Positions 1 through 64,000 of a stretch of 64,000 nucleotides of DNA are shown piece after piece (within the stretch, counting starts at the first letter, position 1; every line of letters starts with the position of its first letter). The stretch is taken from NCBI GenBank assembly GCA_011390935.1, contig JAABRL010000002.1, forward strand, positions 59,277 to 123,276, in the 5' to 3' direction. Below the pieces are notes generated by a model. The model did not search any database and was not told the DNA's origin. It was given only the letters and a program-made list of their open reading frames with translations. The stretch is from Gemmatimonas sp. (lineage in GTDB: Bacteria; Gemmatimonadota; Gemmatimonadetes; Gemmatimonadales; Gemmatimonadaceae). The translations under genes were made by a program, and so were the position numbers.

Positions 1-3000
1 CCGCGACTGCAGCGCGCGCACGGTGGTCGCGACATCGGCCGCCGCCGTTGCGGGCGCGCCGTTGGCATCCATGAGGGCAAGCAAGGGCAGCGCGGTACTC
101 GCGAGCTGCTCGGTGCACGCCCACGGATAACTGCGCACGCCCTCGGCAGCTGCACGCACCAGCGCGAGCGGTGATGCGCCGAGCGAAACGGTGAGCGAGG
201 AACGCGCCGGATCGACATCGTCGAGTACCGGCAGCGTGAGCGAACTCGTGCCAGCAGCGAACACCGAGGCCGCTGTCACAATGGGTCGACTGTCCGGACG
301 CACGGGAATGGTGACTTGTACCGCGTCGCGGTCGTTGCCGCCCTGCGCATCGAAGCGGAAGGTGGCCGCATTACCGGCGGGTACGCGGAAGGGGAATCGC
401 ACTTCCACGCCACGTCCTGCTTCGACGTTCACGTCGCGGCGGTTGCGCCCATTGAGCGTGGCGCCGGTTACGCTCGTGGTCACGCGTACGCGGCCGGCGG
501 CGCCTTCGCGGCGATTGATGGTGACGCCTGCGTCCACCACGTCACCGGCGCGCACGAAGCGCGGCAGCGCCGGGCGCGCCACGAGCGGACGCGTCACGAG
601 CAGCGTGGAATCGCCGCTGCCGAATCGATCCCCGCGCGTGACCGCCACGGCCATCACGCGAAAGGTGGTGAGGTTGTCGGGCAGTGATGCGGTCGCGGTG
701 GCGATGCCGTTGTTGTCGGTGACCACACTGCCGAGAAAGAACGCGGTGGTGCGGAAGCGCGAGCGCAGCACGCCGTCATCGGCACCGCCGCCGCCGCCGC
801 CCGGTTCGCGTGTGGCCTTCTCCCCTTCGGGGAGCTGCGGCGCCACGTTGGCGAGCGTGCTGGCGAGCGTGAGCGCGAGGCCGCGCGGCTGATACAGCAG
901 GTCGAGCGGATCAGGGGTGCGAAAGCCGGTAAGTGACAGCACGCCCTGATCCACCGCCCACAATGTGACTTCGCTGCGCACCGCACGACCGCCCGCGTCG
1001 CGCACCTGCACGCGCAGGCGGGCAGAATCACCCGGGCGATATTCGGCGCGGTCGGGCGACACGGCGACCGTGAGGCGCTTGGCGTCTGGTGTGACGCGCA
1101 GGTTCGCGAAGCCTACGCGAATGCCCGGGCGCCCCGGATCACCAATCGTGCCGGGCTTCTCGGTGCGCCCCTTGGTCACCAGCATGGACACGAACACGTT
1201 CGGCGCATGCGCTTCGGTGATCGGCAGTCGGAACGTGGTGGTGCCCGATGTAAGGCGGAGACGCTGCTGCGAGAGCACGCCTTCGCGCTCCACGGTGATC
1301 CATGCCTCGGCATTGGTGAACGGGGACGCGAACATGATGGTGGCGGTGTCGCCGGGCGCGTAGCGTTCCTTGTCGGCGATCACATCGAGGCGCAGCTGGT
1401 TGTCGTCGTTCCATGGCACCCACTCGGGACCGACCACCCAGCGTGTGAACGCGGTGACGGTTTCGCGCCCGCCGGCATCACGCGCAGTGAGGATCACGGA
1501 GTGCGCGCCCCCCTTCTGCGCGCGCAGCGCACAGGCGTTGCCCTCGAGTGTGGTGGTGACGGTGCAACGCCCCACGGTGTCGGCCACCCATTCGCCGACC
1601 AACTCCGACGTACCACCACGCACGCGCTGCACGCGGTGCCATTCGCGGCGCACGAGCACACCTTGCACCGACACACCCGCGAGCCGCTGCCCATCGGGGC
1701 GCAGCGCCGTCACGCGCACCGTACGCGTGTCGTTGGCGCGCCAGAACCAGTCATCGCCCTCAGCGCGAGCCGCGACGTAGAAGTCGGCCGGATGCAGCAC
1801 CGTCGACGCCCGCCCACCCACCAGCCGTCGATTCACATCGCTCACATTGGCTGAGAGCGTGAGCCGCATGGCGGTGCCGGGCGATGCGGTGGGCGCGACC
1901 ACGAACACATCGCGCGTACCGTCAGCGCCCAGCGAATCCTGTCCGCTCGCCACGAACTCGGTGCCTTCGTACCGCGACGTGCCCATCCACCCGTCATCAT
2001 TGTCACCGATCATCCAGTCGCTGCTGCCGGGGATGTCGAGCGCGTAGCTGGGCACCGGATTGCTGGTGAGTGACCACTGCACGCCGGCGCCGGCCATCGC
2101 ACCGCCAAACAGGTACCGCGCCGCGACGTGCACGCCGAGCGTATCACCAGCGCGGCGCGGCGGCCGCGTGGTTGCGACATCCACCAGGAACTCGGCCGGT
2201 CGATACTCGGCAATGCGATACCCGCTGCTGGCGAGCACCTGCCACTGCTGTCGATGACGCCATTCCAACGAGACGCGATAGTCACCGAGCCCGGCGTCGG
2301 CCGGAACGGGGAGTTGCACATCGGCGGTGCCGAACTCGGAGAGCGTGGCGGCGAGCGAGTCGGTCACGCGATAGTCGGCATCGCGGCGCACCCATCGCAC
2401 CGTATCGTTCGGCCCGGGCGCTTCGAGCATGCCGAGCATGCCACCGCGCACGATGGCCTTGGCGAAGACCGTTTCGCCGGGGCGATAGAGATCACGCTCC
2501 GTGAACACCGCGCCGGCGACCTTCGCGCGGTCCACCCCGTACGCACCGCTCATGCCGAAGCGCCACGGGGCGAGATCGGGGTCGCCGTCGCGCACGGGCA
2601 ACAGCGCGCGATCATCGCCCTGCGACACCGCCACGTAGCCCTCGTCGAGCACATCGTCGCTCGCGGTACCGCGACGTCGCCACGCAAAGCCGTTGAGCTG
2701 CACCATGCCATCGGCGTTGGAAGTGCCGCGCGCGAGCACGGCGCCGCGGTTGTCGTGCAGGGTGACCTGCGCGCCGGCACGCACGGCGCCATTGCGCGCG
2801 TCGGTCACCCACACCGCGCCGGCATCGTCCCCGATCTTGGCGTGCACGCCGAGGTCGGTGACTTGCACGAGTGCGAGGCGAAACCAGTCGTCGTTGTACG
2901 TGCTGTCCGTGCTGCGGTACGCATCGCGCACACGCACGAGATGCAGCGCCGGTGTCGGTCGTCCGGGTGCACTGGTCGGAATGCTCACCGCCACGATGCG

Positions 3001-4254
3001 CGTGCGATCGGGGGAGCGCGTGAGCGGAATGCGCTGTTGCACGCGGCGGCGCGGCTGCTCGTTCCAGTACTCGCGCCAGATCCATTCACCACCGGCCAAC
3101 ATGCGAGCGATCGCGGTGTCGTGCACGGGCAGCCGCTCCACGAGCAGCGTGTCCACGTTCATGGTCTGCACGGCGAGCGTGCGGAATCCGGTGCGCTCGA
3201 TGGTGAGGCGGCCGAAGGGGGCTTGCACGTCGGGCGCGTAGCCGGTGGTGCGCACGCCCACGCTCGGATTACCAGTGACGGACTGTCCGAAGATGTCGCG
3301 CAGCGATGGGTTCAGAATGAGGGCGTAAGCAGTTCTGGGAGCCAGCGAGCCACTCAGGCGCCAGGTATCGGAAGTGCGTGCGGTGTCGAGTTCCAGCGCG
3401 GCGCGTGGTGCGATATTGAGCGCCTGTGCGAGATCCTGTCCGCGCACGGGCGTGGTGAAGCGCACCATGAGCGGGCCGTGGGGACACCAGGTGCCAGTGA
3501 TGCAGTGCGCTTCGGCAATACGGAACGCGCCGTGTGTGCGAAAGAGCCAACGCGAGGTGCCGAGTGGCTCGGTGGCACCGTTGTCGGAGTCGAGCTCGCG
3601 CGGTGCGACCAGCGCGACGGTGCAATCGGCGGGCAGCGCGCGCTGGGCGACCAGCACGACGCTGTCACGGGCAGAGGTCGGGCCGGGTGCCGGAGCAAGC
3701 GGAACGCCTGCAGGCGTGCGACCATTCGCGTCGCGGCACGAGGGGAGTGGTTCGAGCATCGCGGTGCGCGCCACGTCGGCCGCGCGCACGGGCGCATCAT
3801 ACACCAGTGTGAGCGTGGGCTGCTGGGCGATGTGATGCGCGGTGTCGCGTCCGCCACTCACGGGTGAGCCGTACAGCAGCGTGGGGCCGCGCACGCGGAA
3901 GGAGAACGTGTGGGGTGCCGCCAACGCGCTGCCGTCCATGGCGCGAAACTCGGTGGACACGGCAACGGTGTAGCGCGCTCCGCGGGGCAGGGGCGCACGC
4001 GGAATGATCCGAAGGGTGACCGGGTCTCGCCATTCCACACGGGCATCGATCGCCGGCGTGATGCGCACGACATCGGCCGCATCGACGGCGTCATCGAGCG
4101 CGCCGGCGACCGGCCGATCGAAGCTCACGATCACTGTGTCGCTCGGTGCAGCGATCGCACCGGGGGCCGAGCGCAACACGCGCAGGGGATCAGGGGCAGC
4201 AGAGAGCGTGACGGCCGCCGCAGCGGCTACGAGCGGGACAAGTTTGAGGCGCAT
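1..4254 (-). CDS. Bacterial alpha-2-macroglobulin family protein (C-terminus beyond left edge)
   Basis: The frame is open from an ATG at 4254 to the window edge, giving 1418 codons, so the C-terminus is missing. Residues 1-20 form a signal peptide (MRLKLVPLVAAAAAV) with no lipobox. Family landmarks are visible in order: a YRPGET macroglobulin segment near residue 587, an AVDQGVLSLTGF segment near 1100, an FRTTAFFLGSVVTD segment near 1165, and the thioester motif YPWACTEQ with Cys1380 (codon 115-117). The CxEQ thioester is the bait-and-trap chemistry of the family, which entraps proteases in the periplasm. It is the last visible gene of a leftward run. No pbpC partner is visible, though one could lie beyond the edge. 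Apparent ORFs on the other strand here are shadows. Confidence 0.93.
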   Translation of the reverse strand, partial: MRLKLVPLVAAAAAVTLSAAPDPLRVLRSAPGAIAAPSDTVIVSFDRPVAGALDDAVDAADVVRITPAIDARVEWRDPVTLRIIPRAPLPRGARYTVAVSTEFRAMDGSALAAPHTFSFRVRGPTLLYGSPVSGGRDTAHHIAQQPTLTLVYDAPVRAADVARTAMLEPLPSCRDANGRTPAGVPLAPAPGPTSARDSVVLVAQRALPADCTVALVAPRELDSDNGATEPLGTSRWLFRTHGAFRIAEAHCITGTWCPHGPLMVRFTTPVRGQDLAQALNIAPRAALELDTARTSDTWRLSGSLAPRTAYALILNPSLRDIFGQSVTGNPSVGVRTTGYAPDVQAPFGRLTIERTGFRTLAVQTMNVDTLLVERLPVHDTAIARMLAGGEWIWREYWNEQPRRRVQQRIPLTRSPDRTRIVAVSIPTSAPGRPTPALHLVRVRDAYRSTDSTYNDDWFRLALVQVTDLGVHAKIGDDAGAVWVTDARNGAVRAGAQVTLHDNRGAVLARGTSNADGMVQLNGFAWRRRGTASDDVLDEGYVAVSQGDDRALLPVRDGDPDLAPWRFGMSGAYGVDRAKVAGAVFTERDLYRPGETVFAKAIVRGGMLGMLEAPGPNDTVRWVRRDADYRVTDSLAATLSEFGTADVQLPVPADAGLGDYRVSLEWRHRQQWQVLASSGYRIAEYRPAEFLVDVATTRPPRRAGDTLGVHVAARYLFGGAMAGAGVQWSLTSNPVPSYALDIPGSSDWMIGDNDDGWMGTSRYEGTEFVASGQDSLGADGTRDVFVVAPTASPGTAMRLTLSANVSDVNRRLVGGRASTVLHPADFYVAARAEGDDWFWRANDTRTVRVTALRPDGQRLAGVSVQGVLVRREWHRVQRVRGGTSELVGEWVADTVGRCTVTTTLEGNACALRAQKGGAHSVILTARDAGGRETVTAFTRWVVGPEWVPWNDDNQLRLDVIADKERYAPGDTATIMFASPFTNAEAWITVEREGVLSQQRLRLTSGTTTFRLPITEAHAPNVFVSMLVTKGRTEKPGTIGDPGRPGIRVGFANLRVTPDAKRLTVAVSPDRAEYRPGDSARLRVQVRDAGGRAVRSEVTLWAVDQGVLSLTGFRTPDPLDLLYQPRGLALTLASTLANVAPQLPEGEKATREPGGGGGGADDGVLRSRFRTTAFFLGSVVTDNNGIATATASLPDNLTTFRVMAVAVTRGDRFGSGDSTLLVTRPLVARPALPRFVRAGDVVDAGVTINRREGAAGRVRVTTSVTGATLNGRNRRDVNVEAGRGVEVRFPFRVPAGNAATFRFDAQGGNDRDAVQVTIPVRPDSRPIVTAASVFAAGTSSLTLPVLDDVDPARSSLTVSLGASPLALVRAAAEGVRSYPWACTEQLASTALPLLALMDANGAPATAAADVATTVRALQSR

Positions 4255-4302
4255 GAGCTCTCGTGGTGAGACGGCAGCATGGCTGCCGCATGGCACGTCC
4301 GG

Positions 4303-4599
4303 TCAGCGTTTTCCGCGAGGAAAGGCATCCCGATACGCGGCACCCATCAGCAACACGAACAGGGACAGCAGCAGCAACAGTAGCGCGCGTATGCGGACGG
4401 AGCGCGTAGGGATCGCCATGATGATCACCATGGCGCCGACCGCGCCGATGGCAATGCGAAACGCCAGCCGTTCGAACGTGCCGGGCACGATACGCGCGTT
4501 CGCGGGCAGTCCTCGCATGTAGCGCTCCGCCTCGCCGATCCAGCCAAAAGCCCAATCTTCGAAGGTGAGCCACCGCTGCTTGAGTGAACGCCCCATCAC
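4303..4599 (-). CDS. Small two-TM membrane protein
   Basis: A 98-residue protein with a charged N-terminus and two hydrophobic segments, around residues 46-64 (LAFRIAIGAVGAMVIIMAI) and 70-88 (IRALLLLLLSLFVLLMGAA), then a basic tail. The start overlaps the end of the upstream gene by a few bases, which suggests translational coupling. It sits 48 bases before the alpha-2-macroglobulin. I do not recognise the family. It could be an inner-membrane accessory of this operon, but only the context suggests that. Confidence 0.7.
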   Translation of the reverse strand: MMGRSLKQRWLTFEDWAFGWIGEAERYMRGLPANARIVPGTFERLAFRIAIGAVGAMVIIMAIPTRSVRIRALLLLLLSLFVLLMGAAYRDAFPRGKR

Positions 4600-4916
4600 G
4601 GTGTGCCTCCCCGAATGATCAACTCATCCTCGCGCACCAGCCACGCTTTCGGTCCGGCGAAGTCGAGCACCAGCACACCACCCACGCCCTCGCTCATGCG
4701 CACGGACATTGCGTGCGGGTGAGCGGGATTTTCCGTGTGCAGCATGTCGTCTTCAATGCGGTAGCGCAGATCGATCACCTGATCGCGTCCGCCGACGTCT
4801 ACGTGATAGTGCAGCGTCCCATCCTCAAGAAACTCCATGCGTACGCCGGGCGCGAAATCAAGCGCTGCGTCGGCGCGCAGCAGGCGCCAAGTACCGATCA
4901 ACCAATGCCTTACCAC
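4596..4916 (-). CDS. Small lipocalin-like hypothetical protein
   Basis: The longer reading frame (to 5108) overlaps the upstream glycosidase gene by 181 bases. The likely start is the GTG at 4916, preceded by GGAGG five bases away. That gives 106 residues beginning VRHWLIGTWRLLRAD and places the start 12 bases after the upstream stop. The alternating beta pattern and the opening WLIGTWRL followed by MEFLEDGTLHY resemble small lipocalin-like beta-barrels. It has no signal peptide, so it is probably cytoplasmic. The function is unknown and the fold call is only a sequence impression. Confidence 0.72.
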   Translation of the reverse strand: MVRHWLIGTWRLLRADAALDFAPGVRMEFLEDGTLHYHVDVGGRDQVIDLRYRIEDDMLHTENPAHPHAMSVRMSEGVGGVLVLDFAGPKAWLVREDELIIRGGTP

Positions 4917-4927
4917 AATATCCTCCG

Positions 4928-6523
4928 TCAGAGTTCGTCGCGCGAGACGCGCACGAACGGTCCCGACACGCCGGTGACGCTGATCGCCTGCACGATGAGT
5001 TCGGGCACGGCGCCGCCACCTGTCAGGGAGGGCCAGGCGAGCGTGCGCTGCGCCGCAGGCATCTGCCGCAGGCGCCAGGTCGCGCCATCGCGCCAGCGCA
5101 CCACCCACCAGCGCGGTGTGCCACTCGATGGCGCGTCAATGCGCAGCTCGCGGCTCGCGCCGAGCGGCGCGCTGCGTGCCACGGGGGCGGCTGGCGCGGC
5201 GGCGCCCAGCCACGGTGTGGCCGGCACGACCGCCGCTGCCGGGTGCACACTGGACTGCAGCAGCGTGGACAAGCCGCCGCGATTCTGCATCACGACCGTG
5301 GTGTTGTACAGAATGGTGCCGGTGGGACCGCCGCCGTTGTGAGCGCGCGCACGCGTGGAGGCGATCTGCCCTTCGATTTCGCTGGCGACGAATGCGGAGC
5401 TCGTGCCGTCGCCCACGCGATACGCCGCGAGTCCGGGCCAGAGATGCCGTTGCATCGTGTTGCGTGACATCCACCAGTCGAGTAGCGTGTTGAATGGCTG
5501 GCCGGTGCTGCCGCGCGCCCAATAGAGCTGTGGGGCGAAGTAGTCCACCCACCCGCGCATCAGCCAGAGCTGCGAGTCGGCAAAGATCGACGCGTAGGAG
5601 TCGAGACCGGTGACGCCCGCCGGGGTGCCTGGGCGCCAGATGCCGAACGGGCTGATGCCCACGCGCACGTGAGGCGCGATGGCGTGCACGGTGGGGCGCA
5701 ACGCTTCGACATAACGATTCACGTGATCGCGACGCCAGTTGTCGCGGCTGAGCTGTCCGCCGCCCTGGACATAGTGGGCATACCCATCGCTGTCAGGGAA
5801 CGACAGGCCGAGGCAGCGCGAGTCGGGGTAGGGGTAGAAGTAGTCGTCGAGGTGCACCGCATCGACGTCGTAGCGTCGTACCACATCGGAGATGACAGCC
5901 AATGCGTGATCCTGCACGTCGCGCTCTGCGGGATCGAACCAGAGTTGCGTGCAAAACGGTCGCACCAGATCGGGGCGACGTCGCGCGAGGTGCTCTGCGG
6001 AACGCGCGAGCGAGTCGGACAGGTTGCCCGCGCGGAACGGGTTGAACCACGCGTGGAACTCGAGACCGCGGGCGTGTGCTTCCTGCACCGCGTAGGCCAC
6101 GGGATCCCAGCCGGGATCCGTGCCCTGCGTGCCCGTCAGTGAACGGCTCCACGGCTCGAGTGACGAGGGATACAGCGCGTCGCCAGCCGCGCGCACCTGG
6201 AGGATGATGGCATTCACACCGATCATTCGGGCGCGATCGAGGATGGCGATGAACTCCGCCTGCTGCGCCTCGCGTGTGAGCGTGGAGCGCGACGGCCAGT
6301 CGATGTTGGCGACTGTGGCGATCCACAAGCCGCGAAACTCGCGTGGCAGCGGCGGCACGACCGTATCTGCAGGAGAGACGGGTGGCGTGATCGGACCGGG
6401 ATCCACCGGTGCGGTGGGGGAGTCGCTGCATGCGACGAAGAGAAGTGCAGCCCCAAGCGCGGCGACAAGGCGGACGTGCTCGGCAGCATGTCGCCGAGCA
6501 CAAGGACCGGGCGCAACGCGCAT
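4928..6523 (-). CDS. GH10-like (GHL10/DUF187) family lipoprotein
   Basis: A 531-residue protein. The N-terminus carries a hydrophobic stretch ending FVAC at about residue 32, a plausible though not ideal lipobox, followed by a Ser/Pro-rich linker. From about residue 60 it matches the GHL10 (DUF187, YngK-like) family: EFRGLWIATVANIDWPS, IILQVRAAGDALYPSSLEPW, and FHAWFNPFRAG. The family is a TIM-barrel glycoside hydrolase-like group linked to envelope polysaccharide. The last ~130 residues look like a beta-rich accessory domain. The start codon directly follows the stop of the upstream permease (TGA-ATG). Likely surface or periplasmic; substrate unknown. Confidence 0.9.
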   Translation of the reverse strand: MRVAPGPCARRHAAEHVRLVAALGAALLFVACSDSPTAPVDPGPITPPVSPADTVVPPLPREFRGLWIATVANIDWPSRSTLTREAQQAEFIAILDRARMIGVNAIILQVRAAGDALYPSSLEPWSRSLTGTQGTDPGWDPVAYAVQEAHARGLEFHAWFNPFRAGNLSDSLARSAEHLARRRPDLVRPFCTQLWFDPAERDVQDHALAVISDVVRRYDVDAVHLDDYFYPYPDSRCLGLSFPDSDGYAHYVQGGGQLSRDNWRRDHVNRYVEALRPTVHAIAPHVRVGISPFGIWRPGTPAGVTGLDSYASIFADSQLWLMRGWVDYFAPQLYWARGSTGQPFNTLLDWWMSRNTMQRHLWPGLAAYRVGDGTSSAFVASEIEGQIASTRARAHNGGGPTGTILYNTTVVMQNRGGLSTLLQSSVHPAAAVVPATPWLGAAAPAAPVARSAPLGASRELRIDAPSSGTPRWWVVRWRDGATWRLRQMPAAQRTLAWPSLTGGGAVPELIVQAISVTGVSGPFVRVSRDEL

Positions 6524-7678
6524 TCAGATCTTGGCCGGCGTCGGTGGCGCATCGTCTCCGCCGCCGAGCCGATCATCAAGAAAGCCCGGGGGCACATCGG
6601 GGAGCCAATCCTGAAACGCATTGCCGTAGATGTGCCACACGGTGACGAACAGCGCGGCAATGATCGGGCCCACGATGAATCCGAGTGCTCCGAAGAGCAC
6701 GATGCCGCCCATGGTGCTGAGCAGGATCATGAGGTCGGACATGCGCGCGTCGCGCCCTACGAGCATGGGCCGCAGGAAGTTGTCTACCGAACTCACCACG
6801 ATCGCGCACCATGCGAAGAGGCCGATCGCAGCGGTGTTCTGACCTGTGGCAGCGAGAAACCCAACCGCCGGCACCCAAACGAGTGCCGAACCGATGGCTG
6901 GAATGATGGAGAGCACCACCATCACCGTGCCCCAGAACGCCGCTGCCGGCACATTGGCCACCCAGAAGGCCACCCCGGCCAGCGAGCCCTGAATGATGCC
7001 GATGAGCAATGATCCCTTGATCGTGGCGCGCGATACGGACACGAAGCGCTCCAGCAGCTTGTCTTCCTGCGCCGCACCGAGTGGGATGTAGTACAGGATC
7101 TGGCGCAGCAGCGTCTGGCCGTCCACCAGAAAGAAGAACATGGCGTAGAGGCACACGAAGAGCTGAAAGACGAAGCTCAGCGTGCCGCGCCCGACCGCCG
7201 CCAGCTTGCCCGCCAGCATGGGACCCATGCGCCCCGCGAGGTCGCCGAGCTTCGTGACCAGTTCCTCACTGTCAGGGACCATGCCACCCACCATCGGCAG
7301 TCGGGAGGCCCACGCGCGCACCTGCCCCAGCCGATCGGGTTCGCTGCGCACCCACTCGCCGATGCCCTGCGACAGCGCCACCGATTCCGACACGACAAAC
7401 GCCAGGAAGATCGTCAGCGGAAGCACCACACCGAGGAACAACAGCACGATCGTGAGAATGGAGGCGAGATTCTCGCGTCCGCCGAGTCGATAGCGAAGGC
7501 GACGGAACAACGGGTAGCTCATGCCGGCGAAAATTGCGGCCAGAAAAACGGCCAGCAGGAAGTCCTTCACCATCTGCACGAACAGCACCGAGATGCTGAG
7601 GACGAGCAACAGCAGGAACGCACGCTGGAAGCGCTGCGCCTGCGGGTCCTGCGTGGTCTTCGTGAGACTGTCGCTCAT
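6524..7678 (-). CDS. AI-2E (UPF0118) family membrane permease
   Basis: A 384-residue polytopic membrane protein. The start at 7678 (MSDSLTKT) overlaps the upstream stop as ATGA; a start 9 bases earlier is possible. Two hydrophobic segments lie near residues 22-60, a large loop spans about 115-170, and five or so further membrane segments run to residue 355. The C-terminal pattern PIIAALFVTVWHIYG is typical of the family. Members are proposed exporters of autoinducer-2 or other small solutes, or Na+/H+ antiporters, so no substrate is assigned. The neighbours (sugar oxidation upstream, envelope glycosidase downstream) might suggest a metabolite exporter, which is inference. Confidence 0.9.
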   Translation of the reverse strand: MSDSLTKTTQDPQAQRFQRAFLLLLVLSISVLFVQMVKDFLLAVFLAAIFAGMSYPLFRRLRYRLGGRENLASILTIVLLFLGVVLPLTIFLAFVVSESVALSQGIGEWVRSEPDRLGQVRAWASRLPMVGGMVPDSEELVTKLGDLAGRMGPMLAGKLAAVGRGTLSFVFQLFVCLYAMFFFLVDGQTLLRQILYYIPLGAAQEDKLLERFVSVSRATIKGSLLIGIIQGSLAGVAFWVANVPAAAFWGTVMVVLSIIPAIGSALVWVPAVGFLAATGQNTAAIGLFAWCAIVVSSVDNFLRPMLVGRDARMSDLMILLSTMGGIVLFGALGFIVGPIIAALFVTVWHIYGNAFQDWLPDVPPGFLDDRLGGGDDAPPTPAKI

Positions 7679-8535
7679 ACGGTGCACACCGTGACCGCAT
7701 CGCGAAGCGATTCCAGCGGCGCGCGGCGCGGGAGAAATTCATGCGCGACGAAACCGGTGAAGCCCGTGTCGGCGATCACCTGCGCGATGCGTCGATAGTT
7801 CAGCTCCTGCTGATCATCCAGCTCGTTTCGTCCCGGGACGCCAGCGGTGTGGTAGTGCGCAATCATGTCTCGATATCGGCGAATGGTCGCGATCACGTCC
7901 CCTTCCATGACCTGCATGTGATACACGTCGTACAGCAGTCGAAAGCTTGGCGACTCGACGCCGCGCACCACTTCCGCGGCCCATTCGGTGCGGTCGGCAT
8001 GATAGTCCTTGTGATCGACGCGTGAGTTCAGCATTTCCATGCACAATACCACCCCGAACTGCTCGGCAAGTGGCATGAGCCGTCGCAGACCGGCCACGCA
8101 GTTCACAATTCCCTCGCCATCGCTGAGCCCGGCACGATTGCCACTGAACACCACGATGCGGCGAACCCCCGCGGCGGCGGCGCGCGGAATCATGGCGGAA
8201 CCCGCGGCGACCAGTTCGTCGTGATGATCGGGGCGGTTGAATCCGCGCGCGATGCTGCCGAATCCGTTGGCGATCGCGCACTCGAGGCCGAACTGCTTCG
8301 GTACGCCCCACTCGGCTTCGTCGAGCAGGTCGATGCCGGCGAGCCCCATGTCGCGCCCCGCGGCGCAGAGGGTTTCGAGGGGCATCGACGTGAAGCACCA
8401 GCGCGCGACCGATTGTCGCAGGCGGCCGGCGCGTGGCATGGGGAGCGGCGCATGCGCCGAAAGCGAAGCCGGGAGCGCGGCGCCGAGCGCACAGGTTCCC
8501 AGCAGGCCAAGCGCGTCGCGTCGCGTGACGTGCAT
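7675..8535 (-). CDS. Tat-exported hydroxypyruvate isomerase-like TIM-barrel protein
   Basis: A 286-residue protein. The start at 8535 is chosen because it overlaps the upstream GMC stop (TGATG) and opens a Tat-like signal, MHVTRRDALGLLGTC. The body is a xylose isomerase-like (AP endonuclease 2) TIM barrel. Likely metal ligands are a Glu in CMEMLNS, Asp and His in LLYDVYHMQ, a His in HYHTAGVPG and a Glu in AHEFLPRR, matching the Hyi/sugar epimerase group. Cytoplasmic hydroxypyruvate isomerases lack a signal, so export is notable. Homologous barrels act on 3-keto-sugars in glycoside catabolism. Translational coupling to the GMC enzyme supports a role on its product, as inference. Confidence 0.88.
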   Translation of the reverse strand: MHVTRRDALGLLGTCALGAALPASLSAHAPLPMPRAGRLRQSVARWCFTSMPLETLCAAGRDMGLAGIDLLDEAEWGVPKQFGLECAIANGFGSIARGFNRPDHHDELVAAGSAMIPRAAAAGVRRIVVFSGNRAGLSDGEGIVNCVAGLRRLMPLAEQFGVVLCMEMLNSRVDHKDYHADRTEWAAEVVRGVESPSFRLLYDVYHMQVMEGDVIATIRRYRDMIAHYHTAGVPGRNELDDQQELNYRRIAQVIADTGFTGFVAHEFLPRRAPLESLRDAVTVCTV

Positions 8536-10226
8536 CAGAGCTCTCTCCGGTCGAGCAGGTCCACGGCGCGGGCCGCCGCGCGTGCCGTCAGGGCCATGTA
8601 GGTGATGGACGGGTTCTGGCACGCCGAACTGGCCATGCAGGCACCGTCGGTGATGAACAGGTTGGGGAGGTCCCAGGCCTGATTCCAGCCGTTGAGCACG
8701 GAATCCCTGGCCGCACGTCCCATGCGGGCGCCGCCCATTTCGTGAATGCAGTGCCCGGGGGGCTGGATCTGTCCGTACGGCTGCACTTCCGTGGCACCGG
8801 CGGCCTCGAGCAGCTCCACGCCGCTGGCCATGATGTCCTGCTGCATGGCGCGTTCATTGTCCCCCCAGCGCACCTCCATGCGCGCGGCCGGCACGCCCCA
8901 GGCATCACGTACCACGGGATCGAGTGTGATGCGGTTGGCGGCGTTGGGGAGCATCTCGCCCCAGCCCCCCACGTTGATGGTCCACGGGCCGAGCTCGTGA
9001 GTGAGGGCGTGCTTGAATGCGGCACCGATACCGGGGCCGCTGCGATTCACGCCTCCGCGCCCGGAACCGCCCTGCATGCCGTAGCCGCGCACGAAATCGC
9101 GCGACGCGTCCGTCACGTTGCGAAAGCGCGCCACATAGATGCCGTTGGGACGGCGGCCCACGGTGCGCGTGTCGAGGTGCCCCGGCATCACACCGCGCGC
9201 GCCCGACCCGTAGTGATGATCCATCACGTACTGCCCCACGGTGCCGCTGCCATTGGCGAGCCCATCGGGAAAGCGCGCCGAGGTGGAGTTGAGCAGCAGG
9301 CGCACCGATTCGATGGTAGAGGCACAGAGAAACACGATGCGTGCCTCGAACTCGATCGACTCCCTGGTTTGCGCGTCGATCACGCGCACGCCGCGCACGC
9401 GATTGCTGCCGTCGCGTGCCAGCAGCACCTCGGCCACCACGCTGTGCGGGCGCAACGTGAGGCGCCCCGTGCGCTCGGCGGCAGGCAACGTGGACCCGAT
9501 GCTGCTGAAGTAGGAGTGCGTGATGCAGCCGCGTTCGCACGGACCGCAGTAGTGGCACGCGGCGCGGCCATTGTGATTCTGCGTGAGGATCGCCGCGCGC
9601 CCGATCGTCATCACGCGCGCCCCCCCGAAGGCGCGCAGAATGCGCTCGCGCGCTTCGCGCTCCACCACGGTCATGGCCATGGGCGGGAGAAACTCGCCGT
9701 CAGGCAGCTGCGCCAATCCTTCCGCGGCCCCGGTCACGCCGATGAAGCGTTCCACATGCGCATACCACGGTGCGATGTCGTGGTAGCGAATGGGCCAGTC
9801 GATACCGTGACCGTCACGCAGGTTGGCTTCGAAGTCGAGATCGCTCCATCGATATACCTGTCGACCCCAGGTGATCGAACGACCGCCCACCTGCCGACCG
9901 CGGAACCACTTGAAGGGGGCATCGTCGGCATTCGTGTACGGATTGTCGCGGTCATTCACGAAGAACTTGCGTCCCACTTCATCGCACGCGTAACACTCGC
10001 GCTGCACCGGTTGTTCGCGCTGCATCGCCTGACGATCGCCGTAGCCTCGGAACGGCATCTCGTACGGCTGCACATGCTCCACGTAGTCGCGCGCGGGGTC
10101 CACAGGACCGCCTGCCTCGAGCACGAGCGTGCGCAGGCCACGCTCCGTGAGCTCCTTGGCCGCCCAACCGCCGCTGATGCCCGAACCCACCACGATGGCG
10201 TCATACTGCTGGCGTTTACCGGGCAT
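8535..10226 (-). CDS. GMC-family FAD oxidoreductase with Fe-S motif (sugar dehydrogenase type)
   Basis: A 563-residue protein. The start at 10226 (MPGKRQQYDAIVVGSG) overlaps the end of the small-subunit gene by 11 bases. The Rossmann FAD motif GSGISGGWAAKEL is N-terminal. C224, C227, C230 and C234 form C-x2-C-x2-C-x3-C in CHYCGPCERGC. A cysteine cluster at this place holds an Fe-S centre in FAD glucose dehydrogenase and related glucoside 3-dehydrogenases. The C-terminal GMC motif has H492/H495 (GHCIHEMGGARMG) and N538 (CQNPSITYMA), the likely catalytic pair. It has no signal of its own, so it probably travels through Tat with the small subunit. No cytochrome c partner is visible nearby. Confidence 0.92.
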   Translation of the reverse strand: MPGKRQQYDAIVVGSGISGGWAAKELTERGLRTLVLEAGGPVDPARDYVEHVQPYEMPFRGYGDRQAMQREQPVQRECYACDEVGRKFFVNDRDNPYTNADDAPFKWFRGRQVGGRSITWGRQVYRWSDLDFEANLRDGHGIDWPIRYHDIAPWYAHVERFIGVTGAAEGLAQLPDGEFLPPMAMTVVEREARERILRAFGGARVMTIGRAAILTQNHNGRAACHYCGPCERGCITHSYFSSIGSTLPAAERTGRLTLRPHSVVAEVLLARDGSNRVRGVRVIDAQTRESIEFEARIVFLCASTIESVRLLLNSTSARFPDGLANGSGTVGQYVMDHHYGSGARGVMPGHLDTRTVGRRPNGIYVARFRNVTDASRDFVRGYGMQGGSGRGGVNRSGPGIGAAFKHALTHELGPWTINVGGWGEMLPNAANRITLDPVVRDAWGVPAARMEVRWGDNERAMQQDIMASGVELLEAAGATEVQPYGQIQPPGHCIHEMGGARMGRAARDSVLNGWNQAWDLPNLFITDGACMASSACQNPSITYMALTARAAARAVDLLDRREL

Positions 10227-10776
10227 CGGCGCCGCCCGGAAGCGCGGGAACCAGATGCGGGGCCGCGCCGTCGAAGCGACCGGGCACGACCTGTGTGTGC
10301 AGGACATCACGCTGCACTCGTTCGCTGGTGTACCATCCATGAATCACCAGCCCCTTCAAACGGCCGTACGTGCGTTCCGCGGGGGTGGTGCGCGAACCGA
10401 CGCGATCGAGCTGCTCCACCATGCGCGTCTGTGCGGCCGCATCGAGCGTTACGAAGGTGCGACCGCCGGTGCGCTGCGCGAGCGACTCGATGGCATCGAG
10501 GCCATCGACAAAGGCGCGGCGTTCGTCCGCGTCGTAGTACGCTTCGGCGATCACATCCACGAAGTCGATGACACCGACATCGGTGGCCGAGGGCGTATCG
10601 GTGCGAGGCAGAATGACGTCGGCGATCGCACCGACGAGGGCGCGGTGCTGCGGCGAGAGCACGCGCCTGTGCGCGCGATCGACCTGAGCCCACAGATCGG
10701 AGGCGAGCACCTCGTGGGGCAGTGCGCAGGCGGCCGCCGCCAGCGCCAGGGTACGGAGCACGTCTCGTCGGAGCAT
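10216..10776 (-). CDS. Gluconate 2-dehydrogenase subunit 3-like Tat subunit
   Basis: A 186-residue protein with a twin-arginine-type signal (MLRRDVLRTLALAAAACALP). The mature part matches the gluconate 2-dehydrogenase subunit 3 family: LSPQHRALVGAIADVILPRTDTPSATDVGVIDFVD. These small helical subunits bind GMC flavoproteins and carry them through the Tat pore. It is the first gene of the leftward run. A GC-rich hairpin separates it from the gene upstream, so transcription of the module probably starts in the 10777-10825 gap; I see no clear promoter there. Confidence 0.92.
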   Translation of the reverse strand: MLRRDVLRTLALAAAACALPHEVLASDLWAQVDRAHRRVLSPQHRALVGAIADVILPRTDTPSATDVGVIDFVDVIAEAYYDADERRAFVDGLDAIESLAQRTGGRTFVTLDAAAQTRMVEQLDRVGSRTTPAERTYGRLKGLVIHGWYTSERVQRDVLHTQVVPGRFDGAAPHLVPALPGGADAR

Positions 10777-10825
10777 GACACCGGCGCGTGGGGGTGGGAG
10801 CCTTTGGGGGACCCCCGGATCGTAA

Positions 10826-10862
10826 CGCGGGGGGCAACGCCTTGTACAGCGTGCCCCCCGCG
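10826..10862. terminator. Strong GC-rich hairpin between the Asp-box gene and the GMC module
   Basis: A perfect 11-bp inverted repeat, CGCGGGGGGCA with TGCCCCCCGCG, plus an inner CGC/GCG. It starts 26 bases past the stop of the minus-strand gene ending at 10888. No T-tract follows on the minus strand, so it is either a non-canonical terminator or an attenuating structure in the leader of the GMC module. Confidence 0.5.
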
Positions 10863-10887
10863 GTCACTCGTCTGGCAGTGCGCCGAC

Positions 10888-13800
10888 CTATCGATTGCCG
10901 CCGTACATCGCGGCCCAGCCGGACATGCCCACGTCTTCGACGCGCAGCTTCTGCGTGAAGACCTCGTCACCGATACGCAGCACGACGCCGTAGTCGCCCG
11001 TGGTCGCCGAACCACCGCCGCCACCGAAGCCGCCGAACCCGCCACGGCCACCAGCCGGCGGCTGCAGGCCGATCAGGTCGTAGATCTTGCGCACTTCGGG
11101 CGTCGCCGCCGGGCCGCCGCGGCCTGCCGGAAGCTCGAGGCCCGGACGCACCACGGTCGACTCGGCGGGACGGGCACAGAACGCATCCCACTGCGTCAGC
11201 GGACGCTCGCAGGAGCCGGCGCCGCCACCGCCACCACCACCGCCACCGCCGAACCCACCACCGCCACCACCACCGGCACCGAGGATCAGCGTGCGGGCCG
11301 TGGCCAGCGCTGCGCTGTCATACTTCGCGGCTGCCAACGAGTCGAGCACCTTGGGCGCCCGGACGGCGCGCAGGATGCTGTCGCGACGCGCACTCGGCGA
11401 CAGCGGAGCCGCGGCTGCGGCCGCACGTGCGAGGGCATAGTTCCAGGTCACCGTGTGCACGCCGGGCGTCACCGGCCCCTGCAGGCGCGAGACGGTGTCT
11501 CCCAGCGCATTCACGATCGCGATGCGGGCCTGACCGGTACGCCCTGCGCCCACCTTGTAGCTGATGTTTGCCCCGAACGACGGGTTCGGCGTGGCGAAGA
11601 AGCCCTGCGCATTGCCGTTGCCGCTCGCGCTGAGCAGCGGCCCTTCGCCCCACTGCCACGCCGGCTTGGGTGTGAACAGGTGCGCGCCCGCCGCCATCAC
11701 CGTCGGCGTCATCTGCTCGAGCGGCGCGATGTCCGCGATCCAGAAGCCGCGACCGTGCGTGGCGGCGATGAGCTCGTGATCACGCGGATGGATCTTGAGG
11801 TCGTACACCGGCACACTCGGCATGCCGGCCATGAAGCGCGACCACGTGGCGCCGCGATCCACCGAGGCGTATACCGCGATGGACGTGCCCACGAACAGCA
11901 GGTTCGGGTTGTGCGGATCTTCGCGCACGACGTGCAGGTAGTCACCCGGGCCACCCACCGGCAGGTTGTTCACGATCGACGAGAAGGTGCGGCCGCCGTC
12001 GGTGGTGCGGAAGAGATACGGCTTGAAATCGCCCCAGCGGTGGTTGTCGAACGCCACGTAGAACGTGCTCGTGTCGTGCGACGACGCTTCCACGCGCGTG
12101 ACGTACACTTCACCCGCGTTCGGCAGCATGCCTGCGAGACGCGACGTGAGATTCTCCCACGTGGCGCCGTCGTTCGAGCTCTTCCACACATTGCCGTCGT
12201 CGGTGCCGGCAATGAGCAGCCCCGGCTTGCGCGGGCTTTCGGCCAGCGCGGTCACCGTGCCGTAGGTCTCGGCGCCGGTGGCGTCGAGCGTGATGCCGCC
12301 CGTGAGGCGCAGCGACGTGTCGAGCTTCGCAACCAGATTCTTGGAGAGATCGCCCGAGATCACCTGCAGATTCTCTCCGCGCATCATCGACTTCATCACC
12401 TTGTTGCCGGCGAAGTAGAGCACCGACGGATTGTGCGGCGAGAGGAAGAAGGGCGAGTTCCAGTTGTAGCGAATGAGCATGTCGGCCGAATCCTTGGCCT
12501 GACGTGCGCGCAGTGCGGCGATGCGCGTGTTGACGTCGCGCGTGGCCGGCGAGAGCGGATCGCCGCGCACGACAGCAATGCTGTCTTCCCATTCGGCGTA
12601 GCGTCCCTGCCACGCGGGCTTCTGCAGCGAATAGCGCTCTCCCGTGCGCAGGTTCACGCGCGAGACGTTGCCGCCCTGAGACTCACCGTACACGATGGCG
12701 GGATCGGTGGGGTCCTGCGCGGCGTAGAAGCCGTCACCGCCCGCAATCGTGAACCAGTAGGCGAGCGGTGTGGTGCTGCTGCGACGACGGCTGGGCCCGC
12801 ACCACGTGCCGTTGTCCTGCGCGCCGCCGCAGATGTTGTACGGCACGGCCATATCGAAGCTGACTTCGTAGAACTGCGCGATGGGCAGATTCTGCGGCTG
12901 CAGGAAGTTGCCGCCGGCATCGTACGTGATGGCCACGCCGCCGTCGTTGGCGAGGAACCAGCGCTGCGGGTCGTTGGGGTCGATCCAGAGGCCGTGGTCG
13001 TCCACGTGCACCGACTGGGCGGCGTTGCGCGAGGTGCGACCGCCGTCATCGGACACCTGCAGCTGCGTGCTCGAGAAGTAGACACGCTCCGGGTTCTTCG
13101 GATCGATCGCGAGCAGCGAGTAGTAGAAGGGACGCGTGTTCGCGCGGTTCATGTGCGTCCACGTGGCGCCGCCATCCGTGGAGCGCCAAAGCCCGTTGTC
13201 CTTGGGGGTGCGTGACGGGATGAAGTTGGCGCCTTCGGCCGGGTCGGCACCCTCGACCATGGCGTACACGTAGTTGGGATTGCTGCGCGCGAAGTTCACG
13301 CTCATGCGACCCTTTACGCCGGCGGGGAAGTTGCCGCCTTTCACCTCGGTCCAGGTCGCGCCACCGTCGGTGGTCTTCCACATCGCGGACCCCGGTCCAC
13401 CGCTCTTGAGCGAGTACGGGTTGCGATAGCGTTCCCAGCTCGCCGCGAAGAGTACGTCGGGGTTGGTGGGGTGCATGGCCACGTCAATGAAGCCCGCTTT
13501 GTCGCTCACGAACTTCACGAGCTGCCAGGTCTCACCGCCGTCGGTGGTCTTGTAGAGGCCGCGTTCGGGGTTGGAGCGCCATGTGGCGCCGAGCGCGGCC
13601 ACGTAGACCACATTCGGGTTGGTGGGGTGCACCACGATGCGGCCAATGGCCTCGGTCTTCTCGAGCCCCTTGAGCGTCCAGGTGAGGCCGCCGTCGGTGC
13701 TCTTGTAGATGCCGCCGCCCGGATCGATCGAGTTGCGGGAGTTGGCCTCGCCCGTGCCGGCCCACACCTGGTTGGTGTCGGACGGCGCGATCGCCAGCTG

Positions 13801-14097
13801 CCCCATGGAGATGACGCGCTTGTCATCGAACGTGGGGCGCCAGGTAATGCCGTTGTTGGTGCTCTTCCAGATGCCGCCCGCGGCCGCGGCGACGAACACC
13901 GTCTTCGAGGGGCTGGGGATGCCGACCACGTCGGCGAGGCGGCCCATGAAGTTGGCCGGTCCGACGTTGCGCCAGCGCATGGCGGCGACGGTGGACGAGT
14001 CGATCGGCTGCGCGGCCGCCGTGGAGCCGAGGCTCGCGAGGGCGAGGCCGGTGCCGAGGGCCGTGCGCAGCCCGGAGCGGTATCGAGAAAGTCGCAT
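10888..14097 (-). CDS. Secreted Asp-box (VPS10/sortilin-like) beta-propeller protein
   Basis: A 1069-residue protein. The start at 14097 (MRLSRYRSGLRTALG) gives a signal peptide ending near STAAAQ; the frame extends upstream but would overlap the divergent kinase. At least eight Asp-box repeats are seen (KSTNNGITW, KSTDGGLTW, KTTDGGETW, RSTDGGATW, KSSNDGATW, RTTDGGRTF, ASVDRGATW). They sit in units headed by xPxNPxxVY, as in the VPS10/BNR two-propeller family common in soil bacteria. Residues about 960-980 are almost pure glycine. No catalytic residues can be assigned, so the sialidase annotation often given to this fold would be unsafe. A paralogue lies at 36016-39039. Confidence 0.9.
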   Translation of the reverse strand: MRLSRYRSGLRTALGTGLALASLGSTAAAQPIDSSTVAAMRWRNVGPANFMGRLADVVGIPSPSKTVFVAAAAGGIWKSTNNGITWRPTFDDKRVISMGQLAIAPSDTNQVWAGTGEANSRNSIDPGGGIYKSTDGGLTWTLKGLEKTEAIGRIVVHPTNPNVVYVAALGATWRSNPERGLYKTTDGGETWQLVKFVSDKAGFIDVAMHPTNPDVLFAASWERYRNPYSLKSGGPGSAMWKTTDGGATWTEVKGGNFPAGVKGRMSVNFARSNPNYVYAMVEGADPAEGANFIPSRTPKDNGLWRSTDGGATWTHMNRANTRPFYYSLLAIDPKNPERVYFSSTQLQVSDDGGRTSRNAAQSVHVDDHGLWIDPNDPQRWFLANDGGVAITYDAGGNFLQPQNLPIAQFYEVSFDMAVPYNICGGAQDNGTWCGPSRRRSSTTPLAYWFTIAGGDGFYAAQDPTDPAIVYGESQGGNVSRVNLRTGERYSLQKPAWQGRYAEWEDSIAVVRGDPLSPATRDVNTRIAALRARQAKDSADMLIRYNWNSPFFLSPHNPSVLYFAGNKVMKSMMRGENLQVISGDLSKNLVAKLDTSLRLTGGITLDATGAETYGTVTALAESPRKPGLLIAGTDDGNVWKSSNDGATWENLTSRLAGMLPNAGEVYVTRVEASSHDTSTFYVAFDNHRWGDFKPYLFRTTDGGRTFSSIVNNLPVGGPGDYLHVVREDPHNPNLLFVGTSIAVYASVDRGATWSRFMAGMPSVPVYDLKIHPRDHELIAATHGRGFWIADIAPLEQMTPTVMAAGAHLFTPKPAWQWGEGPLLSASGNGNAQGFFATPNPSFGANISYKVGAGRTGQARIAIVNALGDTVSRLQGPVTPGVHTVTWNYALARAAAAAAPLSPSARRDSILRAVRAPKVLDSLAAAKYDSAALATARTLILGAGGGGGGGFGGGGGGGGGGAGSCERPLTQWDAFCARPAESTVVRPGLELPAGRGGPAATPEVRKIYDLIGLQPPAGGRGGFGGFGGGGGSATTGDYGVVLRIGDEVFTQKLRVEDVGMSGWAAMYGGNR
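11218..11282 (-). repeat. Poly-glycine codon run
   Basis: A low-complexity run of GGT/GGC codons inside the Asp-box gene, encoding two poly-Gly tracts broken by single Phe/Ala residues. It lies between the propeller part and the C-terminal beta domain, probably as a flexible linker, and is prone to length variation. Confidence 0.85.
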
Positions 14098-14233
14098 GCG
14101 TGCGGGGGGAGGGGAGAAAGGGTCGGCGGCGCGGTGGGCCGCCGGGACCACGTAGACGATACGCTCCGGGCGGGCGCGGCGCTGAACCGCGGTCGCAAGG
14201 TGGCGTTCCGCAGCGCTCGCATGGCGGGACCAT

Positions 14234-16180
14234 GTGACCGATATTTCCATGGATGATCGCCTCGCCCTCCGCCTTCTCGATTCTCCGACCGCCCGCGTGA
14301 GCCTGCACGCGATCGTGGCCTTTGTGGCCGTGTTTCTGCAGGGAGCGAGTGCCGGCGTGATGTTCTTCATCGCGCGCGCTCCGGGGTGGGAGCGGGTTCG
14401 CCTGATCGCGCTGATCGCGCTGAGCGCGGCGCTATACAGCAGCGTGGATTTCTGGTTCTACGTCAATGTGGACAACCTGCCGCTGCGCGCGCTGCTGGTG
14501 CAGGTGAACGTGGCGGTGGGTGCGCTGCACGCCTCGGCGTGGATGCGCTTCACGTTCAGCGATGCGTCCGGCAGGGTGCGCTCCATGCCGCGCTGGACGC
14601 AGGTGCTCGCCATCGGGGCGCCGATCCTCGCCCTGCTCGCGATCCCGTTCGGCGTGATGGTGGATCGCAGTCAGATGGTGCACGTGCAGGTCCCCTGGCT
14701 GGGGCTCGACGAGCGCACGTATGGGCTGAGCCCGTTCGGCAATGGACTCGTGGCCGTGGTGCTCGGTGTGCTGTCGGTCAGTCTCGTGCAACACATTCGT
14801 CGCATGCGCCGTGGCGAACCGGGCGCTGCGGGGATTGTGGCCGGTCTGACCATCTTCCTGCTCTTCTTCATCGAAGAAGGGCTGGTCGCCACGGGCGTCA
14901 TCGAGTTCATGTATCTGGCCAGCCCCGGCTACGTGTTTGCGGTGCTGCCGCTGACGGTGCAGCTGCTGCAGCGATTTGTCGATGATGCACGGCGACTCGC
15001 CGAGCTGTCGGCGCGCCTCACCACGGAGGTGGAGGCGCGAACCGTCGAGCGCGACAAGGCGCGCGAATCGCTCGTGGAGCAGCAGCGGCTTGCGGCGCTG
15101 GGACGCCTTGCGGCTGGTGTGGGGCACGAGATCAACAACCCGCTGCAGTATCTGCTCTTTCACCTCGAAGAGCTGCGCAGCACGCTCGGCCCCGAGTACG
15201 GCGTGGCGATTCGCGATTCGCTGCAGCAGGCGATCGACGGCGCGCGTCGCATCGGGCGCGTTGTCACCAGTCTGCGAGCCTACGGTGCACGGAGCGAACG
15301 GTTCACCCCACTGAACCTGCATGATGTGGTGCAGGCGGCGCTGCGCATTGCGTCGCCACAGCTGCGGCATCGCGTGCGCATTCGGACGGCCTTGCACGCC
15401 ACACCCCTGGTGATGGGTGACGAGGGGCAGCTCGTGCAGATGATCGTGAATCCGCTGGTCAACGCCGCCCAATCGCTCGCCGCGCTCCCCGAGGGGCACG
15501 ATGCGATCGTGACGGTGACGGCGCGTACCACCGACGACGGACAGGCCGAACTGCTCATCGCCGACAACGGCCCTGGGTTCGATCCGGCGGTCCTCCCCGC
15601 GCTCGGCGAACCGTATGTGACCACGCGCGCGCACCAGGGTGGCACCGGACTCGGGCTGTTCGTGACGCGTGGCCTGGTGGAGGCGCACGGTGGCACGATT
15701 GCGCTCGAGAACGCCACCGGTGGCGCGGTGGTGCGTATCCGGCTGCCCGCCGCGCCGCCGACGCAGGTGCACGCGGAGCCGGTGGTGCGCGCCTCGTCGG
15801 AGAAGCTGCCTTCCGCACGGGTGCTCGTGGTCGACGATGAACCCGCGCTGCTCGCCGTGATGCAACGCGCACTCGGTCGCATGGGGCATACGGTCCTGCT
15901 CGCACCCAATGGCCGTGCCGCGCTCGCGCTGGTGGAGGCGCAGCCATTCGATGTCGTGGTGTCGGATTTGATGATGCCGGAGATGTCGGGCGCCGGGTTG
16001 GCGTCCGCGCTGGCGGATCGGCACCCGGCACTGCGTCGTCGACTGATCGTGATGACGGGCGGCGCGGTGACGCCGGAAGACGAGGCCTTTCTTGCGCGCG
16101 AGGATGTGGTGGTGGTGAACAAGCCGGTGAGTCTGTCCGATCTGGACGCGGCCATGCGTCGTGTGATGGAGGCGGCGTGA
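14234..16180 (+). CDS. Membrane hybrid histidine kinase with C-terminal receiver
   Basis: A 648-residue protein. The GTG at 14234 has a weak GGCGGGA upstream; the ATG at 14249 is an alternative. Residues 1-250 hold about seven hydrophobic segments, followed by a coiled-coil linker near 255-285. The kinase core has phospho-acceptor H298 in GHEINNPLQ, an N-box in NPLVNAAQSL, DNGPGFD, and the G-box GTGLGL. The receiver begins VLVVDDEPAL, with the acceptor Asp in VVVSDLMMPEMSG and the Lys in NKPVS. No output regulator lies nearby, so its target is unknown. It is divergent from the Asp-box gene and coupled (TGATG) to the glycosidase gene downstream. Confidence 0.93.
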   Translation: MTDISMDDRLALRLLDSPTARVSLHAIVAFVAVFLQGASAGVMFFIARAPGWERVRLIALIALSAALYSSVDFWFYVNVDNLPLRALLVQVNVAVGALHASAWMRFTFSDASGRVRSMPRWTQVLAIGAPILALLAIPFGVMVDRSQMVHVQVPWLGLDERTYGLSPFGNGLVAVVLGVLSVSLVQHIRRMRRGEPGAAGIVAGLTIFLLFFIEEGLVATGVIEFMYLASPGYVFAVLPLTVQLLQRFVDDARRLAELSARLTTEVEARTVERDKARESLVEQQRLAALGRLAAGVGHEINNPLQYLLFHLEELRSTLGPEYGVAIRDSLQQAIDGARRIGRVVTSLRAYGARSERFTPLNLHDVVQAALRIASPQLRHRVRIRTALHATPLVMGDEGQLVQMIVNPLVNAAQSLAALPEGHDAIVTVTARTTDDGQAELLIADNGPGFDPAVLPALGEPYVTTRAHQGGTGLGLFVTRGLVEAHGGTIALENATGGAVVRIRLPAAPPTQVHAEPVVRASSEKLPSARVLVVDDEPALLAVMQRALGRMGHTVLLAPNGRAALALVEAQPFDVVVSDLMMPEMSGAGLASALADRHPALRRRLIVMTGGAVTPEDEAFLAREDVVVVNKPVSLSDLDAAMRRVMEAA

Positions 16181-17394
16181 TGGCGTGCCGACCACGCGTG
16201 CTCGTGCGCGCGTTGGTTTCGATGTGTGTGCTCTCATCGTGTGCAGTTGCGTCGAGGCCGCGCGACGTGGGTCCGGAGCCCGCATGGCCGTGGCCGATGT
16301 CGGATTCGGTCGCCGACAGCGTGCACACGGAAGTGTTGTCGCCGGCGGTCCGGTTGCACACGCTGGTGTCGCTCGCGGCGCCGTGGCGTGCGGCCGTACT
16401 CGACATCGATCGGTCGGCCTGCGTCTCGCTGCGTGCACGCAAGGGCGGTGAGACGGCGGTCGGCCGTCGTACCACGAGTGCGCTGCTCGGTGCACTCGCG
16501 GCGGGCGATCGTCCCGTGGCGGCGGTGAACGCCGACTTCTTTCTGTTTGCGCCGCCGGGGGTGCCAACGGGTGCGCATGTGGAGGGTGGCCGGTTGATCA
16601 CTGGTCCGGGGCAACGCCCCGTCTTTTCGCTCGACGCGGCGGGCGTACCCTCGCTTGGCGTCCTGCGGGCCGAGGGCCACATGCGGGGGCCGTCTGGCAC
16701 CGTGGTGCTCGGTGCCTGGAATCGTCCTGACCTGCCGACCGCGGGCGTCCTCGATGCCTCGTGGGGCAGTGCCCCCGACTCGACGGTTGGCGGACGATGG
16801 CGGTTGCGGCCGCTCTCAGACGCGGCAACGTCGCCTCGCTCGACGACTGGCTGGGCGTCACGGTTCGTGATCGATGCGGAGGGGATATCGCGGGCACCCA
16901 CCGGTGACACGCTGCTGCTCGTGCGCGTATCGGAGATCGACGCGGCGTTGTTCCGTGCGGGGGACACGGTGACGGTGTCGCTGCGCATCGGTCCGGTGGC
17001 CCCGATTGAGGCCGTGGGAGGCTTTCCCATGCTGCTGGAAGACGGCGAGCTCGCCACTGGCCTCGAGACAGCCGGCGCAGCGAGCTTTCGCGGACTCAAC
17101 CCACGCACCGCCGTCGGCCTTGCTGCGCGCGGCCGTCGGGTGCTGCTCGTGGTGATCGACGGTCGTCAACCCGGCGTCAGTGTCGGCATGACGACGGAAG
17201 AGACCGCGCGACTCATGCGCGCGCTTGGCGCGGACGACGCGCTGAATCTCGATGGTGGTGGCTCGTCAGCGTTGGTGGTGTGGGATGCCGCTGCGCGCAC
17301 CACACGTCTCGTCACGCGCCCGTCCGATCCCACCGGAGAGCGCGCCGTGGGGAACGCGTTGGCGGTGGTGGAGGCGTGTTCGTCCGCTCGGTGA
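16180..17394 (+). CDS. Phosphodiester glycosidase (NAGPA-like) family lipoprotein
   Basis: About 404 residues. The ATG at 16180 overlaps the kinase stop (TGATG); a GTG at 16177 is possible. The N-terminus is a lipoprotein signal with lipobox LSSC. The family core is recognised by AAVNADFF, VGGFPMLLEDGE, RTAVGLAARGRRVLLVVIDGR and the signature LNLDGGGSSALVV. Bacterial members (DUF2233) resemble the enzyme that uncovers GlcNAc-1-phosphodiesters and are linked to wall or exopolysaccharide sugar phosphates. It is probably anchored on the periplasmic side. Co-transcription with the kinase suggests a shared envelope role, which is inference. Confidence 0.9.
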   Translation: MACRPRVLVRALVSMCVLSSCAVASRPRDVGPEPAWPWPMSDSVADSVHTEVLSPAVRLHTLVSLAAPWRAAVLDIDRSACVSLRARKGGETAVGRRTTSALLGALAAGDRPVAAVNADFFLFAPPGVPTGAHVEGGRLITGPGQRPVFSLDAAGVPSLGVLRAEGHMRGPSGTVVLGAWNRPDLPTAGVLDASWGSAPDSTVGGRWRLRPLSDAATSPRSTTGWASRFVIDAEGISRAPTGDTLLLVRVSEIDAALFRAGDTVTVSLRIGPVAPIEAVGGFPMLLEDGELATGLETAGAASFRGLNPRTAVGLAARGRRVLLVVIDGRQPGVSVGMTTEETARLMRALGADDALNLDGGGSSALVVWDAAARTTRLVTRPSDPTGERAVGNALAVVEACSSAR

Positions 17395-17439
17395 GGCGAC
17401 ACGCTGACCGTCGGGGCGATGGGGCGACGCCGGCGGCCC

Positions 17440-19125
17440 TCAGCTCGTTGGTGCCGTCCCTCGTTCGCCGCCGCTGAGCAGTACACCAACCCCTACCACC
17501 GTCACTGCGCCGATCACGTTGTGCCAGAGAAAGCTCACTTCGGGCAGTCCGAAGCTCACAGCGGCCACCGTGCCCATGCCGGTAAGCAGCCCCACGAACG
17601 CACCCAACGCGCGAGCACGCGGGATCATGGCGAGCAGGAACACGCCAAGAATCGAGCCGTAGAAGAACGATCCGAAACGGTTCACCACTTCGATGAGTGA
17701 GCCGAGCGTGGCGGCGTAGGTCGCCACGACACACGCAAAGGCGCCCCAGATCGCCGTGGAGATCTTCGACACGGCGAGGAAGTGTGCGTCGGTACCTTCT
17801 GGTCGCACCCACCGCTGGTAGAAATCCACCACGGTGGCCGTGGAGAGCGAGTTGAGCTCGGCGGCAATGCTCGACATGGCGGCTGCGAGCACTGCGGCGA
17901 GGAACACCCCCGCCATGCCGATGGGCAGATGGTCGAGCACGAAGCGCGGGATGATATAGTTCACATCGCGCGACGACTGCCCGGTGACATCGGCGGCGCG
18001 CGTCAACGCTTCGGTGCGCACCGTGTTGACCGTCGCTTCGGCGGCGCGGAAGTCGTCGAGGGCGCGTGCCTGCGCGGGTGCATCATTCGCCGCGCGAGCC
18101 GACGACACGTTGCGCGCCGCCTGATCGCGTTCGCCGCCAGCGGTCGCGTAGCGCTGCTCAAGCGCGGCGTACTCCACCGGTGACGCGTCGCGAACCTGTC
18201 GCTCGTGCGCGGGGTTGTACAGCAGCGGCGGGGCCTGAAACAGGTAGAACAGAAACACGAGGACGCCCACCAGCAGCACCAACGCCTGCAGCGGAATCTT
18301 CCAGTACGCACTCATGAGCAGCGAGCTGCGCGCTTCGTCGACCGAGCGGGCCGTGAGGTATCGCTGCACCTGACTCTGATCGGTGCCGAAATAGCTCAGC
18401 ATGAGAAACGTGCCGCCCAGCACGCCGCTCCAGAACGTGTAGGTCTCCGTGAAGTTGAAGGAGAAATCGAACACCTGCAGGCGCCCCGTGGCGCCAGCGA
18501 GATGCAATGCATCATCCAGCGGCACGGGCATTCGCAGCAGCAGGACGATCACGATGGCCGCGAGCGCCGTCACGATCACCACCATCTGCTTGACGTCGGC
18601 CCACGTGACCGCCTGCACGCCGCCGAGCACGGTGTAGAGCACGGTGGGAACGCCAATGAGCGCCACGGACCAGGTGAGATCCCAGCCGAAGATCGCGGAG
18701 AACACCACGGCGGGTGCTGCAATGATCGTGCCCGCCGACATGCCGCGCGACATGAGGAACAGGAAGCTGGTGAGCGACCGTGTCTTCGCGTCGAAACGTC
18801 GTTCGAGATACTCGTAGGCGGTGTAGACCTTGGCGCCGTGCAGGAAGGGCACCAGCGTCACGCCGAGAATCACCATCGCCAGCGGCAGCCCGAAGTAGAA
18901 CTGCACGAAGCGCAGCCCGTCGGTGGCGCCCTGCCCGGTCGTCCCGATGAGCGTGACCGCCGAGAGTTGCGTCGCCATCACCGACAACCCCACCGCCCAC
19001 CACGGCAGGTTGCGGTTGGCGAGGAAGTAGCCTTCGATGTTGGTGGTGCCCTTCGTGCGGCGCAGTCCGTCCCACACCACGTACGTGAGGTAGGAGGCGA
19101 CCACGACCCAGTTGATCCAATGCAT
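17440..19125 (-). CDS. Sodium:solute symporter (SSS family)
   Basis: A 561-residue protein. The start at 19125 (MHWINWVVVASY) lies five bases after the stop of a 34-codon ORF. The family is clear from YFLANRNLPWWAVGLSVMATQLSAVTLIG, GGVQAVTWADVKQ and FGTDQSQVQRYLTARS, with about 13 membrane segments. Between two segments (17960-18215, roughly residues 304-388) lies a charged, Ala-rich, coiled-coil-like insertion. Core LeuT-fold SSS proteins do not need such an insertion. The substrate is unknown; sugars, carboxylates and amino acids are all possible. Confidence 0.93.
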   Translation of the reverse strand: MHWINWVVVASYLTYVVWDGLRRTKGTTNIEGYFLANRNLPWWAVGLSVMATQLSAVTLIGTTGQGATDGLRFVQFYFGLPLAMVILGVTLVPFLHGAKVYTAYEYLERRFDAKTRSLTSFLFLMSRGMSAGTIIAAPAVVFSAIFGWDLTWSVALIGVPTVLYTVLGGVQAVTWADVKQMVVIVTALAAIVIVLLLRMPVPLDDALHLAGATGRLQVFDFSFNFTETYTFWSGVLGGTFLMLSYFGTDQSQVQRYLTARSVDEARSSLLMSAYWKIPLQALVLLVGVLVFLFYLFQAPPLLYNPAHERQVRDASPVEYAALEQRYATAGGERDQAARNVSSARAANDAPAQARALDDFRAAEATVNTVRTEALTRAADVTGQSSRDVNYIIPRFVLDHLPIGMAGVFLAAVLAAAMSSIAAELNSLSTATVVDFYQRWVRPEGTDAHFLAVSKISTAIWGAFACVVATYAATLGSLIEVVNRFGSFFYGSILGVFLLAMIPRARALGAFVGLLTGMGTVAAVSFGLPEVSFLWHNVIGAVTVVGVGVLLSGGERGTAPTS

Positions 19126-19130
19126 GCGGC

Positions 19131-19235
19131 TCAGCTCGCGTAGCGGGCTTGCAGCAGCCACAGCAGCAGGAGCGCGACCACCTGCATGGTCATCACCTGC
19201 ACGAGGGTGCGACGAAAGCGGGACGGTGGAGTCAT
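19131..19235 (-). CDS. 34-residue single-TM peptide upstream of the symporter
   Basis: An ATG at 19235 opens 35 codons ending TGA at 19131-19133, five bases before the symporter ATG. The peptide has a basic start (MTPPSRFRRTLVQ) and one hydrophobic helix (VVALLLLWLLQARYAS). A GGAGG lies 13 bases upstream of the start, farther than ideal. Position, spacing and hydrophobicity fit the small accessory proteins encoded beside some sodium symporters. I recognise no specific family motif. Confidence 0.5.
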   Translation of the reverse strand: MTPPSRFRRTLVQVMTMQVVALLLLWLLQARYAS

Positions 19236-19300
19236 GCTGAGGAATCTACCTCCAGCGCAGCCGCACGCGCCGCCATGGTCCCCCGTGCGTGGCGACCGTG

Positions 19301-20017
<717 letters not shown>

Positions 20018-20045
20018 GTCGGGGTGAGAGGGAGCGCGCGGAGCA

Positions 20046-21287
20046 TCATCGAATGCGGACACGTTCGACATTCGAATACGGCGTCATGTCGGAGAGAATG
20101 ATGCGGTCGCCTGGTTCGAGGCCGCGCAGGATCTCGATCGTGTTGACCGAGCTGCGCCCCAGTTCCACAGGCACGCGGACCGCGTGATCGGCCCCGTCGA
20201 GCTTGAAGAGTGTCACCAGCCCGCTGCCACCGGTCATCGCGGGCCGACCGGCGTGCAACACGTTGGCAAGCCGCTCGATCTGAATCGTGCCGTCGATGCT
20301 CAGATCGGGTACGGCGCCCGCCGGGAGTGGCCCGTCGAGCGCAATGTCCACGAGGACGCTGCCGCCCAGCGCAGACGGGTCCTTGCGCGACACGCGTCCC
20401 GTGACAACGCCGTTGCGCGTATCGACGGTCGCAAGCTGCCCGATCTGCACATCCTTGGCCTGGGACTCCGCGATGCGCAGCACGGCTTTCAACCGACCGG
20501 GCTGCACCACCTTGGCGAGTGTCGTGCCTTCGGGCACCCACTGTCCGGCCTGTAGCGTGAGCTCCTGCAGGACACCAGGGTCGGGCGCGCGCACCTGCAA
20601 CGACTGCAGACGTGCCTGCTGGTTGGCGGCGATCGCCTGCAGCTGTTCGACCTGCGCGGCCTGTACCGCAATCTGTGAGTCGATGGCCTGCCGCATGAGC
20701 TCGAGCCGCTCGGATTCGATGCGCAGCCGCGTGGTGAACTCGTCCGATTGGGCTCGGCGGTTGTTCACCTCGAACGCACTGATGAGTTGACGTGCGGCGA
20801 GCGAGTCCGCAGCGGCGGCCTCCTGTGCCGCGCTCAGCTGTTGCGTCCGCGTGGTCGCGACCACGCCTTCCTGCGTGAGCACGGCGCTGCGCAGGTTGGT
20901 GCGCAAGTTGAGCAGGTCGATCTGCGCCTGCCGCACCTGCTGCTGCGCTTGCAGGGTTTGGATCTGCAGATCGGGATTGGACAGTTCGAGCAGCAGATCA
21001 CCGCGTGTCACCTCGCGCCCGGACTCCGACACGAGCCGCTCGACGCGCGCCGAGGCCTGCGCCGTGATCCAGCGAATCTGTTCCGGCACGAGCGTGCCGG
21101 GCCCGCGGACTTCGCGCACCACATCGCCTCGGCGCACCGAGTCCACGAGCACGGCCGCACGCTCGATGGACTGCGTCGCTGGTTCGAGTCGGCTCAGCGC
21201 AATCGTGGCCAGCGCGAGTGCGGCAACGGCAGTGGCAATCAGCAGCGGCTTGCGGCGGCTGCGTGCCGGCGTCTTGACGATGTCCAT
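20046..21287 (-). CDS. Periplasmic adaptor (HlyD/MacA-like) of ABC exporter
   Basis: A 413-residue protein with a basic N-terminus and one membrane anchor (LLIATAVAALALATIAL, residues 15-31). A lipoyl half-motif follows (GTLVPEQIRWITAQASARVERLVSESGREVTRGDLLLEL). A long Gln/Ala-rich coiled-coil hairpin runs over residues 105-235, then the second lipoyl half (VRAPDPGVLQELTLQAGQWVPEGTTL) and beta-barrel domains. It bridges the inner-membrane permease to an outer-membrane channel, and no TolC-like gene is visible here. The start overlaps the permease stop by one base. Confidence 0.92.
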   Translation of the reverse strand: MDIVKTPARSRRKPLLIATAVAALALATIALSRLEPATQSIERAAVLVDSVRRGDVVREVRGPGTLVPEQIRWITAQASARVERLVSESGREVTRGDLLLELSNPDLQIQTLQAQQQVRQAQIDLLNLRTNLRSAVLTQEGVVATTRTQQLSAAQEAAAADSLAARQLISAFEVNNRRAQSDEFTTRLRIESERLELMRQAIDSQIAVQAAQVEQLQAIAANQQARLQSLQVRAPDPGVLQELTLQAGQWVPEGTTLAKVVQPGRLKAVLRIAESQAKDVQIGQLATVDTRNGVVTGRVSRKDPSALGGSVLVDIALDGPLPAGAVPDLSIDGTIQIERLANVLHAGRPAMTGGSGLVTLFKLDGADHAVRVPVELGRSSVNTIEILRGLEPGDRIILSDMTPYSNVERVRIR

Positions 21288-23782
21288 CAGTCGTACCGAA
21301 GTGCTTGCATGGGATCGATGGCGGCGGCACGTCTCGCCGGGGCATAGCCAGCGGCGAAGGCCACGAGCGCGAGCAGGAGCACGGACGCCGCGAAGACGAG
21401 CGGGTCATGTCCTTCAAGACCGAACAGCAGCGATTGGGCGGCGCGGCCGAGCGCGAGCGCCACGGTGATGCCCAGCAGGCCTCCGATGCCGACCATCAAT
21501 GCGACCTGTCGCAGAATGAGCGCGCGCACGCGTGCGGCATTTGCGCCAAGCGCCACGCGCACGCCGATTTCGCGCGTTCGCTGGGTCACACTGTACGACA
21601 GCACACCGTAGAGCCCGATGCCGGCAAGCAATGTCGCGAGCACCGCGAACGCAGCCGACAGGATGCTGATCATGCGATCGAGAAACACATTCTCGCGCAC
21701 CTGCTGCGGCATGGTCTTGAGCTCTTCGACCGGAATCGTGGCATCGAGACGACGCATGAGAGGCGGTATGGCGGCGAGCAGCTGCGCGGAGGGAAGCGAC
21801 GAGCGCACGTAGAACACGAGATAGGTCGTGTTGGCCACCTGCCGCCACGGCGTGAAGAAGAGCGGTGGCACCGGGTCCTTCACGTCGCTGTACTTGGCGT
21901 CCTTCATCAGTCCCACGATCTGGACCGTGAGGGAGTCGTCGCCATCGATGCCCATGAACTTGCCGACCGCGTCTCGGCCGAGTCCGAACTTGGCGGCAAA
22001 TGTTTCGTTCACGAGGGCGACGGGTGTGGCGCCGAGCACGTCGGCGTGCGTGAACTCACGGCCCGCGAGCAGCGACATGCCCATGGTGGCGAGATAGCCG
22101 GGGCCCACGCGATTCAGTCGTGCGTTGGCATCGATGTCGGGGCCGTGCGCGAAGCCCTGCACGCGCACATCGGTGCCCCAGTTGTTGCCGGCCAGCAACG
22201 GCACGAGTGCCGAGGTCACGCCGGTGACGCCCGGTATCGTGGCCAGCTCCTCCTCCACACGGGCGAGAAACGCGGAGGCCCGTGTACTGTCGTAGCCCGC
22301 GCGTCCCGGCGAGATGGCAAACGTGACGAGCTGGTCGATGTCGGCGCCGAGCTCGACGCGGCTGACGTTGGTGAGACTCTTGATGAACAGTCCGGCCGAC
22401 ACGAGCAGCGCCATCGAGAGCGCGACCTGCACGGTGACCAGTGTGGTGCGAAAGCGCGAGGCCGCCTTGCCGCCCGTCATCTGGCTGGCGCCCGCGCGAA
22501 TCGCGCTGATGAGGTCGGCGCGCGTGCTGTGCAGTGCGGGGAACAGGCCGAACACCACGCCCGTACCGAGCGCCAGTAGCCCGGCAAAGAGCATGACCGA
22601 CGGCTGGAGCGATAGCGAGAGGCTCTCGGTGGCGATTGGTGGCAACAGCGTGCCGATGAGGTGCAGCGTCCAGTGCGCCACGAAAAGACTCGCCACACCA
22701 CCGAGCAGCGCCAGCACTACCGCTTCGGTAAGCAGCTGCGTGACCAGTTGCCGACGACTCGCGCCGAGCGCCAGTCGCACCCCCATCTCGGTGGCGCGTC
22801 CGGCACCGCGCGCGAGGAGCAGATTCGCCACATTGGCGCACGCGATGAGCAGCACGATGCCCGTCACACTGAACAGCATGAGCAGCGGGGTCTTCGCCTC
22901 GCGATGAATGTTGCTCTGCCCCCGCTGCCCGGGCGTGACCTCGATACGCCGCGTGACGAAGCGCTGCATCGTGGCGTCGCTCATGCCCTCCTGCAGCGGT
23001 GCCTCGACGTCGGCGAGGATGGGCGAGTACAGCGTGTTGAGCGCCGTGCTCGCCTGTTCGAGCGTGACGCCCGGCTTGAGACGTCCGAAGACGTAGAGCC
23101 AGTAGCGTCGGCGACTCTCGAAGAGCGGCTGCGGCGTGCCGGTATTCGGGTACATCGACAGCGGCAGCCAGGCGAGCGGTCGTGAGCCGATCGTGGCGCC
23201 CTCGAAGTTCGCCGGCGCGACGCCGACGATCGTGTACGACACGCCATTGACCACCAGGCGTTCGCCAATCGCCGACGGCGCGCCCCCATACCGCTCCATC
23301 CAGAGCGCGTGACTGATCACGACGACGTCGTGCGCGCCGGGCACCTCGTCATCGGCGGGGCCGAGCAGGCGCCCGATCGCCGGCTGAATGCCGAGCGTGG
23401 GAAAGTACGACCCGCTCACCCACACGCCTTCGGCGGTGAACGGTTCGTCGCGCACGGCGAAGCTGCCGCCGAAGGCGCGATGGGCGACGAGTCCGGTGAG
23501 CACCGACTGCGAGCGCTCCAGATCGCGATACATGGGATAGCTGAAGATCTCCTCGCAGCTGCCCTGCTGATTGCACGTGGTGGAGCCGGGCTTGGGACCG
23601 GGTGCGGACAGGTTGACCAGTTCGTGTGGTGCCGCGACCGGCAGCGCGCGCAGCAGCAGCTGGTCGAACAGGGAGAAGATCGCCGCGTTGGCGCCGATGC
23701 CGAGCGCGAGCGACAGCACGGCCACGGTCGAGACGAACGGTGATTTGCGCACGATGCGCAGCGCGAGCGTGAAATGGCGCAT
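21287..23782 (-). CDS. ABC transporter permease, ADOP/MacB type with duplicated FtsX domains
   Basis: An 831-residue protein. The opening MRHFTLALRIVRKSPFVS, then LALGIGANAAIFS, marks the ADOP permeases (acidobacterial duplicated orphan permeases). Two MacB-type periplasmic core domains (roughly residues 45-260 and 450-670) alternate with two FtsX three-helix blocks (about 290-420 and 700-825). ADOP genes usually stand alone, but this one is followed by an adaptor and an ATPase, which suggests a working tripartite exporter or mechanotransmission system. The cargo is unknown. Confidence 0.92.
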   Translation of the reverse strand: MRHFTLALRIVRKSPFVSTVAVLSLALGIGANAAIFSLFDQLLLRALPVAAPHELVNLSAPGPKPGSTTCNQQGSCEEIFSYPMYRDLERSQSVLTGLVAHRAFGGSFAVRDEPFTAEGVWVSGSYFPTLGIQPAIGRLLGPADDEVPGAHDVVVISHALWMERYGGAPSAIGERLVVNGVSYTIVGVAPANFEGATIGSRPLAWLPLSMYPNTGTPQPLFESRRRYWLYVFGRLKPGVTLEQASTALNTLYSPILADVEAPLQEGMSDATMQRFVTRRIEVTPGQRGQSNIHREAKTPLLMLFSVTGIVLLIACANVANLLLARGAGRATEMGVRLALGASRRQLVTQLLTEAVVLALLGGVASLFVAHWTLHLIGTLLPPIATESLSLSLQPSVMLFAGLLALGTGVVFGLFPALHSTRADLISAIRAGASQMTGGKAASRFRTTLVTVQVALSMALLVSAGLFIKSLTNVSRVELGADIDQLVTFAISPGRAGYDSTRASAFLARVEEELATIPGVTGVTSALVPLLAGNNWGTDVRVQGFAHGPDIDANARLNRVGPGYLATMGMSLLAGREFTHADVLGATPVALVNETFAAKFGLGRDAVGKFMGIDGDDSLTVQIVGLMKDAKYSDVKDPVPPLFFTPWRQVANTTYLVFYVRSSLPSAQLLAAIPPLMRRLDATIPVEELKTMPQQVRENVFLDRMISILSAAFAVLATLLAGIGLYGVLSYSVTQRTREIGVRVALGANAARVRALILRQVALMVGIGGLLGITVALALGRAAQSLLFGLEGHDPLVFAASVLLLALVAFAAGYAPARRAAAIDPMQALRYD

Positions 23783-23863
23783 GAAGGCGAGGTGGGACGC
23801 AGTCAGAAGCCGGGAGGACGCCCGGTGCGATGCGTGTTCAGACAGTGGCCCTACGCAGAAGGT

Positions 23864-23879
23864 TTGACCCGAGTGTCAA
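23864..23879. promoter_or_regulatory. Dyad TTGAC-N6-GTCAA in the divergent intergenic region
   Basis: A perfect 5-bp inverted repeat around six bases lies 82 bases upstream of the ABC permease start and 145 bases upstream of the DUF2911 start. The minus-strand half reads TTGACA, so it could also serve as a -35 box, but I see no convincing -10. A regulator site is possible; one copy only. Confidence 0.35.
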
Positions 23880-24023
23880 CGACGTGCTCGCCTGGCGACG
23901 GAGGGCCGATGGCGCCGCTGGGCGCGTCGTGAACCCACGCGGCGCCTTCGGGGTTCATATTTGGTACGCGCGCGACCGACGCTCCCGTTTCGGCGCGCGA
24001 CTCACCTCCAGCACGCCTCCAAC

Positions 24024-24563
24024 ATGTTCCAGCTCCGTCATACCGTCTCCGCGGCTGCGGCCGTTGCCCTCTTCGCGCTCGGCACCCCCGAGGTCTCCGC
24101 GCAGCAGGCGCCGGCCTCTCCGCGCGACTCCGTGGCCGCCACCATCGGTGGCGCCAGTGTGAAGGTGAACTACGGCCGACCGTCCAAGCGCGGTCGCGAG
24201 ATCTTTGGTGGCCTCGTGCCCTACGGCACCGCCTGGCGCACCGGCGCCAACGAGGCGACCGCATTCACCACGAGCAAGGCGCTGCGCTTCGGCTCGGCCA
24301 CCGTGCCCGCCGGCAACTACACGCTGTTCACGCTGCCCGCGCAGGACGGCAAGTGGCAGCTGATCATCAACAAGCAGACGGGACAGTGGGGCACGGCGTA
24401 CGATGCGAAGCAGGACCTGGTGCGCATCCCGATGACGGTGAGTCAGACGTCGGCGCCCGTCGAGCAGATGCAGATCACGGTCACGGCTGCCGGCAACGGT
24501 GGTGAACTGGCCGTGCTGTGGGACCGCACGAAGGCGGTGGCGGCCTTCACCGTCGCGCCGTGA
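24024..24563 (+). CDS. Secreted DUF2911 protein
   Basis: A 179-residue protein starting at ATG 24024 (MFQLRHTVSAAAAVALFALG) with a signal peptide cut near VSAQQ. It matches DUF2911: VKVNYGRPSKRGREIFGGLVPYGTAWRTGANEAT, then VPAGNYTLFTLP and WQLIINKQTGQWGTAYDA. The family is common in Gemmatimonadota, Bacteroidota and Acidobacteriota and has no established function. The gene is monocistronic, with its own intrinsic terminator 31 bases after the stop. Confidence 0.92.
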   Translation: MFQLRHTVSAAAAVALFALGTPEVSAQQAPASPRDSVAATIGGASVKVNYGRPSKRGREIFGGLVPYGTAWRTGANEATAFTTSKALRFGSATVPAGNYTLFTLPAQDGKWQLIINKQTGQWGTAYDAKQDLVRIPMTVSQTSAPVEQMQITVTAAGNGGELAVLWDRTKAVAAFTVAP

Positions 24564-24594
24564 CCTGAGCGGGTTTGCTTCATATTTAAATGGC

Positions 24595-24635
24595 GGGCCG
24601 ACGCGCGGTTGCTTGCGCGTCGGCCCGTTTTCGTT
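24595..24635 (+). terminator. Intrinsic terminator after the DUF2911 gene
   Basis: A perfect 12-bp stem, GGGCCGACGCGC with GCGCGTCGGCCC, around an 8-base loop, followed by GTTTTCGTT. This is the clearest rho-independent terminator in the window. It separates the DUF2911 gene from the nqr operon. Confidence 0.92.
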
Positions 24636-24672
24636 AGGACTGATTGGTCCAGATATTGCAAGGTGCGGAATT

Positions 24673-24715
24673 GTGTGCACACCCCTAGGTTGGCCCATAC
24701 GGCCACCGCAGGTGG
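24673..24715 (+). promoter_or_regulatory. Palindrome and hairpin in the nqr leader
   Basis: Between the terminator and nqrA lies a perfect 10-base palindrome, GTGTGCACAC (24673-24682), about 60 bases before the start codon. A small hairpin, CCACC-GCA-GGTGG, follows at 24703-24715. These could be an operator and a leader structure for the nqr operon. I cannot place a promoter with confidence. Confidence 0.3.
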
Positions 24716-24742
24716 CGTATCGAAACACTCCCCGTTTTCGCA

Positions 24743-26104
24743 ATGCCTGCTGCCCATACGGTTACCCGAGGGCTCGACCTTCCCATCGCCGGCGCTCCTG
24801 CGCAGGTGATCAGCGCGGCGCGTGCCGTGACGCAGGTCGCCCTGCTCCCCGCCGATCATCTCGGCACCAAGCCGCGTCTGCGCGTGCAAGTCGGAGACGA
24901 CGTGGTGCTCGGCCAGCCGATCTGGCAAGATCGTACCCACGAATCCATCGTCGTCGTGGCGCCAGGACACGGTCGCATCGCTGCCATCAATCGCGGCGAG
25001 CGCCGTGTCATCCAAAGCATCGTCATCGACCTCGCCACGAGTGAACCGACGGCGACGCCGATGGCATCGTGGACGGCGCGCGCAGCCACCGATCGGGGCG
25101 CACTGCGTGCGCTGCTGCTCGAGGCCGGTCTGTGGGTCGCGTTTCGCACGCGGCCGTTCAGTCACGTGCCTGCACCGGACAGTGATCCGTCGGCGCTGTT
25201 CGTGAACACGATGGACACCAACCCGCTCGCGCCGAACGTCGAGGTGATCATCGCCGAACGTCGTGCGGACTTCGATCGTGGACTCGCCGCGCTACGCACG
25301 CTCACCGATGCGCCGCTGTATGTCGGGCGTGCCGTCGGTTCGACCGCCGGTGACGGGGTGAAGGGCGTGACCACCGCCGATTTTGCGGGAAAGCATCCGG
25401 CCGGCATGGTCGGCTACCATATCCACACGCTCGCCCCCGTTTCGCGCACGCGCATTGCGTGGCACATCGGGGCGCAGGACGTGATTCGCATCGGGCAGCT
25501 CGTGAACACCGGCACGCTCGATGTGTCGCAGGTGGTCGCGCTCGGCGGCCCGCCGCTCACGAAGCCGCGTCTGGTGCGCACGCGACTGGGCACGAGCATC
25601 ACTGAACTCATGGAGGGCGAAATGACCGCGCCTTCCACTCCGCATGAACTCGCACCGCGCGTGATCAGCGGGTCCGTGCTCACTGGGCGGCAGGCGACCG
25701 ATCCCGTGTTCGCCTTCCTGAGCCGCTTTCACCAGCAGATCAGCGTGCTGCCCGAAGTCCGCGTGCGCTCGTTTCTCGGCTGGCTGGGACTGCGTGCCCC
25801 GCGCTACTCGGCGATGCCCATCTACGTGGGTGGTGGCGCGTCGGCCGGGTTCGACACGCGCATGCACGGCGGCCCGCGCGCGATGGTGCCCATTGGCGCC
25901 TACGAGCGCGTGATGCCGATGGATCTCATGGCCACCCATCTGCTGCGCGCGATCGCGCTCGGCGATCCGGAGTGGGCTGAAGAACTGGGAGTCCTCGAAC
26001 TCGATGAGGAAGACGTGGCGCTCTGCAGTTATGTCTGTCCGGGCAAGGCCGACTTCGGCGGTGCGCTGCGTCGCGTGCTCGAAACCATCGCGGCGGAGGC
26101 CTGA
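24743..26104 (+). CDS. nqrA: Na+-translocating NADH:quinone reductase subunit A
   Basis: A 453-residue protein, the peripheral subunit of Na+-NQR on the cytoplasmic face. Recognised by the opening GLDLPIAGAP, GDDVVLGQPIWQDR, FVNTMDTNPLAPNVE, HPAGMVGYHIHTLAPV and the C-terminal CSYVCPGKADFGGALR. It is the first gene of a complete eight-gene operon, and nqrB starts directly after its stop (TGA-GTG). I see no Shine-Dalgarno sequence at the start codon. Confidence 0.96.
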   Translation: MPAAHTVTRGLDLPIAGAPAQVISAARAVTQVALLPADHLGTKPRLRVQVGDDVVLGQPIWQDRTHESIVVVAPGHGRIAAINRGERRVIQSIVIDLATSEPTATPMASWTARAATDRGALRALLLEAGLWVAFRTRPFSHVPAPDSDPSALFVNTMDTNPLAPNVEVIIAERRADFDRGLAALRTLTDAPLYVGRAVGSTAGDGVKGVTTADFAGKHPAGMVGYHIHTLAPVSRTRIAWHIGAQDVIRIGQLVNTGTLDVSQVVALGGPPLTKPRLVRTRLGTSITELMEGEMTAPSTPHELAPRVISGSVLTGRQATDPVFAFLSRFHQQISVLPEVRVRSFLGWLGLRAPRYSAMPIYVGGGASAGFDTRMHGGPRAMVPIGAYERVMPMDLMATHLLRAIALGDPEWAEELGVLELDEEDVALCSYVCPGKADFGGALRRVLETIAAEA

Positions 26105-27310
26105 GTGAAGCCGCTTCGCGACCTGCTCGACAAGATCGAGCCGCACGTGCAGAAGGGCGCACGCTTCGAGAAGCTGTATTCCTCGTACGAAGCGCTCGAC
26201 ACGTTCCTGTTCACGCCGTCCGATCGCACGCACACCGGACCGCACGTGCGCGATGTGATCGATACCAAGCGGGTGATGCTGCTGGTGGTGTACGCGCTGA
26301 TCCCGTGCATTCTGATGGCCATGTTCAACACCGGCTACCAGATCCATCGGGTGGTGGAGCAGGGCGGTACGGTGCTCGACAACTGGCAGAGTGCGGTGTA
26401 CGCCATGACGGGGCTGCCGCTGGCCACGAGTTCGATCGTGGGCTCGATGGTGCACGGCGCGCTCTACTTCGTGCCCGTGCTCATCGTGACGCTGTTCGTG
26501 GGCGGCAACTTCGAGATGCTCTTCTCGACGGTGCGCGGCCATCCGGTCAACGAAGGGTTCCTCGTCACGGGCATGCTGATTCCGCTCATCATGCCGCCCG
26601 CCGTGCCGCTCTGGCAGCTCGCGATCGGCGTGGCGTTCGGTATCGTGATCGGCAAGGAGATCTTTGGCGGTACGGGGATGAACTTCCTCAATCCCGCGCT
26701 CACGGCGCGCGCGTTTCTCTTCTTCGCGTATCCCGCGTCGCTCTCCGGTGAAGTCTGGGTGGCGGCGACGCCGGCGGACGGCCGCTCCGGTGCGACCTGG
26801 CTCGCGTCGTGGGCCGAGGGAGCGGGCCACCTGGGCGACTTCACCTGGATGGATGCATTTCTCGGGCTCATCCCCGGCTCCATGGGCGAAACGTCGGTGC
26901 TCGCCGTGCTGATCGGCGGCGTGCTGCTGCTGCTCACGCGAGTTGCGGCCTGGCAGACGATGCTCGGCGTGACCGTGGGCACGCTTGTGACCGCGGCCGC
27001 CCTCAATGCGATCGGTTCGGACACGAACCCGATGATGTCGCTGCCCGCGCACTGGCACCTGCTGCTGGGCGGCTGGGCGTTCGGCACGGTGTTCATGGCC
27101 ACCGATCCGGTGTCGTCGGCCTTCACATCCACCGGCAAGCTGTGGTACGGCGTCGGGATCGGTCTGCTGTGCGTGCTCATTCGCACGGTGAACCCGGCGT
27201 ATCCGGAAGGCATGATGCTGGCGATCCTGTTCATGAACATGTTCGCGCCGCTGATCGACCACGCGGTGGTTTCGGCGAACATTTCGCGGAGGGCCGCCCG
27301 TCATGGCTGA
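26105..27310 (+). CDS. nqrB: Na+-NQR subunit B (covalent FMN, Na+ channel)
   Basis: A 401-residue integral membrane subunit with a GTG start directly after the nqrA stop. The FMN-attachment motif SGAT is present, with Thr231 (codon 26795-26797) as the residue flavinylated by ApbE. About ten membrane segments follow the family pattern (KEIFGGTGMNFLNPALTARAF, FMATDPVSSAFT, NPAYPEGMMLAILFMNMFAPLIDH). It carries FMN and riboflavin and forms the sodium path. It overlaps nqrC by 8 bases. Confidence 0.97.
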   Translation: MKPLRDLLDKIEPHVQKGARFEKLYSSYEALDTFLFTPSDRTHTGPHVRDVIDTKRVMLLVVYALIPCILMAMFNTGYQIHRVVEQGGTVLDNWQSAVYAMTGLPLATSSIVGSMVHGALYFVPVLIVTLFVGGNFEMLFSTVRGHPVNEGFLVTGMLIPLIMPPAVPLWQLAIGVAFGIVIGKEIFGGTGMNFLNPALTARAFLFFAYPASLSGEVWVAATPADGRSGATWLASWAEGAGHLGDFTWMDAFLGLIPGSMGETSVLAVLIGGVLLLLTRVAAWQTMLGVTVGTLVTAAALNAIGSDTNPMMSLPAHWHLLLGGWAFGTVFMATDPVSSAFTSTGKLWYGVGIGLLCVLIRTVNPAYPEGMMLAILFMNMFAPLIDHAVVSANISRRAARHG

Positions 27311-28094
27311 GATCAAGCGTGACTCGCCGCTGTACACCATCGGCTTTGCCGCGCTGGTGTGCATCGTGTGCGCGCTGCCGATTGCGGGAGCCGCGGTGGC
27401 GTTGCGCCCCAAGCAGGAGCTCAACGCCCGCCTCGATCGCCTCGGCAAGGTGCTCGCAGTGGCCGGTCTGATGGAGCGGAACGAAAAGCTCACCCCGGAG
27501 GAGCTCGAAGCGCGCTTCGATGCCTCCGTGGTCGCGCGCGCGATCGACATGCGCACCGGCGAAGCGGTCGATACGATCGACACCAAGGCGTACGATCAGC
27601 GGCGTGCGGCGCGTGATCCGCTGATCAGCAGCACGGCGCCGGAGAACGCGGCGCGCGTGCTGCGTGTCCCGAACGTGGCTGTGGTGTACGAGGTGATGGC
27701 GGCCGATACGCTGCAAGCGGTGATCGTGCCGATTCAGGGGTACGGCCTCTGGTCCACCATGTACGGCTATCTGGCGCTTGCGCCCAATGCCACGACGGTG
27801 AGCGGCATCACCTTCTACGAACACGGCGAAACGGCTGGCCTCGGCGGCGAGATCGAAAATCCGCGCTGGCAGGCCAGGTGGATCGGCCGTGAAGCCTTCA
27901 ACGACCAGGGGGACGTGGCGCTCGAGGTGATCAAGGGCGCCGCGGGCCCCGCGGCAACCGATCCATACCGCGTGGATGGGCTCTCCGGCGCCACCATTAC
28001 CGGCCGCGGAGTGAGTGCCACGCTCGATTTCTGGCTGGGCCCGAACGGGTTCGGCCCCTATCTCGACCGACTGCGCGCCACGCGCGCGAGGTGA
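27303..28094 (+). CDS. nqrC: Na+-NQR subunit C (covalent FMN)
   Basis: A 263-residue protein with one N-terminal membrane helix (residues 9-34) and a periplasmic FMN domain. The motif SGATITGRGV gives Thr231 (27993-27995) as FMN acceptor. The typical segment GYGLWSTMYGYLALAP is present. The gene overlaps the end of nqrB and is followed by a 54-base gap before nqrD. Confidence 0.97.
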   Translation: MAEIKRDSPLYTIGFAALVCIVCALPIAGAAVALRPKQELNARLDRLGKVLAVAGLMERNEKLTPEELEARFDASVVARAIDMRTGEAVDTIDTKAYDQRRAARDPLISSTAPENAARVLRVPNVAVVYEVMAADTLQAVIVPIQGYGLWSTMYGYLALAPNATTVSGITFYEHGETAGLGGEIENPRWQARWIGREAFNDQGDVALEVIKGAAGPAATDPYRVDGLSGATITGRGVSATLDFWLGPNGFGPYLDRLRATRAR

Positions 28095-28148
28095 CGCCGT
28101 AATGCGCAACGCACCAACGAGCGCCGCATGGCGCCGAGGAGGGCTCTG

Positions 28149-28832
28149 ATGCTCGACAAGCAATCGCGCAGCGCGCTGATGGATCCGCTGTTCGACGACA
28201 ATCCGATCGCCAAGCAGGTTCTCGGCATCTGCTCCGCGCTCGCGGTCACGACTCTCATGGCACCGTCGTTCGTGATGTGTCTGGCCGTGACCGGCGTGCT
28301 GGTGGCCAGCAACGTGTCGATCAGCCTGATTCGGAAGTGGATCCCGTCGAGCATTCGCATCATCGTGCAGCTCACGGTCATCTCGTCGCTGGTGATCATC
28401 ACCGACCAGCTGCTCAAGGCGTACGCGTACAGTGTATCGCGTCAGCTGTCGGTGTTCGTGGGGCTCATCATCACCAACTGCATCATCATGGGGCGCGCCG
28501 AAGGCTTCGCGATGCAGAACGGGCCGAAGGCCAGCTTCTTCGATGCCGTGGGCAACTCGGTCGGCTACAGTCTCGTGCTGCTCTTCGTCGCGGCCTTCCG
28601 CGAGCTGTTCGGTTCGGGATCGTTGTTCGGTATTCGCATTCTGCCGCTGGTGAGCGACGGCGGCTGGTATACGCCCAACGGCCTCATGGTGCTTTCGCCG
28701 GCCGCGTTCTTCCTGATCGGCGGCCTCATCTGGGCGCTGCGCACCTGGAAGCCCAAGCAGATCGAGGTGGAACCGGTGGTGGAGATCGATCACGCCGTGG
28801 TCGAACCGGCACAGCCCCGTCAGGCGGCCTGA
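28149..28832 (+). CDS. nqrD: Na+-NQR subunit D
   Basis: A 227-residue, six-helix membrane subunit. The start at 28149 (MLDKQSRS) is set by GAGGAGGG five bases upstream; an in-frame ATG at 28128 is less likely. C28 (LGICSA) and C111 ([18 protein letters not shown]) are the cysteines that, with those of NqrE, hold the intramembrane iron centre. The C-terminal tail is longer and more acidic than the family minimum. Confidence 0.97.
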
Positions 28833-28839
28833 GGAGACC

Positions 28840-29457
28840 ATGGCGAGTCACTATCTCAGTCTGTTCGTGCGCGCCGTGTTCGTGGAGAACCTCGCGCTCG
28901 CCTTCTTCCTCGGCATGTGCTCGTATCTCGCCGTCTCCAAGCGCGTGAAGACGGCGATCGGACTCGGCATTGCCGTGACGTTCGTGCTCACGATCACCGT
29001 GCCGCTGAATCAGCTGCTGCTGCAGCGCGTGCTCAGTGAGGGGTCGCTGACGTGGCTGCATCCGTCGCTGGCCACGGTCGATCTGTCGTTCCTGGTGTTC
29101 CTCAGCTTCATCGGGACCATCGCCGCGCTGGTGCAGGTGGTGGAGATGGTGATCGACCGCTATGCGCCGGCGCTGTACGCGGCGCTGGGTGTCTTCCTGC
29201 CGCTGATCGCGGTGAACTGCGCGATTCTCGGTGGCAGTCTGTTCATGGCAGAGCGTGACTACACGTTCGGCGAAAGCGTGGTGTTCGGCGCCGGTGGCGG
29301 CATTGGCTGGCTGCTGGCCGTCGTCGCGCTGGCGTCGGTGCGCGAGAAGCTGCGCTATGCGAATCCGCCGGCGGCGCTGCGCGGGCTCGGACTCACCTTC
29401 ATGGTGACCGGCCTGCTCGCGATCTGCTTCATGGCATTCGCCGGCATTCAACTCTGA
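28840..29457 (+). CDS. nqrE: Na+-NQR subunit E
   Basis: A 205-residue, six-helix membrane subunit, inverted homologue and partner of NqrD, with a GAGGAG ribosome site just before the ATG. C27 ([10 protein letters not shown]) and C127 ([12 protein letters not shown]) are the iron-site cysteines. The [15 protein letters not shown] segment is typical. Confidence 0.97.
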
Positions 29458-29469
29458 CGACCTGACCAC

Positions 29470-30693
29470 ATGCTCACGATCGTGGCCGGCCTCGGCACCT
29501 TTCTGATTCTCGTCCTTGCCCTCGTGGCGCTGCTCATGGTGGCGCGCGCGCGTCTCGTGCAGAGCGGCATGGTGACGATTCTCGTAAACGATGATCCGAA
29601 CAAGGCGATGCAGGTGCCGAGCGGATCCACCCTGCTGAATACGTTGGCGGATCGGCAGATTTTCATTCCGTCGGCGTGTGGTGGGAAGGGCTCCTGCGGG
29701 GTGTGCAAGGTGGAAGTGCACGCCGGCGGCGGTGCGTTGCTGCCCACGGAAACCGGTCATGTGAAACCGGGCGAAGCGCGACGTGGCGTGCGGCTGTCGT
29801 GCCAGGTGAAGGTGAAGGAGGACATGTCGATTCACATCGAGGACGATGTGTTCGGCGTGCGCCGCTGGAAGTGCAAGGTGCGCTCCAACGACAACGTGGC
29901 CACCTTCATCAAGGAGCTGGTGCTCGAGCTGCCCGAGGGGGAAACGGTTCCGTTTCGCGCCGGCGGGTACATTCAGATCGAGGCCCCGCCGCACGTGGTG
30001 CGCTACAGCGAGTACGATGTGCCGGCCGAGTACCGGGAAGACTGGGAGACGTTCGGGCTGTTCAAGCTGAGCTCGACCGTCACCGAGCCGGTGACGCGTG
30101 CCTACTCCATGGCGAACTATCCGCTGGAGTCGGACATCATCATGCTCAACGTGCGCATCGCCACGCCGCCGCCGCGCACGACCGGTCTGCCGCCGGGTCT
30201 CATGTCGTCGTACATCTACAGTCTCAAGCCGGGTGACGAAGTCACGATCTCCGGACCGTACGGCGAGTTCTTCGCGAAGCCCACGCAGAACGAGATGTGC
30301 TTCATTGGTGGTGGTGCCGGCATGGCGCCCATGCGCTCGCACATCTTCGATCAGTTCCGCCGCGTGCGCACCGATCGCAAGGTCACCTTCTGGTACGGCG
30401 CGCGGTCGCTTCGCGAAGCCTTCTACGTGGACGACTTCGACACCATCGCCCGCGAGAACGAGAACTTCACGTGGACGCTTGCGCTGTCGGAGCCGCGCCC
30501 GGAGGACAACTGGACCGGCTCGAAGGGGTTCATTCACAACGTGCTGTACGAGGAGTACCTGTCCAAGCATCCGGCGCCGGAGGATATCGAGTACTACCTC
30601 TGCGGCCCGCCGATGATGCTGCAGGCGTGCATGAAAATGCTCGACAGTCTGGGCGTACCGCGCGAGAACATCGCCTTTGACGACTTCGGGTGA
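29470..30693 (+). CDS. nqrF: Na+-NQR subunit F (NADH dehydrogenase, 2Fe-2S and FAD)
   Basis: A 407-residue protein with an N-terminal membrane anchor (residues 3-26). The plant-type 2Fe-2S site is C70, C76, C79 and C111 ([11 protein letters not shown] and LSCQV). The FAD motif RAYSMANY, the NADH motif [12 protein letters not shown], and the C-terminal CGPPMM are all present. It takes electrons from NADH and feeds the other subunits. Confidence 0.97.
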
Positions 30694-30694
30694 C

Positions 30695-31774
30695 ATGATC
30701 CGGCGAGCCCCGCGGTGGTGGCTCGTACTGGCGGCGCTCACGGGGCTGAGCGCGTGGTTGTACCTGCGGCCCGTGCGCGCGAGCGACGGGCCGTTGGCGT
30801 TCGACGGCGCCACCATGGGCACCACGTATCGTGTGGTGCTTGGCGGGCGTGCCGATGGCAAGACCGTGACGGCCGAGCAGCTGCGCGCCCTGCAGCGCGG
30901 CGTCGATTCGCTGCTCGTCGGCGTGAACGCGAGCATGTCCACGTACGACGCCACATCGGAGCTGTCACGCTTCAATGCGCGCATCGACACCACGGCGGTT
31001 CCGATTTCCGCGCCGCTGGCCGAGGTACTGCGCGTGTCGCTGGCAGTGCACGCGGCGACGGATGGCGCGTTCGATGTGACGGTGGGGCCGCTGGTGGACG
31101 CGTGGGGGTTCGGGCCAGCCGCGCGGCCGGCAGACGCGTTGCCGCCATCGCTGCGTGATTCGTTGCGGGCCTTCGTGGGTAGTGCCTTGCTGGAGGTCAA
31201 CGGCGAATCGCTGCGCAAGCGTGATCCGCGTGTGCGCGTGGATCTGTCGGCGGTGGCCAAGGGATACGCCGTGGACGTGGTCTCCGACTGGCTGTCGGCC
31301 AATGGCGCGGCCGATCACCTCGTGGAGATTGGCGGCGAAATGCAGGCGCGCGGCCGCAATGTGCGCGGAGAGCCGTTTCGGGTCGGGATCGAGGACCCGG
31401 ATCCCGACCGTCGGCGCGTGCGCTTCGCCATCGCGTTGTCGGACCGAGCGCTCGCGTCGTCGGGCAACTACCGCAACTTCGTGGACCTCGATGGGGTACG
31501 ATATGCGCACACGATCGATCCCGTGCGCGGTGCCCCGGTGCAGCACACGCTGCTGGCGGTGAGCGTGTTGCACGCCCGCTGCGCCGACGCGGACGCCTGG
31601 GCCACGGCCCTCATGGTGGTAGGCCCGGAGCGCGCTTGGGCGCTCGCCGAGGCGAATGACCTCGACGTGGGCTTGCTCATCAGCACCGGTCCGGGAGAGG
31701 TTTCAGAACGCTTCACGGACGGGTTTCGCGCCGCCGTGCTGCCATCCCCGCTTCAAGGAACGCCGTCGCCATGA
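30695..31774 (+). CDS. apbE: FAD:protein FMN transferase (ApbE), NQR-associated
   Basis: A 359-residue protein starting at ATG 30695, one base after the nqrF stop. An N-terminal membrane anchor (WWLVLAALTGLSAWLYL) places the enzyme in the periplasm. Family motifs are FDGATMGTTYRVVL, VDLSAVAKGYAVD, LVEIGGEMQARG, and SGNYRNF...YAHTIDPVRGAPV. It attaches FMN to the SGAT threonines of NqrB and NqrC. It overlaps nqrM by four bases. Confidence 0.95.
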   Translation: MIRRAPRWWLVLAALTGLSAWLYLRPVRASDGPLAFDGATMGTTYRVVLGGRADGKTVTAEQLRALQRGVDSLLVGVNASMSTYDATSELSRFNARIDTTAVPISAPLAEVLRVSLAVHAATDGAFDVTVGPLVDAWGFGPAARPADALPPSLRDSLRAFVGSALLEVNGESLRKRDPRVRVDLSAVAKGYAVDVVSDWLSANGAADHLVEIGGEMQARGRNVRGEPFRVGIEDPDPDRRRVRFAIALSDRALASSGNYRNFVDLDGVRYAHTIDPVRGAPVQHTLLAVSVLHARCADADAWATALMVVGPERAWALAEANDLDVGLLISTGPGEVSERFTDGFRAAVLPSPLQGTPSP

Positions 31775-31992
31775 TCGTCTTCGTACTCTGCCTCGCGCTC
31801 GTCGCCATTGTCATGGGTCTCATGGCGGTGGGCGTGGTCATGTCGGGGCGCTCGCTGCGCGGCTCGTGCGGTGGTGTGGGGAGCGGGGATTGTGCGTGCG
31901 ACGCCGCCGGTGTGCCAATGGATCAGCGCGACTGTCAGGCGCGCGGGATCATGCGCGAACAAGACGACGCGCCGGTGCAGCTGCGGCGCTAA
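31771..31992 (+). CDS. nqrM: Na+-NQR maturation factor NqrM
   Basis: A 73-residue protein with one membrane helix (residues 2-24), followed by SGRSLRGSCGGVGSGDCACD. The cysteines are C33, C41, C43 and C55. This matches NqrM (DUF539), needed to deliver iron to the NqrD/NqrE centre. The start overlaps apbE (ATGA). Its TAA overlaps the stop of the convergent S9 peptidase gene, leaving no room for a terminator between them. Confidence 0.93.
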   Translation: MIVFVLCLALVAIVMGLMAVGVVMSGRSLRGSCGGVGSGDCACDAAGVPMDQRDCQARGIMREQDDAPVQLRR

Positions 31993-34226
31993 GGTGACGA
32001 CGGCCGCTCCGGTGTGAGGTGGCGGTCGAAGTACTCCAGCATGCGATCGAACGCGTAGCGCGTCTGATAGCGCGGCCCCAGGTCCCAGCCGTGCGGCGCA
32101 TCGGGGAGCGTGACCAGCTCCACATCGCGCCCCAGCTGCATGAGATACTGCAGCAGCCACACCGAGTCGCGGTACAGCACCACCACATCGCGCATGCCGT
32201 GCAGCAGCATGAGCGATCCCTGCAGGCCGGCAGCCTTGGTGGACGATGACGCACTCGCGTATTCCCGCGGTCGCTCCTGCGGCCGGTCCATCACGCGCTG
32301 CTCGCCGGTGAGCGCGTGCAGCACGTTCGTGGCCGGCGCGGCCGCGATGCCCGCACGGTACACGCCCGGCTTGGTGAACAGCGACATGCTCGTGAGCAGT
32401 CCGCCGTAGCTGCTGCCCCAGATGCCGACGCGCGATGCATCGGCGATCCCCTCGGCGACGAGCCACTCCACACCGCTGTGGATGTCCTCCACATCGATGC
32501 CGCCATAGTCGAGACGAATGCGGCGCCGAAATGCGGTGCCGTGACCGGAGCTGCCCGCCACGTCGAGCGCGAACACGACATACCCCTTCTCCAGCAATAC
32601 CCGATCGAACCCCCAGAGCGGGTGCGAGTTGCGGCCGCCCCACTGGTTGCGCACGGTGTTGCTGTAGATCGAGCCCACCACCACGGGCCAGCGGCGGTCC
32701 GGTGTGTAGCCGGGCGGCAGCAGCAGACGGCCGTGCAGCGTCGCACCATCCGCGCGACTGGTGAACGTCACATAGCGCGGCGCCGGCCAGCGGTACGCGG
32801 CAAACTCGGCGCGCGGCGACGTGGTGACACGCTGCTCGGTGGCCATCGCCGGGCGCGACGCGGTGAGGTCGGTCACGAAGAGATCGGGCGGCACCGTGTC
32901 GCTCGAGAAGAGCACCGCAGCCGAGCGTCCGTCTGGCGAGACCACGGGCGTGTGCGTGCCGGGGCGCACCGACACACGCGTGGCCGCGCCGCCGCGCAGC
33001 GGCACCCGATACACGTGCCGCTCCTCTGCACGCCCTTCGTTGGCCACCACCACGAGTCCGCGGGGCGTTACGGAAAAGCCGAAGACGGCCCACGGCCCGC
33101 TGGTGATCGCGCGGGGCGTGCCGCCCGCGGCATCCACCTGCCACACGTGATAGTCGTGTGCGCGGTCGGAGGTGAAGTACACGCTGCGCCCGTCAGGTGC
33201 CCACGCTGCGCGCCACTCGGCGGACACGTTGTCGGGCTCCTGCTCGCGCGTCAGTAGCCGACTCGCACCGGTCGCAACATCGATCACCATCAGCCGACGG
33301 TCCTTCACGAACACGTCGCTCTTGTCCACCAGCAGTGCGCGGCCGTTCGGCGAAAACGCGTAGGTGAACAGCACATCGGAGGGTTCGGTGCCGAGGTCGA
33401 GCCAGCGTGGTGTCCCGCCGGTGTCGGCCACGAGCCCCAGTCGGCGATGCTCCGAGGGTTCGCCGGGATAGGCGCGGCGCACCTCGGTGATCGTGGCCTC
33501 GTCGGGGAGGTAGTCGGGAATACGACGCGTGGCGATCGGCGTGCGATCGGTTTCGACGACGGCGAACGACCGGCCATCGGACGACCAGGTGAAGCTCTCC
33601 ACGCCGACGCCGTCGCGAGCGAGCATGGTGAGCCGCTGCGGTGCCTCCAGCGCGCTTTCACGCAGCGCCGCGACCCACAGGTCTCCACCGCGCAGGAAGG
33701 CGAGTCGCGAGCCCGAGGCATCGAAGGTGGCGCGCTGCTCGGCGCCGGGCGTCGTGGTGAGCCGCACCGGCTCGCTGCCGGGCGATACCAGCCACAGATC
33801 GCCGCGGAAGGAGAACAGGAGGCGGCGACCATCGGGATGCCACGTCACGTTGCTCACCCCCTCGTCGAGTTCGGCCGCAATCGCGGCGCGCTGCGCGTCC
33901 CACGACGGTTCGGGGGTGGCGGGGATGTCTGGTCGCGGCAGACGCGTGACGCGCTCCGGACGCAAGGGCGCACCGGGCCCCACGCGCGTGATGAACACGT
34001 CCAGGAACGGCAGCGCCTCGTCGTTCCAGAGAAACGCAAGCGCCTGTCCGTCGGGACTCCACGCCATGCCGCGCGGTTCGGTGCCGATGAGGGACGGCAG
34101 CGAATAGAAACGGTCGATGCTGTAGTCGGGCGCCGCGGCTTGAGGCTGCGCATGCATCGGCACGGCGGCGCCAACGAGAAGCAGCGCGACGGCCAGTGCG
34201 CCACCAGCGATGACGCGCGGCGTCAT
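31989..34226 (-). CDS. Secreted S9 family prolyl oligopeptidase/dipeptidyl peptidase
   Basis: A 745-residue protein. The start at 34226 overlaps the upstream stop (ATGA) and opens a signal peptide ending near PMHAQ. Residues 40-480 form a WD40/TolB-like propeller (MAWSPDGQALAFLW, VTWHPDGRRLLFSF, AWAPDGRSVYFTSD). The C-terminal alpha/beta hydrolase domain has Ser606 in WGSSYGG, Asp680 in GMRDVVV and His712 in DAPHGWD. It cleaves oligopeptides, probably in the periplasm. Coupling to the DUF885 gene suggests joint peptide breakdown. Confidence 0.94.
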   Translation of the reverse strand: MTPRVIAGGALAVALLLVGAAVPMHAQPQAAAPDYSIDRFYSLPSLIGTEPRGMAWSPDGQALAFLWNDEALPFLDVFITRVGPGAPLRPERVTRLPRPDIPATPEPSWDAQRAAIAAELDEGVSNVTWHPDGRRLLFSFRGDLWLVSPGSEPVRLTTTPGAEQRATFDASGSRLAFLRGGDLWVAALRESALEAPQRLTMLARDGVGVESFTWSSDGRSFAVVETDRTPIATRRIPDYLPDEATITEVRRAYPGEPSEHRRLGLVADTGGTPRWLDLGTEPSDVLFTYAFSPNGRALLVDKSDVFVKDRRLMVIDVATGASRLLTREQEPDNVSAEWRAAWAPDGRSVYFTSDRAHDYHVWQVDAAGGTPRAITSGPWAVFGFSVTPRGLVVVANEGRAEERHVYRVPLRGGAATRVSVRPGTHTPVVSPDGRSAAVLFSSDTVPPDLFVTDLTASRPAMATEQRVTTSPRAEFAAYRWPAPRYVTFTSRADGATLHGRLLLPPGYTPDRRWPVVVGSIYSNTVRNQWGGRNSHPLWGFDRVLLEKGYVVFALDVAGSSGHGTAFRRRIRLDYGGIDVEDIHSGVEWLVAEGIADASRVGIWGSSYGGLLTSMSLFTKPGVYRAGIAAAPATNVLHALTGEQRVMDRPQERPREYASASSSTKAAGLQGSLMLLHGMRDVVVLYRDSVWLLQYLMQLGRDVELVTLPDAPHGWDLGPRYQTRYAFDRMLEYFDRHLTPERPSSP

Positions 34227-35872
34227 GGCAGCACCCCCAGGGCACGCACTTCGTCGTCGAGGCCGGTCAGCTCCCATCGAATGAGCGAGATCGGGATGGA
34301 GCCCGCGGCGAGAAACGCGTCGTGGAACGCGCCCAGATCAAACGCGTCACCGAGCTGGCGCTGCCGATCGGCGAGCAGCTGCTCGACCTGCGCCTTGCCG
34401 ATGGTGTAGTTCATGCCGTACGCCGGACGACGCAGGTAGATCGCCAGATCGTAGCGCGCCAGGTTCTCCTCCATGAGCGGTACTTCGCGCACGAGGTACG
34501 CAATCGCATCGTCGAGCGTCCACTCGCCGGTCTGCATGCGCAGTTCGGCATGAATGCGCGCCGCGCGCTTGAGCTGCGCGATCCAGAACAGCTCGCGTCC
34601 CTTGGGCCGGTCGTCGAGCAGTCCGGTGTGCACGTACATCTCTTCGATGTAGAACGACCAGCCTTCCGCGCGTGTCCCGTCGCTGAAGGTGCGGCGAATC
34701 GGGCGCGGGTGTCGGCGCTGCAGGGCACCGTCGAAGCGGTGGCCGGGAACGGACGCGTGGATGTGGTTGTTGAGCGGATCGCGATAGGTGAGCTCTTCCC
34801 AGAAATGCCGTGCGCCGCCCCACGCGCCACGGTCGATGAAGAACGCGTCCGTCTCGTACTGCGGCGGAATGTCGTCGGGAATGGTGAGCAGGCGTTCGCG
34901 CTGCGTGAACGTGCGGATGTGTGTCTCCGCCTCGCGCGTGCGACGTTCGTGCTCATCGGCGGTAGTGACGGGCACGAGCGGCGGCAGCGCGCGGTAACGA
35001 TGGCGATCGAAGGCGAGCAGCGATCGCGCGCGGGCGATCTCGCGTTCGCCGATGAGGCGCACCTGGTCCACGTCGAGCGGCACGAGACGCACGTGTCGCA
35101 GGTACCACGCATAGTCGTCGAGTCCGATGTGGGCCGGCGCCTGCATGCGGGGGCGTTCGGTGGCGAGCCAACTCGCGAAGTCGCGCAGCGCGATCAGCGC
35201 CGAGTCGGCGAGCGGAGTGAGCGCGGCGTCGTGCTGTGCGGCGCGCGTGCGGAGGTCCTCGTACCAGCCGATGATCCCCTCCGGCGGCGGGTCGCGACGC
35301 GGCTCACCCTGGTTCACGCCATCGGAGCGCGTGAGGTGGAAGTGCGCGATGCCGGCCAGTTCACCCGCCGGTTCGGTGAGTTGCCGGCGCGCTTCGGCGA
35401 TGATACGTGGCACCGCGCGCAGCTGCCGTTCGAGCCGCGTGCGCCCGTCGGCGGTGAGCGGGAAGGCCGTGTAGGGCGCGCGCGCCAGGAGATCCACCCA
35501 GTGCCCCGGATCGCGGGCCCATGGGCGCAGCACGCGCAGTTCGAAATCGAACGCATCGAGCTGCGTGCGCACGAGGATGTGATCGATCCGATCGGCCACC
35601 GACCACTCGGCGGGCTTCAGCGCGGCGTGTCGAGCCCGGAGTGCGTCGAGTCCGCTGCGCCATCGCGTGATCGCGGCTGCGGCGTAGTCGGGCACGCCGT
35701 CGGCGGCTTGCGGCTGGCGCAGCGTGCGCAGTGCCTCGGCGATCTGGACGAGGCTGTCGCGCTGGGCATCGGTCTGCGCGGCGATCGGGTGCGAGACGGT
35801 CGCGGAGCCGGTCACGAGCAGCGCGAGCGCGAGGGCGTGGCGCCGAGCGCGGCGCGGGATGAGTGGAGGCAT
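34223..35872 (-). CDS. Secreted DUF885 protein (putative metallopeptidase-like)
   Basis: About 549 residues from ATG 35872 (MPPLIPRRARRHALALALL), with a signal peptide ending SHPIAAQ. The DUF885 pattern is clear: NNHIHASVPGHRF, then GTRAEGWSFYIEEMYV and RRPAYGMNYTIGKAQVEQLL. The His in the first motif and the Glu in EGWSFYIEE are the likely metal or catalytic residues. The family is often annotated as a peptidase, without firm substrates. The first gene of a two-gene peptidase operon, divergent from the Asp-box gene at 36016. Confidence 0.92.
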   Translation of the reverse strand: MPPLIPRRARRHALALALLVTGSATVSHPIAAQTDAQRDSLVQIAEALRTLRQPQAADGVPDYAAAAITRWRSGLDALRARHAALKPAEWSVADRIDHILVRTQLDAFDFELRVLRPWARDPGHWVDLLARAPYTAFPLTADGRTRLERQLRAVPRIIAEARRQLTEPAGELAGIAHFHLTRSDGVNQGEPRRDPPPEGIIGWYEDLRTRAAQHDAALTPLADSALIALRDFASWLATERPRMQAPAHIGLDDYAWYLRHVRLVPLDVDQVRLIGEREIARARSLLAFDRHRYRALPPLVPVTTADEHERRTREAETHIRTFTQRERLLTIPDDIPPQYETDAFFIDRGAWGGARHFWEELTYRDPLNNHIHASVPGHRFDGALQRRHPRPIRRTFSDGTRAEGWSFYIEEMYVHTGLLDDRPKGRELFWIAQLKRAARIHAELRMQTGEWTLDDAIAYLVREVPLMEENLARYDLAIYLRRPAYGMNYTIGKAQVEQLLADRQRQLGDAFDLGAFHDAFLAAGSIPISLIRWELTGLDDEVRALGVLP

Positions 35873-36015
35873 ACCGGAACTTGAAGCCGAACGGCGGGCG
35901 CGTCGAGGGCTGTGCTGCGTGCGGGCGCCCGCGCGCGTTGCGCATGGTGCGCTCACGGCGCAACGTGGTGAGGTGGTCCGCCCTTCGCACCAACGCTCCT
36001 CTCACCCGCGTCATC

Positions 36016-39000
36016 ATGCGACCTGTCGTCACCGCACTGAGCGTGCTGCTTCTGTCCGGCCTTGCCGCCGAGGCCCAGCGCCCGCCCCAGCAGCGCACGT
36101 CGGCGTCCCGGCCGGAACAGCCGGCCCTCGTGGACTCGGCCTACTTCGGCGGCCTGCAGTGGCGCATGGTGGGGCCGCACCGCGGCGGACGCTCCACCGC
36201 GGTGACCGGGGTGCCGGGGCAGCCGCACCTGTTCTACATGGGCACGACCGGCGGCGGTGTGTGGCGCACCGACGACGCGGGCAACTCGTGGACGCCGATC
36301 GCCGATGCGTGGCTCGACAACGGCAACGTCGGCGCGGTCGGTGTGGCACCGAGCGATCCGAACGTGCTGTATGTGGGGCTCGGGTCCGCGTCCATTCGCG
36401 GCAACGTGTCGGTGGGCACGGGCGTGTGGAAATCCGCCGATGCCGGCGCGACGTGGCGGCATGTCGGCCTGCGCGAGTCAGGGGCGATCGGAAAGCTCGT
36501 CATTCATCCCACGAATCCGGATGTCGCATACGTCGCGGCCCTTGGGCATCCGTTCGGGAAGAATCCGGAGCGCGGGGTCTTTCGCACGACCGATGGTGGC
36601 GCGACGTGGCAGCATGTGCTGGCGCTCAACGATTCCACCGGCGCCGTGTCGATCGTGATGGCGCCCGATGACCCGCGCGAGCTGTGGGCGGGGATGTGGC
36701 GCGCGGAGCGGAAGCCGTGGACGCTCATTTCGGGTGGGCCGGAGGGCGGCCTGTACCGTTCGCGCGACGGCGGTGATACGTGGACGAAGGTCGCCGGTGG
36801 CTTGCCCACTGGCATCGTCGGCAAGGTGGGCGTCACGCAGTCCCCGGCCGATCCGAATCGACTGTGGGTGCTGATCGAGGCAGCGCCGGACGGTGGCTTG
36901 TACCGCTCCGACGATCGTGGTGAAAGCTGGCGACGCGTCAACACCGAGTCGCGTGTGCGTGGCCGGCCGTTCTACTACACGCACGTGCGCGCCGATCCGA
37001 TCAACCGTGATCGCGTGTACGTGATGAACGTGTCGCTGCTGCGTTCGGAAAACGGCGGCGACACATTCGACGCACTACCTGTACCGCACGGCGACGTGCA
37101 TGACATCTGGATCAACCCGACCGATAACCGCATCTTCGCCGTCTCCGACGACGGCGGCACCGTGGTGACGCTCAACGACGGCCGCACCTTCAGCTCGGTG
37201 TACAATCAGCCCACGGCCGAGCTGTACGATGTCGTGGTGGACGAGCAGGTGCCGTATCGCATCTACGGCAGTCAGCAGGACAACTCGGCGATCAGCGTGC
37301 TGCATCGCCGTCTGCACAACAGCCTGCGTCCGCAGCAGGAGTGGAACTACGCGTCCGGCTGCGAGACGGGGCCCGTGGCCGTACACCCGAAGCGGCCGTC
37401 GGTGGTGTACGGCGGCTGCTACGGCGGCCAGATCAACCGCTACGACGTACGCAACGATACGCGCGTGAGCATCAAGGGATGGCCCGAGGCCACGTCGCAG
37501 GCGCCCAAGGATTTGACGAATCGCTGGCAGTGGGTGGCGCCGATCGTGGTGTCGCCGCACGACACGCTCACGCTGTATCACGCGAGTCAGTACCTGTACC
37601 GCTCCCGCGACGGCGGCGACCGCTGGACGCGCATCTCGCCCGACCTGACGACAAACGACGCACGCTATCAGGCGTGGCCCGGTGGTCCGATCACGCCGGA
37701 CAACACGGGGGTGGAAACGTTCACGACGATCTTTGCCGTGACGCCGTCGCCGCACGATGCCGCCACGATCTGGGTGGGCAGCGACGATGGGCGCGTGCAC
37801 CTCACGCGTGATGACGGGGCCACATGGATCGACATCACGCCGCGCGAGATGCCGATGCGCGGCACCGTCAACCGCATCGAAGTCTCGCCACACGATCCGG
37901 GGCGTGCGTTTCTCGCCGTGCAGCGCTATCGCGAAGACGATCAGGCGCCGTACATCTTCCGCACCGACGACTACGGGCAGAGCTGGCAGTTGCTCACCGA
38001 CGGGCGCAACGGCATTCCCGCGCGACATTGGGTGCGAGTGGTGCGCGAAGATCCCGAGCAGCGTGGACTGCTGTACGCCGGTACGGAGTTCGGGGTGTAT
38101 GTGTCCTTCTCCGACGGCGCACGGTGGCAGCGCCTGCAGCGCAACCTGCCGGTCTCGCCGGTGACCGATCTGAAGGTGCATCGTGGTGACCTCGTGATCT
38201 CCACGCAGGGGCGGTCGTTCTGGGTACTGGACGACATCACGCCGCTGCGCGAACTCATGCGCGATGCTGCGGTGGACGTCGTGCGGCTGATCCCGTCCCG
38301 CCCCGCCGCGCGCGGCGTTGGAGGCGTGCCGCTGCGCGAGGTGGATCTCACGTTGCCCGACGATCTGCCGCACGGCGCACTGCTGCACTACGCGCTCGCA
38401 CGCGACGTGGCGTCGCTCACGCTGGAGGTGCGGGACCGCGAGGGCACGGTGCTGCGCCGCTGGACGGGCGATTCGGCCATCGCACAGGCGCGCGGGCCGC
38501 GCACCGCACCGCGCACGCGCGGACTGCATCGTGTGGTGTGGGACCTGCGCGGCGCCGGGCCGCAAGGCGGCGGTGGTCAGGGTGTGAAGATGCCACCCGG
38601 TGCCTACGTGCTGCACGTCGTCGCCGACGGCATCGCGCGCGAGCAGGCCATCGAGGTGATCGGCAATCCCGCTGCGCCGGAGATCACGCGCGCCGACTAC
38701 GAGCAGCAGTACACCGTATCGGTCGCCGTGCGCGATACGATCAGCGCGATCAATGACTGGCTTGCGCGCATCCGACGGCTGCCGGAGGCCGAGCGTTCGC
38801 GGTTCATCGAGTTCGAGCGGGCGCTCACGCCGATCGCGGCACCAGGGGAGTCGGTCGCACCGGCGCGGCTGCTGACGCACTACGGCGTGCTGTACGGTAC
38901 GCTGGTGACCGATGGCGGCTACGGCTCCGGGAGCGCCGAGGGACGGCCGTCGGATGGGGTGCTGGCGCGCAAGGCCGATCTCGATGCGCAGTGGACGGAG

Positions 39001-39039
39001 CTTCGTGGGCGCCTCGACGCGGCATGGGAGCGCCGTTGA
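36016..39039 (+). CDS. Secreted Asp-box (VPS10/sortilin-like) beta-propeller protein, second copy
   Basis: A 1007-residue protein. The ATG at 36016 (MRPVVTALSVLLLSGLAAEAQ) gives a clean signal peptide; longer readings overlap the DUF885 gene. Asp-box repeats include RTDDAGNSW, KSADAGATW, RTTDGGATW, RSRDGGDTW, RSDDRGESW, LTRDDGATW and RTDDYGQSW. It shares layout with the protein at 10888-14097 (WRMVGPHRGGR against WRNVGPANFMGR at the start; LKVHRGDLVISTQGRSFWVLDDITPL against LKIHPRDHELIAATHGRGFWIADIAPL). It lacks the poly-Gly linker. No catalytic residues are assignable. It may bind or process peptides or glycans outside the cell. Confidence 0.9.
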   Translation: MRPVVTALSVLLLSGLAAEAQRPPQQRTSASRPEQPALVDSAYFGGLQWRMVGPHRGGRSTAVTGVPGQPHLFYMGTTGGGVWRTDDAGNSWTPIADAWLDNGNVGAVGVAPSDPNVLYVGLGSASIRGNVSVGTGVWKSADAGATWRHVGLRESGAIGKLVIHPTNPDVAYVAALGHPFGKNPERGVFRTTDGGATWQHVLALNDSTGAVSIVMAPDDPRELWAGMWRAERKPWTLISGGPEGGLYRSRDGGDTWTKVAGGLPTGIVGKVGVTQSPADPNRLWVLIEAAPDGGLYRSDDRGESWRRVNTESRVRGRPFYYTHVRADPINRDRVYVMNVSLLRSENGGDTFDALPVPHGDVHDIWINPTDNRIFAVSDDGGTVVTLNDGRTFSSVYNQPTAELYDVVVDEQVPYRIYGSQQDNSAISVLHRRLHNSLRPQQEWNYASGCETGPVAVHPKRPSVVYGGCYGGQINRYDVRNDTRVSIKGWPEATSQAPKDLTNRWQWVAPIVVSPHDTLTLYHASQYLYRSRDGGDRWTRISPDLTTNDARYQAWPGGPITPDNTGVETFTTIFAVTPSPHDAATIWVGSDDGRVHLTRDDGATWIDITPREMPMRGTVNRIEVSPHDPGRAFLAVQRYREDDQAPYIFRTDDYGQSWQLLTDGRNGIPARHWVRVVREDPEQRGLLYAGTEFGVYVSFSDGARWQRLQRNLPVSPVTDLKVHRGDLVISTQGRSFWVLDDITPLRELMRDAAVDVVRLIPSRPAARGVGGVPLREVDLTLPDDLPHGALLHYALARDVASLTLEVRDREGTVLRRWTGDSAIAQARGPRTAPRTRGLHRVVWDLRGAGPQGGGGQGVKMPPGAYVLHVVADGIAREQAIEVIGNPAAPEITRADYEQQYTVSVAVRDTISAINDWLARIRRLPEAERSRFIEFERALTPIAAPGESVAPARLLTHYGVLYGTLVTDGGYGSGSAEGRPSDGVLARKADLDAQWTELRGRLDAAWERR

Positions 39040-39061
39040 GGCGCGCTGGCCGGTGGTTGGT

Positions 39062-39607
39062 CTACCAGCCGCCGGTCCCGGCTCCGCCCTTCCACGGCCC
39101 GACCACCTCAGGCGTCACCCAACCCCCGTAGAACCCCCCATCCTGCGGCTGCACCCGCTCGCCGCCCACGGTACACTCGGCGTGCGTCGCGTACAGCGCC
39201 ACGTGGTCGCGCAGCGCCTCGTAGGGCGCGTCGGGCCGGTCGTACGACCACGCCGCCCGCTCCAGCCGCACACCACCCGCCACGATCGTCCAGTAGCGGG
39301 CCGCGCCCTTCCATTCGCAGTGCGACGAGCCAGCAGCCGGAACGAACGCGTCACGTTGCGTGTCGGCGAACGGGAGGTAGAACGAGGGGGGGCTCGCGGT
39401 CTCGAGCAATCGCAGTGCGCGCGTGGTGCGCGCAATCTCCACGCCGCCCACACGCACGATCACCTCGCGCGTATCGGGCACGAGCGCGGGCGGACGCGGG
39501 TAGTCCCACACGGATTCCTGTCCGGGCCCGGGTTCGTGGGCGAAGGGCGGGCGCTCGCGACCGGTAAAGGTCCAGAGCGCGGCGGCGAGTCGATGTCGGG
39601 TGGACAT
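39062..39607 (-). CDS. DUF427 domain protein
   Basis: A 181-residue protein starting at ATG 39607 (MSTRHRLAAALWTFTG). DUF427 is recognised by SVWDYPRPPAL, VRVGGVEIARTTRALRLLETASPPSFYLPFAD, SHCEWKGAARYW and AWSYDRPDAPYEALRDHVALYATH. The small beta-tent fold has no established reaction. It is cytoplasmic, converges with the Asp-box gene, and is divergent from ndh across 121 bases. Confidence 0.93.
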   Translation of the reverse strand: MSTRHRLAAALWTFTGRERPPFAHEPGPGQESVWDYPRPPALVPDTREVIVRVGGVEIARTTRALRLLETASPPSFYLPFADTQRDAFVPAAGSSHCEWKGAARYWTIVAGGVRLERAAWSYDRPDAPYEALRDHVALYATHAECTVGGERVQPQDGGFYGGWVTPEVVGPWKGGAGTGGW

Positions 39608-39728
39608 GCGTTGCGTGAAGGTCGACGTGTGTGACGTGTGCATCATGCACTTCGCGTCCTGCTGTAACGCGCGTTGGGACCGTATCGATCCAGCGCGCCA
39701 CGCGTCGTCCGATCGATTAGGATGCGAT

Positions 39729-41051
39729 ATGCACACGAATGCCCGATCGGCCGATGCCGGCCGCGCGCCCGGTGCTGCGGGGCTCGTCTCCGAGACGAGC
39801 CTGCCGCACGTGGTCATCCTCGGAGGCGGCTTCGCCGGTTTGTCGGCCGCGAGGGAGCTCGAGCGCGCGCCCGTGCGCGTGACGCTGATCGATCGCGCCA
39901 ATCACCACGTGTTCCAGCCGTTGCTGTATCAGGTGGCGACGGCAGGGCTCGCACCCAGTGACATCTCCGTGCCGATTCGCTGGCGCCTGAGAAACCAGGC
40001 CAATGCCACCGTGCTGCTCGCAGACGTGACGCACATCAATCCCGCCGCGCAGCGCGTCACGCTCGACGGTGGCGCAGGTGAGCTCGGATACGACTACCTG
40101 ATCGTGGCGACGGGTGCCCGTCATGCGTATTTCGGACACGATGCATGGGAAGCGCATGCGCCCGGGCTCAAATCCATCGAGGACGCCTTCGAAATGCGGC
40201 AGCGATTCCTGATGGCCTTCGAGCTCGCCGAGAAATCCGACGATGAAGCGGAGCGTGCAGCGCTGATGACGTTCGTCATTGTTGGTGCCGGCCCCACCGG
40301 CGTCGAACTGGCAGGCGCGCTGGCCGAGATCGTGAAGGGAGCGTTGCGTCGTGACTTTCGCCGCATCGATACGCGTCGCGCTCGCGTGTTGCTGGTGGAG
40401 GCCGGAGCTCGCATCCTGCCCTCGTTCCCGGAAAAACTGTCTGCGATCGCGCAGCGCGACCTCGAAAAACTCGGCGTCGAAGTCCGCCTTGGCGTGCCGG
40501 TAACGAACATTGCCGACTCGGTGGTGACAATCGGCAACGACGCGATCCGGGCTGGTGGCATTTTCTGGGCGGCCGGCAACGCGGCGTCGCCGCTTGGCGC
40601 ACTGCTCGGCGCGCCCATGGATCGCTCCGGTCGCGTGCGGGTCGCGCCTGATCTGTCGGTGCCGCTCCACCCGAATGTGTTCGTGGTCGGCGACCTGTGC
40701 ACCGTGGCGCGGCCGGATGGCTCGCCGGTCCCCGCGGTCGCGCCGACGGCGAATCAGACCGGTGCACACGCTGGCCGCATGATTGCGCGCGTGGTGACGG
40801 GGCGACCGCGCGAGCCATTCGTGTACTTCCACAAGGGCGATCTCGCCACGATCGGTCGTCACAAGGCCGTGGCCGCGTTCGGGCGGGTGACCATCACCGG
40901 ATACGTCAGCTGGCTGCTGTGGGTCTTCGTGCACCTGATGTATCTCGTCGGCTTCCGGAATCGCGCCGCCGTGTTCTTCCAATGGGCCTACGCCTACCTC
41001 ACCTATCAACGTGGCGTCCGGCTGATCACGTCCACCAGCAGGCGGACGTAG
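39729..41051 (+). CDS. ndh: Type II NADH:quinone oxidoreductase
   Basis: About 440 residues from ATG 39729 (MHTNARSADAG). FAD motif VVILGGGFAGLSAARELER, NAD motif VIVGAGPTGVELAGALAEI, NHHVFQPLLYQVATAGL and VVGDLCTVA are present. The C-terminus has the amphipathic membrane-binding segment YVSWLLWVFVHLMYLVGFRNRAAVFFQWAYAYL. It oxidises NADH to reduce quinone without pumping ions, an alternative to the Na+-NQR encoded 8 kb upstream. Confidence 0.95.
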   Translation: MHTNARSADAGRAPGAAGLVSETSLPHVVILGGGFAGLSAARELERAPVRVTLIDRANHHVFQPLLYQVATAGLAPSDISVPIRWRLRNQANATVLLADVTHINPAAQRVTLDGGAGELGYDYLIVATGARHAYFGHDAWEAHAPGLKSIEDAFEMRQRFLMAFELAEKSDDEAERAALMTFVIVGAGPTGVELAGALAEIVKGALRRDFRRIDTRRARVLLVEAGARILPSFPEKLSAIAQRDLEKLGVEVRLGVPVTNIADSVVTIGNDAIRAGGIFWAAGNAASPLGALLGAPMDRSGRVRVAPDLSVPLHPNVFVVGDLCTVARPDGSPVPAVAPTANQTGAHAGRMIARVVTGRPREPFVYFHKGDLATIGRHKAVAAFGRVTITGYVSWLLWVFVHLMYLVGFRNRAAVFFQWAYAYLTYQRGVRLITSTSRRT

Positions 41052-41077
41052 AAGCGCTCGTGGAGTCGAGTGCGCGG

Positions 41078-42439
41078 CTACGGAATGGCCGCGGTGTCTT
41101 CGCGTGCTGCCGAGACGCGCCAGATGCTCTTGCCGACGTCGTCGGCCACGAGCAGGGCACCACTGGGATGAACGTGTACGCCCACGGGTCGACCACGCGC
41201 CTTGCCATCGCTGTCGACGAATCCGTGCAGCACGTCCACGGGGGACCCGTGCGGTGCGCCATCACGAAAGGGCACGAAGATCACACGATAGCCGCTGCGT
41301 GGCTTGCGATTCCACGAGCCATGCTGACCCACGAACATGCCCTCGCGGAAGGGATCCGGAAGCGCCATCCCCTCAGACCAGGCAAGGCCGAGCGATGCGG
41401 TGTGCGCACCGAGCGCGTAGTCGGGGACACGCGCTGTTCCGACCAGCGTCGGATTCTGCGGCGTCACCCGTTCGTCGAGGTGTCCACCGAAGTAGCTGTA
41501 CGGCCAGCCGTAGAAGGCCTGCTCGTGCACGCGTGTGAGGTAGTCGGGCACCAGATCGCTGCCGAGTTCGTCGCGTTCGTTCACCACGGTCCACAGGGCG
41601 CCAGTGGCCGGGTGCCACGCCAGACCGACCGGGTTGCGAAGTCCGCTCGCAAACAACTCGCCGTCGCCGGTGTTCACGTCGATTCGCCAGATGGCAGCAC
41701 GCCCCGCTTCATTCGCCATGCCCCGTTCCGCATGATCACTGTTCGACCCGACGCCCACGAACAGATAGCGCCCGTCGTCGGAGGCGAGCAGGCTCCTGGT
41801 CCAATGCAGGTTGATCGGACCGGCGGGCAGGCGCGCCAACACGGTGCCGGTGTCGATGATCACGCTGTCGCCCGAGCGAAACGGAAAGCGCACGACGGCG
41901 TCGGTGTTCGCCACGAACAGCGTGTCACCCACCACGGCCATGCCGAACGGCGAGTGCAGATTCGCGAGCAGCGTGGCGCGCCGGTCCGCGACACCGTCGC
42001 CGTTGGTGTCGCGAAGCCACGTGATTCGATCGGGTGACGGGACGCCCCCACCGGCCCGCGTTTTCACCCGCTCCATGAACCAGCCCCGCACACCGCCGAT
42101 CGGTTTGGTGGGAGCGTTCGACTCGGCCACGAGCACATCACCGTTGGGGAGCACATGCAACCACCGCGGGTGCTCGAGGTCTCCGGCGAATCGCTGCACC
42201 TGCAGACCTGATGCCGCCGTCGGACGTTCGCCGTCGATCCACCCGACCGCTTCGGCGATGCGCACGGTGGGGATGAGGGATTGCGTCGGCTGCGGCAGCA
42301 CGGGCGTGACCCCGGAGCCATGCTCAATCGTGTATCGCGCCGAGTGTCCGCATGCGGACAGCATCGTGACGCAGCCGACCACGCAGCGGAACCACCGGGC
42401 CGATGCCGCGCGCATCCGCTGCGTGTCCGACCGATTCAC
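41078..42439 (-). CDS. PQQ-dependent sugar (sorbosone-type) dehydrogenase-like lipoprotein
   Basis: A 453-residue protein with a lipoprotein signal and lipobox LSAC near residue 30. The six-bladed propeller of the soluble glucose/sorbosone dehydrogenase group is seen in LEHPRWLHVLPNGDVLVAES, SPFGMAVVGDTLFVANTDAVV, LFVGVGSNSDHAERG, GLRNPVGLAWHPATGALWTVVNERD and QHGSWNRKPRSGYRV. The NPVGLAWHP and NERD motifs are typical of PQQ/calcium-binding propellers. It probably oxidises a sugar in the periplasm. It is preceded by a small hydrophilic ORF. Confidence 0.9.
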   Translation of the reverse strand: MNRSDTQRMRAASARWFRCVVGCVTMLSACGHSARYTIEHGSGVTPVLPQPTQSLIPTVRIAEAVGWIDGERPTAASGLQVQRFAGDLEHPRWLHVLPNGDVLVAESNAPTKPIGGVRGWFMERVKTRAGGGVPSPDRITWLRDTNGDGVADRRATLLANLHSPFGMAVVGDTLFVANTDAVVRFPFRSGDSVIIDTGTVLARLPAGPINLHWTRSLLASDDGRYLFVGVGSNSDHAERGMANEAGRAAIWRIDVNTGDGELFASGLRNPVGLAWHPATGALWTVVNERDELGSDLVPDYLTRVHEQAFYGWPYSYFGGHLDERVTPQNPTLVGTARVPDYALGAHTASLGLAWSEGMALPDPFREGMFVGQHGSWNRKPRSGYRVIFVPFRDGAPHGSPVDVLHGFVDSDGKARGRPVGVHVHPSGALLVADDVGKSIWRVSAAREDTAAIP

Positions 42440-42460
42440 GGGACGCGTTCCATGGCGCGA

Positions 42461-42694
42461 TCAGGAATCGGACTGCGATGGTCGCGCGCTCTCCTGCACG
42501 AACTCTCCGCCGGCCGACTCGTCCACGTGCGGATCGTTCACGGCGTAGCGGGCACGACCGGTGGCGGGCGTTCCGGTCCGATCGCGACTGCCGTCGTGAT
42601 CCGGCCCCTCGGGCGAGAGGTCCGACGAGATGCGCGTGGCGACCGGGTCCGGCTGGCCGCGTCGTCGCTCGGTGCGCTTTCGATGGTCAGGCAT
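42461..42694 (-). CDS. Small hydrophilic protein
   Basis: A 77-residue ORF starting MPDHRKRTERRRGQPDP, with GAGGA eight bases before the ATG, ending 22 bases before the dehydrogenase start. It is strongly charged, without hydrophobic core or cysteines, and likely disordered. I do not recognise it. The ribosome site and spacing support a real gene co-transcribed with the dehydrogenase. Confidence 0.5.
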   Translation of the reverse strand: MPDHRKRTERRRGQPDPVATRISSDLSPEGPDHDGSRDRTGTPATGRARYAVNDPHVDESAGGEFVQESARPSQSDS

Positions 42695-42925
42695 GGGCGT
42701 AATCCTCGGTGTGCAGATGGCACCATCGCGCGACACCGCACGACGACGTTTCGAATAGTCAGCAGTTCGTGCCAGTCATGACATGGACCGAGAGTGGCGA
42801 TTGCGGGTGCGCCCTGCGGGCGAGGGGCTCACGGGGCATTCACGCCGGAACCTGTCGAAGTCGGCCGAGGGCGAAGCCCGTGAGTCCACAGCAGGCGTCC
42901 GCGCCGCGCCGTATATTCTGCCGCC

Positions 42926-43936
42926 ATGAGCCTACCCCGACGAGACTTCCTGAAGAGCGCCGGCGCGGTGGGCGCGCTGGCCGCCATTGGCTGCGGGCCG
43001 TCCACTTCTGCCGCTCCGAGCCGTACGATGGGCACCGGCCTCGCGAAGGGGCTGACGCTGCTCACCTTCCGCGACGGCGGTGAGGAACGCCTCGGCGTGA
43101 AGACCGACCAGGGCATTCTCGACGTCGCGCGTGCGGCCGGCCTGCTGAACATGTACGCGCCGACCACGCTGGATAACATGCTGCAGCAGGAGGACGGGCC
43201 GAGTGTGCAGGCGGTGGTTGAGGCCGCCATGCGTGATGCGGCGGCGGCGTCTGCGTTTCGTCCTGAGACCGGCGTGGAGTACGGGCCGTTGGTGAGCCGC
43301 CCCGACAAGATCGTGTGTGTTGGCCTGAACTACCGAAAGCACGCGGAGGAGGTTGGCGCCGCGATCCCGGCCTATCCGGTGCTCTTCAACAAGTTCAACG
43401 CCTCGCTCAACAGCCACGGTGGCACCGTCACGCTGCCCGTCGATCTCGCCACGCAGTTCGACTACGAAGTCGAGTTGGTCATCGTGATGGGCCGCGTGGC
43501 GCGGCGCGTGAGCGAGGAGGATGCATTGACGTACGTGGCCGGCTACGCCACCGGCAACGACTTCACGGCGCGCGACCTGCAGAACGGTCGTGGCGGACAG
43601 TGGATGGTGGGGAAGGCGATTGACGGCTTCGCACCCATCGGCCCGTATCTCGTGACCGCGGACCAGGTGGATCCCGACAACCTCACGATCGAGTGCCGCG
43701 TGAACGGCGAGACACGCCAGTCGTCCACTACCGCCGATTTCATTTTCACCACGCGGCAGATGGTGAGCTACATCTCCAACTTCTTCACGCTGCAGCCGGG
43801 CGACCTGATCTTCACCGGCACGCCGGCCGGTGTGATTCAGGGCCAACCGAAGGACCAGCAGGTGTGGCTCAAGAAGGGAGACGAACTGGCCTGCTCGTTG
43901 CAGGGGCTGGGAGAACTGGCGTTCAGGCTGGTGTGA
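42926..43936 (+). CDS. Tat-exported fumarylacetoacetate hydrolase family protein
   Basis: A 336-residue protein opening MSLPRRDFLKSAGAVGA, a twin-arginine signal, with a possible lipobox AIGC at Cys23. The FAH core follows from about residue 120: VCVGLNYRKHAEE, metal ligands E181 and E183 (FDYEVELV) and D212 (GNDFTARDLQ), KAIDGFAPIGPYLV, and LQPGDLIFTGTPAGV. Family members hydrolyse or decarboxylate diketo acids and are normally cytoplasmic, so export with all metal ligands kept is unusual. Monocistronic; a GC hairpin follows. Confidence 0.92.
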   Translation: MSLPRRDFLKSAGAVGALAAIGCGPSTSAAPSRTMGTGLAKGLTLLTFRDGGEERLGVKTDQGILDVARAAGLLNMYAPTTLDNMLQQEDGPSVQAVVEAAMRDAAAASAFRPETGVEYGPLVSRPDKIVCVGLNYRKHAEEVGAAIPAYPVLFNKFNASLNSHGGTVTLPVDLATQFDYEVELVIVMGRVARRVSEEDALTYVAGYATGNDFTARDLQNGRGGQWMVGKAIDGFAPIGPYLVTADQVDPDNLTIECRVNGETRQSSTTADFIFTTRQMVSYISNFFTLQPGDLIFTGTPAGVIQGQPKDQQVWLKKGDELACSLQGLGELAFRLV

Positions 43937-43946
43937 TCGACTCGTG

Positions 43947-43963
43947 AGCCGCCGCTGGTGGCT
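43947..43963 (+). terminator. Weak hairpin after the FAH gene
   Basis: A 7-bp stem AGCCGCC/GGTGGCT (one G-U pair) with a 3-base loop, 11 bases after the stop. No T-run follows, so it is only a candidate terminator. Confidence 0.3.
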
Positions 43964-44037
43964 TCCGCGCATGTACGGGTGTGATCGTGCGCCGCATCGC
44001 CTGGGCGCTTCTGTTTCCCCCCTGCGCCGAGTTGATC

Positions 44038-47000
44038 GTGACCCATCTGACTCTTCGCCGTCGCCCGGTGGCGGCCGCTCTCGCGTTGGCCGCGTTGCTC
44101 ATCGGCTGTGGCGGCGGTGACGCTGTCGCGCCGCTGCCGATCAGCGTGTCGATGTCGCCGACCTCGGCCACCGTGAATGCCGGTGCCACGCAGGACTTTT
44201 CGGCGACGGTGGCCAACGCCAGCAACAGCGCCGTCAGCTGGACGACGAACGGGGGGACGCTCTCCGGCACCACTGGTGCAACGGTGACCTTTACCGCTCC
44301 CCTCTCCGGCGGCCCGTTCACCGTGACCGCGACGAGCGCCGCCGATGCGAGCAAGAGCGCGTCGGCCACCGTGACGGTGAATCCCGTGGGGGTAAGCATT
44401 TTGCCGGCCACGGTGACGGTTGGCGCGGGCGGGACGCAAGAGTTCACCGCGACCGTGGCAAACAATACCAACACCGCGGTGATCTGGACCGCGTCGGGCG
44501 GCACCATCGTCGGCACCGGGAGCACCGTGACGTATACGGCGCCCCCGACCGGCGGGAGCTTCACCGTGACCGCCGCGAGCATCGCCGACCCGTCCAAATC
44601 GGCCACGGCCAATCTCACGGTCACTCCGGTGTCGATCGCAGTGACTCCCATCGCGCAGACCGTGTATCGCGGCGAGCCGGTCTCGCTCACCGCGGCGGTC
44701 ACTGGCACGGCCGAAACCGGCCTCACATGGACGGCCAGCTGCGGCACGATCGACGGCACCGGCGCCACGGTCAGCTACGCGTCGCCGAATACGCCAGGCC
44801 CATGCACCGTCACGGCGCGCAGCACACTCGATGACACGCGTACCGGTACCGCGACGCTGACCGTGCGCGCCGCGTATCGTGTCGCGGCCTTCAACGATGT
44901 TGACGACGGCGCGTGCACCTGGACGCACTGTTCCTTGCGGGAAGCGCTCGCGGCTGCGCAGGCCGCGCCGAACGTTGACACCATTCGCATTCTGGCGACG
45001 ACGGCCAGCACGATCACGCTCGCGAGCGCTCTGCCAAACGTCATCAACCCGGTGCACATCATCGGACCGGGAGCCTCGCTGTTGACGCTCAACGCCGCAG
45101 GCACTGTCGGAAGTGAGCGGCGCGGGCTCGGGTTCCTCGGCAACTTCGCGGCATCGGTCTCAGGCCTCACCATTCGCGGTGGCGTCGCTCTCGGCGGTGG
45201 AGGCGTGGTGATCACCGAGAAAGCGAATGTCACGCTGACGGATGTCGTGATCGTCGACAATGAGTCGCGCAATGCGGACGGCGGCGGCATTGCCGTTCGT
45301 GACAGCGCGCGAGCGCAGTTGGTGCGGGTGGCGGTGGATTCCAATCGTACGGTCGGGAGCAACATGCCCGGCGCCGGCATGAGCGTGACGGGCGGCGCGG
45401 TGGTGACGATGACCGGTGGTCGACTGCACCACAACACCGTTGCCAGCGGCTGGGGGGGAGCGATTCGCGTGCTGAACGCCGCTCTCACCATGGATAGCGT
45501 CTCGGTGCGCAACAATCGGGTTGTCGCGGGCGCCGGCGGCGGTGGCCTGATGATCGAGGGCGCGACGTCGATGGCCACACTCTCCCGACTGGTGGTGGCG
45601 GACAACTCGGCGACCGGGCAAGGCGGTGGCCTGTGGCTGCGCAACCTGCCGATCACCCTATCCAACTCGATCATCTCCGGCAACACGTCAGGCGGGAATG
45701 GTGGTGGCTACGTCGCGGAGAACGTCGCGAGTCTGACATCCACTGGCATCACCGTGATCGACAACAGTGCTGGCACTGGGGGCGGTGGGGTCTACTTTTC
45801 CGGCAACACAGCGGCGATCGTGACCGGAGGCACCATCGCGGACAATCGGTCGGTGGGTGCGGGCGGCGGCACGTTCATCAACAACACCTCGAAAGTCCTG
45901 ATGACCGATGTGCTGGTCAGTGGGAATCAGACCACAGGCGCAGGGCTGGGCGGCGGATTCTACGTCGCGGCCGGCACGGAACTCACCATGGTGAACAGCA
46001 CCATTGCGGCGAATCGCACCAAGCGGAACTGGGGTGGGGGGCTGTTTGCAGTCGGCGGAACCGTCACGCTCACCGATGTGACGGTGCGGGACAACGTGGC
46101 CGATTCGCTCACCTTCGGCGGTGGAATCGCCGTTCAGAACAGTGCCACGCTGACCATGACGCGCGGTTCCGTGCGCGACAATCGATCGGTCGCGGGTGGC
46201 GGCGGCGGCATCATGGTGTCCGCGGCGAACGCGGCGTTGACGGATGTCGAAATCAGCCGCAACAGCGCGCAGACGAACGGCGGCGGCATGCAGATCTTCG
46301 GGGCCAGTACGGTCACGTTGACCAACGTGACGGCTCGCGGCAACAGCACGGCGGCGAACGGCGGCGGCATCAGCATGCAGAGCGGTGCCAGGGTGACGGT
46401 CACCGGTGGCGTCATGGACAGCAATCGGGTGACCGGACCAACGTCTGTCGGTGGCGGGATGGCCAAGTCAGACGTGGTTCAACTGACGGTGACCGGCACT
46501 CGCGTGAGCAACAACTTCGCACAGTTCCAGGGAGGCGGCCTGAGCCTGTCCGGCAGCACCGGGGTCGTGCTGCGCGGCGTCACGGTGTCGGGCAATACGG
46601 CGGGATCGCAGGCGCCCGGTATTCTCAACCTCACGAACCTGACGCTGGAGAACTCCACGGTCTCCGGGAACTCGTCGCCCGGCGCCGGTGGCGGCGTGTA
46701 CAGCCTGACGGCCGGCAGCGGAACGATCCGCAACAGCACGATCTCGGGCAACAGCGCGACGATCGGTGGTGGGATTCTCGTCAACAGCAGCTTCTCGCTC
46801 AACAATGTGACCGTGGTCGGCAATACGGCGACGACAGCCGGTGCGGGCATTCATTCCGGCGTCACGGATGCGCTGAGCGCCACGCTCACCGTGACCAACT
46901 CGCTGATCGCCGGCAACACGGTGAGCGGCACCACACAGAACTGCGGGCGAGGGGCGGGTTCCGTCATTGCGTCGTCCGGCCACAACCTGAGTGACGACGC

Positions 47001-47268
47001 CACCTGTACGACCTTCATCGCAACGGGTGACAAGAACAACACGTCGGCTGGCGTGAACCCCACATTGACCGACAATGGTGGACCGACACGCACACACGCA
47101 TTGAACGCCGGTAGTGCGGCGATCAATGCGGGCGACTCGGCCACCTGTACCGCGACCGACCAGCGTGGTTATGCGCGCGCGGGCGTCTGCGACATCGGTG
47201 CGTTCGAGTTCGGAGGCAGCGCGCCGTCCGGTGCGCAGGCGAGGCCTCGCACACCCGTCCGGCGATGA
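44038..47268 (+). CDS. Large lipoprotein: Ig-like repeats, CSLREA and beta-helix with choice-of-anchor Q end
   Basis: About 1076 residues from GTG 44038; a GTG at 43981 is possible. The chosen start gives a lipoprotein signal ending LLIGC. Three Ig-like (Big-type) domains follow (roughly residues 30-110, 110-195 and 195-280), with repeats such as SPTSATVNAGATQDFSATV. Then comes the CSLREA motif (DDGACTWTHCSLREALAAAQ) and some 600 residues of right-handed beta-helix coils (NGGGISMQSGARVTVTGG type). It ends with DQRGYARAGVCDIGAFEFGG, the choice-of-anchor Q pattern. It is a surface-anchored fibre or carbohydrate-binding protein; no lyase residues can be assigned. Confidence 0.9.
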   Translation: MTHLTLRRRPVAAALALAALLIGCGGGDAVAPLPISVSMSPTSATVNAGATQDFSATVANASNSAVSWTTNGGTLSGTTGATVTFTAPLSGGPFTVTATSAADASKSASATVTVNPVGVSILPATVTVGAGGTQEFTATVANNTNTAVIWTASGGTIVGTGSTVTYTAPPTGGSFTVTAASIADPSKSATANLTVTPVSIAVTPIAQTVYRGEPVSLTAAVTGTAETGLTWTASCGTIDGTGATVSYASPNTPGPCTVTARSTLDDTRTGTATLTVRAAYRVAAFNDVDDGACTWTHCSLREALAAAQAAPNVDTIRILATTASTITLASALPNVINPVHIIGPGASLLTLNAAGTVGSERRGLGFLGNFAASVSGLTIRGGVALGGGGVVITEKANVTLTDVVIVDNESRNADGGGIAVRDSARAQLVRVAVDSNRTVGSNMPGAGMSVTGGAVVTMTGGRLHHNTVASGWGGAIRVLNAALTMDSVSVRNNRVVAGAGGGGLMIEGATSMATLSRLVVADNSATGQGGGLWLRNLPITLSNSIISGNTSGGNGGGYVAENVASLTSTGITVIDNSAGTGGGGVYFSGNTAAIVTGGTIADNRSVGAGGGTFINNTSKVLMTDVLVSGNQTTGAGLGGGFYVAAGTELTMVNSTIAANRTKRNWGGGLFAVGGTVTLTDVTVRDNVADSLTFGGGIAVQNSATLTMTRGSVRDNRSVAGGGGGIMVSAANAALTDVEISRNSAQTNGGGMQIFGASTVTLTNVTARGNSTAANGGGISMQSGARVTVTGGVMDSNRVTGPTSVGGGMAKSDVVQLTVTGTRVSNNFAQFQGGGLSLSGSTGVVLRGVTVSGNTAGSQAPGILNLTNLTLENSTVSGNSSPGAGGGVYSLTAGSGTIRNSTISGNSATIGGGILVNSSFSLNNVTVVGNTATTAGAGIHSGVTDALSATLTVTNSLIAGNTVSGTTQNCGRGAGSVIASSGHNLSDDATCTTFIATGDKNNTSAGVNPTLTDNGGPTRTHALNAGSAAINAGDSATCTATDQRGYARAGVCDIGAFEFGGSAPSGAQARPRTPVRR

Positions 47269-47306
47269 TCCGGGACGGTGCGGTACGAACCACCGCGATC
47301 AGTGCA

Positions 47307-47765
47307 CTATCGGGTCAACACGATCGTGTATGTGGCACCACCCACACTCTGATTGGTGACGGACATCGCGTTGTTGGCATACGTCCAGTTCAGATCACGC
47401 ACGAAGGTATCGGCCGTCTGATTGAACGTGACACCACTCCCGTTGCGTACCGCGTTGCCCGCCATGCTTGCTTGCAGGGCTGTCGTGCCCGTGACCGTGG
47501 CGGGAAGCACCAGCGACCCGGTCGTGACGTCACCACCGCCAACGGTGATCACCAGACTGCCACCTTCTTCCAGCACATCGATCTCGGCCGCGTCCGTTGG
47601 TGTCACGCGAAACGTTGTCGCGGTGTAGACACCGACGATTGCATCCGGGGCAATGGCACCGTCCTCGCCACACGCCGCGAGCGTGCCGACGGCGACGATG
47701 GCGACGAGCGTTGCGCGGACGGACAAGCGCGCTGACGATCTGAACAGCGACGTGAGCAAGTGCAT
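47307..47765 (-). CDS. Small lipoprotein of unknown function
   Basis: A 152-residue protein from ATG 47765 (MHLLTSLFRSSARLSV) with lipobox LAAC. The mature part is a beta-rich domain: IVGVYTATTFRVTPTD and GSLVITVGGGDVTTGSLVLPATVTG. The pattern resembles small lipocalin-like lipoproteins. It ends facing the beta-helix gene with only 38 bases between them. Confidence 0.8.
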   Translation of the reverse strand: MHLLTSLFRSSARLSVRATLVAIVAVGTLAACGEDGAIAPDAIVGVYTATTFRVTPTDAAEIDVLEEGGSLVITVGGGDVTTGSLVLPATVTGTTALQASMAGNAVRNGSGVTFNQTADTFVRDLNWTYANNAMSVTNQSVGGATYTIVLTR

Positions 47766-48009
47766 GAAATCGGGGGCGAGAGGACGTGAGCAATGCGAAT
47801 GACATCGGTAGCAGCACGATAGCCAGCCGCGCGTTCGTTGCACCGTACCCGCAATGTTTCGTCGTGTGCCGTTCTGTGAGCTGAAGCACACGAGCGTCAT
47901 GCATCATGTCGAGGCGTTCAGGGTACTGACATGGACGGTGCGTCATCGGCGGCTGGTTTTCATGCGCGCGGCGACGTCGCAGCTTTCACCCTCTGACATC
48001 GAGACCCTC

Positions 48010-48246
48010 ATGATCACCCTGCGCGACACCGCAACCGGTGCCACGATCGGCACGCTCACTGAAGACGAGCTGGCAGCGCTGGTGGCGTCACTCGAGGAAG
48101 AGTCCCGCACCGATCAGGACTACTACATCAACCTCGATACCATCGAGCTGCTGCGGCTCGATGGCGCGCCGTCGTCCTTGACCGACATGCTGCGCAACGC
48201 AATGAACGGACGTGAGGGCATGGATATCGAGTGGGTGCGCGAGTAG
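48010..48246 (+). CDS. Small acidic conserved-type protein
   Basis: A 78-residue cytoplasmic protein from ATG 48010: MITLRDTATGATIGTLTEDELAALVASLEEES, then a DYYINLDTIELL segment and a terminal REGMDIEWVRE. I recall similar 75-85-residue acidic proteins in other bacteria but cannot name a verified function. An in-frame upstream extension to 47854 looks unlike coding sequence. It ends 49 bases before cheB and may be co-transcribed. Confidence 0.72.
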   Translation: MITLRDTATGATIGTLTEDELAALVASLEEESRTDQDYYINLDTIELLRLDGAPSSLTDMLRNAMNGREGMDIEWVRE

Positions 48247-48295
48247 CCATCCGCATCCTGCGCGTTCTCGAGCACCGGCGGTCAGGGCCTCCACG

Positions 48296-49279
48296 ATGCA
48301 GAACACGATTTCCACAGTGGTTGTAGTCGGTGCGTCTGCGGGCGGGATGCAGGCGCTGACCGGTCTTGTCGCACAGCTACCCGAAGACTTTGCTGCGCCG
48401 ATGTTGATCGTCAATCACATGGGGCCGGAGACAACCGGAACGCATCTGGTTGATGCGCTCAACAAGGCCGGCACCGTGCCGTGCAGCCACGCGCAGGATG
48501 GCGCTCCGCTCAAGCGTGGTCATGTGTACCTGGCACCGTCAGACCAGCACCTGCTGGTCGTGCACGGCAAGATGCTGGTGACGAAGGGCGCACGTGAGAA
48601 TCGGTACCGACCAGCGATTGATCCACTGTTCCGCAGCGCCGCGGTGGCGTACGGCAAAGGTGTGATCGGCATCATTCTCACCGGCTATCTCGATGATGGC
48701 ACGAGCGGCATGATGGCCATCAGGCGCTGTGGCGGCGTGTGCATCGTGCAGGATCCGGAGGACGCCGCGTATCCGGACATGCCGCAGTCAGTCATACGAC
48801 ACGTCGGGGCGGACTACAGCGTGCCGCTCGCGCACATGGGTGCGCTGCTCGAGAAGCTGGCGTCACGCAAGCTCGGCGCCAGCAGACAGCCACCAGCCGA
48901 CCTCGTCATCGAAGCGAAGATTGCGCAGCGTGTGGTGAGTGATCTGCAATCGGTGGAGACGTTGGGCGGTCAGGTGCCCTACAACTGCCCCGATTGCGGC
49001 GGTGTCCTGTGGCAGATGGACAACGAAAGCGTCGTGCGCTATCGCTGCCATACCGGACACGCCTTTTCATCAGCCGCACTGCTGGCGCGTCAGAGCGAAA
49101 AGATCGAAGAGACGTTGTGGGTCGCGCTGCGCATGTTCGAAGAACGCCAGAACCTGATCTCGGCCATGGGGAGCAGCCAGAAGGATCTGTCGTCATCGGT
49201 GGTGGAGCGCGTAAAGGAATCACAGGTGCATATCGACAGGATTCGGGCCATGCTTACGGCCACTGACGGCGACGCGTGA
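48296..49279 (+). CDS. cheB: Orphan CheB-type methylesterase with C-terminal zinc ribbon
   Basis: A 327-residue protein from ATG 48296. The catalytic triad of the CheB esterase domain is visible: S14 (VVGASAGG), H41 (LIVNHMG) and D134 (ILTGYLDDGTSG). There is no N-terminal receiver domain. The C-terminal part has a zinc-ribbon-like set, C231, C234, C251 and H255 (NCPDCGG and RCHTGH), then a helical tail. CheB removes methyl groups from chemoreceptors, but no cheA, cheR or receptor gene lies nearby, so a non-chemotactic signalling role is possible. Confidence 0.92.
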   Translation: MQNTISTVVVVGASAGGMQALTGLVAQLPEDFAAPMLIVNHMGPETTGTHLVDALNKAGTVPCSHAQDGAPLKRGHVYLAPSDQHLLVVHGKMLVTKGARENRYRPAIDPLFRSAAVAYGKGVIGIILTGYLDDGTSGMMAIRRCGGVCIVQDPEDAAYPDMPQSVIRHVGADYSVPLAHMGALLEKLASRKLGASRQPPADLVIEAKIAQRVVSDLQSVETLGGQVPYNCPDCGGVLWQMDNESVVRYRCHTGHAFSSAALLARQSEKIEETLWVALRMFEERQNLISAMGSSQKDLSSSVVERVKESQVHIDRIRAMLTATDGDA

Positions 49280-49511
49280 GCGTGGTGCCGTGCGACGATC
49301 ACGGAACGAGCTTCACCAGCCGCTGGCTGTACGGGCCACGCTCGTGTTCGGCAAGACGATGTCGGGAGACGCCGTTCGTCTGACGTGACCCACCTGGATA
49401 TGTTCGGAAGTCAGTCGCGTCCGTGCGGAACGGCCGTCCACCTCGGCGCGTATCGCGTCAGGCGAGAACGGGCCGCAACCGAAACACACTCCACGCACTC
49501 TCCGAAGACCG

Positions 49512-49828
49512 ATGCTCACAACACTCGTTGCCCATCTGCGCTGGGCAGATGACCGGGCCCGCGCCGCGATGGCGCGCCTGACGCGATCCACGCCCGAGTA
49601 CGAACGGGCCCTCTCGTTGTACGCGCACATCGCGATGTGGTCGTGGAGTACACCACATCGGCCGGTCAGGCGCAGCATACAAGCGTGCGCGACATCCTGC
49701 TGCACGTGGCGCTCCACGGGAGTCATCATCGCGGACAGCTTGCGTCGGTGATTCGCGCAGCGGGTGCAAAACCCGCCGCCACGGACTACATCGTGTTTGC
49801 CCGCGAGTTGGCGGCCATGTCCGACTAG
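49512..49828 (+). pseudogene. Broken DinB-family gene (internal deletion and frameshift)
   Basis: Frame 1 from ATG 49512 gives MLTTLVAHLRWADDRARAAM and runs to ALSLYAHI, the DinB N-terminus. Near 49627-49640 the homology moves to the +2 frame: VVVEYTTSAGQAQHTSVRDI then LLHVALHGSHHRGQLASVIR, ending TDYIVFARELAAMSD. Together this is only about 100 residues against about 160 in intact members; the middle third, with the first metal histidine region, is missing. The C-terminal HGSHHRGQ motif is kept. A sequencing error alone would not explain the lost middle. Confidence 0.8.
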
Positions 49829-49871
49829 CGGTGCGGCGAGACGGCTGAGCTGCGCATCGCAGCGCGGCAGT

Positions 49872-51806
49872 CTACTGCGGCAACGCGTACGCCACGATCT
49901 CCGACGGCTGCCCCGCCGCCGTCGTGGCAAACACCACGTACTGTCGCCCGTTGTGCAGGTACGTCATCGGCACGCCTGATTGCGTACCGCTCGGAATATC
50001 GAGGCGCGCGATGCGCTCGCCGGTGCGCTTGTTGAGCACCCAGAGGTTGCTGCCCCCGTTCGTGCCCTCACCCGCGAAGAGCAGCGTGCGCGTGACGAGC
50101 AGCCCGGCGCGCGACGCCTTGCCGGTGTTGGGGATGCTCGCCGGCGGCAGCTTGAGGCGTTCGGCGACCGTCGTCGGCGTGTCGCCGTTGGGCACCATCC
50201 ACGCGTGGTCGCCGGTGCTGAGGTCGATCGCCGTGATGCGCCCCCAGGGCGGCTTCACGATCGGTACGCCAGGCGCGATCTGACCGCGACCACCACCGGC
50301 GATGTAGTTCATGTCGGAGACTCGGCCACCGGCCACCAGCGACAGAAACGATGGCGCCGTGACCGAGGGGATGTAGAGGAAGCCGGTCTCCGGGTCGAGT
50401 GCACCCCCTTCCCAGTTGGCGCCGCCCGTGGCCGCAGGCAGCGTGATGGTGCCGCGCGTGCTGTCGGCCGCATTCTGCAGCGATGGTGGCGAGTAGAGCG
50501 GCCCCCAGCGGTACTGGCTCGCGATCTGCTTCGCCTGCGCGAAGATCTCCGGCGTGAAATCGAGCAGGTCGGCTTCGCTGAAGCCCTGGCGTTCGAAGGG
50601 CGCGGGCTTGGTGGGAAACGGTTGCGTGGGGCTGTACCACTCGCCGGGTACGTCACCCTGCGGCACGGGTCGCTCTTCGATCGGCCAGATGGGTTCACCG
50701 GTCACGCGATCGAGCACGAACACGAACCCCTGCTTCGTGATCTGCGCCACGATGCGCCGCGCCTGGCCGTCGATCGTCACGTCGGCGAGGATGGGGGCGT
50801 TGGTATTGTCCCAATCCCAGATGTCGTGATGAATCGTCTGGAAATGCCACACCCGCTTGCCGGTGCGCGCGTCGAGCGTGAGGATGCTGGTGGAGAACAG
50901 ATTGTTCCCTGGACGATGCCCGCCGTAGTAGTCGCCCGTGGCGGCTTCTGTGGGGAGGTAGACGTAGCCGAGTTCGGCGTCCCACGAGATCTGCGCCCAC
51001 ACCGCGGCGTTGCCGGTATACGTCCACGCGTTGTCCAGCCACGTGTCGTGCCCGAACTCGCCGGGCTCGGGAATGGTGTGAAAGGTCCACAGCAGGCGCC
51101 CGGTGCGTGCATCGAAGCCGCGCACATCGCCAGGCGTGTTCGTCTTCGAGGGCGGACGCAGTCCCACGTGTAGTGCGGCACCTACGACCAGCACATCACC
51201 GATGACCGCGGCCGGCGAGCTCGCGCCGATGGAACCGTTCACCGGCACGCCCTCACGCGTGCGCAGATTCTCCTGCAGGTCGAGCACGCCGTTGCGTCCG
51301 AACTCGCTGATCGGATGCCCCGTGGCGGCATCGAGTGCGATGAGATGGTAGCCGGGCGTCACCACATAGATGCGATCATCACCGTTCCCGTCCGACCAGT
51401 ACGAGACGCCGCGTCCCGAGTTCACGCGCGGTGCGTCACGCAGGCGATCGCTCTCGTCGAAGCGATAGGTCCACAGCGTCTCGCCCGTGGCCGGATCGAT
51501 GGCCACGACGTTGCGCCGCGTGCCGGCGGTGGCGTACAGCACGCCGTTCACGAAAATCGGCGTGGTCTGGCTCGCTGCCACCGGGTTGGGCCCCTGATTG
51601 CGCGCGCTCCATCGCCACGCGACCTCGAGCTTGTCCGCATTCGACGCGTCGATCTGCTCGAGGGACGAATACCGGGTGTGCCCAGGATCCCCGCCGTACA
51701 CCGGCCAGTCCGCGCCCGTGCCGCGCTGCGCACTCGCGAGGGCAGGGAGCGCCAGGACGGCGAAGAAGAAGGCCACGCTCGGCCGGACCGCGAAGAGTCG
51801 TCCCAT
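49872..51806 (-). CDS. Secreted PQQ-dependent alcohol/glucose-type dehydrogenase
   Basis: A 644-residue protein from ATG 51806 (MGRLFAVRPSVAFFFAVLALPALASAQ), a clear signal peptide. It is an eight-bladed quinoprotein propeller: DWPVYGGDPGHTRYSSLEQI, SQTTPIFVNGVLYATAGTRRNVVAIDPATGETLW, TIHHDIWDWDNTNAPILADV, TGGANWEGGALDPETGFLYIPSV and HAWMVPNGDTP. It has no fused cytochrome c and no N-terminal membrane domain, so it resembles the soluble part of membrane glucose dehydrogenase. Substrate unknown. It is divergent from a CpxP-like gene. Confidence 0.92.
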   Translation of the reverse strand: MGRLFAVRPSVAFFFAVLALPALASAQRGTGADWPVYGGDPGHTRYSSLEQIDASNADKLEVAWRWSARNQGPNPVAASQTTPIFVNGVLYATAGTRRNVVAIDPATGETLWTYRFDESDRLRDAPRVNSGRGVSYWSDGNGDDRIYVVTPGYHLIALDAATGHPISEFGRNGVLDLQENLRTREGVPVNGSIGASSPAAVIGDVLVVGAALHVGLRPPSKTNTPGDVRGFDARTGRLLWTFHTIPEPGEFGHDTWLDNAWTYTGNAAVWAQISWDAELGYVYLPTEAATGDYYGGHRPGNNLFSTSILTLDARTGKRVWHFQTIHHDIWDWDNTNAPILADVTIDGQARRIVAQITKQGFVFVLDRVTGEPIWPIEERPVPQGDVPGEWYSPTQPFPTKPAPFERQGFSEADLLDFTPEIFAQAKQIASQYRWGPLYSPPSLQNAADSTRGTITLPAATGGANWEGGALDPETGFLYIPSVTAPSFLSLVAGGRVSDMNYIAGGGRGQIAPGVPIVKPPWGRITAIDLSTGDHAWMVPNGDTPTTVAERLKLPPASIPNTGKASRAGLLVTRTLLFAGEGTNGGSNLWVLNKRTGERIARLDIPSGTQSGVPMTYLHNGRQYVVFATTAAGQPSEIVAYALPQ

Positions 51807-51831
51807 CGGTTGCTCCACACATGCAGAAGGT

Positions 51832-51847
51832 GAGTCGAATGCGACTC
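51832..51847. promoter_or_regulatory. Inverted repeat between divergent genes
   Basis: A perfect 6-bp inverted repeat, GAGTCG-AATG-CGACTC, lies 26 bases upstream of the PQQ dehydrogenase start and 87 bases upstream of the CpxP-like gene. It is either an operator or a small 5-prime hairpin. Confidence 0.3.
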
Positions 51848-51933
51848 CAAGCTGATGTGAGGGTGCGTCGGCCGCTAGGGCGCGGGGTACTTCACGTCTT
51901 CCGCTCGGCTGTCCGCCGTGCAGATTCCGGCGC

Positions 51934-52632
51934 ATGCACCGTCGAACTTCTCTGCAGTCGGTCTCGAGTGTGCGCGCTCCCCGGTGGTGGGTGCTCGTCA
52001 TGGCGGCCCTGACCGTCACGATCGCACGGCCACCGGCGTTGGCCGCACAGGCGCACGATCACGCCGCGCACACATCGTCGCGTGACGCGCAACTCGACCT
52101 CGTGCTCGGCGGTCCGCATCTGATCCTGTATCACGGCGGCTATCTTGCGCTTGGCGACGCACAGGTCGCGGGTCTTCAGCAGCTCCGACGTACCGTGTGC
52201 GACGCGGAGCAGCTGTACGTGGAACACGCGGAGCAGTGGCGAGAGGGCCTCACGGTCCTGCTCGACGACTCCACCGTGCTCGCGCCGCGACCGTCACGCG
52301 ATACCACGCCCCCCGCGCGGTTGCACGACGCCATGATGCAGCGCGCACGCGCGGAGTCCCAGTGGCTCACGGTGCTGCTGCAGACGCGTCGCGATGCGCT
52401 GCTGCTGCTCACACCCGCACAGCGCACGCAGCTGTCGGCCCTGCGAGAGCACTGGGCGCGCGAGTCGATGGCCATGATCCAGGAGGCCACGCGCCCCGGG
52501 CAGCGCGGGCACCCCGGCACACAGATCCCGATTCGTGTGCCCGGCATGGTGGTGGCGGAAACCACGCTGCTGCCGTACTGCGAAGTGCTGCACGGACCTT
52601 CCTCACACATCAGCATTCCGCCACCGCGCTGA
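51934..52632 (+). CDS. Secreted CpxP/Spy-like helical protein
   Basis: A 232-residue protein with a long basic N-terminus and signal segment (WWVLVMAALTVTIARPPALA). The mature part is helical, His-rich at the start (AQAHDHAAH). It carries the LTPAQ-type motif of Spy/CpxP/metal-resistance proteins (LLTPAQRTQLSALREHWARE) and an earlier degenerate copy (LGDAQVAGLQQLRR). Such proteins act as periplasmic chaperones or metal sensors. It converges with the next minus-strand gene. Confidence 0.72.
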   Translation: MHRRTSLQSVSSVRAPRWWVLVMAALTVTIARPPALAAQAHDHAAHTSSRDAQLDLVLGGPHLILYHGGYLALGDAQVAGLQQLRRTVCDAEQLYVEHAEQWREGLTVLLDDSTVLAPRPSRDTTPPARLHDAMMQRARAESQWLTVLLQTRRDALLLLTPAQRTQLSALREHWARESMAMIQEATRPGQRGHPGTQIPIRVPGMVVAETTLLPYCEVLHGPSSHISIPPPR

Positions 52633-52646
52633 CGCGTGCACCGTCG

Positions 52647-53504
52647 CTACTCGACGACCGTCACCTTCACGTAGCCGTTGGTCCAGCAGCACTGCTGTCC
52701 GGGCGCGCTGTCGGTGATGCCGAAGTTGTCGACGCGTACGCGCAGCAGGTATTCGCCTGGCGCGCTGAATCGCACCGATGTGGTCGCGTCGCCGCCGCCG
52801 GGTGCGGTCTTCGCCGAGCGTGGTTCGAAGGTCACGTCGCCCGGTCCCTGATGTTTGAACCAGAGCATGTTCACCGGGATCGGATCACGCTCACCGCGAT
52901 CTTCCATCCAGACCCGAATGTCGAGCGCTGCGCCAACGGAAACGGTGAGCGGCCCCGTCGTGACGCCGGTGCGCCCGTTCGAGGGCGGGCCGTCCGGAGC
53001 GAAGCGCACGACCGGCATCATCGATCCCGCCGCCTGTGGCGTGTACGAGAGCTTGTAGTAGTCGCTGGTCGCGCGACCGGGCACCGAATAGGTCACGCCG
53101 TTGTGCCGCAACGTCCATACCACATCGCCCTTGTGCCCTTTCGGTATCGTGATCGCGAAGGCGCCGCGCTCGCGCTTGCCGCCGAACGCGGAATAACGCA
53201 CCACCGGGAAGTGGGTGGGCTGCATGCCGTTGAACTGCGCAGGCTCGATGCTGTTGTTGGCGCCAATCGGGATGTCCACCGCGCCGCTTGCATTGCGGTT
53301 CATGAAGCCGAACGACAGCGTGACGCTGCCATCGGGATTCGGATACCAGCCGTCGAAGTACGGCGCCACGCCAGCGCCGGCGGGTGCCGTCGGCCCCAGC
53401 GGGTATCGCGAGCCGGGTTGCGCCGCCGCCGGCAGCGTGATGGCCACGCAGAGCGTGACGATTGCACCGCACACCATCCGCACGACGCGTGCGCCTGATA
53501 TCAC
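52647..53504 (-). CDS. Secreted beta-sandwich protein paired with the haem/copper monooxygenase
   Basis: A 285-residue protein with a signal peptide ending LPAAAQ. It is all-beta: GWYPNPDGSVTLSFGFMNRN near the start, IPKGHKGDVVWTLRHNGVTY in the middle, and a C-terminal Ig/PKD-like part (SAPGEYLLRVRVDNFGITDS) with a CC pair (GQQCCWTNGYVKVTV). The vicinal cysteines may bind metal or form a disulfide. Its ATG overlaps the monooxygenase stop (ATGA), so the two are translationally coupled. I know no assigned function; a partner or scaffold role is inference. Confidence 0.85.
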   Translation of the reverse strand: MISGARVVRMVCGAIVTLCVAITLPAAAQPGSRYPLGPTAPAGAGVAPYFDGWYPNPDGSVTLSFGFMNRNASGAVDIPIGANNSIEPAQFNGMQPTHFPVVRYSAFGGKRERGAFAITIPKGHKGDVVWTLRHNGVTYSVPGRATSDYYKLSYTPQAAGSMMPVVRFAPDGPPSNGRTGVTTGPLTVSVGAALDIRVWMEDRGERDPIPVNMLWFKHQGPGDVTFEPRSAKTAPGGGDATTSVRFSAPGEYLLRVRVDNFGITDSAPGQQCCWTNGYVKVTVVE

Positions 53505-54886
53505 TTCTTCGCCCGCTGTGTGAGCAGCTTCTGATACGCCGCGTCATCGAGTTGCGTCACCGCGATCCACGCATGACTCATTTCGTCGGTCGTGCGATCG
53601 CCGATGCCGACCCACTGATCCGGATCGGGATTGTACGTGTTCTTTTCCGTGTTGTCGTACCACGCGGTGTTGATGATCACGGAACCCGCCGGCAAGAGCG
53701 GCGCTACGGCCTCTTCGTACACGTGGCTGTGATGCCACCCGGGATTCCAGTTCGACACCATGCTCAACGTTTCGCGGCGCCCGTCGGGGTACAGCACTTC
53801 GAGCCGCTTGGCGACGAGGCGCAGATGCCCATGTGGCTGCCAGGAGTCGATGCGCACCGGCGTGTTGAAGCGATGGAAGCCCTGCGTCACCAGTGTGCCG
53901 CGCGGCTCGATCTCGAAGTCGCCCGAGCCGCTTTGCAGCGCGTACAGCCCAAGCGTTTGGCGATGCCGCGTCTCCGGCGTCACCTCGGGCCCGTGAAACC
54001 AGATGCCGACTTCGAGCTGATCGTCCACAATCTCCTTCCCGTTCGGGAAGTAGTGAATGTCGAAGAGCACGTTCGAGCCGGCGGGTGCGATGCGACACGC
54101 GTCGGCCGGGATCACTTCGCCGATCTTGCCGAGGGCGTATTCGGAGAGCCGCACGCTGCCGGGGCCGCCGCCACCGGTGGCATCGGGCTCTCGTTCCGAC
54201 GCGGCCGGCACGAAGATCGAGTTTGCATGGTGCGTCACCGCGCGCCCCGCGACGCTCGGCTTCGTTTCGATGGCCTTGATGCACCGATCAGTGGTGATGC
54301 CACTCGGCACCGACGGCCTCCACCAGCGATCCTGACCGATCGCCGGCACGGTGTACTTCGCGGCCTTCACGATGAGGTCGGGGGGGCCGTAGTCGGCAGC
54401 GAGCCGGTATTCGCCGGCCTCGGGGAGTGGTGGCGCTGGCGGCATGTCGGCGGGATCGCCCTGAGGCATTCCGTCCTCCACCCACTGCACGATCGTGCTG
54501 ATGTCGTCTTCGGAAAGACGCCAATCATGCTGGAGCTGCTGAATGCCGATGTGCGCGTCGTACTGGTAGGGCGGCATCTCGCGCGCCTCCACCAGCTGCT
54601 TGATCAGCGGGCCGTAGCGCCGCGTGTGTGTGTATGTGATGAGCGGCATCGGCCCGATCCCGCCCGGTGAGTGGCACAGCTGGCAGTTCTTCTGCAGGAT
54701 CGGCGCGACGTCGCGCGTGAACGTGACCGCGGTGGAGTCGGCGACGCGATGGGGCGAGTACGGCGCGTCGGTGACGGCGCCAGATGCTGGCGTGACACCG
54801 CGCAACGCCGTGAGCAGCACAGCCACAGCGCCAGAGATGGCGAGGGAAAGCTGCCAGCGTCGCCGGGGCGCCTGGGCGGGGTGCAT
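53501..54886 (-). CDS. Haem c domain fused to PHM/DBM-type copper monooxygenase
   Basis: A 461-residue protein from ATG 54886, with GGAGG six bases upstream. One hydrophobic N-terminal segment (LSLAISGAVAVLLTALRG) is an anchor or signal. The first domain binds one c-type haem (C68-x2-C71-H72). The second resembles the type II, ascorbate-dependent copper monooxygenases, with both copper sites complete: H219, H220 and H278 (VTHHANS, FDIHYFPNGKE), and H352, H354 and M436 (PHGHLRL, TTDEM). The fused haem may supply electrons in place of ascorbate, as inference. Substrate unknown. Confidence 0.9.
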   Translation of the reverse strand: MHPAQAPRRRWQLSLAISGAVAVLLTALRGVTPASGAVTDAPYSPHRVADSTAVTFTRDVAPILQKNCQLCHSPGGIGPMPLITYTHTRRYGPLIKQLVEAREMPPYQYDAHIGIQQLQHDWRLSEDDISTIVQWVEDGMPQGDPADMPPAPPLPEAGEYRLAADYGPPDLIVKAAKYTVPAIGQDRWWRPSVPSGITTDRCIKAIETKPSVAGRAVTHHANSIFVPAASEREPDATGGGGPGSVRLSEYALGKIGEVIPADACRIAPAGSNVLFDIHYFPNGKEIVDDQLEVGIWFHGPEVTPETRHRQTLGLYALQSGSGDFEIEPRGTLVTQGFHRFNTPVRIDSWQPHGHLRLVAKRLEVLYPDGRRETLSMVSNWNPGWHHSHVYEEAVAPLLPAGSVIINTAWYDNTEKNTYNPDPDQWVGIGDRTTDEMSHAWIAVTQLDDAAYQKLLTQRAKK

Positions 54887-55037
54887 CACGATCCTCCGTG
54901 GGCGGGGGGCGGAGAGCGTTGCGGGGGCGGGGGACGATACGGCAGAATATGGAGCTCGCCGCCTCCGGGCGCCATGCTGTTCGGCCGTGGGGGTGCGCCG
55001 TCCGACGCACGACTCACGGCCAGAACGACGCTGCGGT

Positions 55038-55664
55038 CTACCGACGCAATGGGAGTCGGATACCGACCATCGCGGAACGCGTCTGCGCCGTGCCCTCGCG
55101 CCGATGCTCGAAGTGCAGACGGGCTTCCGCGAACAGCGCGAGTGCGCCTGCGTTCGCGTCGAGCCCAATGCCGAGCAGGGTCGTCGGCACCACCACCGAA
55201 GTCGTCTGCGAAAACGAGATCGTGGGAAACGTCGGGTCGGTGACCACGGCATCGAGGCGCGTGCTCACTCGTGCGACACCGCCACCGGCGACCAGATACG
55301 GGAGCCGATGTCGGCGTGTACTGGCCACCCGCACCGCGAGGTCGCTGGCCACCGTCTGCACATCGCCGGTAGTCGAGCTGGCGGCTGCGGCGCGCAGCGG
55401 CTGGTGCGTGAACCGGAGTTCGGTGCGCGCGCGCACGGCGAGACCTCCTCGTGTCGCAAGAGGCACGGTCAGCGTGGCGGCGACGGCGGGCCCGACTGTG
55501 GTGGCGACCGTGCCTCCGCGTGTGTGCGCGACGCCGGCGCCAGCCGAAAGTTGCGCGCCGTCATTCGTAGTGGCGTCTTGCGCGCTGAGCGTGCCGTGCG
55601 CAACGGTCGTCGCGAACAGCATGGCGACCAGGTACGACGACCTGGCAATCTCTGCTCGGCGCAT
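55038..55664 (-). CDS. Predicted outer-membrane beta-barrel protein
   Basis: A 208-residue protein with a signal peptide (YLVAMLFATTVAHGTLSAQ). Alternating beta strands follow (AVAATLTVPLATRGGLAVRARTEL, TTSVVVPTTLLGIGLDANAG, LFAEARLHFEH) and the last strand is SAMVGIRLPLRR. Size and pattern fit an eight-stranded barrel, although the usual terminal aromatic residue is absent. Third gene of the fibre operon; its start is next to the lipoprotein stop (TAG-ATG). Confidence 0.78.
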   Translation of the reverse strand: MRRAEIARSSYLVAMLFATTVAHGTLSAQDATTNDGAQLSAGAGVAHTRGGTVATTVGPAVAATLTVPLATRGGLAVRARTELRFTHQPLRAAAASSTTGDVQTVASDLAVRVASTRRHRLPYLVAGGGVARVSTRLDAVVTDPTFPTISFSQTTSVVVPTTLLGIGLDANAGALALFAEARLHFEHRREGTAQTRSAMVGIRLPLRR

Positions 55665-56132
55665 CTATCGCGTGCTCGTGCCGAGCACAGCCGGTGAGAC
55701 GTGGAACGCCGCCTGCGGCGAGACGCCGAGCGCCTGGGACGTTGGCGCGAGCGCCAAACGGATCGCAGAGACCTCGGCGGGATCGATGGTCCGCTGGCTC
55801 GATGCCGCGGCAAGGGCGTCGTATGTCTGCACGAGGGCGAATCGCGCAGCGGGCGCGTCCTGCGCCTCGATGGCCGCGAACAGTGCGGCCACCGGTCGAT
55901 CCAGTGAGGCGCGGACGGGCACGGCGAGTGTGGGGGTGATGCGCGTCGAGATGTCGCCGAGCGCCGTCAACGCGTTGAGCGAGACGTCGGCGCTGAGTGG
56001 GCCGCATCGGGTTTCCGGTGTGCAGACGTCGGGGCCGACGCTTACGGCATCACCACGACAGCCCGCCAGCGCGAGCGCCGTCGCGCACGCGAGGGAAACG
56101 GAACGGCGCGAGGGGGAGCGGAATCGAAGCAT
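55665..56132 (-). CDS. Lipoprotein of the fibre operon
   Basis: A 155-residue protein from ATG 56132 (MLRFRSPSRRSVSLACATAL) with lipobox LAGC. The mature part has one possible disulfide (VCTPETRCG) and is otherwise helical (ISTRITPTLAVPVRASLDRPVAAL, AARFALVQTYDALAAAS). I do not recognise a family. It lies seven bases after the fibre gene and directly before the barrel gene, so it may anchor or escort the fibre. Confidence 0.8.
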   Translation of the reverse strand: MLRFRSPSRRSVSLACATALALAGCRGDAVSVGPDVCTPETRCGPLSADVSLNALTALGDISTRITPTLAVPVRASLDRPVAALFAAIEAQDAPAARFALVQTYDALAAASSQRTIDPAEVSAIRLALAPTSQALGVSPQAAFHVSPAVLGTSTR

Positions 56133-56139
56133 GTGCCGG

Positions 56140-57741
56140 TTACCGGGGATTGGAGCGGACGTCGAGCAGTGCCTGCAGCTGCAGTTCCAGCGCACGCACA
56201 CGGGCCTGCAGCTCGACGACGGTGGCGTGAGTGTCCGCGGAACGCACATCGAGGGCCTGCACGCCGGCGAGCGTCACGCCCGCGAGATCTCCACTGTTGA
56301 TCGTGGTGGAATCGCCACTCAGCGCGAAGGCCGCGTCCCAGTCCTGGGCCATGGGTCCGATGTGGCGAATCGACGATCCCTGTGCCTTGTACCTCCACGA
56401 ACTCACGGGGACACGACGGAGTGAGGTCAGCACCGACTCGCCGTCCACCGCGCGAAAGTCTGCCTTTTTGGTTCGATCCGAGACGATGTCCCACCCACTT
56501 CCGCCCGAGGCGAGCCGTGCACCCACGGAGTTGTTCACGTCGGTGTAGAACGTGACGCCGCCGATGCCGCGCCCCACGAACTGCAGCGCACCGTTGGCCT
56601 TGAGCGGTTGCGCACCAAACTCCGCGCCCCCGTCAGAGATCACGATCGCGCCCATCTGCCCATCCGAGTCGGCGCTCCGGCCGATCACGATGGATCCGAA
56701 CCCGCTCGCCACACTGAGGGCGCCAATCGCGATGCTGCCCCCGTTCATGGCGCGGGCGCCGGTGCCGATGGCAATGGTGCGCGGCGCGCTCGCGGCGGCC
56801 TGTTCGCCGATGGCGAAGGCGCTTTCGTCCGACGCGGCGGCGCCGTTCCCGAGCGCAACCGCATGGTCACCGCTTGCGACCGTATTGGAGCCCAGCGCCG
56901 TCGAATACCGACCAACGTTGGGGGCGTCCCACATATCGCCAGCCACGGTGCCAGCCCGTAAGGCGGACAGACCGGGAATCCACATGAGTCGGGTGCCCGC
57001 GCCGCTGACGGGGGCGGGGGCACCGAGGCTCACGGTGCCTGTGACCGCGAAGCCGGAGAGCCCTGCCGCGCGAGCGCCGCTGGCGAGCAGATACTGCGGA
57101 TGGTCGTCCGACGCGAGGTTGCTGAGCGCCGTGTGATCGGTCGTTCCTGGCGCACCGGCGGCGCCTGGCACGCCCGCAGGCCCCGGTGCGCCCGCTGCGC
57201 CGTTGGCTCCGGCGGGGCCGGGATCACCCGGGTCGCCCTTCGGCCCTGGCTCGCCTTGCGCTCCCGCCTCGCCGGGATCTCCCTTGGCGCCCGGCTCGCC
57301 CTGTGTACCGGCCGGACCCATCTCGCCCGCGATCCCTTGCGGACCGGAATCGCCCTTCGCTCCCGCTGGTCCGACGGCGCCCGTCGCGCCGCTGTCACCC
57401 TTCGCCCCTTCGGGGCCTGTGGGGCCGACCGGTCCAACGAGGTTGAGCGTGAGTCGGCTGTGCGAGGGCGCGACGCAGCTCGTGGGCGTCCCGGGACCAC
57501 CGACACGATACGCCGTGCCAGAACCCGGCACGATACAGAGATCAATCGCTTCCGTGTGCTGCGAGTGCGCGGCGCGAGCAGCGCGCGAGCTGCTGTCTGA
57601 TACGCTCGTATCTCGCGAGGCGCCTTCGTTGACACGTTGTGCCCACGCCGAGGCCGGCAGGCAGACAAGCGAGACGAGGACGGCGACGGCGAGTACGCGA
57701 CGCGGCTTCGCGACGCGGTCGGACATATGGTGCAGTGGCAT
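56140..57741 (-). CDS. Collagen-like fibre protein with YadA-like head and S74 self-cleaving chaperone
   Basis: About 533 residues from ATG 57741; ATG 57726 (MSDRVAKPRRVLAVAV) is also possible. A signal peptide ends SAWAQ. Residues 103-201 are 33 unbroken Gly-X-Y triplets (GPVGPTGPEGAKGDSG type). Next is a phage tail-fibre-type segment (DHTALSNLASDDHPQYLLASG). Head repeats as in trimeric autotransporters follow near 277-355 (ALGSNTVASGDHAVALGNGA). The C-terminal 113 residues are a peptidase S74 intramolecular chaperone with Ser421 and Lys425/Lys426 (VSDRTKKADF) and RHIGPMAQDW. The product is probably a trimeric surface fibre that trims itself after folding. Confidence 0.92.
   Translation of the reverse strand: MPLHHMSDRVAKPRRVLAVAVLVSLVCLPASAWAQRVNEGASRDTSVSDSSSRAARAAHSQHTEAIDLCIVPGSGTAYRVGGPGTPTSCVAPSHSRLTLNLVGPVGPTGPEGAKGDSGATGAVGPAGAKGDSGPQGIAGEMGPAGTQGEPGAKGDPGEAGAQGEPGPKGDPGDPGPAGANGAAGAPGPAGVPGAAGAPGTTDHTALSNLASDDHPQYLLASGARAAGLSGFAVTGTVSLGAPAPVSGAGTRLMWIPGLSALRAGTVAGDMWDAPNVGRYSTALGSNTVASGDHAVALGNGAAASDESAFAIGEQAAASAPRTIAIGTGARAMNGGSIAIGALSVASGFGSIVIGRSADSDGQMGAIVISDGGAEFGAQPLKANGALQFVGRGIGGVTFYTDVNNSVGARLASGGSGWDIVSDRTKKADFRAVDGESVLTSLRRVPVSSWRYKAQGSSIRHIGPMAQDWDAAFALSGDSTTINSGDLAGVTLAGVQALDVRSADTHATVVELQARVRALELQLQALLDVRSNPR
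57139..57435 (-). repeat. Collagen-like Gly-X-Y repeat region
   Basis: Ninety-nine codons encode 33 consecutive Gly-X-Y triplets without interruption, rich in GDS, GEP, GPA and GAP. The period is 9 bases. Nine-base repeats of this kind are length-variable by slippage. Confidence 0.9.
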
Positions 57742-58039
57742 GGGCTCGATGAAGTAGCGGCGGCAAGTCACAGCCGCACGCGGTGTGCCCGACGATGCCC
57801 GTGACGAGAGATCGCCAACAGGCGCCGAGCAATGAACTCCTGACCGCCGACAACGCTTCGTCGAATGATCATGGCCCACGAAGAGCGACGCGCGATCGAA
57901 GCGAGCGCAACGTGTGCGTGCCGCACGGATGCCCGGGCACGCAGGCCGTTGCATATGCGGCGCGACGCCGCTTCAACAACTGTCGGACTACGTCATCTGA
58001 CGGATGTTGCGACCGTTTCACGCGAATAGACTGCGCACC
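57742..58039. other. Divergent intergenic region between the fibre operon and desaturase
   Basis: No gene seen. It must hold promoters for both directions. A 6-bp hairpin GCGGCG-CGA-CGCCGC lies at 57957-57971. No convincing -35/-10 pair stands out; TTGCGA and TAGACT near 58005-58030 are spaced by only 14 bases. Confidence 0.5.
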
Positions 58040-59032
58040 ATGCCTGCTCCGCTCCCCTCGACCGACGCGCTGCGCGCCCACGTGCGTTGCTACGAGCACC
58101 CAGACACCGGGCGGGCGTGGTGGGCCTTTGCCACGTCGCTCCCGCCACTGCTGATGCTCTGGTGGCTGATGTACCGAACGCTCTCGGTGTCCTATCTGCT
58201 CACGCTGGCGCTGGCGTTCCCCGCGGCCGGCTTCGTGGTGCGCACGTTCATCGTGCAACACGATTGCGGACATGGCAGCTTCCTCGCGTCGCGTCGGTGG
58301 CGCACGATCATCGGCAGACTCTGCGCGCCGTTCACGCTGCTGCCGTATGGCTACTTCCGGCACTTTCACGGCACGCATCACGCGACGTCGGGCAATCTCG
58401 ACAAGCGGCACGTGGACATCGAGACGATCACGGTGCGCGAGTATCGGGCGCTGTCACCGGCTGCGCAGCGCCGCTACCGGCTGCTCAGGCACCCGCTCGT
58501 GATGTTCGGATTCGCGCCGCTGATCTACTTCGTGATCATGATGCGGCTGCCCGTGTTCGCTCGCGCCGCGTGGCGGCGCGAACGCTGCAGCATGCTGATG
58601 ACCAATGTGGCGATCGCACTGCTGGTCTGGTGGGTCGTGTCCCTCGTGGGCTGGCGTGACTTCCTGCTCGTGCAGGCCCCCATCACCGTCATCGCGTCTA
58701 CCGTGGGCATGTGGATGTTCTACGTGCAACATCAGTTCGAAGACACCTACTGGGCGCCGGATGGCGAATGGGATTTCGCGCGGGCCGCGCTCGAGGGCTC
58801 GTCGTACTACGCGCTTCCCGCAGTACTCGCGTGGTTCACGGGGTACATCGGGTACCACCATATTCATCACCTCAGTCCGCGCGTGCCGTCGTATCGGCTT
58901 GTCGAGTGCCATCGAGACACGACGCTGTTTGCCGGCGTGCGCACCATTTCGCTGCGCGAGGGATTCGGCTGCGCGCGGCTCGCGCTGTGGGATGAGGATG
59001 CGCGGCGGTTGGTGCCGGTCCCGTCCGCCTGA
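58040..59032 (+). CDS. Membrane fatty acid desaturase
   Basis: A 330-residue protein from ATG 58040 (MPAPLPSTDALRAHV). All three histidine boxes are present: H74-x3-H78 (HDCGHG), H108-x-H110...H113-H114 (HFHGTHH), and H273-H274-x-H276-H277 (HHIHH). Four or more membrane segments lie between them. The third-box context HHIHHLSPRVPSYRL places it with acyl-lipid desaturases (omega-3/omega-6 or DesA type). It introduces a double bond into membrane acyl chains; position unknown. Monocistronic. Confidence 0.94.
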   Translation: MPAPLPSTDALRAHVRCYEHPDTGRAWWAFATSLPPLLMLWWLMYRTLSVSYLLTLALAFPAAGFVVRTFIVQHDCGHGSFLASRRWRTIIGRLCAPFTLLPYGYFRHFHGTHHATSGNLDKRHVDIETITVREYRALSPAAQRRYRLLRHPLVMFGFAPLIYFVIMMRLPVFARAAWRRERCSMLMTNVAIALLVWWVVSLVGWRDFLLVQAPITVIASTVGMWMFYVQHQFEDTYWAPDGEWDFARAALEGSSYYALPAVLAWFTGYIGYHHIHHLSPRVPSYRLVECHRDTTLFAGVRTISLREGFGCARLALWDEDARRLVPVPSA

Positions 59033-59121
59033 CGCATTCGCCGAGCGGGCACGCTGGTGTCCTCCGCATCGGTGCGCCCTGGCGCCTCACCGGAGGAACG
59101 CGGTGACGCTATCTTGCTCGC

Positions 59122-59523
59122 ATGCGCCACGGCACGGCACGGTACTTCCGGCATCTCACGGAACGCGAGGATGTGTCACTCGCGCGACGTCTGCTCGGCG
59201 GGCTGTACCTCGCGAATGGTGCGCTCGGCCTCACGCTGTTTGCGTGGTTCGTGGCCGCTGCTCGGTGGTCGGGCAAGCCAGTGCCTGCGCCGCCGATTGG
59301 GTATGCGCTCGTGCTCGGCGCGCTCGCCGTGTGGTCGGTGAGCAGTCTGTGGGTTGGTCGACGAGTGCGGCGCGGGACGCGGCGCGGGGTGATCGTGGGA
59401 GCGCTGCTGCATGTCGGAAGTTCGCTCGCGACACTCCCCGCGCCGTCGGAAGCGCCCGTGGCGATCGGCATCAGTGTCCTGAGTGCGATCGGGCTCCTGC
59501 TCGTGTGGCGTGAACTGGTGTGA
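59122..59523 (+). CDS. Small four-TM membrane protein
   Basis: A 133-residue protein with a basic N-terminus (MRHGTARYFRHLTEREDVSL). Four hydrophobic segments are seen: ANGALGLTLFAWFVAAA, YALVLGALAVWSVSSLWV, GVIVGALLHVGSSLATL and VAIGISVLSAIGLLLVW. I do not recognise the family. It stands between the desaturase and a secreted SnoaL-like gene. Confidence 0.75.
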   Translation: MRHGTARYFRHLTEREDVSLARRLLGGLYLANGALGLTLFAWFVAAARWSGKPVPAPPIGYALVLGALAVWSVSSLWVGRRVRRGTRRGVIVGALLHVGSSLATLPAPSEAPVAIGISVLSAIGLLLVWRELV

Positions 59524-59635
59524 TCGGCTGTGCTCTGGCGAACGCCGAGGCGTCGGGGGAACGTTCGCGGTACCATGCAGGCAGCGTTGCGGCGCGTCTC
59601 ACCGTCTCGCTCTCCCACCGTTGAGGAGCAATGTC

Positions 59636-60193
59636 ATGACGACTTACTCACCACGTGCACAATTTCGGCCTCGCGTCCGTCACCTCGCCGCGCTCGCGCT
59701 GCCGGTGACGCTCCTGGCGGTCGGGTTGTGCGTCGGACGCGATCTCTCGGCACAAGCCGCCGGAACGTCGCCCGCTACCCCAGCCACGCGCCTTGATGTG
59801 GCCGCCTCGCTGGCACAAGACTCCGCCGACGCGCTCGCCACGTTCCGCGAAAACCTCGCGGCGATTCACACGCGTGACAAGGCGCGCTATCTGGCCACGT
59901 ACGTGCACACTGAGCGGCTCGTACGGCATGCCCCCACAGCACTCGAGACCGGCTATGAGGGCTGGTCGGCGATCACCGACAACGCGTGGCCCGACACGCT
60001 CATCGTGCAGGACATGCGCGTGGTCCCGCTGGCCCCCGGCGTGGTGTACGGCTACTACCGGTACATCGGTGTGCCGGCGCCCGGTGATACGCTCACAGGT
60101 GTGTCCACGCGCGTGTTCGTGCGTACGCCAGAGGGGATGCGCATCACGGTGACGGCGTCGTGGAACGACGTACCGACCGCTGCAAAACCGTAA
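59636..60193 (+). CDS. Secreted NTF2/SnoaL-like (DUF4440-type) protein
   Basis: A 185-residue protein from ATG 59636, with GAGGAG seven bases upstream. The signal peptide (LAALALPVTLLAVGLCVG) ends near DLSAQA. The mature domain has the NTF2-like pattern: FRENLAAIHTRDKARYLATYVHTERL, GYEGWSAI, and PLAPGVVYGYYRYIG. These folds serve as small-ligand-binding or accessory proteins. It overlaps the esterase start (TAATG), so the pair is translationally coupled. Confidence 0.83.
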   Translation: MTTYSPRAQFRPRVRHLAALALPVTLLAVGLCVGRDLSAQAAGTSPATPATRLDVAASLAQDSADALATFRENLAAIHTRDKARYLATYVHTERLVRHAPTALETGYEGWSAITDNAWPDTLIVQDMRVVPLAPGVVYGYYRYIGVPAPGDTLTGVSTRVFVRTPEGMRITVTASWNDVPTAAKP

Positions 60194-61134
60194 TGTGGCG
60201 TAGCGTCTGGTGTGTGGCACTGATCGCGTGTGGAGGGAGCGGCTCGGCGATCACGACCGCTCCGCCCCCTGATGCACAACCCGCCGTGGTGTGGACCACC
60301 CCCGCGGTGACGGCGCCGCGCGTGCAGTACCGCACCTTCAGCAGCGCAGTGGCGCAGGTGGCCGTCAGCTACCACGTGTACACGCCGGCGCAGTACGACA
60401 GCGGGACCGCACGACGGTTTCCCGTGCTCTACTGGCTGCACGGCAGTGGTGGCGGCCTCGGTGGCATTGCGCCGCTCTCCGCCTACTTCGATCAGGCCAT
60501 CCGGGCCGGGCGAATTCCGCCCATGCTCGTCGTGTTTCCGAATGGCCTGTCGTCGAGCATGTGGGTGGACTCCAAGGACGGTCGCGTGCCCATGGAGCGC
60601 ATGCTCGTCCGCGATCTCGTGCCACACGTGGACGCGACCTTTCGCACGATCGCCACGCGCAGTGGCCGATTGCTCGAGGGGTTCAGCATGGGCGGATACG
60701 GTGCCGCGCGACTCGGCCTGCTGTACCCGGAGCTGTTCGGCGCCATGTCGATGCTCGCGGCGGGGCCGCTCGATCTCGACTTCAATGGACCGCGCGCTCG
60801 CGCCAATCCCGCTGAGCGCGCACAGATCCTGCGCGATGTCTACGGCAATGACATGGACTATTTCCGAGCCGTGAATCCCTTCACGATCGCCGAGCAGTAT
60901 GCGGCTACGGTCCGCGGCACGCCGCGTGCGCTCACGCGGCTCAGGCAGTTGATCGGTGATCGGGATTTCACGCTTCCGGCCAATGAGGCGTTTCGCCGAC
61001 ACATGGACACATTGCGAGTCGGGCATGAGTACACGCTCGTGCCGGACATCGGGCACGACGTCATGGCGCTGCTTGCCGCGTTGGGTGACGACAATCTCGC
61101 GTTCTATCGCGCCGTGTTCGGCAGTGCGCCCTGA
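60193..61134 (+). CDS. Esterase D-like alpha/beta hydrolase lipoprotein
   Basis: A 313-residue protein from ATG 60193, overlapping the upstream TAA. Lipobox LIAC with Cys13 gives membrane anchoring. The alpha/beta hydrolase core shows VLYWLHGSGGG as oxyanion loop, nucleophile Ser165 in GFSMGGYGAARLGL, and a C-terminal His in VPDIGHDVMA. It matches the esterase D/feruloyl esterase/S-formylglutathione hydrolase group. The ester substrate is unknown, possibly carbohydrate esters outside the cytoplasm. Confidence 0.92.
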   Translation: MWRSVWCVALIACGGSGSAITTAPPPDAQPAVVWTTPAVTAPRVQYRTFSSAVAQVAVSYHVYTPAQYDSGTARRFPVLYWLHGSGGGLGGIAPLSAYFDQAIRAGRIPPMLVVFPNGLSSSMWVDSKDGRVPMERMLVRDLVPHVDATFRTIATRSGRLLEGFSMGGYGAARLGLLYPELFGAMSMLAAGPLDLDFNGPRARANPAERAQILRDVYGNDMDYFRAVNPFTIAEQYAATVRGTPRALTRLRQLIGDRDFTLPANEAFRRHMDTLRVGHEYTLVPDIGHDVMALLAALGDDNLAFYRAVFGSAP

Positions 61135-61201
61135 CGCCAGCCGCATCAGACCACCTCGTCGCGCGTCACGCAATCGGGTGATTGCTGCACGACCGCTGGC
61201 G
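61135..61201. terminator. Nested inverted repeats between convergent genes
   Basis: An outer 7-bp pair, CGCCAGC and GCTGGCG (61135-61141 and 61195-61201), encloses a 6-bp hairpin, GCAATC-GGGT-GATTGC (61170-61185). It fills the gap between two convergent genes and could stop transcription from both sides, although T-runs are absent. Confidence 0.4.
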
Positions 61202-61205
61202 CGTA

Positions 61206-61826
61206 TCAGGTATCGGCCAGCGCTTCCACCCGTGCCGCGAGTTGCATCGCGCACTGCAGTTGATGTGCCGCGTCGTTGGCCGCCGCCGTCCCGGCGTACA
61301 GCCTGGCGCTGGTACTCCAGAGCCGACCGCCGTCCACGTAGGTACTGGCCGATTGGGCGCTGGCGTCCGGCGTGTTGCCCACGAGTGCGCGCACCAGCGC
61401 GACTGCGTCAGTATCGGTGTTCACGCGGTCGGCGAGCGCCGGACGGTCGGTGACGGTGCGCAGCCACGCGACCGGGCCCGCCCGCACGGACAATCGCCGC
61501 AGCCGGTACAGGAACCGCGTGAGCCACGCATCGGCAAATCCACTCGGCACGAAATACAGGCGCGCGCTGGCCGTGCAGCTCACGGTCACCCGAACTCTGG
61601 CGCCGAGCGTCTGTTGCGTATGCAGGTCCTCGGTGACGTACTGCGTCATCCGATCGAGTGACACGAGCACCTCGACCGTTCGTCCAGCAACCTGGCCGGC
61701 CCACTGACGGGCGTCCGGGGCGCGCGCGAGACCGAGCGGCAACAGGGAGCCGTCCATGTGCACGAGCAGGTCGCGCACATGGTGCATCGACGGTGTCGCG
61801 GTGGGGTCGGGGCGAGTGCCGGACAT
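61206..61826 (-). CDS. Hypothetical protein of the multicopper oxidase operon
   Basis: About 206 residues from ATG 61826 (MSGTRPDPTATPSMHHVRDL). It has no signal peptide or membrane segment. The N-terminal half is beta-rich (RTVEVLVSLDRMTQYVTEDLH, RVRVTVSCTASARLYFVPSGF) and the C-terminal half helical. I do not recognise the family. It follows the DUF900 hydrolase by 40 bases. Confidence 0.7.
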   Translation of the reverse strand: MSGTRPDPTATPSMHHVRDLLVHMDGSLLPLGLARAPDARQWAGQVAGRTVEVLVSLDRMTQYVTEDLHTQQTLGARVRVTVSCTASARLYFVPSGFADAWLTRFLYRLRRLSVRAGPVAWLRTVTDRPALADRVNTDTDAVALVRALVGNTPDASAQSASTYVDGGRLWSTSARLYAGTAAANDAAHQLQCAMQLAARVEALADT

Positions 61827-61866
61827 GGCAGGCAACCTATCGCCCGGATGACCTTCGCGCTCCCTG

Positions 61867-63036
61867 TCAGCGCTGCGTCGCGCTCGCGCTCCGCGGTCCG
61901 GTCGACTCCACCATCCACGGCCGCTCGGGGAGCGGGGTGTCGAGCGCCCGCCAGGCACCGCGTTCGTCGCGCGTCATGAACCCGAGCGTCTGCCGAGCGG
62001 CCGCTGGTGCGTTGCCCGCGACGATCGTGAAGAGGTCGGTCAGGGCGGTGCCGTGGCGACGGAGCGCGTGGTTGGTATCGAACCAGCTGCCGAACCACGG
62101 CGCCGCCACGCGCCCGTCGGTGATGTCCACCACTTCGAGTGTGCTCGGCCACGTGAAGTCGGCATCGAGCAGACCAGCGCGGGCGCGCCCGTCGTGCACG
62201 ATCGACGACATGCGCAGCATGTGATCGTCGCGCGCACCGTACAGCACGCGGCGTCGCGCCAACGGTTGGGCCAACGGTACGATCTCGTCGCGGAACGCTT
62301 CGCGGTCCACGTCGGGTGAGGCGAACACGAGCGCACGCAGCGGCGTGTGCGAGAGCACCGCACGCAGATCGGGGTGTCCGAGCGCGCGCGCCAGCAGCTG
62401 ATTGCCCATGCTGTGCGCCGACACCACCACACGGTCGGCGCCGAGTGTGCCCACAAGCGTGAGCAGCAGATGCGCCAGGTCGTCGGCGCTGGCGGCCGCC
62501 GCGTCGGCGTCCTGCCAGTAGGCATTGGTGAGGACGCGTCCGGGCGCCGGCCAGGTCACGCCGAGGGAGCGCGCCGGCCATGCGAAGACGGCCATCGGTC
62601 CCTCGAAGCCACCACGCTGACGCATCTCGGCCGCCTCCTCGGTGGCTTCATCGAGTGACGTGGCGTAGCCATGCACGTGCAGCACCATGGCCCCCTCGCT
62701 CCGCGCCAACTCGGTGCGCAGCGCGTGGAGCATGGCCGACTGACTGAGCGCGCGTTCATGTGCATCGCGCACCGACAGGCGCACCTCATACGGCACCGGG
62801 TCGGGACGAATGGGCGACACCTCGAACGCGCGCACCAGGTGCTGCAGCGGGCCGCGTACCGACTGCCACTCCCCGTTGACCTGCACCCGGTTGGTAAACA
62901 CCCACACGGAGTCGGTGGGCGCCCCGTTGCCTTCGGCACGCACCACCCCCGACGACTCGGCGAGCCGAGGCGCGCCGAGCAGGAAGGCGAGGGCGAGGAG
63001 CGGGAGCAGGTGCATCACTGATCGTACCCGGGGCAT
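61867..63036 (-). CDS. DUF900 family secreted alpha/beta hydrolase
   Basis: A 389-residue protein; the start is ATG 63036 or 63015 (MHLLPLLALAFLLGAP). A signal peptide precedes the mature part. DUF900 features: SVWVFTNRVQ near residue 43, VLHVHGYATSLDEATEEAAEMRQR, FAWPARSLGVTWP, the nucleophile Ser in VVSAHSMGNQLLARAL, and a conserved SPDVDREAFRDEI. The family resembles lipases but substrates are unknown. It follows the multicopper oxidase by 28 bases. Confidence 0.88.
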   Translation of the reverse strand: MPRVRSVMHLLPLLALAFLLGAPRLAESSGVVRAEGNGAPTDSVWVFTNRVQVNGEWQSVRGPLQHLVRAFEVSPIRPDPVPYEVRLSVRDAHERALSQSAMLHALRTELARSEGAMVLHVHGYATSLDEATEEAAEMRQRGGFEGPMAVFAWPARSLGVTWPAPGRVLTNAYWQDADAAAASADDLAHLLLTLVGTLGADRVVVSAHSMGNQLLARALGHPDLRAVLSHTPLRALVFASPDVDREAFRDEIVPLAQPLARRRVLYGARDDHMLRMSSIVHDGRARAGLLDADFTWPSTLEVVDITDGRVAAPWFGSWFDTNHALRRHGTALTDLFTIVAGNAPAAARQTLGFMTRDERGAWRALDTPLPERPWMVESTGPRSASATQR

Positions 63037-63064
63037 ACGGAAAAGTCTCGGCCGCCAGACGCGG

Positions 63065-64000
63065 TTATTCCACCGCGAAGTTCAGCATCATGCCGTGATC
63101 TTCGTGTTCCAGATTGTGGCAGTGCATCATGAACCGTCCGCGCTGCGCATCGAAGGTGGCCACCACCGACACCGTCTCGCCCGGATACACGAGCACGGTG
63201 TCCTTCCACCCCTGTTCCCACGGAAAGATCTCGTTGCGCACCCCGGTGCGCTCCACCACGCGGAACTGCACGGCGTGCATGTGCACCGGGTGCGGAAACG
63301 GCCCTTCGTTGATGAACGTCCACTGTTCCGTGGCCCCGAACGCCACCGTTTCGTCAATACGGTCCATGTCGAACATGCGTCCGTTGATGCTGTGCTGCAT
63401 CATCGCGCTGCGAAAGCGGAACTCGCGCGTTTTGGTGACCGCCGCGCGATTCACCGGGGCGATCGTGGAGAGCTGTTGGGGAATGCTCGTGGTTTCGCGC
63501 ACTTCGCGCGTGACCACGAACTCGAGCAGGTCGAACGCCGCGCCCTGACGGATCACGGGGGCGGCGCCCGTGCCGCCACCCATCCCGCCCATCCCGCCGC
63601 CGCCACCCATCCCACCCATCCCGCCGCCGCCACCCATCCCACCCATCCCGCCGCCGCCCATGCCACCACCGCCCATGCCCATCCCGCCACCCATACCGCG
63701 ATACGGCGGGTCGAACGCCGCCGACTGCAGCATCACGCGCGTGCCCACAGGCAGCCCGGAAAAATCGAGCAGCAGGTCGGCGCGCTCTCCGGTACTCAGG
63801 TCCATGTGCGGCAGCGACACCGGGCGCTCGAGCAGGCCACCATCGGTGCCAATGAGCGTGAGCGGCTTGCCGTTTGACAGCGCCAGCCGGAAGATGCGGG
63901 CACTGCCCGCGCCCAACACGCGCACGCGATACAGTGCCGAATCCACGTTCACGCTCGGCAGACGCACGCCGTTGGTGTAGGCCGCGCTCCCCAGCAGCCC
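63065..64000 (-). CDS. Multicopper oxidase (N-terminus beyond right edge)
   Basis: The frame is open to the window edge; 311 residues of the C-terminal part are visible, beginning GLLGSAAYTNGVRLPSV. Copper ligands of the last cupredoxin domain are complete: HPVHMH (63278-63296) and HCHNLEHEDHGMM (63089-63130), with the Cys between the trinuclear His pair and an axial Met. A Met/Gly-rich insert sits between domains, as in the Met-rich region of CueO-type cuprous oxidases. It probably oxidises Cu(I) or phenols in the periplasm. First visible gene of a three-gene minus operon. Confidence 0.93.
   Translation of the reverse strand, partial: GLLGSAAYTNGVRLPSVNVDSALYRVRVLGAGSARIFRLALSNGKPLTLIGTDGGLLERPVSLPHMDLSTGERADLLLDFSGLPVGTRVMLQSAAFDPPYRGMGGGMGMGGGGMGGGGMGGMGGGGGMGGMGGGGGMGGMGGGTGAAPVIRQGAAFDLLEFVVTREVRETTSIPQQLSTIAPVNRAAVTKTREFRFRSAMMQHSINGRMFDMDRIDETVAFGATEQWTFINEGPFPHPVHMHAVQFRVVERTGVRNEIFPWEQGWKDTVLVYPGETVSVVATFDAQRGRFMMHCHNLEHEDHGMMLNFAVE
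63566..63700 (-). repeat. Met-Gly tandem repeat (27-bp unit) in the multicopper oxidase
   Basis: The string CCCGCCGCCGCC starts at 63593, 63620 and 63647, an exact 27-bp period. Each unit encodes the nine-residue block MGGMGGGGG; flanking degenerate copies extend the run to about 45 residues. Methionine-rich loops bind Cu(I) in related oxidases. The exact period points to recent slippage expansion. Confidence 0.88.

Follow-up and report, generated by a model that had tools for sequence, protein, structure and literature searches.

The conserved unit at this locus is two genes, not three: a secreted fibre that begins with a two-cysteine domain, here called CVP, and a small lipoprotein with a helical domain, encoded in the adjacent gene. 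Alone, the fibre is of a known kind, whereas the module formed by CVP fibre and helical lipoprotein is a new form of the fibre-plus-accessory-lipoprotein theme. The near-constant pairing of the two, as read from genome sequence, suggests that interchangeable surface fibres are held or escorted in a manner not recognised before. The strict genomic pairing of CVP domain and lipoprotein turns the question of how Gram-negative-type bacteria keep anchorless collagen-like or tail-fibre-like proteins on their surface into a directly testable binding question, and in a phylum that has been little studied it gives two groups of hypothetical proteins a candidate shared role.

The fibre, its lipoprotein and their surroundings

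The window, a stretch of 64,000 nucleotides from a Gemmatimonas sp. genome (4.45 Mb, 92% complete), carries three adjoining open reading frames (ORFs) on the minus strand at 57741..55038, just where a first-pass annotation had placed a collagen-like self-cleaving fibre, a lipoprotein and a beta-barrel. The fibre gene (56140..57741, minus strand) encodes 533 aa, with an alternative start at 57726 that would give a protein beginning MSDRV, and its product is laid out as signal peptide, CVP domain, collagen, linker, YadA-head repeats, S74 domain and a C-terminal coiled-coil-like tail. The collagen stretch (57139..57435, minus strand, residues 103-201; Pfam PF01391) consists, as annotated, of 33 uninterrupted Gly-X-Y triplets and matches the Pfam Collagen model above its cut-off (E 2.6e-16); the annotated tail-fibre-type segment spans about residues 202-220 (DHTALSNLASDDHPQYLL). 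The signal peptide and the YadA-like head repeats also stood up to analysis, the latter (56662..56913, minus strand, about residues 277-360) matching PF05658 above cut-off (E 9.5e-13), and their homology is confirmed by the match of a profile of this region (A1) to the solved Yersinia invasin/YadA structure 1p9h (E 2.7e-16). Pfam detects no YadA anchor barrel at the C-terminus of the fibre, which is made up of the S74 domain and the coiled-coil-like tail.

The feature that proved the most informative in the locus was absent from the first-pass description. This is the conserved CVP domain of about 50 aa, which lies at the N-terminus of the mature fibre ahead of the collagen (57406..57558, minus strand; LCIVPGSGTAYRVGGPGTPTSCVAPSHSRLTLNL). 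In an alignment of its copies (A6), mature N-termini show the motif C[YIF]V[PV]xSGTxYR[VI]...C....H..[FL]xW or something close to it; the two conserved cysteines are probably disulphide-linked. The A6 profile finds the domain in the window's own genome with an E of 1.4e-20, the window's copy being among the rows of the profile.

At the opposite end of the fibre, the Peptidase_S74 intramolecular chaperone (56326..56481, minus strand, residues 421-472; PF13884) scores E 1.4e-9 and 38.5 bits against a Pfam cut-off of 22, and 42.8 bits in the genome search. Ser421, Lys425 and Lys426 are present as annotated, and Ser421 (codon 56479-56481) with Lys426 (codon 56464-56466, both on the minus strand) forms a putative S74 dyad. 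The known dyads of endoNF (S911/K916) and MyRF (S587/K592) share a spacing of +5 (PMC8326128), which is also that of the fibre. By a simple pattern check, S....K is kept in 125 of 127 S74 stretches; one stretch (L115) carries Cys where the catalytic Ser would be expected (CDRNQK). A phmmer search of the S74 region of the fibre against the PDB gave no match.

The lipoprotein gene (P0002; 55665..56132, minus strand) starts 7 bp past the fibre stop, within the eight bases annotated, and encodes 155 aa comprising the lipobox LAGC (Cys25), a disordered linker and a helical domain. In an AlphaFold model from four sequences, the segment that follows the lipidated cysteine is of low confidence and leads into a confident helical block (residues 51-140, pLDDT 76-91), with four main helices at residues 52-135; together with family profiles, the model delimits the helical domain (55722..55973, minus strand) as the portion conserved beside CVP genes. 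The lipoprotein matches nothing in Pfam (E up to 1), NCBIfam or PHROG, and Foldseek found no match to its model in the PDB with an E up to 0.001; the best-ranked structures, Xcc0516 (2gsc) and the phage protein Avd (4dwl), were judged to be generic helical bundles and set aside.

The S74 and collagen stretches do resemble phage fibres, as they would if the fibre were a domesticated phage tail fibre lying among prophage remnants. However, the fibre bears a signal peptide, its matches in annotated phages cover the S74 or the collagen part alone and at most 19% of its length, neither the CVP domain nor the lipoprotein was found in 80 viral loci, and the lipoprotein had no match in 50,697 phage records. 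The neighbouring genes are metabolic and envelope genes rather than phage genes (a PQQ dehydrogenase, a cytochrome-like protein, a fatty-acid desaturase and an esterase), indicating a chromosomal location, and the phage structural genes that the first-pass annotation had named as neighbours that would count against its reading are absent from the vicinity. On these grounds a phage origin was rejected, and domestication seems to us scarcely credible. Scans for promoters and terminators found none. Elsewhere in the window (24806-31774), a gene cluster resembling the operon of an Nqr-type sodium-pumping quinone reductase, with an ApbE-like gene, was picked out by eye.

The third reading frame and the three-gene order

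The third ORF, a putative small outer-membrane beta-barrel (P0003; 55038..55664, minus strand; 208 aa with a signal peptide), begins directly after the lipoprotein stop codon. Its identity as a barrel is the weakest element of the first-pass description. Strong beta-type amphipathic periodicity was seen in 30 windows of the protein as compared to 7.1 +/- 4.9 in shuffles, and a profile of two sequences gives weak matches to proteins that in turn match OMP_b-brl (PF13505); the ORF itself has no significant match in Pfam, NCBIfam or PHROG, and none to PF13505.

Nor did the same three-gene order, for which a search across Gemmatimonadota had been proposed, recur. In a set of 60 genomes that combined the window's own with 59 relatives, only a sister species of the same genus (a Gemmatimonadaceae MAG, JALHNZ010000004.1) yielded homologues of lipoprotein and third gene outside the window. 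Lipoprotein and barrel are 36% identical between the two species, and the order in the sister species is lipoprotein-barrel-fibre (an S74 fibre), as against fibre-lipoprotein-barrel in the window. Because the same three families are co-located in both, the genes have not come to lie together by chance. Over 295 genomes of the class, however, the profile of the third ORF recovered the window, the sister species and two weak, partial matches of OMP_b-brl type; with one convincing relative, the sister species' copy, the barrel was rejected as a conserved partner and, being confined to two genomes, is regarded as a local addition. Most S74/YadA-head fibres lack both the lipoprotein and the barrel, the very pattern that the annotation had named as contrary to its proposal of a distinct three-gene export system.

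That proposal, in which the barrel would serve as the exit pore of a three-component system, thus did not survive, and we consider it very improbable. The three families do occur together in two species, in differing order, but no other CVP or S74 locus seen has the barrel; its roughly 180 mature residues suggest some eight strands, which would leave it too narrow for a chain bundle, and a pore that admits a folded trimer would need a longer protein; and its AlphaFold model, built from two sequences with a pLDDT of 32, lends no support. What did stand is the idea of a dedicated chromosomal fibre with a lipoprotein of its own, an association kept across the class. In two other genera, a secreted protein takes the place of the barrel after the lipoprotein (L116:8391-9353, L117:8453 onwards, L168:2779-3672 and L011:5708-6550), and three of these four proteins carry a PEP-CTERM-like signal at the C-terminus.

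Pairing of the CVP domain with the lipoprotein

Reading of neighbour genes indicated that small lipoproteins adjoin a subset of S74 fibres. A first, full-length lipoprotein profile, made from seven such fibre neighbours and searched over the 295 class genomes, gave eight held-out matches with E < 1e-6 (G029, G204, G151, G236, G076, G246, G279:C130 and G247:C331), all eight adjoining CVP genes; in the first four, the CVP neighbour is collagen-like and lacks S74. This profile included signal peptides, and its matches at E 1e-5 to 1e-3 looked spurious; nearly all of these were eliminated by a mature-domain profile (A10) from which the signal peptide had been removed. Of the 24 matches that A10 returned in the same genomes, 23 fell at CVP loci, a proportion that mainly measures specificity since 22 of the matches are training sequences. 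Counted by genome, 19 of the 20 with the helical domain are among the 30 with a CVP domain (hypergeometric P 3e-21, not independent of training). Absences in the 295-genome search fall short of proof because a limited number of candidates was scored per genome.

The reciprocal test starts from the CVP domain, which occurs at 38 loci in those 30 genomes. At 32 of the 38, the window's among them, the gene next to the one with the CVP domain in its mature N-terminus encodes a lipoprotein with the helical domain. The helical profile identifies 24 of these, among them G147:C32, with the lipoprotein gene immediately downstream, and G247:C347, with a fragment at a contig end; seven have the domain as the C-terminal part of an Ig-type lipoprotein, and G058 was recognised solely with the full-length profile. 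The helical part of the Ig-type lipoproteins follows a BIG2 domain on its C-terminal side and aligns with the helical family in hhalign at E 1e-4, as compared to 0.18 for the best among 30 controls with shuffled columns; the profile behind these seven loci was built from CVP neighbours, and only G275 lies outside its training set. Among the remaining six, G261 and G065 adjoin lipoproteins without detectable similarity, G247:C63 is cut by a contig end, and no lipoprotein neighbour was found at G061:C3, G061:C7 or G118. Two helical matches lie away from known CVP loci: G276 (weak, E 2.9e-4) and an orphan in G251 (L171:5703-6305), a helical-domain-like gene for which the 12 kb examined contained no CVP gene. 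Downstream placement of the lipoprotein gene is seen in the window and in G076; most loci have it upstream of the CVP gene, and in G026, G147, G260 and G247 the two are divergent. Such variation in order and strand favours functional coupling over inherited synteny. Two CVP loci have a Ser/Thr kinase-like gene next to the lipoprotein (L010:9127-11694 and L209:7349-10000), and the sister species has an ECF sigma factor-like gene there as well (L010, 11691-12281).

The S74 tip had also been a candidate for the feature tracked by the lipoprotein and was rejected, since half of the held-out loci lack S74, and no helical lipoprotein of this kind was found at S74 fibres without CVP (G048 and family f8). 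The lipoprotein, paired where S74 is missing and missing where CVP is missing, thus follows the CVP N-terminus. S74 domains are present in 23 of the 295 genomes, and the predicted self-cleaving S74 tip is an optional module of these fibres rather than a defining part. In family f8, S74/YadA-head fibres without CVP occur in tandem, with up to 10 S74 matches per genome, and adjoin a different lipoprotein of about 300-360 aa (L133:4078-5052, L134:4822-5898, L131:3995-5020 and L130:4064-4963), possibly an independent fibre-lipoprotein pairing.

The CVP domain heads varied secreted proteins, some with collagen and S74, some with collagen alone and some with neither. One of the collagen-like proteins that lack S74, a protein of 1601 aa beside its lipoprotein in G151 (L166:1389-6194), has one of the longest Gly-X-Y arrays seen, and G236 carries five CVP collagen-like copies in a row; the short CVP proteins of G086 and G116, without collagen or S74, are still paired with a lipoprotein. 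In G013, a secreted protein of 2412 aa or more (L013:2-7240) directly follows the CVP fibre.

Outside the phylum, the CVP profile had no match in 40 non-Gemmatimonadota genomes with S74 fibres, in a search run without a positive control, and gave three weak matches in 199 Acidobacteriota. Two of the three show a related form, C..N.NGG[LM]R.V....C.N.E..ISWN, preceding collagen, so CVP is probably, judging by these sequences, one branch of a broader two-cysteine domain from which collagen-like proteins of bacteria start. No lipoprotein was recognised within roughly 1.5 kb on each side of these two, and coupling to the lipoprotein may be peculiar to Gemmatimonadota. On collagen-like proteins in Gemmatimonadetes, a literature search gave only a lysyl oxidase survey.

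The reading that we prefer, and to which we give about an even chance, is a two-gene module in which the lipoprotein docks or escorts the N-terminus of the CVP fibre at the outer membrane while S74 folds the trimer and releases itself by cleavage. Both proteins would pass the inner membrane by their signal peptides, as seen in sequence; the lipoprotein would be lipidated at Cys25, its helical domain extending on a flexible linker or, elsewhere, on a bacterial Ig-like domain. From the gene pairing, the helical domain could bind the CVP domain of the fibre, and the lipoprotein could escort the three chains in export or hold the fibre base at the outer membrane. By analogy with its family, S74 would trimerise, fold the YadA-head/collagen stalk and then release itself by a cut at Ser421 using Lys426. 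For passage through the outer membrane the fibre would take a general route, type II secretion being the most likely (three secretins are encoded in the window's own genome), rather than the small barrel; the barrel here and the PEP-CTERM-like protein elsewhere would be lineage-specific extras.

Two alternatives assign the lipoprotein a narrower role. It might function in the inner membrane, or in the periplasm, purely as an export helper that keeps three chains in register and does not anchor the finished fibre. There is precedent in SadB, a small lipoprotein whose gene neighbours that of a trimeric adhesin and whose absence lowers surface display (PMC3953254), and gene pairing alone does not separate a helper from an anchor; yet the lipoprotein also accompanies the short CVP proteins of G086 and G116, for which register should be less of an issue. 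In enterobacteria, an Asp after the lipidated cysteine retains lipoproteins in the inner membrane. Cys25 is followed not by Asp but by R-G, a point against a helper role insofar as this general rule carries over to another phylum, and overall we find the role unlikely. A regulatory pairing, in which the lipoprotein would sense the state of the envelope and control fibre expression, has a counterpart in FAD-I of Fusobacterium, a lipoprotein that regulates the RadD adhesin and alters the radD transcript level (PMC7023056), and the kinase-like and sigma factor-like genes beside the sister-species locus would fit it. But no regulator is conserved across CVP loci, and the strict tracking of one N-terminal domain suits a binding partner better, so that we regard regulation as distinctly improbable.

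A bolder form of the docking reading, which we advance with less confidence than the two-gene module itself, is modular display: one lipoprotein docking domain, with its four helices carried on a linker or an Ig spacer, would capture a single N-terminal CVP adaptor fused to interchangeable shafts and tips, among them short collagen stubs, the collagen protein of 1601 aa and self-cleaving S74 tips of phage type. If true, this would be a modular fibre-display system in Gemmatimonadota not described before, and an anchoring principle for diderm fibres distinct from autotransporter barrels and sortase.

Comparison with known systems

Secreted S74/YadA-head fibres are often annotated as "tail fiber domain-containing protein". 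Such fibres also occur in Bacteroidota, Acidobacteriota, Myxococcota, Chloroflexota, Planctomycetota and others, and share with the window fibre the C-terminal half of YadA-head and S74; in contrast to it, they showed no CVP domain in the 40 genomes searched and no helical lipoprotein in the loci examined. With the S74/ICA proteins (endoNF tailspike, T5 pb1 and MYRF) the fibre has in common an S74 domain above cut-off and the Ser/Lys pair at +5, but here the predicted S74 sits on a signal-peptide-bearing collagen/YadA-head fibre encoded on a bacterial chromosome. The collagen-like protein Lcl of Legionella is surface-associated and type II-secreted, and its N-terminal amphipathic helix binds SDS micelles (PMC11162425). 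Like the fibre, it comprises a signal peptide, a short N-terminal region, a collagen stalk and a C-terminal trimeric domain; the two differ at the base, where Lcl has its amphipathic helix and the fibre a two-cysteine domain paired with a lipoprotein, and against the NCBIfam Lcl model (NF046116) the fibre scores 66 bits for a cut-off of 500, with only the collagen part matching.

The YadA-type head repeats are shared with trimeric autotransporters (type Vc), although the anchor barrel that these carry on the same chain is missing from the fibre. A parallel to the pairing comes from this group: SadB is a lipoprotein that aids surface display of the trimeric autotransporter adhesin SadA in Enterobacteria (PMC3953254). 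In both cases, a small lipoprotein gene stands beside the gene of a trimeric surface fibre, and the YadA-type repeats of the window fibre are typical of such adhesins. The window fibre, however, has no YadA anchor barrel and its pairing follows the CVP domain; SadB is trimeric and MATH-like, whereas the window lipoprotein is predicted to be all-helical and matches no Pfam family, features that set the two lipoproteins apart.
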